A DNA stretch of 20,999 nt from a virus, in the IMG/VR virus record IMGVR_UViG_3300029267_002024, positions 1 to 20,999 of that record; one strand, 5' to 3'. Positions 1 to 20,999 of the stretch are shown piece after piece. The first letter of the stretch is position 1, and the number at the start of each line of letters is the position of its first letter. The translations under genes and the position numbers were made by a program. The notes under the pieces are model-generated. The model was not told the DNA's origin. It searched no databases and worked only from the letters and a program-made list of their open reading frames with translations.

Positions 1-414
1 GGCAAGGTCTTTCAGCCCTATGGCATCTGACGAATTGAGGACATGGGCGAGACAAATGGTGTCTTCGACGTGGTGCCCGAAGGGAAGGAACTGGCCCTGC
101 TCTATGGCGTCCTTAGACCATTGCTTGACTTGCTTCAACCATTTGGTGTATGGGATGAAGGTGAGGAACAGGGCCAAAAGATCGAATTTGGCATTGTGGA
201 ATATCCAAGGGTCGTATTTGTTGAGGGTGACAAGCATTCGTTTGACTTCCCCACTTGAATACTCTACTTGCCTTGTCAGTGGATTGACGGGCCACTGCCA
301 GGAATAGACTTTCTCGTCTTCATCGCAGGCAGTGACCATGAAGGCCCGGTGACCGGAATGGAGAAGGGTCCCGGTAGTCTCCGTATCAATCGCTATGGAT
401 TTAGGGTTTCGCAT
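1..414 (-). CDS. DNA polymerase (family A type) 3'-5' exonuclease domain, N-terminal part, cut by window edge
   Basis: The 138 visible codons form a DnaQ-like 3'-5' exonuclease domain. Residues 9-15 read IDTETTG, giving the Exo I acidic pair D10/E12. Residues 72-78 read FHNAKFD, the Exo II N-x3-F-D motif. EDTICLAHVL at 117-126 sits where the next conserved acidic segment is expected. This arrangement at the extreme N-terminus is typical of phage family-A DNA polymerases, in which the domain proofreads the growing strand, but the polymerase domain would lie beyond position 1 and is not visible. A stand-alone exonuclease is therefore possible. The ATG at 412-414 is preceded by GAGGTG, six bases upstream. 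It starts 22 bases inside the end of the upstream 81-aa gene, suggesting translational coupling. The neighbouring ATPase, nuclease and glycosylase genes fit a replication module. Confidence 0.8.
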   Translation of the reverse strand, partial: MRNPKSIAIDTETTGTLLHSGHRAFMVTACDEDEKVYSWQWPVNPLTRQVEYSSGEVKRMLVTLNKYDPWIFHNAKFDLLALFLTFIPYTKWLKQVKQWSKDAIEQGQFLPFGHHVEDTICLAHVLNSSDAIGLKDLA

Positions 415-638
415 GTGAACACCTCATTTCTCAGGGCTTCGATAAGCCAACGTACAGTAGGCACAGGAAGCTCAACACGGACAATACCATCTGATGATTG
501 TATCTCCTCGTTCGTCGGAAGACCTACAACAAATGCTGATTGATTGAGTGGGAGATTGATAACAATCTTTGGTGGAAGGATCGTGTTCACAGGAACACTA
601 TGCCCAACCGAGATGTACTTTCGCTTTTCGTCTGACAT
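393..638 (-). CDS. Unknown 81-aa protein, translationally coupled to the polymerase gene
   Basis: I do not recognise this protein. It begins MSDEKRKYISVGHSVPV, has a hydrophobic beta-rich middle (KIVINLPL, SAFVVGLP) and a segment VRWLIEALRNEV near the end. There is no signal peptide or membrane segment. The start at 636-638 was chosen because AAGGAT lies eight bases upstream. The frame stays open through part of the upstream GGANN array to about 791, but that extension is low-complexity array sequence and has no ribosome site. The gene ends 22 bases inside the exonuclease/polymerase gene. Its position suggests a replication accessory factor, but that rests on context alone. Confidence 0.7.
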   Translation of the reverse strand: MSDEKRKYISVGHSVPVNTILPPKIVINLPLNQSAFVVGLPTNEEIQSSDGIVRVELPVPTVRWLIEALRNEVFTCETLNP

Positions 639-668
639 GGTAAGATCCTTTCTGTTGGAGTGTGAAAA

Positions 669-1160
669 CCGTTCCTTTCCACTCCGTTCCATTCCCCTCC
701 CGTCCAATCCCGTCCCCTCCTTTCCATTCCAATCCAGTCTTCTCCGCTCCAGTACGCTCCTTTCCATTGAATGGATGATAAGGACAACCATTCCAGTCCA
801 ATCCTCTCCCCTCCTCTCCTGTCCTTTTCAGTCCAATCCAGTCCTTTCCGGTCCCATCCATTCCGTTGTGGATGATGAGGACGCCATTGCGTTCCGAATC
901 CTTTCCGCTCCAGTCCTCTCCCGTCCGGTCCTCTCCTGTCCAATCCTCTCCCATCCCCTCCATTCCGTTCCGATCCATTGAATGGATGATGAGGACAACC
1001 GTTCCAGTCCACTCCTCTTCAATCCCTTCCCGTCCAGTCCAATCCCCTCCTATCCCTTCCCGTCCATTGAATGGATGATGAGGACGCCATTGCGTTCCTT
1101 TCCGGTCCTTTCCTATCCTCTCCCGTCCCGTCCTTGCCTTTCCGCTCCTTTCCGGTCCTT
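669..1160 (-). repeat. Array 1 of degenerate pentamer GGANN (TCCNN on the plus strand)
   Basis: This fills nearly all of the 532-bp gap between the 81-aa gene and the DUF669-like gene. The plus strand reads TCC-NN repeatedly in a 5-bp register. The triplet is almost invariant, with only rare changes such as TCT, TAC or TTC, whereas NN takes all 16 dinucleotides within this array. Four separators break the run, near 763-790, 858-890, 974-1000 and 1060-1098. On the minus strand they read roughly GGTTGTCCTCATC then ATCCATTCAATGGA, the latter a small perfect palindrome around one C. The array ends in a leader, GGTTTTCACACTCC, followed by the AAGGAT ribosome site of the 81-aa gene. Open frames inside it on both strands are by-products of the lack of stop codons. 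Confidence 0.95.
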
Positions 1161-1170
1161 TGTTTACGTC

Positions 1171-1731
1171 TTACTCTCCTATCGGAGCAAGCAGGCGATA
1201 GTTGGTGTAGACCCTGCCGTCATTGGAGGGCGTCTTGACGGCCATGAACCTGATTTCATCGCCACTGGACCCCAGTTCCCTCGCGATTTCAGGAAGCTGT
1301 TCCAGTTCGATTTCCATCGGGTTGTACCCAAGGGTCGTGAGTGCCTGCCCAAGGATTCGGAAATCCACTTCGGTCGACAGCCGGAAGGGAATCTCAAAGT
1401 CCCTGCCCTTGAAGTCATCGGTTCCGTCCACGATGGTTTCCACGCCGTCCTCATCGACGGTCAACGCTGCGGAGGTCAGCTTGCAGGAAATGCAAAAGGC
1501 GTTCTGCCCGAACCTTTTCTTGATCCCGCCACTTGACAGACGACCAGTGTACTCGCCGGCAGGCAGATCATTGCCCATCCGGTTCATCTTCCACTGCTCG
1601 GCCAGTTGGGCATCCGGTACCCAGTCGTTGGAAGAACCCATCGAGCCTGTCTGGCTTCGATGCACTCCACCCTTCTTCGACTTGGTACTTTTCTTGGTGC
1701 TCTTCTTACTGGACTTCTTACGGGTTGCCAT
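1171..1731 (-). CDS. DUF669-like putative single-strand DNA-binding protein with lysine-rich N-terminal tail
   Basis: This is a 186-aa protein. Residues 1-25 are almost entirely K, S and T (MATRKKSSKKSTKKSTKSKK), a histone-H1-like tail. The body contains LPAGEYTGRL, then alternating beta-strand segments, and FRILGQALTTLGYNPMEIE. The LPAGEY motif and strand pattern remind me of the phage DUF669 family, whose members usually sit beside a RecA/Sak4-like ATPase and are thought to bind single-stranded DNA. Here such an ATPase lies immediately upstream in transcription order. Family assignment is from memory of the pattern and is moderate; the role is inference. The start has GGGAG nine bases upstream. 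The basic tail is unusual for the family and could add non-specific DNA affinity. Confidence 0.75.
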   Translation of the reverse strand: MATRKKSSKKSTKKSTKSKKGGVHRSQTGSMGSSNDWVPDAQLAEQWKMNRMGNDLPAGEYTGRLSSGGIKKRFGQNAFCISCKLTSAALTVDEDGVETIVDGTDDFKGRDFEIPFRLSTEVDFRILGQALTTLGYNPMEIELEQLPEIARELGSSGDEIRFMAVKTPSNDGRVYTNYRLLAPIGE

Positions 1732-1797
1732 GGCAACTTCTCCCTAGATTGAGAAACATTGTGTTACAACGACGTTACGCGAGTAGCTACTCTGCCT

Positions 1798-2715
1798 CTA
1801 CTCTTCCTCTTCGTCTTCCTCTTCGTCTTCCTCGGGTTCTTCCTCCTCTATAAAGCCGTACATCTTGTTGTTGTACCCGGCCAGGAGATCCTGATAAGCG
1901 TGCTTTGGTGTTTGGGATGACACCATGAACTCGATTAACGGATTTCCATCGGGGTCCAGAAAATGGTCAACGGGACCTGGCGATGCGTAGAGCAAGTTGG
2001 TTCCACGCACCGTGATTGACCTTTCCCCCTTCCGATAGTAATAGAAGAGGACAAGATCGCAGATGTCTTTCATCAGATCCCAGGCAGCCCCACACCCAGG
2101 TTCCCACTCGTCAAAGGCGTCCCCATCCCGTGGTGTGATGGTAACCTTTTTGTAGTGAGAAGTAAAGATCATTGGGCAGCCGGACGTGAGAAGGGCTTCG
2201 TAGGTTGTGGCAAGCTCTTCTTTGGCTTCCGCCCAAAAAGCCATTCGCTGGTTGCCAGGGAGATCGTTGACCTTTTTGATCCCCCACTGCCTACGCATCC
2301 ATTCCACACAACTCTTCCAGGCCCGGTCGATGGTGTCCGTTGCAATAGGCCGTGGGTTGTCCAGAAGAATCTCCACGTATTGCAACCACCGTTCCCAGTT
2401 CAATGGGGGTTCGCCAGGTCTTGGAGTTTGCTTTGCCCGGACGTTACGCCGTCTGGGTTCCCATTGGAAGATCGTGTAGCTCTGCCCATCCGCAGTACGC
2501 CATTGGGCACACATGCTTGTCTTCCCCACACCTTTCTTCCCGTAGAGGAAGACAGTGTAATCGTCAATGTTTGGCGGTGGGTCCGCCTCTTTCTGGGGAA
2601 GAACAATACGATCATCCGTCTTGGGTGCCGCTGCCTTCTTTCGAGTTCCCTTACGGGCAGGGGCCTTGCGTTTTGGTGCCGCCCTGCCAACCTTACGTGT
2701 CGGTGTTTTGGCCAT
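1798..2715 (-). CDS. RecA/Sak4-like phage ATPase with basic N-terminal and acidic C-terminal tails
   Basis: This 305-aa P-loop NTPase has Walker A GKKGVGKTS at 59-67, a Walker B-like segment PIATDTID at 123-130, and a hydrophobic strand PMIFTSHYKK at 181-190 where a sensor motif would lie. Length and layout match the Sak4-type RecA-like ATPases of phages, which promote annealing or recombination together with a single-strand-binding protein. The first 35 residues are rich in K, R, A and P. The last 17 residues are almost all E and D, similar in character to the acidic tails SSB proteins use for partner binding. The start is preceded by GAGGAGG five bases upstream. Downstream lies the DUF669-like gene, and upstream GGANN array 2. 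The ATPase call is firm; the Sak4 subtype is likely but unproven. Confidence 0.85.
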   Translation of the reverse strand: MAKTPTRKVGRAAPKRKAPARKGTRKKAAAPKTDDRIVLPQKEADPPPNIDDYTVFLYGKKGVGKTSMCAQWRTADGQSYTIFQWEPRRRNVRAKQTPRPGEPPLNWERWLQYVEILLDNPRPIATDTIDRAWKSCVEWMRRQWGIKKVNDLPGNQRMAFWAEAKEELATTYEALLTSGCPMIFTSHYKKVTITPRDGDAFDEWEPGCGAAWDLMKDICDLVLFYYYRKGERSITVRGTNLLYASPGPVDHFLDPDGNPLIEFMVSSQTPKHAYQDLLAGYNNKMYGFIEEEEPEEDEEEDEEEE

Positions 2716-2751
2716 AACAGCCTCCTCGGGTTAGTGATGAAAAACCATTGC

Positions 2752-2938
2752 TTTCCGATCCCGTCCGATCCGCTCCCCTCCTTTCCGCTCCCCTCCCCTC
2801 CGTTGTGTACAGAACCTTGAGAAAACCATTCCATTCCATTCCGGTTCGATCCACTCCGGTCCAATCCGGTCAGCTCCCGTCCCTTCCTTTCCAGTTCGGT
2901 TCGTTCCTATCCAATCCTCTCCCCTCCGCTCCTTTCCT
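2752..2938 (-). repeat. Array 2 of degenerate pentamer GGANN
   Basis: This array fills the gap between the 99-aa gene stop and the leader of the RecA-like ATPase. One separator at about 2803-2830 reads, on the minus strand, GGTTTTCTCAAGG followed by a variable stretch and TACACAACGGA. The 5-bp TCC-NN register holds on both sides. Downstream on the minus strand it passes into GCAATGGTTTTTCATCACTAACCC and then the ATPase's strong GAGGAGG ribosome site. Confidence 0.93.
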
Positions 2939-3238
2939 TTAGTGTTCACCCTTGCTGATGATCCCAGCAGCCTCTTGGAATGTTCTGATCCGGAAGATTG
3001 GCTTGCCGTCTTCCGTACAACCGAAGGCTGTTTCGAGTGCTATCGCAACCCGATTGACCAGTTGGGTGTATGCCCCAGGTAACAGATTCCGGAGGGCACC
3101 CGGAAGTGGATCGCTGACTTCGTACAACTTGGTCCGTTCGTTGATCTGAACTCGCTTTGCAGTCACATGGCGTTGCTCAAGCAACATGCGACCCATGATG
3201 GACTCCGGTGATAGACCACGCTTGATAACCTTGGGCAT
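2939..3238 (-). CDS. Unknown 99-aa protein
   Basis: I do not recognise this protein. It begins MPKVIKRGLSPESIMGRMLL and is mostly predicted helix, with a segment VNRVAIALETAFG near residues 61-73. The N-terminal half is basic. No Cys cluster, signal peptide or membrane span is visible. The start at 3236-3238 was chosen for its AGGGGA site six bases upstream. The frame runs open another 300 bases through GGANN array 3, but that part encodes only array-type low complexity. It lies between the nuclease and the ATPase genes and is the only gene here with an array on both sides. Confidence 0.75.
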   Translation of the reverse strand: MPKVIKRGLSPESIMGRMLLEQRHVTAKRVQINERTKLYEVSDPLPGALRNLLPGAYTQLVNRVAIALETAFGCTEDGKPIFRIRTFQEAAGIISKGEH

Positions 3239-3267
3239 GATAGTCCCCTTGTGTGAAAGTGTGAAAA

Positions 3268-3540
3268 CCATTCCGTTCCGATCCTTTCCCCTCCGCTCCA
3301 CGCCACTCCCTTCCAGTCCATTCCACTCCTCTCCATTGTGTATCGGACCTTGGAAAACCATTCCGTTCCGCTCCGCTCCGCTCCCTTCCCTTTCTGTCCT
3401 TTCCCATCCAGTCCCATCCACTCCCTTCCAATCCGCTCCAATCCATTGTGTGTGGAACCTTGGGAGAACCATTCCAGTCCTCTCCATTCCTCTCCTCTCC
3501 CATCCAGTCCAATCCGATCCAGTCCAATCCGTTCCACTCC
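3268..3540 (-). repeat. Array 3 of degenerate pentamer GGANN
   Basis: This holds most of the 304-bp gap between the PD-(D/E)XK nuclease stop and the 99-aa gene. It has three pentamer blocks divided by two separators, about 3335-3360 and 3445-3471. On the minus strand each separator reads GGTT(T/C)TCC, a short spacer with AAGGT, and ACACAATGGA. The array's own end reads GGTTTTCACAC and leads into CACAAGGGGA, the gene's ribosome site. The separators therefore look like degenerate copies of the gene leader. NN varies freely while GGA is kept. Confidence 0.95.
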
Positions 3541-3542
3541 TT

Positions 3543-4670
3543 TTAATCATCAAGCTCGGGATGTGGGGTTGATCTGCGATAGAGACCGTAGTAACTGCCG
3601 CGGGTAAGCAGATGAAAGAACTGTGACAGGGTTCCCATCTTGCGGGTCAGGGCCTCGGGATTCATGTAGTGCAATGATGATCCCCAGCGGAGATACGCAT
3701 CATCACTAGGGTCCCATTTTAATGAATCCTGGTCTATACCCAACTCGCATGTCCCTAATAAGGCTTCATGCCAGTTATAGAATTGTTCGAGGACACCCAT
3801 AAGTGTTTTGTAGTACCAGGTCATGACCGACTTCTCCGTCAACTTGGTCTCCCACCGCATGAAGTAGAAGGTTGGCCGTTTGGAAACATCGGCCGACACC
3901 CGGTCAAGGAACTCATTTCGTTCTTCTGTCTTGCCACGTCGAAGTTGAGGGCGTCGAATGACATCGCGAAGTGTCAAGGCCGGGACCTGCCCATGCTCAA
4001 GCAGAAAAGCATAGGCATAGAACATGGATTGGAAGTCGAGATGTAGCGATGCCTGTAGTGTGGCTTCGTCAACACGCCCTGCCGTTTTGATCTCCTGTTG
4101 GCAGATGGGTGGATTCTTTGCCCTGGTTTTCTTGAAGTAGAGCCCATCCCATTTACCACGAAGTGGGATTTCACATGCCTTGGAGACCATAACATTCAAT
4201 GGTGAGATTTCTTTAGTGGCAACCCTGAATGACTTTTCCCTCGCGATCCAGACACGACCGCTGTTGAACTTCTCCCAGTGCTTGTAGTAGCCGAGAAGGA
4301 CGACGTAAGCAAGATCGAGGGAATCCAAGTACCGTTGCCTTGTGGTCGCGTTGAATCCCCGGTGTTCCATGATCGACTCACCCATGGATTCGTAGACCGT
4401 TGACAAGGTATCCGGATTGTCCCCTGTCTTGTCGATCATATCATGGACTTGGGTTCCGAAGAGAAGTGGGCCGGAGATTTCTGTTGCCGTCCACCCTTCG
4501 ATGTAGGACAGATAGAAGTGCTCGGGGCAGTTCAGGTATTCCTTCAAGGCCGATTGAGTCATCCCATGCTTTGTAAGATCCCATTCGTATTTTCGCTTCG
4601 GGAGTCCCTTCTTTGCCACAGTGGTCTTCTTCTTTGCCACAGGGGCCTTCTTCTTTTTCTTGGTGGGCAT
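3543..4670 (-). CDS. PD-(D/E)XK (RecB/Cas4-like) nuclease with lysine-rich N-terminal tail
   Basis: This 375-aa protein carries a RecB-family nuclease domain. In order: SALKEYLNCPEHFYLSY (40-56), FGTQVHD with H76, WDG with D175, QEIKT with E193/K195, and DFQSMFYAY (212-220) with the Q and Y of motif III. These match the H-D-ExK-QxxxY pattern of PD-(D/E)XK exonucleases that process DNA ends. Only one Cys lies near the domain start, so I do not predict a Cas4-type iron-sulfur cluster. The first 27 residues are mostly K, A, T and V. The ATG at 4668-4670 has GGAG seven bases upstream; a TTG eight codons earlier lacks a good site. The uracil glycosylase gene ends one base upstream, so the two are probably co-translated. 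With the RecA-like ATPase it forms a recombination module. Confidence 0.85.
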   Translation of the reverse strand: MPTKKKKKAPVAKKKTTVAKKGLPKRKYEWDLTKHGMTQSALKEYLNCPEHFYLSYIEGWTATEISGPLLFGTQVHDMIDKTGDNPDTLSTVYESMGESIMEHRGFNATTRQRYLDSLDLAYVVLLGYYKHWEKFNSGRVWIAREKSFRVATKEISPLNVMVSKACEIPLRGKWDGLYFKKTRAKNPPICQQEIKTAGRVDEATLQASLHLDFQSMFYAYAFLLEHGQVPALTLRDVIRRPQLRRGKTEERNEFLDRVSADVSKRPTFYFMRWETKLTEKSVMTWYYKTLMGVLEQFYNWHEALLGTCELGIDQDSLKWDPSDDAYLRWGSSLHYMNPEALTRKMGTLSQFFHLLTRGSYYGLYRRSTPHPELDD

Positions 4671-4671
4671 G

Positions 4672-5274
4672 TCAATTCTCCAGTACGGCTTCAACTGCCG
4701 CGGTTAAGACCAGAACGAACCGCTCGAATTCGGCGGAGTTAATGCCACCCCTTCGACAGATAAAGGCAGGGTGGCGGGCGGAAAACATCAAGATACCTTG
4801 CTCCTCCCCATCATCATCCGTGATGGATTCCATGATAGAGGTTGAGGTCTGTTTGGCCGTATTGCCCATGAACACAATAGACCTTGGAAGGGCAATCGTC
4901 AGGAAGTCTGTGAGTCTATTACTACAGGCATTGACTTCCCTTTTGGTTGGCGTTCGCATCTCTGGAGGAAAACAAAGGCAGGCGTTTGCGATCGCGTAGG
5001 TGAAGTTGAATTCGTCTTCCACACGACGGATCGCCTCTTGGAGGACAACCCCAGCCCTGCCGACAAAAGGCCAGCCGCTTTTGTGTTCTTCAGGGCCAGG
5101 GGCTTCACCGATCAGGAGAACTTCGCAGGGCAGGGTCCCGCGTGAAAAGATTTTGATCTTCCTCGATAAGCCACACCCCTTGCATCGTGTCCATCGCCGG
5201 CAATGGGCGTCGAACATCATACGGGTATGGTCATCCTCGAAGATCAAGCTGGCAAGGGCATTGTCGATTCGCAC
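4672..5274 (-). CDS. Uracil-DNA glycosylase, family 4-like, with probable [4Fe-4S] cluster
   Basis: This 200-aa protein has the uracil-DNA glycosylase superfamily layout. The motif GEAPGPEE lies at 56-63, WPFVGRAG at 68-75 and ARHPAF at 166-171, which includes the late H-P motif. Cys31, Cys34, Cys101 and Cys117 occupy the positions of the four cluster ligands of family 4 enzymes: CxxC, the Cys before FPPEMRTP, and the Cys after KREVNA. The enzyme excises uracil from DNA. The start is GTG at 5272-5274, and the only strong purine-rich site is the G6 run of the repeat element at 5279-5308. In a phage replication operon it may repair deaminated cytosines or act as a replication factor. Superfamily assignment is firm; its biological role is inferred. 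Confidence 0.87.
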   Translation of the reverse strand: MRIDNALASLIFEDDHTRMMFDAHCRRWTRCKGCGLSRKIKIFSRGTLPCEVLLIGEAPGPEEHKSGWPFVGRAGVVLQEAIRRVEDEFNFTYAIANACLCFPPEMRTPTKREVNACSNRLTDFLTIALPRSIVFMGNTAKQTSTSIMESITDDDGEEQGILMFSARHPAFICRRGGINSAEFERFVLVLTAAVEAVLEN

Positions 5275-5278
5275 AGGT

Positions 5279-5308
5279 ATATACCCCCCTAATCACGGAT
5301 TTTATTAT
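5279..5308 (-). promoter_or_regulatory. G6 element copy A (candidate phage promoter and ribosome site)
   Basis: On the minus strand an AT-rich start (ATAATAAAA) is followed by TCCGTGATTA, six G and TATAT. All 30 bases are identical to the copy at 16164-16193, 11 kb away. The G run is 9 bases upstream of the GTG start of the uracil glycosylase. The layout (AT-rich block, about 9 specific bases, TTA, then G run) resembles promoters of T7-type RNA polymerases, but that is inference. Confidence 0.7.
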
Positions 5309-5320
5309 TGGGTGAAGGAG

Positions 5321-5572
5321 CCATTGCTTTCCGATCCCGTCCCTTCCTCTCCCGTCCTGTCCAATCCCCTCCGATCCCATCCCTTCCAATCCATTGTGAA
5401 TGGATGAGGACAGCCATTGCGTTCCGAATCCAATCCTCTCCCTTCCACTCCTTTCCTTTCCCATCCGCTCCCTTCCGCTCCCATCCGATCCGCTGTGAAT
5501 GGATGAGGACAACCGTTCCTATCCTATCCTATCCAATCCAATCCCGTCCTTTCCTCTCCCCTCCGTTGGACC
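5321..5572 (-). repeat. Array 4 of degenerate pentamer GGANN
   Basis: This occupies most of the 301-bp gap between the 185-aa gene stop and the uracil glycosylase. It has three blocks with separators near 5391-5425 and 5490-5518, which read on the minus strand GGTTGTCCTCATCCATTCAC or close to it. This is the same separator family as array 1. The block at 5519-5535 has three successive TCCTA units. Between the array and the glycosylase start lies G6 element copy A. Confidence 0.94.
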
Positions 5573-5575
5573 CAC

Positions 5576-6133
5576 CTACTTCCTCGGCTTGTCCACGATG
5601 CCGCGTTTCTTGAGGTAGACATCCGACGACCGGACTTGCTTTGGCTTCCAGCCTTGGCTCAGGGCTTCGCGGGATTCACTGATGCCCTTTTCGAGTCCTG
5701 CAACAATCCAGGTATCGGCAACTAACCTGGCGTAGTGTTGCTTTCGCTCCCACGAATTGAGCTTGGTCTGGTCAACGGACATCAGGGCCTTCAAGCCCTT
5801 CCTCACTTTGGTAATGCCTGACTCGATCAGCCGCTTGTCGGCATAGACCGACTGTTGGGCATGGGTTGGAATGATGAATCGTGTCTCCTGCTTAAAGACA
5901 ACGATCCGATCCATCTTCTTTCGGAACGCCGAGATGACGAGGTTTCCAAAGGCCAGTTCCCATTGCCAGAAAACGGGATCATCTGCTGGCATCCCAAGGA
6001 TCTCCTCCATTTCCGCAACACTGAAAGACATGCCGCGGTGCACGGAGTTCCAGTCAAACTTGTAGCTTGCTGGGTTTGACTTGGATCGCTCATCGGGTTT
6101 GGGGTCCTGTGCAGCTTCAGTTACAGTTGCCAT
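5576..6133 (-). CDS. Unknown 185-aa phage protein
   Basis: I do not recognise this protein. It starts MATVTEAAQDPKPDERSKS, a disordered charged segment. A globular part follows from about residue 25, with a helical segment FSVAEMEEILGMP, a hydrophobic core FGNLVISAFRKKMDRIVVFK, and a long helix-rich second half ending in a basic tail (KKRGIVDKPRK). No catalytic motif is evident. GGAG lies six bases before the ATG at 6131-6133; a TTG four codons earlier is less likely. Its leader is a near copy of the leader of the upstream 205-aa gene, so the two may be expressed alike. GGANN array 4 follows its stop codon. Confidence 0.75.
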   Translation of the reverse strand: MATVTEAAQDPKPDERSKSNPASYKFDWNSVHRGMSFSVAEMEEILGMPADDPVFWQWELAFGNLVISAFRKKMDRIVVFKQETRFIIPTHAQQSVYADKRLIESGITKVRKGLKALMSVDQTKLNSWERKQHYARLVADTWIVAGLEKGISESREALSQGWKPKQVRSSDVYLKKRGIVDKPRK

Positions 6134-6148
6134 GATGGTCTCCAATGT

Positions 6149-6176
6149 GTAGGTGGTAAAAAGAGTACAACCGTTC
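6149..6176 (-). repeat. Duplicated gene leader, copy 1 (copy 2 at 6830-6860)
   Basis: The plus strand reads GTAGGTGG, a T-A5-rich stretch, and TACAACCGTTCC. The sequence at 6830-6860 matches it over about 30 bases with a few changes. Each copy sits just upstream of a ribosome site (genes ending at 6133 and 6809). The GGAACGGTTGT end is also the start of the separators in arrays 1 and 4, tying leaders and arrays to one ancestral sequence. Confidence 0.75.
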
Positions 6177-6191
6177 CGTTGGGGGCTGGCG

Positions 6192-6809
6192 TTAGACGCC
6201 GGTGCCGAGAGGTTGCTCCTCGAACTTGGTAACCTTGAACTTTCCGTACTGCGGCCGGAAGTCGGACAGACCTACCAGCACGGAGGCAGAACGCAACCAG
6301 GACATGATCCGGTCAGGATCAACTTGGTCCGGCATGAACTGGACGGTGAACTCAACCGCCCAATTCTTGAAGATCGGACGACAGCGGAGGGTCGGTGCCC
6401 CGGACACGCGAACCATTCGCACGTCCCGGCAACCCTCGGCCTTGAACATCTTTTGCTTTTCCTTGGGACCGTCGTACTCCAGTGGGCCAGTCTGCCCAAT
6501 CTGTACTGCCGACTTGGCGAAGGGTCCATCCTTGTGCTTCTTCGCTCCTGCGATCAACATTGCATGGACGTTTTCCGTCGGCCAGTAGGGTTGCCCCTGT
6601 TCGTTGAGGTATAGGGAACCCTCAAAGTCCGCAAGAAACATCTCCTCTTGAGCTTCCTCGCTCAGGGCCTTCCCACGCTTTCGCGAAGCGTTGATCTTGG
6701 AGATCCACTTCGCATACTTGTTTGTCGGATCGGCCTTCTGCCCATTATTCATCAACGCCGGGCCGATTCCCTCGATACGAACCTTCAGCTCTGAATACAG
6801 TTCAGACAT
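6192..6809 (-). CDS. Conserved phage protein of unknown function, 205 aa
   Basis: The protein begins MSELYSELKVRIEGIGPALM, followed by ADPTNKYAKWISKI. It continues with a segment F-x-GSLYLNEQGQPYWPTENV and AMLIAGAKKHKDG, and ends with VGLSDFRPQYGKFKVTKFEE. I recall this order (small-molecule-like 'GPALM-NG' start, 'YWP-EN' centre, 'GL-D-RP-YG-F' end) from a widespread but uncharacterised phage protein family in early regions. The glycine-containing loop near the end is the most conserved part. The start at 6807-6809 has AGGAG seven bases upstream. The open frame continues through array 5 to 7250, but this extension has no ribosome site. Position in the replication block is the only hint of function. 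Confidence 0.78.
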   Translation of the reverse strand: MSELYSELKVRIEGIGPALMNNGQKADPTNKYAKWISKINASRKRGKALSEEAQEEMFLADFEGSLYLNEQGQPYWPTENVHAMLIAGAKKHKDGPFAKSAVQIGQTGPLEYDGPKEKQKMFKAEGCRDVRMVRVSGAPTLRCRPIFKNWAVEFTVQFMPDQVDPDRIMSWLRSASVLVGLSDFRPQYGKFKVTKFEEQPLGTGV

Positions 6810-6829
6810 CGTAACGCTCCTCTCGAAAA

Positions 6830-6860
6830 GTAGGTGGGTAAAAGTAAATACAACCGTTCC
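6830..6860 (-). repeat. Duplicated gene leader, copy 2 (copy 1 at 6149-6176)
   Basis: This is the partner of the leader at 6149-6176. It lies between array 5 and the AGGAG site of the 205-aa gene. The plus strand reads GTAGGTGGGTAAAAG, then TACAACCGTTCC, where it merges into the first pentamers of the array. Confidence 0.75.
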
Positions 6861-7036
6861 GCTCCTCTTCGCTCCAGTCCTCTCCCTTCCTCTCCAATCC
6901 TCTCCGCTCCGTTCCAGTCCCCTCCCATCCACTCCTTTGTGTATAGGACCTTGGAGAACCGTTGCGTTTCGTTCCACTCCCTTCCCATCCAATCCGCTCC
7001 GATCCCGTCCGGTCCTTTCCTGTCCCTTCCTTTGTG
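6855..7036 (-). repeat. Array 5 of degenerate pentamer GGANN
   Basis: This lies in the 313-bp gap between the DUF932-like gene stop and the 205-aa gene. One separator at 6935-6960 reads, on the minus strand, GGTTCTCCAAGGTCC then TATACACAAAGGA. The upstream edge near 7027-7050 holds a decayed separator (TTTGTGTTTTATCGGGGCACC on the plus strand, split by changes). The rest of the gap, 7050-7122, is GC-rich unique sequence with no visible gene. No further GGANN arrays occur to the right of this point. Confidence 0.93.
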
Positions 7037-7122
7037 TTTTATCGGGGCACCGTGAGACAGTATTCTGCATAGCGTCATTGCTACGAAGACCTCCCCCACG
7101 GGCCCCGACCCCAAGGTATGGC

Positions 7123-7926
7123 TCAGGATGAAAGCTGTGCCAATGCACCGGCATTGCGACACCACCCAATGCACCGGCGGTGGAGTTCCATGGTTCGTCT
7201 TCCGACTTCAGCAGCTTCGACAGTCCCAGGAAGATACTCGGTGATTGCATTGAAAATGTCCCAGATAGGAACCTCGACGTTGGCCTGCTCGGGAAGATCC
7301 GTTAGATGGGCTTCCTTCGGCAGGTGGAGTGCATGACGGAACAACATGGGCACCTTGCCCGCCGGGATGATCCCCCTGTCCTGAAGTTGTAACAAGAGAT
7401 AGGGGACCCGTTGCGAGTTGACGTGCAGCTTTTGGAAGGCAGCATACTCGTCTGCTTGCTGCTCGAAACAGCCGGAGAGACTTCCAATGGCGTTGTCAAC
7501 GAGAGTCGGCAACTCCCAGCGAATTCGGGAGTAGTGTTTTTGGGCCAAGATGATTTCGCCGCTGAACGCGAGATTCGAGCAGACGAAAACTTCGGCACCA
7601 TAGAGGAGACAAGCCGCAATGGACTTGTCAATGCTGTGACGCAAACCCAAGGCAAGCTCGCAACCATTGGGCGTTGCCCAGTCCAGGTTTTTCGAGTGGC
7701 TATCGGGTTTCACGTACATGACGCCAAAGTAGCGTCGGCCGTCGCTCGCCAAAACGTGTTGTTCACGGGACACCTTGATCTTGGCGTCTTTGAGTGAACG
7801 ACGAACTTCTTCATAGAAAGTCGCGTGAGAAATTGGAAACCATCTGTTCGTGGCTTCCGGAGCAAATGTTGGTAGCCGGTCGGGTTCAACGAAACGGTCG
7901 CCGGGTCTGTCGGAAAGCAATCCCAT
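7123..7926 (-). CDS. DUF932-like phage/plasmid protein, 267 aa
   Basis: The N-terminal half contains RRYFGVMYV and GCELALGLRHSIDKS. This is followed by AAEV-like strands and the signature VFVCSNLAFSGE at 113-124 with a following KHYSRIRW. The 'VCSN' motif followed by a basic cluster is typical of DUF932, a family of abundant phage and plasmid proteins without a settled function. The second half is helical, including WDIFNAITEYLPG and a C-terminal Cys-containing helix. The ATG at 7924-7926 has AGGGAG six bases upstream. The gene stands alone: array 5 follows it and a 108-bp non-coding stretch with an inverted-repeat arm precedes it. Assignment to DUF932 is moderate, made on the motif and length. 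Confidence 0.78.
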   Translation of the reverse strand: MGLLSDRPGDRFVEPDRLPTFAPEATNRWFPISHATFYEEVRRSLKDAKIKVSREQHVLASDGRRYFGVMYVKPDSHSKNLDWATPNGCELALGLRHSIDKSIAACLLYGAEVFVCSNLAFSGEIILAQKHYSRIRWELPTLVDNAIGSLSGCFEQQADEYAAFQKLHVNSQRVPYLLLQLQDRGIIPAGKVPMLFRHALHLPKEAHLTDLPEQANVEVPIWDIFNAITEYLPGTVEAAEVGRRTMELHRRCIGWCRNAGALAQLSS

Positions 7927-7959
7927 AACTTTCTCCCTTGTGCTTGGGAACGTGAATTG

Positions 7960-7984
7960 ATACTGAACTCAATAGGATGGGGTC
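7960..7984 (+). repeat. Inverted-repeat arm 1 bracketing the histone-like gene
   Basis: The sequence ATACTGAAC then TCAATAGGATGGGGTC matches, in reverse complement, positions 8828-8852 over 25 bases with a single mismatch. The two arms lie just downstream and just upstream of the gene at 8035-8808. An exact 24-of-25 match at this spacing is not expected by chance. Confidence 0.88.
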
Positions 7985-8034
7985 TACCTTGGGTCTTGAA
8001 ATACGCAATGAAACAAACTCAGAACGTGTGAATG

Positions 8035-8808
8035 CTACTTCTTGGCCGTCCGCTTCCTTCTGGAGGAAACTGGGGCCGGCTTGGACTTCGTTCCCGTGCC
8101 GTTTGCCTTGCGGGTCGGCTTGACAGCAGGAGTCCGTTTGCGGGACTTCGCGGGGGCTTTCTCAGAAGGCTCCTCAGCCGTTTCCGTCGACTTGGTGGAA
8201 ACGATGGAACGGATCTGGGAAATCTCAGGCCATTTGATCTGTCGACCAATGGACACGATTTCCTCGCCATGAACCACATGGATGTGGGCACCACCCGACG
8301 CCATAGCCTCCGGGGTTGCTTTTCCGGGGTGTTGGGTGAGAACGTCAACTTCGTACCGGACTTCCTCACCCATCTTCAGGTATCGTTTGCCCTTCGAGCA
8401 GACGATCCCGAGTTCCTTTTCCCCTGCCGTTCCATTGGCCATTTTGCGTGCTCGGATGAACACACAGAAACGGCCCGATTCGGCGGCTTCCCACAGTGAC
8501 TCGATGACTTCCGGCGAATAGCCGGTTTTCATCGCGGCGGCTGCCTCCAACTTGGCCTTCTTTTCGGCTTCCTTTGCCGCTTTGGCCTCGGCCTTTTTGG
8601 CTTCGGCTTCCTTGTACCTGCGAAGGATCTCCTTTTCTTCTGCCGTCATCGGCTTGGCGGCCGGCTTGTCTGCCGGCTTGCCGGTTGACTTGGCAGGAGA
8701 CTTCTTCGCAGAGGCCTTTTTCGCCGCGGAGTTTGTCGGCTTGGCGGCCGACTTGGCGGGCGTAGCCTTGCGGGAGGTTTTCTTGGCTGTGGTAGCTTTG
8801 CGTGCCAT
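8035..8808 (-). CDS. Histone-H1-like basic protein with central globular domain, 257 aa
   Basis: Residues 1-53 are an A/K/T/P/S tail (for example KKASAKKSPAKSTGKPADKP). Residues 55-93 form a charged heptad-rich helix (EEKEILRRYKEAEAKKAEAK), probably coiled coil. Residues 97-205 are a compact domain with SLWEAAESGRFCVFIRARK and ISQIRSIVS, which I do not recognise. Residues 217-257 are a second basic tail rich in K, R, P and T. Two H1-like tails around a small domain suggest a DNA-compacting or nucleoid-binding role, by analogy with bacterial H1-like proteins. The start at 8806-8808 has AGGAG eight bases upstream. The gene is bracketed by a 25-bp inverted repeat (7960-7984 and 8828-8852), which sets it apart as a unit. 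Confidence 0.82.
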   Translation of the reverse strand: MARKATTAKKTSRKATPAKSAAKPTNSAAKKASAKKSPAKSTGKPADKPAAKPMTAEEKEILRRYKEAEAKKAEAKAAKEAEKKAKLEAAAAMKTGYSPEVIESLWEAAESGRFCVFIRARKMANGTAGEKELGIVCSKGKRYLKMGEEVRYEVDVLTQHPGKATPEAMASGGAHIHVVHGEEIVSIGRQIKWPEISQIRSIVSTKSTETAEEPSEKAPAKSRKRTPAVKPTRKANGTGTKSKPAPVSSRRKRTAKK

Positions 8809-8827
8809 GATATGGCTCCTTTCGTTT

Positions 8828-8852
8828 GACCCCATCCTATTGAATTCAGTAT
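8828..8852 (-). repeat. Inverted-repeat arm 2 upstream of the histone-like gene
   Basis: On the minus strand this reads ATACTGAATTCAATAGGA then TGGGGTC, the partner of 7960-7984. Its G-rich end points at the ribosome site of the gene and is 20 bases from the start codon. It could therefore be a promoter or the start of the leader RNA. Confidence 0.88.
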
Positions 8853-8905
8853 TGGGGGCTGGACTGGGTTGCCGTAGAAAACTCAGAAACGGAAACTACG
8901 CTGGA

Positions 8906-9292
8906 TTACGTGTGGAGTGACCAGCCGTGGGTCTTTTCCAGACAGACGGAAAACGTGGGGGCTCCCCCATCACCACCATTATCATGGTGGCCATGGAAGA
9001 TTAGTCCTCCGAACAACCCTGCCGCGTGAAACGTGAACGACAGGGGGGCAAAGTCCTGGTGAAGCTCACATCGCGACTTCGGATTGTGCTTCCGAAGATT
9101 GCCCAACATCTCGAAGCAATGCACTAGTGATTGCTTCAGACGACGGGAATCCGCATTGTCCGGTAGCTTGGAAAGGTATGTTAGGCACTCATCATACCTT
9201 TGAGCTGCCGGATCTGTAATGTGGAATCCTTCGGGCAGACGAACATCGGAGACATCCAGTGGAATCGTTTTGCCAAGAATTGTACCGCTCAT
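8906..9292 (-). CDS. DUF4120-like protein, 128 aa
   Basis: The C-terminal half has a very characteristic run: ELHQDFAPLSFTFHAAG, then GGLIFHGHHDNGGDGG, APTFSVCL and a final GWSLHT. I recall this glycine/histidine-rich pattern ending in GWSIHT as that of DUF4120, a small family of unknown function in phages and in mobile DNA. The several His and Asp residues could bind metal, but no known active site is recognisable. The N-terminal half carries NADSRRLKQSLVHCFEML. GGGAG six to seven bases upstream supports the ATG at 9290-9292; the longer frame upstream runs antisense through G6 element copy B. Family call is fairly confident. Confidence 0.8.
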   Translation of the reverse strand: MSGTILGKTIPLDVSDVRLPEGFHITDPAAQRYDECLTYLSKLPDNADSRRLKQSLVHCFEMLGNLRKHNPKSRCELHQDFAPLSFTFHAAGLFGGLIFHGHHDNGGDGGAPTFSVCLEKTHGWSLHT

Positions 9293-9307
9293 TTTCAACT
9301 CCCGTTG

Positions 9308-9332
9308 AATAAAAACCGTGATTAGGGGGGTA
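9308..9332 (+). promoter_or_regulatory. G6 element copy B, opposite strand to its neighbours
   Basis: The plus strand carries AATAAAAACCGTGATTA, six G and TA, the 25-bp core of the element. It lies between two leftward genes but points right, toward the divergent region and the rightward block at 10812. A short frame (ATG then five codons and stop) follows directly. As a promoter it would yield RNA antisense to the genes at 9343-9908. Confidence 0.65.
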
Positions 9333-9342
9333 ATGGTATCGG

Positions 9343-9546
9343 TCACTTGACCGAAACCACAATTCCGTTCTCGACAGTTGCACTGGCGTACCACGTATGT
9401 GGTTTCGGGTAGTGCGGGCCTTCGAGTGAAACCCTACCATTTTGCGGGCAGGGGAACGGGCCGGGTGAAAACACTCGGACTTCCTTCCCTTGCTTCACGG
9501 CTTCCTTGAGGGCTTTCTTGGTCTTGAAATTTGGGTCGCAGTACAT
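9343..9546 (-). CDS. Small conserved phage protein, 67 aa
   Basis: The protein is MYCDPNFKTKKALKEAVKQG followed by KEVRVFSPGPFPCPQNG and then EGPHYPKPHTWYASATVENG. The central pattern 'P-P-NG-V-EGPHYPKPH-WYA-V--G' is one I know from many small phage and plasmid proteins of unknown function. It appears to be a small beta-rich fold after one N-terminal helix. AAGGAT seven bases upstream supports the ATG at 9544-9546 rather than the longer frame starting near 9579. It stands alone between two short non-coding gaps. Confidence 0.78.
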   Translation of the reverse strand: MYCDPNFKTKKALKEAVKQGKEVRVFSPGPFPCPQNGRVSLEGPHYPKPHTWYASATVENGIVVSVK

Positions 9547-9601
9547 TGTTCTATCCTTTACCTTGGGAATGTACGGCAACCCAATCCAGCCCCGAATAAG
9601 A

Positions 9602-9624
9602 AAGGGGGCCCCAATGGTTGGCCT
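9602..9624 (+). repeat. Inverted-repeat arm 1 bracketing the 88-aa gene
   Basis: AAGGGGGCCCCAATGG followed by TTGGCCT is a perfect 23-base inverted match to 9929-9951. It contains the internal palindrome GGGGCCCC. It is 18 bases beyond the stop codon of the enclosed gene. Confidence 0.9.
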
Positions 9625-9641
9625 ATGCGGGTCAACGTGAC

Positions 9642-9908
9642 TTATGAGATGGGTTCGATGCTGTTGCGAAGTATACGGGTAATGTATCCATCATGTACTT
9701 CGCACGCTATAGACTGATTGCCAGCACGAATACGGAATCTGCCCTGTCTTGCGTAGGGCAAGTGACCTAGGCTATCGCATCCATTGGCCAATAGAACGCG
9801 GATGCGATCATAGTTGATGTGGGCATTCCACAGTGCGTCAACCGATGGGAATGCGGGCTCCGTTTGAAAATACCGTCGTTTCATAACAATTCCGGCCGGA
9901 TTTGGCAT
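9642..9908 (-). CDS. Unknown 88-aa protein bracketed by inverted repeats
   Basis: I do not recognise this protein. It begins MPNPAGIVMKRRYFQTEP and contains SVDALWNAHINYDRIRVLLANG, a helix-strand pair. It ends in a short beta-rich part, RFRIRAGNQSIACEVHDGYI. The start at 9906-9908 is supported by AGGTG five bases upstream. A second ATG eight codons later and a TTG nine codons earlier are alternatives. It is the first gene leftward of the divergent region. A perfect 23-bp inverted repeat lies immediately outside it on each side (9602-9624, 9929-9951), so gene plus arms form a unit of about 350 bp. Confidence 0.65.
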   Translation of the reverse strand: MPNPAGIVMKRRYFQTEPAFPSVDALWNAHINYDRIRVLLANGCDSLGHLPYARQGRFRIRAGNQSIACEVHDGYITRILRNSIEPIS

Positions 9909-9928
9909 AGCTTCACCTATAGCTTTCC

Positions 9929-9951
9929 AGGCCAACCATTGGGGCCCCCTT
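9929..9951 (-). repeat. Inverted-repeat arm 2 upstream of the 88-aa gene
   Basis: This is the reverse complement of 9602-9624, perfect over 23 bases. It lies 21 bases upstream of the gene's start codon, inside the presumed leader or promoter. Confidence 0.9.
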
Positions 9952-10811
9952 AGATTTTGGGGCCATTGTCCCGATGAGACCTACCGCAGCAGGCGTCACT
10001 ATTCCCGGAACATCTTCCGGTATCCCATCGCGTATCGAATTGACCCGGTGGCGAACTAGACTTCGCCATGGGGCCAATCGACGCACCGGGTTGGAAAGGA
10101 TCTACTTCGGGTAAAGGATCGCGTTTGCACCACCCGCAGGTATTCCCGGGATTGCCAACCCGGTTTCCCCTGCCCCACCTATCACGATGGGGGCGGTCCC
10201 TAGGGTTCCCCACGAACCCCGTTCAGTTGTCAATCGGCTGCATAGGGTAACCGATCAACCCGTATTCTAGCAGATATTAGGATAAGATCAAGGCTGAAAT
10301 GGGCCATTTTAGGATTTTGTGTCAATACCCCCTATGGGGCATTAAGTGTGGGGGATTGTGGTAGTTTGTGGGGACTTGTGGGGGATAGTGGCCCATGGGG
10401 CTGGATTGGGGCCGGATTGGCCCATGGGGGTCGTCAGAATAGGGGCAAATCATCGCGTACGCTTCGCAGGGGGCCATGGAAGCTAGGCTATAGGGTCCAG
10501 GGGTTGAACTAGCTTCGGGGCCCATACAGGCGAACCAGGGCCTATATACCCCATGGGTGGGGATTAGAATAGGGGGGTGTTAAGATGGGCTGTTATGGGC
10601 TGTGCTACTATTTAAGTGCGAAGTAGGTTCGGAAAACCACTATGGGGGGTGTGGTTGGATTATTGTCAGTTCTGTCAGTCTAAATTATCAAAACCCGTTT
10701 GACGATTATTGTCAGTTATTTCAGGAATTATTGCGAAAACCACTTGATCCTAATTTGGGCTAGGATAGAATGAGGGAAACCACTGCTAGCTTTTGCACAA
10801 GGGTATCACTC
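9952..10811. other. Non-coding divergent region, candidate control region or replication origin
   Basis: About 860 bp separate the leftward gene ending its unit at 9951 from the rightward gene at 10812. Open frames here (9950-10213 and 10322-10525, minus) lack ribosome sites and have P/G/H-rich, non-protein-like composition. The region is dense in GGGGCC and CCCATGGGG words, for example GGCCCATGGGG at 10390-10400 and again at 10418-10428. The plus strand from 10320 to 10600 is strongly G-rich, with many runs of four or five G. AT-richer patches occur at 10255-10320 and 10655-10760, the latter with the 14-bp direct repeat. Strand switch, non-coding status, G skew and repeats together suggest a control region or origin. 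Confidence 0.6.
10658..10717 (+). repeat. 14-bp direct repeat pair in front of the rightward genes
   Basis: GATTATTGTCAGTT occurs at 10658-10671 and again at 10704-10717, 46 bp apart (between four and five helical turns). GAAAACCACT-like words recur nearby at about 10632, 10735 and 10775. Lying within 160 bp of the first rightward gene, these could be operators or iterons. Confidence 0.65.
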
Positions 10812-11339
10812 ATGGCAAAGAAAGTTTCAACCAAGGAACGGACTAAGGGACGAGCTAAGGGTCGGACTAAGGGACGTTCCACACCAAAAGATAATGGGCA
10901 GACACGGAAGGATTACACCCTCACGGTAAGCCGGTCAGATGACGTGGATGTCATGACCGTTCACAAGAGCCGTGGGATTAAGAGTGGACTGGGAGTCTGT
11001 AGCTTTGCAGCCGACTTGCTGCGGGTGAACGAGGATCTTCCCAAGCACCGCCGCATGACGGACGAAGAGATGCGACGGATTATGATCGAGGAATTTTCTC
11101 ACAGACTGACGCTTGCCCGCTCCAGCATACGGCGGCTGTACGAGCGGAGGATTACCATGGGGTACTACCGTACCCTTTACAACATGGGCCATTTGATAAA
11201 GAAGAAACCAAGGAAGCTCTCACATCAGTTCGATACGAAAGGCGAGATCATACCGGAGGCAAGGGGTAAAGGACGACCTAGCCGTACCGTTCGCGATCTT
11301 CTGGAGGAGAAACGATGGGCAAAGAAAGCCAAAACATGA
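10812..11339 (+). CDS. Unknown basic 175-aa protein, first gene of the rightward block
   Basis: Residues 1-30 are strongly basic, with a tandem motif (ERTKGRAKGRTKGRSTP) in which TKGR/AKGR repeats, similar in feel to AT-hook-type tails. The rest is mostly helical and includes DLPKHRRMTDEEMRRIMIEEF and a run SIRRLYERRITMGYYRTLYNMG, which might bind DNA. I do not recognise a family. The start at 10812 was chosen because AAGGG lies nine bases upstream; a longer frame from 10770 has none. The last 25 bases overlap the next gene. Being first after the divergent region, it may encode a regulator, but there is no clear helix-turn-helix I would commit to. Confidence 0.72.
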   Translation: MAKKVSTKERTKGRAKGRTKGRSTPKDNGQTRKDYTLTVSRSDDVDVMTVHKSRGIKSGLGVCSFAADLLRVNEDLPKHRRMTDEEMRRIMIEEFSHRLTLARSSIRRLYERRITMGYYRTLYNMGHLIKKKPRKLSHQFDTKGEIIPEARGKGRPSRTVRDLLEEKRWAKKAKT

Positions 11340-11584
11340 ATGGGAGAGAACCGGGTCGGGTGCCTTGTCCGCTTTGTCTGCGGTTTCGGTTGGCGAGGAA
11401 GTACGATGGACTGGATCTTGGGAACTTCGATTTCTGCCCGCTGTGCGGAAGGGAGATGAAGGCCAATGGCAAAGTTTCTCTCCGTTCGGAAAACGCTGGA
11501 AGTCTGCCGCAGCTTGGGATGGTTGATCGGCAAGGTGGAGCAACCTGCCAACTATCGACGGTCGGGCTTGCAGGGTGCATCTGA
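11315..11584 (+). CDS. Small zinc-ribbon protein, 89 aa
   Basis: The protein has CPLC at 18-21 and CPLCGREM starting at 41, giving the four-cysteine CxxC-x19-CxxC spacing of a zinc ribbon (C18, C21, C41, C44). The ribosome site GGAGGAG is excellent, four bases before the ATG at 11315, and is itself inside the preceding gene. Residues 1-52 look like real protein. From residue 52 onward the reading frame overlaps the next gene by 119 bases and becomes low-information sequence, so the C-terminal half may be only what the other frame imposes. Zinc ribbons like this often bind nucleic acid or other proteins; the exact role is unknown. Confidence 0.7.
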   Translation: MGKESQNMNGREPGRVPCPLCLRFRLARKYDGLDLGNFDFCPLCGREMKANGKVSLRSENAGSLPQLGMVDRQGGATCQLSTVGLAGCI

Positions 11585-11924
11585 CCTCTTCGGGTTTGCC
11601 GACCTTGTGGCGATTGTTCCGGGTAAGCCTGGAACCTTGTACCTCCAGGTAACGGCCGGTGGGAACGGTTCGGTTCGCGTCGATAAGATGCTGGACTTTG
11701 AGGACGGTGTGGCTGATGCTGTTCAGACGGTTCTGAATGCAGGCAACTACGTTGAGGTATGGGATTGGGTAGTGCGAAGCCCGCGGGGAACCAAACGGAA
11801 GTTTCGGGATGCGATCCGTTGGCAACTCTCTACGCAGTTTGATGAGCTTGTTGCGGAACGGGTTCAGGACTTCTCGGAATTTGCGGTGGATTGGTCCAAA
11901 TCATTCCGGGAGATTGTGGGATGA
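11466..11924 (+). CDS. PD-(D/E)XK-like (VRR-NUC/resolvase-type) phage protein, 152 aa
   Basis: The protein reads TLEVCRSLGWLIGKVEQ, then DLFGFADLVAI at about 40-50, a PG-containing turn, and LYLQVTAGGNGSVRVDKM. This 'DLFGF-D--A----- -QVT' arrangement is familiar from phage proteins related to PD-(D/E)XK nucleases. Asp in the first motif is followed by a strand with Q-V-T where E-x-K would be. With Q replacing the usual acid, catalysis is uncertain. The start at 11466 follows GAAGGCC, and the N-terminal segment (TLEVCRSLGW) belongs to the family pattern. The overlap of 119 bases with the zinc-ribbon gene therefore seems real. Its TGA overlaps the next ATG (ATGA). Confidence 0.7.
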   Translation: MAKFLSVRKTLEVCRSLGWLIGKVEQPANYRRSGLQGASDLFGFADLVAIVPGKPGTLYLQVTAGGNGSVRVDKMLDFEDGVADAVQTVLNAGNYVEVWDWVVRSPRGTKRKFRDAIRWQLSTQFDELVAERVQDFSEFAVDWSKSFREIVG

Positions 11925-12397
11925 ACGTCTTGCTTCAGACCGCTGGGTATTTGGGGCTCTCGGGACCTGTTGGGATCTTGCTCGGACTAGGTGGGATCTT
12001 CATCCTCACGGGACTGTTGTTGTGGTGGTTGAACCGGCGACCAGGGTATTGCTATGAGTGCTGGGAGAAGGGGAAGTTTACACTGCGTCCGACGGCAGGG
12101 GTCCGGTGCTATTGCCAGCATCCGATTGGGCCGTGGACCCCGAGCCACTTCTTTCACGGTGGGTTCTTCTACGCGGTAGCGAGGTGTGCGTTTGCAAAGG
12201 ACTGGGATACCTGGATGGTGATTCTGGCCGTGCTGGCGTTCGAGGCGTTGTGGGAGATCGTGGAGAATACCAAGTTGGTGATTATGGCTTTTCACAAGGC
12301 CAATCATCATAGCTACTGGGGTGACTCGGTGGCGAATTCGATTGGGGACATGTTGGCTTGTTTACTTGGGGCTTGTGCCTTAGCACTTTTCATTTAG
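11921..12397 (+). CDS. DUF2585-like integral membrane protein, 158 aa
   Basis: Residues 16-37 form a membrane span (GLGGIFILTGLLLWW). Residues 43-67 are a soluble Cys-rich loop with CYEC and CYC. Residues 74-84 read PSHFFHGGFFY, residues 107-117 read FEALWEIVENT, and 131-143 read SYWGDSVANSIGD. Two more hydrophobic segments lie at about 97-113 and 141-158. The SHxxHGxxFY, EAxWEIxEN and YxGDSxxNSxxD motifs match my memory of the DUF2585 (UPF0314) membrane family, found mainly in bacterial chromosomes; its function is unknown. The Cys-rich loop, possibly a metal site, is extra as far as I know. ATGA overlap with the previous gene implies coupling. Confidence 0.75.
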   Translation: MNVLLQTAGYLGLSGPVGILLGLGGIFILTGLLLWWLNRRPGYCYECWEKGKFTLRPTAGVRCYCQHPIGPWTPSHFFHGGFFYAVARCAFAKDWDTWMVILAVLAFEALWEIVENTKLVIMAFHKANHHSYWGDSVANSIGDMLACLLGACALALFI

Positions 12398-12406
12398 GAG
12401 CGAATC

Positions 12407-12712
12407 ATGGAAAACAACTTGCGTTTCCGAATTGCGTTGCGACTTGCGGCCGGCAGAAAAATGGATACTAAAGATTTCAAGAGTTTCAAGGCTGCGATGA
12501 GAGACCAAGACGTTCAAGAGGAGATCTTAACGGCCGTATCGGTTGGGATGTTTGAGATCATCGGGTCTTCAGAGACCTTTGTGCCGATTTATGACTCAGA
12601 AGGTATCCTGACGGGACTAGATGGTAGCCTGGTTGAAGTCTTCCGGGCACTTCTTCAATTCATGCTTGAGCATTGGGATGAAATTCTGAAGATCATCCTG
12701 CTGCTTATCTGA
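12407..12712 (+). CDS. Unknown 101-aa protein
   Basis: I do not recognise this protein. It is highly charged and helical at the N-terminus (FRIALRLAAGRKMDTKDFKS). The middle has a segment FVPIYDSEGILTG, and the C-terminus is amphipathic to hydrophobic (VEVFRALLQFMLEHWDEILK then IILLLI). The hydrophobic end is too short for a confident membrane span. TAGGAG lies seven bases before the ATG at 12407, and the gap from the DUF2585-like gene is nine bases, so it is probably in the same operon. Confidence 0.72.
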   Translation: MENNLRFRIALRLAAGRKMDTKDFKSFKAAMRDQDVQEEILTAVSVGMFEIIGSSETFVPIYDSEGILTGLDGSLVEVFRALLQFMLEHWDEILKIILLLI

Positions 12713-12734
12713 GCGGCGTACCGGGGAATTTACC

Positions 12735-13190
12735 ATGGACCCTATTGAATTTGCGGAGGCTATGATAGCAATGACCGACCCGATGACCGACCCAACTCCC
12801 AAGACGGCAGAGGATCACTACCAAGAGTTGTTCAATGAGATCCGTGCGTTGCACGGGAAGAAAGGGCAGGACTACGGGACACAGAACGATGCGTTTGCGA
12901 ATCTGAGGGCGGCTGAGCGGTTTGGGTTTCCCGCGTGGGTGGGCGTGCTGTTGAGAATGGAAGATAAGATGAGCCGGTTGACCGCCTTCGTTAAGAACGG
13001 GGACTTGGCCAACGAGTCGGCAGAAGACTCGTTTCTGGATTTGGCCAACTACGCCATGCTTGGACTGGCGTTGCTTCGGGAAGAAACCTATTTAGGCAAG
13101 CGTTCGCTCAATTCCGTAGATGGTGACTGTAACAGAGGCACCAGCACCGGCCATTATGATGGTGAGGGTGCCCGTAGGGTCCCCCATTAG
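12735..13190 (+). CDS. DUF1599-type (nucleotide modification associated) protein, 151 aa
   Basis: Residues 41-118 match the DUF1599/Nmad1-like pattern: GKKGQDYG (K43 to Y47), AFANLR, WVGVLLRMEDKMSRL with E76/D77, then AEDSFLDLANYAMLGL with acidic residues in the second helix. These all-alpha MazG-like folds are associated with nucleotide metabolism or base modification in phages. The first 25 residues are a disordered T/P/D stretch. The last 33 residues (from about 119) lie antisense over the end of the convergent gene at 13092-13457 and look unconserved. GGGGA eight bases upstream supports the ATG at 12735. It ends the rightward block. Confidence 0.8.
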   Translation: MDPIEFAEAMIAMTDPMTDPTPKTAEDHYQELFNEIRALHGKKGQDYGTQNDAFANLRAAERFGFPAWVGVLLRMEDKMSRLTAFVKNGDLANESAEDSFLDLANYAMLGLALLREETYLGKRSLNSVDGDCNRGTSTGHYDGEGARRVPH

Positions 13191-13457
13191 GATTTGTTCG
13201 GTAAGTGCTATGCGGGTCCCGCCGGCTAAGGCTACTCCGGCTGCTGCCGTACCATAAAGTTGTTCTGCCGCTGTTGCTGCTGCCCCATTCTCATCATGGA
13301 AGATTTTGTACGTCGCTGCCGCCCCAGCCGTCTCGCAAAGGACAATGAGGGTGACTCGTGTTGTAGTGTTGGCTGGGGGGCTGTAGGTTAGTGTTGTACC
13401 AGCCGGAGTAAGCTGGGCCTGTGCCAACTGCTTGATGGCCATCGTTTCAGTTGCCAT
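13092..13457 (-). CDS. Small alanine/threonine-rich virion-like protein, 121 aa
   Basis: The protein is low in charge and rich in A, T, G and V, with alternating beta-type segments (TRVTLIVLCETAG, LTIIMAGAGASVTVTIYGIE). This composition is typical of phage decoration, head-fibre or tail-associated proteins. The position at the end of the leftward virion cluster agrees. I cannot name the family. The start at 13455-13457 has GGGAGGAG within four bases. The last 99 bases are antisense to the 3' end of the rightward DUF1599-type gene. No hairpin terminator is visible between the convergent units. Confidence 0.75.
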   Translation of the reverse strand: MATETMAIKQLAQAQLTPAGTTLTYSPPANTTTRVTLIVLCETAGAAATYKIFHDENGAAATAAEQLYGTAAAGVALAGGTRIALTEQILMGDPTGTLTIIMAGAGASVTVTIYGIERTLA

Positions 13458-13508
13458 GATCTCCTCCCGCAGTGCTTGTCGGGGTTGGGTCTATTCGGGT
13501 TGGGTTCG

Positions 13509-16136
13509 TTACTCGAAAAACCAGGGGTTCACCTGGGATGGTCCGAGGACCTGGATTCCCACTTCCCCGGTTGCGGCTGACGTGAAGTACATGTCAAGTT
13601 GGTACTGGGTGACGTACCCGAGTTCTTCGTCGTTCAACCAGATTTTGCCGATGGGGAATCGGTCTCCAGTACCGCTGAGTCTGACGTTATCCGACTGGAC
13701 GGCACATGGGTAGATCAGGTCTACAACGAACCAGAGATTTTCTTGCCGATCATAGCATAGGATCACCTTCTGGTTCGTTTCAATCTTCTCGTAGTACCAG
13801 TTATATGCTTCGACGTTGTTTGCACTATCAGAAGTTGTAACTGGATCGGAGCCCAAATCCTTCCAATAGATCCCGAATTGACCACGGCCACCGGGGGCGA
13901 GGTCTGCAACATCCTCATAGACGGCTAAGGCCAACAGCTTGAAGTTGGCATCAACGTATTCCCAACGGCGGCGGACCTCCTGCCATCGAGCATAACCGAC
14001 AGAGCCGTGTTGACCACCGCCCCCAACGCGACCCACGCCAACGTAGTAGGCACTGGCAGTTGACGTGTCGAGTTCACCCGGACGGTAAACCTCAACGGCT
14101 GGGGTACCTGGTTCGTCGTTGAATTGGGCAGCAAACGAGATGGGCCAGGACTCGTTTGCATTCTGTACAAAGTCTTCTGTACACTCAAATTGTCGAAGGT
14201 GGGTGCGTTCGTCGATGACGAATAGTGGGCGGATGTCGGAGGATACGTCAAGGCTTCCATTGAGTCGGGCATGGAAGATGGTGTAGCCCGGCAGGATGTT
14301 TACCTTGTCCTCGGCAATGGTACTGGTTGGGACGGTGACGGTAGCAGGTGGTGCTCCGGCGGCGTCCATGTCAACTGTTGCACCACTGCCTGCCCCGGTG
14401 ATGCGACGGGTTGCCCCTGCCCCAGTCTCGAAGGCAGCGGAGCCATAGCCGGTGTGAATGTCCAGTTGGGTTCCCGTATCCTGGAATAAGTAGCCCCAGG
14501 CCCCGGAGCCTGCTTGGTCGACCCGTTCGTTGTTGGTGAACACGCCAACCTTGCCCTGATAAACACATTCTGAAATGGACTCGACGGTCTGGCGGCAGTC
14601 GAGAATCCAACAGTCTGGGCCTTGGGTCCAGGTTCCCTCGCGTTGGTCGCCCCCTTGCTCGGGGTCGAACCGCATGACCTTTCCCTCGAACACGCCGGAT
14701 GCGTTGGCAGAGGAATAGCGTTTGCCACTGTTGGGAATGGCTTGGACGTATTGGAAGACCCGTGGATAGACTGGGAAACCTTGACGCATTATGTCTGTAG
14801 GAGCAAGGCTTTCCCGTCCCGGGGTGATCGCTTCTCTGGAGGAAAATGGGGGACTGCCGAGTTGAAGTTGGTTGGGACCGGATGGTGCCGTGGGGAATGG
14901 TTGGAAAAGGGCGTCGGCAGGAACGGAGGGCCCAACCAGTTCGGTGGCCATTCCGATTTCAGGGTGGCCTTTGTCCGACCAGGACATACGACCGATCTTG
15001 GAGCCGAGAAGGACGGTGGATTGCAGGCCGCGTAGGAGATAGCGGGCCCATCCTGTGACGTTGTTCAGACGGTCTTTGTAGTCGCCGGCTACCTCAGTTG
15101 CACGGGCGTCGCAAGCGGCTTGGTTCAGGTGGGTGCCGTCGAAGGCGTAGACGGCCGGCATGTCGTCCCAGAGCGGAAGAACGGTACCGGCTACTGCGTC
15201 TGCAAGTGAGGTAGTGATGTCTTTTGTGTAGGGTCCGGCGTCAATGAAGTTGCCGGAGGCTTGTTTGATTTCGCGTTCGGTTCCATGATGTTCCTCCCGG
15301 CGATGGAAGAACACGCGGATGGTTTCGGGGTGATTGGTGGATGGGCCTTGGACCGGAGCGTATGAAGAAAGTAGCTCGACGTTCGTGATGGACGTTAGGT
15401 CTTGATCTTCACTGAGGTCGACGAAGCTGAAGATGGCGGACGTGACGGAATAGGCTAGACCGCAATGGAGTTTGTCCAGGATGCACTGGATAGCATCCAT
15501 GGTGGGAACTCCAACGAACCGGAAGTTGCGAGGATAGTCGTCCGGGGCAAAGGGAAGGGTTGGGCAGTCACCGGGACCTTGACCGGGTAGCTCATCCCAC
15601 AGATCGTCAAGCATGTCTTGCCAAGACCAGAGATTCCCTCCGGTTAGGCTATCTGCATAGTAGAGACTTGTTTGGGAGGAGAAATCGGCTGATGCGTCAG
15701 CATCTTCTGGAGGAGAAGGACATAGGCAGTTGTAGGCATGGTTGTTCAGGACGGACATACGGAACCATGCCCGCTTGTCCTGAAGGCAGAGGAGGTAGGG
15801 TGTCTGGTTGCCCGGGTCGTGGGAGTCGGTGTAGAGGGCGTGGGCGTAGGCAAAGCGTAGCCCGGATAGATTGACGGACGCACTGCCGTAGTGGAAGACC
15901 AGGGAGAAGTCTGCTGCCTTGTCCAGGTTGTCCAGGTCTTTTTTGGAAATGAGGAGAAAGGCGTTGCCTGGTTCGGTGCCTAGCTGGGTGTAGTAGCCGT
16001 TTGGTTTGCCTTCCCAATGACTCGTGCGATGACCAAGACGGTGGGCTTCAGATGCCAGGAGCCATGGGTCGAGTGGATGGATCGGGTCGTGGTCTCCCTC
16101 CTGGGTAATGATGATGTCCGTCTTGATGTAGGACAT
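13509..16136 (-). CDS. Large virion structural protein (tail/baseplate-like), 875 aa
   Basis: The gene has an ideal start: AGGAGG six bases before the ATG, in the context AGGAGGTTTTCCATGTC. The protein begins MSYIKTDIIITQEGDHDPIH. It is mostly beta-strand and loop, with many W, Y, G and P residues and no long helices or membrane spans. Residues near 600-650 include a T/G/A-rich tract (FETGAGATRRITGAGSGATV). The last part contains a module GRGQFGIYWKDLG...LCYDRQENLWFVVDL. Composition, size and neighbours (portal, 121-aa virion-like gene) indicate a virion protein such as a tail, baseplate or fibre component. I do not recognise a defined family and cannot tell which part of the particle it forms. 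Confidence 0.78.
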   Translation of the reverse strand: MSYIKTDIIITQEGDHDPIHPLDPWLLASEAHRLGHRTSHWEGKPNGYYTQLGTEPGNAFLLISKKDLDNLDKAADFSLVFHYGSASVNLSGLRFAYAHALYTDSHDPGNQTPYLLCLQDKRAWFRMSVLNNHAYNCLCPSPPEDADASADFSSQTSLYYADSLTGGNLWSWQDMLDDLWDELPGQGPGDCPTLPFAPDDYPRNFRFVGVPTMDAIQCILDKLHCGLAYSVTSAIFSFVDLSEDQDLTSITNVELLSSYAPVQGPSTNHPETIRVFFHRREEHHGTEREIKQASGNFIDAGPYTKDITTSLADAVAGTVLPLWDDMPAVYAFDGTHLNQAACDARATEVAGDYKDRLNNVTGWARYLLRGLQSTVLLGSKIGRMSWSDKGHPEIGMATELVGPSVPADALFQPFPTAPSGPNQLQLGSPPFSSREAITPGRESLAPTDIMRQGFPVYPRVFQYVQAIPNSGKRYSSANASGVFEGKVMRFDPEQGGDQREGTWTQGPDCWILDCRQTVESISECVYQGKVGVFTNNERVDQAGSGAWGYLFQDTGTQLDIHTGYGSAAFETGAGATRRITGAGSGATVDMDAAGAPPATVTVPTSTIAEDKVNILPGYTIFHARLNGSLDVSSDIRPLFVIDERTHLRQFECTEDFVQNANESWPISFAAQFNDEPGTPAVEVYRPGELDTSTASAYYVGVGRVGGGGQHGSVGYARWQEVRRRWEYVDANFKLLALAVYEDVADLAPGGRGQFGIYWKDLGSDPVTTSDSANNVEAYNWYYEKIETNQKVILCYDRQENLWFVVDLIYPCAVQSDNVRLSGTGDRFPIGKIWLNDEELGYVTQYQLDMYFTSAATGEVGIQVLGPSQVNPWFFE

Positions 16137-16163
16137 GGAAAACCTCCTGAACTAACATCCACT

Positions 16164-16193
16164 ATAATAAAATCCGTGATTAGGGGGGTATAT
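16164..16193 (+). promoter_or_regulatory. G6 element copy C, downstream arm of the 62-aa gene
   Basis: The plus strand is identical over 30 bases to copy A at 5279-5308. It points rightward, opposite to the surrounding leftward genes. With copy D (16508-16537) it forms an inverted pair around the 62-aa gene. The G run is followed by TATATGTAG, an ATG immediately closed by a stop, so no gene starts here. Confidence 0.75.
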
Positions 16194-16235
16194 GTAGGGC
16201 GGGGTGGGTTTTGAAAGGGATTTGTTTCTAAAGGG

Positions 16236-16303
16236 TTATACTATACATATATATATAAGTATATATAAGTATATAGTAGTAGTAAGTAGTAGTAAGTAGT
16301 GAG
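16236..16303. repeat. TA/AGT-rich low-complexity tract
   Basis: A run of TATA and TAAGTATATA units passes into (AGT)n-type repeats (AGTAGTAGTAAGTAG, repeated). It lies in the 182-bp gap between the 62-aa gene stop and the 875-aa gene start. It is AT-rich in an otherwise balanced window and encodes nothing. It could be an easily melted site or simply slippage-prone sequence. Confidence 0.9.
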
Positions 16304-16318
16304 TTCGATGTGATGGGT

Positions 16319-16507
16319 TTAGTTGGTGTTGGTATCCTGGTAGTAGTACTCTTTGATGAATGAAAGACATTCTTCGAGACCCATGTGGTCACAGTCACCT
16401 GTCAGACAGCCAATGTCCATCTGTGCAAGGTGACTCAGAAGCCAGGTCAGGAAATGGTCGAGGTCTAAGTTGGTGGTCCGGTTGTCTGATTCGTTGGTCT
16501 GTACCAT
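16319..16507 (-). CDS. Unknown acidic 62-aa protein bracketed by G6 elements
   Basis: The protein is MVQTNESDNRTTNLDLDHFL followed by TWLLSHLAQMDIGCLTGDCD and a helical end with YYYQDTN. It is small and acidic, with two Cys six residues apart, and I do not recognise it. The start codon is only five bases from the G6 run of element copy D, which thus serves as its ribosome site. Copy C lies inverted beyond its stop, so the gene is enclosed by a 31-bp inverted repeat (two mismatches). Its reality rests on the ribosome site, open frame and context. Confidence 0.6.
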   Translation of the reverse strand: MVQTNESDNRTTNLDLDHFLTWLLSHLAQMDIGCLTGDCDHMGLEECLSFIKEYYYQDTNTN

Positions 16508-16537
16508 ATATACCCCCCTAATCGCGGTTTTTATTAT
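16508..16537 (-). promoter_or_regulatory. G6 element copy D, upstream of the 62-aa gene
   Basis: The minus strand reads ATAATAAAAACCGCGATTA, six G and TATAT. It differs from copies A and C at two of 30 positions. The ATG of the 62-aa gene begins within the TATATATG tail. If this is a promoter with initiation at the G run, the leader would be about 11 bases. Confidence 0.72.
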
Positions 16538-16549
16538 ATGAACGACTGT

Positions 16550-16804
16550 TCACCTAGTTTTCTTTGCAATGAAGTTGAGCTTGGAAGTCTTGCCGGTCAG
16601 ACGAAGGTTGGATGATGGTCGGACTCCATGACGTGTTCCGTACATGCGGACTTTGCCATGACCTCCAAACATGTGCATTCGACGCCAGGCAGTTAGGTGT
16701 TTGAGACGGTTGGGGAGCTTTCTGTAGGCTGCACCTGGGACCCGCCTAACATGGCGGATCTCGTGCAGGTGTCCCCATCGTACCTGGCCGGTCGGTCTGC
16801 CCAT
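16550..16804 (-). CDS. Small very basic protein, 84 aa
   Basis: The protein is rich in R, K, H and G (for example HEIRHVRRVPGAAYRKL and MHMFGGHGKVRMYGTRHG) with almost no acidic residues. It resembles small nucleic-acid-binding or virion-internal proteins, but I do not recognise a family. GAAGGA is eight bases upstream of the ATG at 16802-16804. It overlaps the end of an even smaller basic frame at 16746-16901. It is the third of three basic genes in a row after the portal gene, which suggests roles in DNA packaging or head interior. Confidence 0.62.
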   Translation of the reverse strand: MGRPTGQVRWGHLHEIRHVRRVPGAAYRKLPNRLKHLTAWRRMHMFGGHGKVRMYGTRHGVRPSSNLRLTGKTSKLNFIAKKTR

Positions 16805-16901
16805 CAGACGATTCCTTCAGTAGCTTGGACTTGTTGAGCTTCTTTCTACGCCGTTTCTTCCTTGGCTTTCGGTAGGTGTAACGGCTTCGGTGGTATCTCA
16901 T
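16746..16901 (-). CDS. Possible protamine-like 51-aa protein
   Basis: An ATG at 16899-16901 opens a frame reading MRYHRSRYTYRKPRKKRRR, followed by KKLNKSKLLKESSDG, then a P/G/T-rich end. The first 26 residues are about 60 percent R and K, like a protamine or a viral core peptide. The gap it fills (16805-16926) would otherwise be empty. Against it: the best ribosome-like sequence (AGGTTGATTCC) serves an ATG eight bases earlier in another frame that stops after 20 codons. It also overlaps the next gene by 59 bases. A real gene is plausible but not certain. Confidence 0.45.
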   Translation of the reverse strand: MRYHRSRYTYRKPRKKRRRKKLNKSKLLKESSDGQTDRPGTMGTPARDPPC

Positions 16902-16926
16902 TGGGCATTGGAATCAACCTGGGTTA

Positions 16927-17163
16927 TTAGCCGTACTTTCTTTTCCGACGGGCGTACTCGCCTAACCCTTTCATTGCACGCACACGTTGGTTGACTCCAA
17001 TACGTAAGGCATGACGGCCAACTGCATCTTTCCTTGTAGCTTTGAGGCTTCTTGCCTTTTCTGTCCTGGCCCTTGCTGTTGTTCTGTGTTTTTCCATTCG
17101 CAAGGTTCCTGTGGTTGTCTTAACCGCAGAAACAATTCTCTTAGCCCGTGTAGTTCTAGGCAT
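16927..17163 (-). CDS. Small basic protein, 78 aa
   Basis: The protein starts MPRTTRAKRIVSAVKTTTG and continues with alternating K/R and A/T residues, then RVRAMKGLGEYARRKRKYG at the end. It has about one quarter basic and few acidic residues, no membrane span and no Cys. The ATG at 17161-17163 has AGGAT seven bases upstream, overlapping the stop region of the portal gene, so it is coupled to it. No family recognised; small basic proteins next to the portal may be head-interior or DNA-binding proteins. Confidence 0.7.
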   Translation of the reverse strand: MPRTTRAKRIVSAVKTTTGTLRMEKHRTTARARTEKARSLKATRKDAVGRHALRIGVNQRVRAMKGLGEYARRKRKYG

Positions 17164-17167
17164 GATA

Positions 17168-18403
17168 CTATCCTGCGTAGCGGACCCGATAGCCGTTGGG
17201 AGGTTCCTGGGATACCGGGTTCTGGTTGGTGGATGCCCCGGGTGGTTCAACAACGGGCATCTTCTGATCGTCGGATTGCTCTTGCTCAGCTTGCTGTTGT
17301 CCAGGGCGTAGCAGACCGAACGGGACGATTTCGTATTGGATGCCCGTTCCGAAGTTGGCTTGGACTAAGGGCTCGAAGATTTGTTCATTTGCGTCGTTGA
17401 TGTTCCAGTTGACTTCTTCCTGGAGGATGGCATAGAAAGCGTCTTCTGGTACGCGACGGCCGGCATAGGCCCCGGTCCCTTCTGCCCTTGCGATTTCAGG
17501 CGGGATGCCTATTGCCTCCAGAATTTCGTCATTCAGGTCACGCCCATGTTCCATGATGTGAGAGGGCGGTGGCGTGACGGTGGGCGGAAGGTATTCCCAC
17601 TGTTTGTTGCCCGTGGTTGGGTTCGTGACGTTGGGTAGAGCGAGGGTGCCACCCGTTCGCTTTTTGTCCAAGACCTCCTGGGCTTCATGCTTGTAGTTTT
17701 TTCGGGTTGCGACGTTGCCTGTGCCCTGCATGATCTCATCGGAACCGACGGGATAGTACAGGGTGCCACCCTCGAAGGCGTACTTGTGCATGAAAAGGGA
17801 TCGGCTGTCCCGGAAACCACCTTCGTCCCATTTCTCGATCCAGGGAAGGTAGGCTGCATAGAGACGGCTTCGGCCGTACCATCGGTGATAGTTGCGGCTG
17901 TGGACCGTCCAAAGGACACGGGGCTTGTAAAGGTAGATGCTCTCTAGGGTGGCGTTGTCTTCACTGGACTTCATTTTGATGCGGGCGTACACAAGGGCCC
18001 CGCGGTGTGCCCCCGCCCGACAGGAAAGTGGTTGTAGGGACTTGAGCTTGTCGAAGTGGATACGACCTTCCCGGACGTAGTACAGGACTTCTGAGCACGA
18101 GAAGCCCCATTCTAGTGATTGGAAGGCTTGGATTGCTGCGGTTCTCCAGTAGCGGGTGATGTTGTCGGCAAGGAAGTCTTTGACCTCCGGGTTGTCACAG
18201 TCAATGAAGAACCGGGCACGGGACAGCAAGGGACCTTTGAGGAGCCAAAGCCCGAATTGGACACGGGCGTCCGTCATCATCTCTTCGACGATGCCAAGAT
18301 GGAAACTGGGTTGCCTACGGCGTAAGGCAAGCCATGCCGTCCAGGCCGCGGGCTCATAATTGCCCGTGATAGGTGGGCCGAGAAAACTGTTCTTGCCGGG
18401 CAT
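17168..18403 (-). CDS. Portal protein (DUF935-like)
   Basis: This 411-aa protein has the sequence flow of phage portal proteins. Near the N-terminus is MMTDARVQFGLWLLKGPLLS, followed by ITRYWRTAAIQAFQSLEWGFSCSEVLYY. In the middle lies a Tyr/Trp-rich stretch around RNYHRWYGRSRLYAAYLPWI. Toward the end, EAIGIPPEIARAEGTGAYAG and VQANFGTGIQYEIVPFG match the portal 'gipp....gtgs.a' and 'lv..NfG' motifs. The C-terminus is a Q/P-rich disordered tail. The dodecameric portal forms the DNA entry channel and binds terminase and tail. The ATG at 18401-18403 has GAGGA nine bases upstream and lies inside the -1 frame of the preceding gene, overlapping it by 50 bases. A TTG eight codons earlier is an alternative start. 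Confidence 0.85.
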   Translation of the reverse strand: MPGKNSFLGPPITGNYEPAAWTAWLALRRRQPSFHLGIVEEMMTDARVQFGLWLLKGPLLSRARFFIDCDNPEVKDFLADNITRYWRTAAIQAFQSLEWGFSCSEVLYYVREGRIHFDKLKSLQPLSCRAGAHRGALVYARIKMKSSEDNATLESIYLYKPRVLWTVHSRNYHRWYGRSRLYAAYLPWIEKWDEGGFRDSRSLFMHKYAFEGGTLYYPVGSDEIMQGTGNVATRKNYKHEAQEVLDKKRTGGTLALPNVTNPTTGNKQWEYLPPTVTPPPSHIMEHGRDLNDEILEAIGIPPEIARAEGTGAYAGRRVPEDAFYAILQEEVNWNINDANEQIFEPLVQANFGTGIQYEIVPFGLLRPGQQQAEQEQSDDQKMPVVEPPGASTNQNPVSQEPPNGYRVRYAG

Positions 18404-19024
18404 TTTGGGCTTCCTCTTGTTGAGCAAAGTTCAAGACGGCTTCGGCTGCAATGTCGGGATCGCCGGTGGCTTCCATGAATAGCCGGTAAACTCCGTCCTG
18501 TGTTATGGTGCCTTGGGCTTTGCGGTAGAAGATTTCCTGCTCCGCCTTGATCGCGGAAAGGTTCTCAAGCAGGATTCTCCTCCAGAAAGGATGTAGGGTA
18601 GCCGGGTTCAGATGGTACCAAAAGGCTATGCGACAATCGCCTAGTCTTTTTTTTTACACGACTCCCAGACTTCGTGGACGGTTCGGATGAACAACTGGAT
18701 CTGGCTGAAGCTGAGTTCCACATCGTATCGTTTTTGCAGCAGGTCGATACAAGCCTTTGACCAAGTGTAGACTTCCTCACTACTTAACTTTGCCTTTGGA
18801 CTTGCCTGTTGCTGGTCTTCTGGAGGAAGAACGAACCCCGCTTGTTCCCATGCGGATTCCAGTAGTTGCTTGGCTTCCCATAGGTCGAGACGGAGGGTTT
18901 TGGGTTCGGGTTTTGCCGGGACATTGAAGATCAGATAGATCGGGTCTTCCAGGTTGTACTGGGGGTTGAGGTCAAGGGTTTCGGTGACGTTGGGGGTGGT
19001 TTCAGGGGTATCGGCGGTGGACAT
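18354..19024 (-). CDS. Putative -1 frameshift product of the gene at 18641-19024
   Basis: Translation of the 127-codon gene passes over nine A (18647-18655) just before its TAG. A -1 slip there reads on for 97 codons with R-L-G-D-C-R, then FWYHLNPATLHPFWRRILLENL, IKAEQEIFYRKAQG and FMEATGDPDIAAEAVLNFAQ, ending at TGA 18354-18356. This stretch is protein-like, has no ATG near its start, and is blocked upstream by a TAA within the slip region. It therefore seems to depend on the shift or on a rare CTG start after GGAGGAG. Gene pairs made this way are known for tail assembly chaperones. The order here, just before a portal gene, is unusual for those. A homopolymer sequencing error could give the same picture. 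Confidence 0.6.
18641..19024 (-). CDS. 127-aa protein, in-frame product upstream of the slippery site
   Basis: The protein begins MSTADTPETTPNVTETLDLN, a disordered T/P/E stretch. Next come a strand pair (PIYLIFNVPA) and LRLDLWEAKQLLESAWEQAG. Then follow LPPEDQQQ and a helical end, YTWSKACIDLLQKRYDVELS and VWESCKKKD. Size, acidic disordered start and helical end are compatible with a tail assembly chaperone-like protein, but I do not recognise a family. AGGAGG six bases before the ATG is in exactly the same block (AGGAGGTTTTCCATGTC) as the 875-aa gene. The stop TAG follows directly after A9-GAC, supporting programmed slippage. Confidence 0.75.
   Translation of the reverse strand: MSTADTPETTPNVTETLDLNPQYNLEDPIYLIFNVPAKPEPKTLRLDLWEAKQLLESAWEQAGFVLPPEDQQQASPKAKLSSEEVYTWSKACIDLLQKRYDVELSFSQIQLFIRTVHEVWESCKKKD
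18647..18655 (-). other. A9 slippery site, candidate -1 ribosomal frameshift
   Basis: On the minus strand codons TGT AAA AAA AAA GAC TAG end the 0 frame. The last seven A match the heptamer form X-XXY-YYZ (A-AAA-AAA). Slipping by -1 gives AGA CTA GGC and a 97-codon open frame to 18354. I did not identify a clear pseudoknot downstream by eye. Confidence 0.6.
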
Positions 19025-19034
19025 GGAAAACCTC

Positions 19035-20801
19035 CTACTTCTTTTTGGCCTTGTTGGGCAGGGCTTTGGACGTGTACGGATACTTCTTGAATTTTAGTGT
19101 TGCTTTCGGAGATGGCAAGGCGTAGGTGTAGTGCCACCGGATTACATAGACGGGATGGATTGCACCTTGCAGCTTGGACTTCTCCGGGCCGTCAATAAGG
19201 GCTTCCCCGATTTGCTTTGCTGGTTTATCGTCGATGGTGGAGATGATGGCCAGGTCTGCGGACTTGATTGGGTGGCCGTAGCGTTTGGCTGTGCCGTGGA
19301 GTTCTACCGTCCACTTGGAAACACCACGATCTTGAACGGCTATCTCGTCTTCGTCAACCGTTGCGGTTCCGGGTGCAACTTCTAAGGTCTTTTTGTTTGC
19401 GTCGATAGAGATTTCATGTTCAGCGTCTGACTCCCCTACACGGCGACTGTAAATGACTGCGTTGTCTTTCTTGAAGACGAGACGAATAGCGTACTGCATC
19501 CAACTGTTATCTTCTGGAGGAAGAGCAAACACTGAGGTGTCATGGGTGCCTGTTGGGCTGCGTTGTTGCGGAGGGGTGAGTGTCATTTTGGGTTTTGGCA
19601 GACTGACACAGAAGTTGTAGATACGATCTGCTGAGTTTGGGAACACGATGTTGGATACGCCGCGTTCATAGTGTGGGCCACGGTAGGCCCTCATCGAGGA
19701 CTGCCACGCAGCCCACGAACCCTTGACTGGAAGCCATAGCCCGGACGCCTTGAAGATTGTAGCGAGGGAAGTTACCCCTGTGAAGGACAGGGAAAACGTC
19801 ATACCACGTCCACCGATGATCTCTTCGGTGATGGAAAGGCGTCGTGGTACAAGATGGATGTCACCTGAGTTTTCAGGGTCGTCCGGTCGGGCGTTGGCCT
19901 TCCATGCTTCAATTCGGGATTTGACGGCATGAACAAAGGCAGCCCATGCAATTTGTCGAGGTTGGCCGGGTGCTACCAGGATTCGTCCATTGAAGCTGAC
20001 TTCCCACTCCGCCCATAGGCCGCTGATGGTTTGACTAATGTTGGTACGGCAGCAATGCGGGTAGAGCGGGTTTTCAGAGGGATCTTCACTGTCACTGATG
20101 GTAAATTCCAGGAAGCGACGATCCGGGGTCAGGACGAAGTGTTGAGTTCGGTGGAAGTTGTTTGGAACTGGAAAGGCAAGGGACACGAAAGCACGGAAGG
20201 CGTCGGCTGTCCGGTCGACAACTCTGCCGGTTCGGATGGGGCTTACTTCCAACCGGCCCGAGATTGTCCGTTCCGTTAGACCTTCGTTGTTGATGGCAAA
20301 GTTGACGGCGTAGGTGAACTCCCCGACGTTTGCAGAAGAGTAGATGCCGGGGTCTAAGTCTTCACACTCGATAGCCGTGACTTCGCATTCCCATACAATG
20401 CGACAGGCTTGGCGGTCACCAATGGGTTCCCATGCGAGGATTCTTGGCTTGGGACCGTAGCCTACGGTGTTGGTGTTGCTGAAGGTGAGGTCTTGACCAA
20501 GCCCTTTCTGTTTGATAATAAGTGTGCCGCCTGGGGCTGTCAGGAGGCGTCGAAGGATTTTCATGGCGTCCGAGCCGGACTTATCTAATGGTTCTCCGGC
20601 TACTACGGATGGAATTCCACCAGCCCCGGGGAAGTCGCTTCCAGTCAGAATGGTTTCGACGGAGATGTAGTAGGTTCGGTACTTAATGATACGGTCGGCA
20701 GAATCATAGACGGGTTGGATGCGTACCTTCAGACCAACGGGAGATGGAAAGTCATATCCGTTATAGTGTACGTCTTGGGTAACATCCAGAAGACGGGCCA
20801 T
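19035..20801 (-). CDS. Large virion structural protein, 588 aa
   Basis: The protein begins MARLLDVTQDVHYNGYDFPS. It is largely beta-rich with many loops: VETILTGSDFPGAGG, GQDLTFSNTNTVGYG, and FTYAVNFAINNEG. A central segment has CCRTNISQTISGLWAEWEVSF, and the C-terminal part contains VYVIRWHYTYALPSP and a basic end KYPYTSKALPNKAKKK. No transmembrane segment or enzyme motif is visible. Composition and the position before the frameshifted gene and portal suggest a virion protein, for example tail or adaptor associated. I do not recognise a family. GGGAG lies eight bases upstream, and its ATG overlaps the previous stop as TAATG. Confidence 0.78.
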   Translation of the reverse strand: MARLLDVTQDVHYNGYDFPSPVGLKVRIQPVYDSADRIIKYRTYYISVETILTGSDFPGAGGIPSVVAGEPLDKSGSDAMKILRRLLTAPGGTLIIKQKGLGQDLTFSNTNTVGYGPKPRILAWEPIGDRQACRIVWECEVTAIECEDLDPGIYSSANVGEFTYAVNFAINNEGLTERTISGRLEVSPIRTGRVVDRTADAFRAFVSLAFPVPNNFHRTQHFVLTPDRRFLEFTISDSEDPSENPLYPHCCRTNISQTISGLWAEWEVSFNGRILVAPGQPRQIAWAAFVHAVKSRIEAWKANARPDDPENSGDIHLVPRRLSITEEIIGGRGMTFSLSFTGVTSLATIFKASGLWLPVKGSWAAWQSSMRAYRGPHYERGVSNIVFPNSADRIYNFCVSLPKPKMTLTPPQQRSPTGTHDTSVFALPPEDNSWMQYAIRLVFKKDNAVIYSRRVGESDAEHEISIDANKKTLEVAPGTATVDEDEIAVQDRGVSKWTVELHGTAKRYGHPIKSADLAIISTIDDKPAKQIGEALIDGPEKSKLQGAIHPVYVIRWHYTYALPSPKATLKFKKYPYTSKALPNKAKKK

Positions 20802-20999
20802 TAGAAAGCTCCCAGTTGCGGCATGGGCATTGGGATGATCGGGCCGTTGGCCCAGTCCCGATGTCTATCGTCTGCTCCGGCCCCTTGGCGTGCAGGTTGA
20901 TCTTCGGTAAAGAACTCCATGAACTTTTGATAAGACGCAAGGTCTTCGTGCTTCTTTTCCTCCAGAAGACGCTTGATGTCTTCACCTTCATCGAAGATG
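20801..20999 (-). CDS. C-terminal part of an upstream virion-region gene, cut by window edge
   Basis: About 65 codons are visible: a helical charged segment (EDIKRLLEEKKHEDLASYQ), then KFMEFFTEDQPARQG, an acidic loop, and the end IIPMPMPQLGAF. The stop TAA shares bases with the next ATG (TAATG), typical of a coupled operon. The fragment is too short to identify. Its start lies beyond position 20999. Confidence 0.75.
   Translation of the reverse strand, partial: IFDEGEDIKRLLEEKKHEDLASYQKFMEFFTEDQPARQGAGADDRHRDWANGPIIPMPMPQLGAF

What the first reader, a model, noticed from the sequence alone, without database searches (positions are those of the whole stretch)
669..7036. Five intergenic arrays of a 5-bp repeat with a fixed triplet and a random doublet (GGANN)
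Arrays at 669-1160, 2752-2938, 3268-3540, 5321-5572 and 6855-7036 keep GGA (minus strand) every 5 bp for tens of units while NN takes all 16 values. Ordinary tandem repeats decay at every position; here one triplet is held and its register kept while two bases drift freely, so selection acts on GGA spacing. All five lie directly upstream of leftward replication/recombination genes and none elsewhere. GGA is the core of Shine-Dalgarno sites and of CsrA/RsmA binding sites, so one idea is a leader RNA that loads ribosomes or titrates CsrA. Another is a DNA-binding filament that contacts GGA every half helical turn.
Basis: partly seen in the sequence, partly recalled or inferred. Interest (0 to 1): 0.88.

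Follow-up and report, generated by a model that had tools for sequence, protein, structure and literature searches.

The report
GGA-type VIPR guide-RNA arrays in phage
The odd GGANN repeats are very probably arrays of guide RNAs of VIPR, a CRISPR-related phage system described in a 2026 preprint, in which each repeat carries two guide letters; this phage uses GGA where the published systems use GGC or GGT.

Summary
Window 673-7030 has 15 blocks of 10-22 GGANN units (sense = minus strand) in five intergenic arrays. The triplet is exact in 204 of 216 units; NN is near maximal entropy. Related arrays occur in at least 25 distinct uncultivated virus contigs, with GGA on the coding strand. Their shared neighbour is a 205-aa protein (window 6192-6809). 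Its AlphaFold model matches CRISPR RAMP/Cas7 subunits, and it is homologous to the Vipr protein of phage SUSP1. This makes the locus a VIPR system (preprint PMC13142463): arrays are vrRNAs, the fixed triplet is held by Vipr, and NN pairs recognise DNA with one skipped base. Two sequence tests support this for the GGA class. NN pairs have the composition of codon positions 1-2, coherent in strand within each guide, for the pooled set and for this window alone; and in homologous blocks of a related phage pair NN changes about ten times faster than GGA. Differences from the main-text VIPR description: GGA instead of GGY, a GGY unit closing most blocks, and 15 guides spread through a replication operon. 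No natural target was found.

The parts
673..1158 (-). Array 1: five vrRNA-like blocks (1158-1096, 1065-1003, 976-899, 864-792, 765-673), 13/13/16/15/19 GGANN units, with linkers
   Evidence: same array in L131
2754..2937 (-). Array 2: two blocks (2937-2830, 2801-2754), 22 and 10 units
3272..3540 (-). Array 3: three blocks (3540-3473, 3444-3362, 3334-3272), 14, 17, 13 units
5330..5564 (-). Array 4: three blocks (5564-5517, 5491-5429, 5392-5330), 10, 13, 13 units
6858..7030 (-). Array 5: two blocks (7030-6973, 6935-6858), 12 and 16 units, just upstream of the vipr-like gene
6192..6809 (-). Vipr-like RAMP protein, 205 aa (phrog_4652, unknown function, no Pfam)
   Evidence: shared neighbour of arrays; AF2 pLDDT 93.5, pTM 0.87; Csm3/Cas7 fold, VIA Z 11.4 to 8do6_E; homologues in Felixounavirus and SUSP1
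5576..6130 (-). Candidate vap (accessory) gene, 184 aa, directly downstream of vipr; homologues beside arrays in L092, L104, L128, L138, L040
   Evidence: function unresolved, poor model (pLDDT 69.5)
6936..6972 (-). Example linker/tail (ACGAAACGCAACGGTTCTCCAAGGTCCTATACACAAA): element AYGGYTnT after the last GGA unit; all window blocks reach a GGY triplet by inspection
1798..2715 (-). Sak4-like AAA ATPase lying between arrays 1 and 2 (context, not a VIPR part)
3543..4670 (-). PD-(D/E)XK exonuclease between arrays 3 and 4 (context)
4672..5274 (-). Uracil-DNA glycosylase superfamily protein downstream of array 4 (context)

Best explanation
The window carries a phage VIPR system of a GGA class. 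The five arrays are transcribed with the operon or from their own promoters and give about fifteen ~100-nt vrRNAs, each of 10-22 GGANN units plus a 3' tail. Vipr (6192-6809), a small Cas7-like RAMP, coats the RNA, presumably one subunit per 5-nt unit, gripping GGA and leaving NN exposed. The exposed doublets read double-stranded DNA as NN-x-NN-x with one skipped base, so coding targets are read at codon positions 1 and 2 and the wobble base is ignored. The likely result is silencing of genes of competing phages or satellites. Shown here: arrays, strand rule, Vipr homology and fold, association with Vipr, triplet constraint, codon-phase signature. Taken from the published relative: RNA processing, ribonucleoprotein formation, skip rule, silencing. 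Inferred: that the GGA class does the same, and that competing phages are its targets.
For: Arrays and statistics. Sense-strand bias 43 of 46. One protein family recurs beside arrays: profile hits in 33 of 37 array loci and in two more of the records. Cas7/Csm3 fold at high model confidence. Homology to Felixounavirus proteins (28%, about 1e-16) and, through L092, to SUSP1 Vipr (36%, 5e-33). Isolates found from the protein, not from the repeat, also carry pentamer arrays: GGT in SUSP1 and wV8, GGC in LittleE, Trine, Pipp, ODay and LESphi2, GCA in phiHSIC and Vibrio 1.266.O. Published VIPR biology: PMC13142463. NN composition: codon 1-2 model +62.9 bits for 184 guides versus -63.7 +/- 19.0 for scrambled doublets (0 of 1000); codon 2-3 -41.8; codon 3-1 -228.6; strand coherence p=0.001; window alone +12.2 versus -4.8 +/- 4.4 (0 of 1000), coherence p=0.025. 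Contiguous reading is no better than permuted units. Block plus linker 76-119 nt, matching the ~100-nt SUSP1 vrRNAs.
Against: The triplet is GGA, not the published GGY. Exact-pattern searches with four of the fifteen window guides in IMG/VR found no convincing target; the best (L169, 22 of 24) is expected about 0.05 times by chance and is not in wobble phase. The real doublets also beat scrambled ones under the other two codon phases, though both stay negative. One array-bearing record, L076 (37 kb), has no Vipr match. Tail structure was not demonstrated; no Rfam match. Accessory gene not assigned.
Confidence: 0.88

Rival explanations
1. Autoregulatory or sponge leader: a ring or filament RNA-binding protein (as TRAP binds NAG triplets with 2-nt spacers, or CsrA binds ANGGA) binds GGA repeats in the mRNA to control neighbouring genes; NN is only spacer.
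For: 5-nt period with fixed triplet and free doublet resembles TRAP targets (own knowledge); arrays sit between co-directional genes with GGA on the sense strand.
Against: NN carries codon position 1-2 composition coherent by guide; ANGGA not enriched; the associated protein has a Cas7/RAMP fold, not a TRAP or CsrA one.
Confidence: 0.06
2. VIPR homologue that targets RNA (like type III Csm3/Cmr4 complexes) instead of DNA.
For: The closest solved folds are Csm3 and other RNA-targeting RAMPs; codon-phase NN fits mRNA as well as coding DNA.
Against: The published relative binds dsDNA (PMC13142463). Pure mRNA targeting predicts one strand only; a two-strand mixture (+56 bits) fits far better than either strand alone (-77 and -95 bits).
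Confidence: 0.05
3. Selfish or structural pentamer repeat (microsatellite expansion, or a DNA filament site every half turn) with no guide function.
For: Tandem 5-bp register is half a helical turn.
Against: Doublets do not resemble neighbouring units; strong strand bias; triplet type differs between phages while the period and the Vipr neighbour stay.
Confidence: 0.01

Closest known systems
VIPR of Escherichia phage SUSP1 (type II), PMC13142463
   Same: Homologous Vipr RAMP; pentamer arrays with hypervariable NN in the intergenic DNA around vipr; ~100-nt units; conserved sequence after the repeat tract
   Different: Fixed triplet GGA, not GGT/GGC; 15 guides in five arrays spread over 6.4 kb of replication genes, versus 4 around a two-gene locus; different candidate accessory gene; different tail
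VIPR-like loci with GGC, GGT or GCA arrays (LittleE, Trine, Pipp, ODay, LESphi2, wV8, phiHSIC, Vibrio 1.266.O; Azospirillum and Bradyrhizobium plasmids)
   Same: Vipr gene with pentamer arrays on the same strand within about 1 kb
   Different: Other fixed triplets; none of these uses GGA
Class 1 CRISPR RAMPs (Csm3/Cas7)
   Same: Fold; expected oligomer on guide RNA
   Different: No CRISPR repeat-spacer array at the locus; guide period 5 nt, not 6; the protein is small and stands alone

Membership tests
VIPR | Small single RAMP (Cas7-like) protein | tested here: met
   205 aa; AF2 pLDDT 93.5; Csm3 matches Z up to 11.4; glycine-rich C-terminal loop conserved
VIPR | Sequence homology to published Vipr (SUSP1) | tested here: met
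   window protein to Felixounavirus homologues, about 28%, about 1e-16; L092 homologue to SUSP1 36%, 5e-33; window, L092 and SUSP1 group in one subtree, support 0.88
VIPR | Tandem 5-nt repeats of an invariant triplet and hypervariable NN, 9-16 units, near vipr | tested here: met
   15 blocks of 10-22 units; two arrays flank vipr and its neighbour
VIPR | Triplet is GGY (main text; 'or a related consensus', fig. S17 not readable here) | tested here: not met
   GGA in 204 of 216 units; GGY only as the closing unit. The authors' own definition allows related consensuses, so membership is not excluded
VIPR | Conserved structured 3' tail | tested here: inconclusive
   Conserved AYGGYTnT element and similar linkers; no structure shown; no Rfam match
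VIPR | 1-nt-skip noncontiguous code | tested here: met
   Indirect test only: NN = codon positions 1-2, strand-coherent
VIPR | Natural targets in competing phages | tested here: inconclusive
   Four of 15 guides scanned in IMG/VR, no convincing hit
VIPR | Accessory vap gene | tested here: inconclusive
   Candidate 5576-6130, recurrent in six loci, function unresolved
VIPR | vrRNA expression and Vipr ribonucleoprotein that binds dsDNA | not testable with these tools
   needs experiments
CRISPR-Cas class 1 | Repeat-spacer array | tested here: not met
   Only 5-nt units with short linkers
TRAP target | NAG triplets spaced by 2-3 nt | tested here: not met
   triplet is GGA followed by free bases
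CsrA/RsmA target | ANGGA consensus | tested here: not met
   A two bases before GGA in 49 of 201, background

The most novel reading that the evidence does not exclude
A separate GGA class of VIPR, widespread in uncultivated phages, whose Vipr grips GGA inside the guide and uses a single GGY unit as the mark that ends the guide; this phage deploys at least fifteen such guides from arrays scattered through its replication operon.
Probability: 0.45. Interest if true: 0.66.

Novelty: new variant of a known kind. Interest (0 to 1): 0.58.

Why it matters
VIPR is a newly described RNA-guided system that reads DNA with a gapped code and may predate CRISPR. The GGA class shows that the fixed triplet is not universal, so triplet recognition must be encoded in Vipr and can be compared across relatives. 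The NN statistics give support for wobble skipping without any known target, a test that can be applied to any VIPR locus. The closing GGY unit is a testable idea for how guide ends are defined.

Tried and rejected
TRAP-ring idea (block length near 11-13) was set aside once the shared neighbour proved RAMP-like. One search was a mistyped pattern, not a decoded guide, and is ignored. Searching for targets of 185 guides within 1.27 Mb of fetched loci gave only chance-level hits for every skip rule. Exact-pattern scans of four window guides gave hits whose flanking units do not match. A search of 369 gammaproteobacterial genomes for Vipr found none. The search for related loci with the single window protein found none. 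The accessory candidate has no significant fold match. Rfam and ARAGORN found nothing in the window. Whether the GGA class is already in the preprint's figures S16-S19 could not be checked, as supplements were not available.

Full report
What is there. On the minus strand between 7030 and 673 the window has 15 blocks of the pentamer GGANN, 216 units in all, 204 with an exact triplet. The two free positions have 1.996 and 1.984 bits of entropy and neighbouring units do not resemble each other. Two hundred dinucleotide shuffles of the region never reached the run threshold. The blocks form five arrays, all between leftward genes. Linkers of 25-37 nt join blocks within an array; block plus linker measures 76-119 nt. 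A second contig, L131, repeats the first 2.65 kb at 99.9% identity, array included.

How common it is. A stricter pattern matched only 5 of 84,980 species genomes. GGA lies on the coding strand in 43 of the 46 arrays whose two flanking genes agree in direction (simple ORF calls). In homologous blocks of L021 and L090, 5 of 342 triplet bases differ against 36 of 228 NN bases.

The partner. Clustering proteins of the array loci gave one family present in most of them and adjacent to the arrays; a profile finds it in 33 of 37 loci, and two more have it elsewhere in their record or genome. In the window it is 6192-6809, 205 aa, PHROG 4652, with no Pfam match. Its AlphaFold2 model (pLDDT 93.5, pTM 0.87) matches Csm3 and other Cas7-type RAMPs (best VIA Z 11.4). 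tblastn finds relatives in Felixounavirus, Mycobacterium, Gordonia and Vibrio/Listonella phages and, through L092, in SUSP1.

Identification. The preprint PMC13142463 describes VIPR: Vipr, a phage RAMP, with vrRNAs of 9-16 YNNGG repeats that read dsDNA as NN-x-NN-x. SUSP1 is its main example. The same kind of pentamer array stands beside Vipr genes that I reached from the protein side, without using the repeat: GGT in SUSP1 and wV8, GGC in LittleE, Trine, Pipp, ODay, LESphi2 and in Bradyrhizobium and Azospirillum plasmids, GCA in phiHSIC and Vibrio 1.266.O. MakoManhole and Medea1 have weaker GGY arrays; two Azospirillum loci showed none at the threshold. A shuffled control of 166 kb gave no arrays. 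None of these isolates uses GGA; the GGA class is seen here only in uncultivated sequences, which were however found with a GGA pattern, so its true frequency is not known. In a tree, GGA-bearing Viprs occur on several deep branches and the SUSP1-type GGY group lies among them (same sampling bias).

Testing the code without targets. If each doublet pairs with DNA and one base is skipped, coding targets are read in a fixed codon phase. For 184 guides (2,278 doublets) a model of codon positions 1-2, with each guide either sense or antisense, gains 62.9 bits over independent bases; scrambled doublets give -63.7 +/- 19.0 (0 of 1000 reach it); positions 2-3 give -41.8 and 3-1 -228.6. Shuffling doublets among the guides of one phage lowers the gain to 40.1 +/- 6.6 (p=0.001), so guides are coherent in strand. 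The window alone gives +12.2 against -4.8 +/- 4.4 (0 of 1000), coherence p=0.025. A contiguous codon reading is no better than permuted units. The codon tables come from the array-bearing phages themselves, a stand-in for the unknown targets.

Differences from the published type. Interior triplets are GGA (1,896 of 2,084), yet the next in-phase triplet after a block is GGC or GGT in 137 of 191 blocks, while GGC makes up 20 of 2,084 interior units. In the window the simple in-phase count is 9 of 14 listed; by inspection the others reach GGY after a GCA unit or a one-base slip. The arrays are spread among Sak4-like, exonuclease, glycosylase and other genes. The gene after vipr (5576-6130) recurs in six loci and is a candidate accessory gene, but its model is poor.

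What failed. Four decoded window guides scanned in IMG/VR gave no convincing target. The closest, L169 at 22 of 24, is expected about 0.05 times by chance and is out of wobble phase. One search was a mistyped pattern.

Verdict. They are a variant (GGA) of a kind described in 2026; whether the preprint's supplement already lists this variant is not known.

Noticed in passing
window 5285-5298 (+), 9316-9329 (-), 16174-16187 (-), 16514-16527 (+): A repeated intergenic element, TAC-CCCCCTAATCACGG-NTTTTATT, four copies on both strands (0.2 expected); perhaps a phage promoter or regulator site.
   Followed up: partly
L142:7200-7395, L140:2980-3145, L080:6830-6890, L155:3783-3851, L025:6887-6956: In several relatives the sequence after a pentamer block looks like a truncated tRNA (acceptor stem plus T-arm, GGTTCGANTCC); ARAGORN calls odd tRNAs at L155 and L025. 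It may be a processing signal for vrRNA ends.
   Followed up: partly
L143 and L157: Vibrio and Listonella phages have GCANN arrays beside their Vipr gene, so even the two Gs are not universal.
   Followed up: partly
L142, L143, L156, L198: The Vipr gene, often with a second small gene, sits as a lone cassette among tail or head genes of unrelated phages; in wV8 (L141) it is flanked by annotated direct repeats DR_4.
   Followed up: no
L194, L200: On Bradyrhizobium plasmids Vipr and a GGC array are followed by a metallophosphoesterase and an AAA ATPase, perhaps a nuclease-type VIPR.
   Followed up: no
L017:5304-5762 and eleven other loci: A second recurrent neighbour family with the motif SPLHxxFEWDxxxAA lies beside vipr and arrays in 12 loci; possible accessory gene.
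   Followed up: no
L024:1182-1399 and five near-identical contigs: A phage with one uninterrupted array of 44 GGANN units between vipr and the next gene; may be the staggered overlapping type.
   Followed up: no
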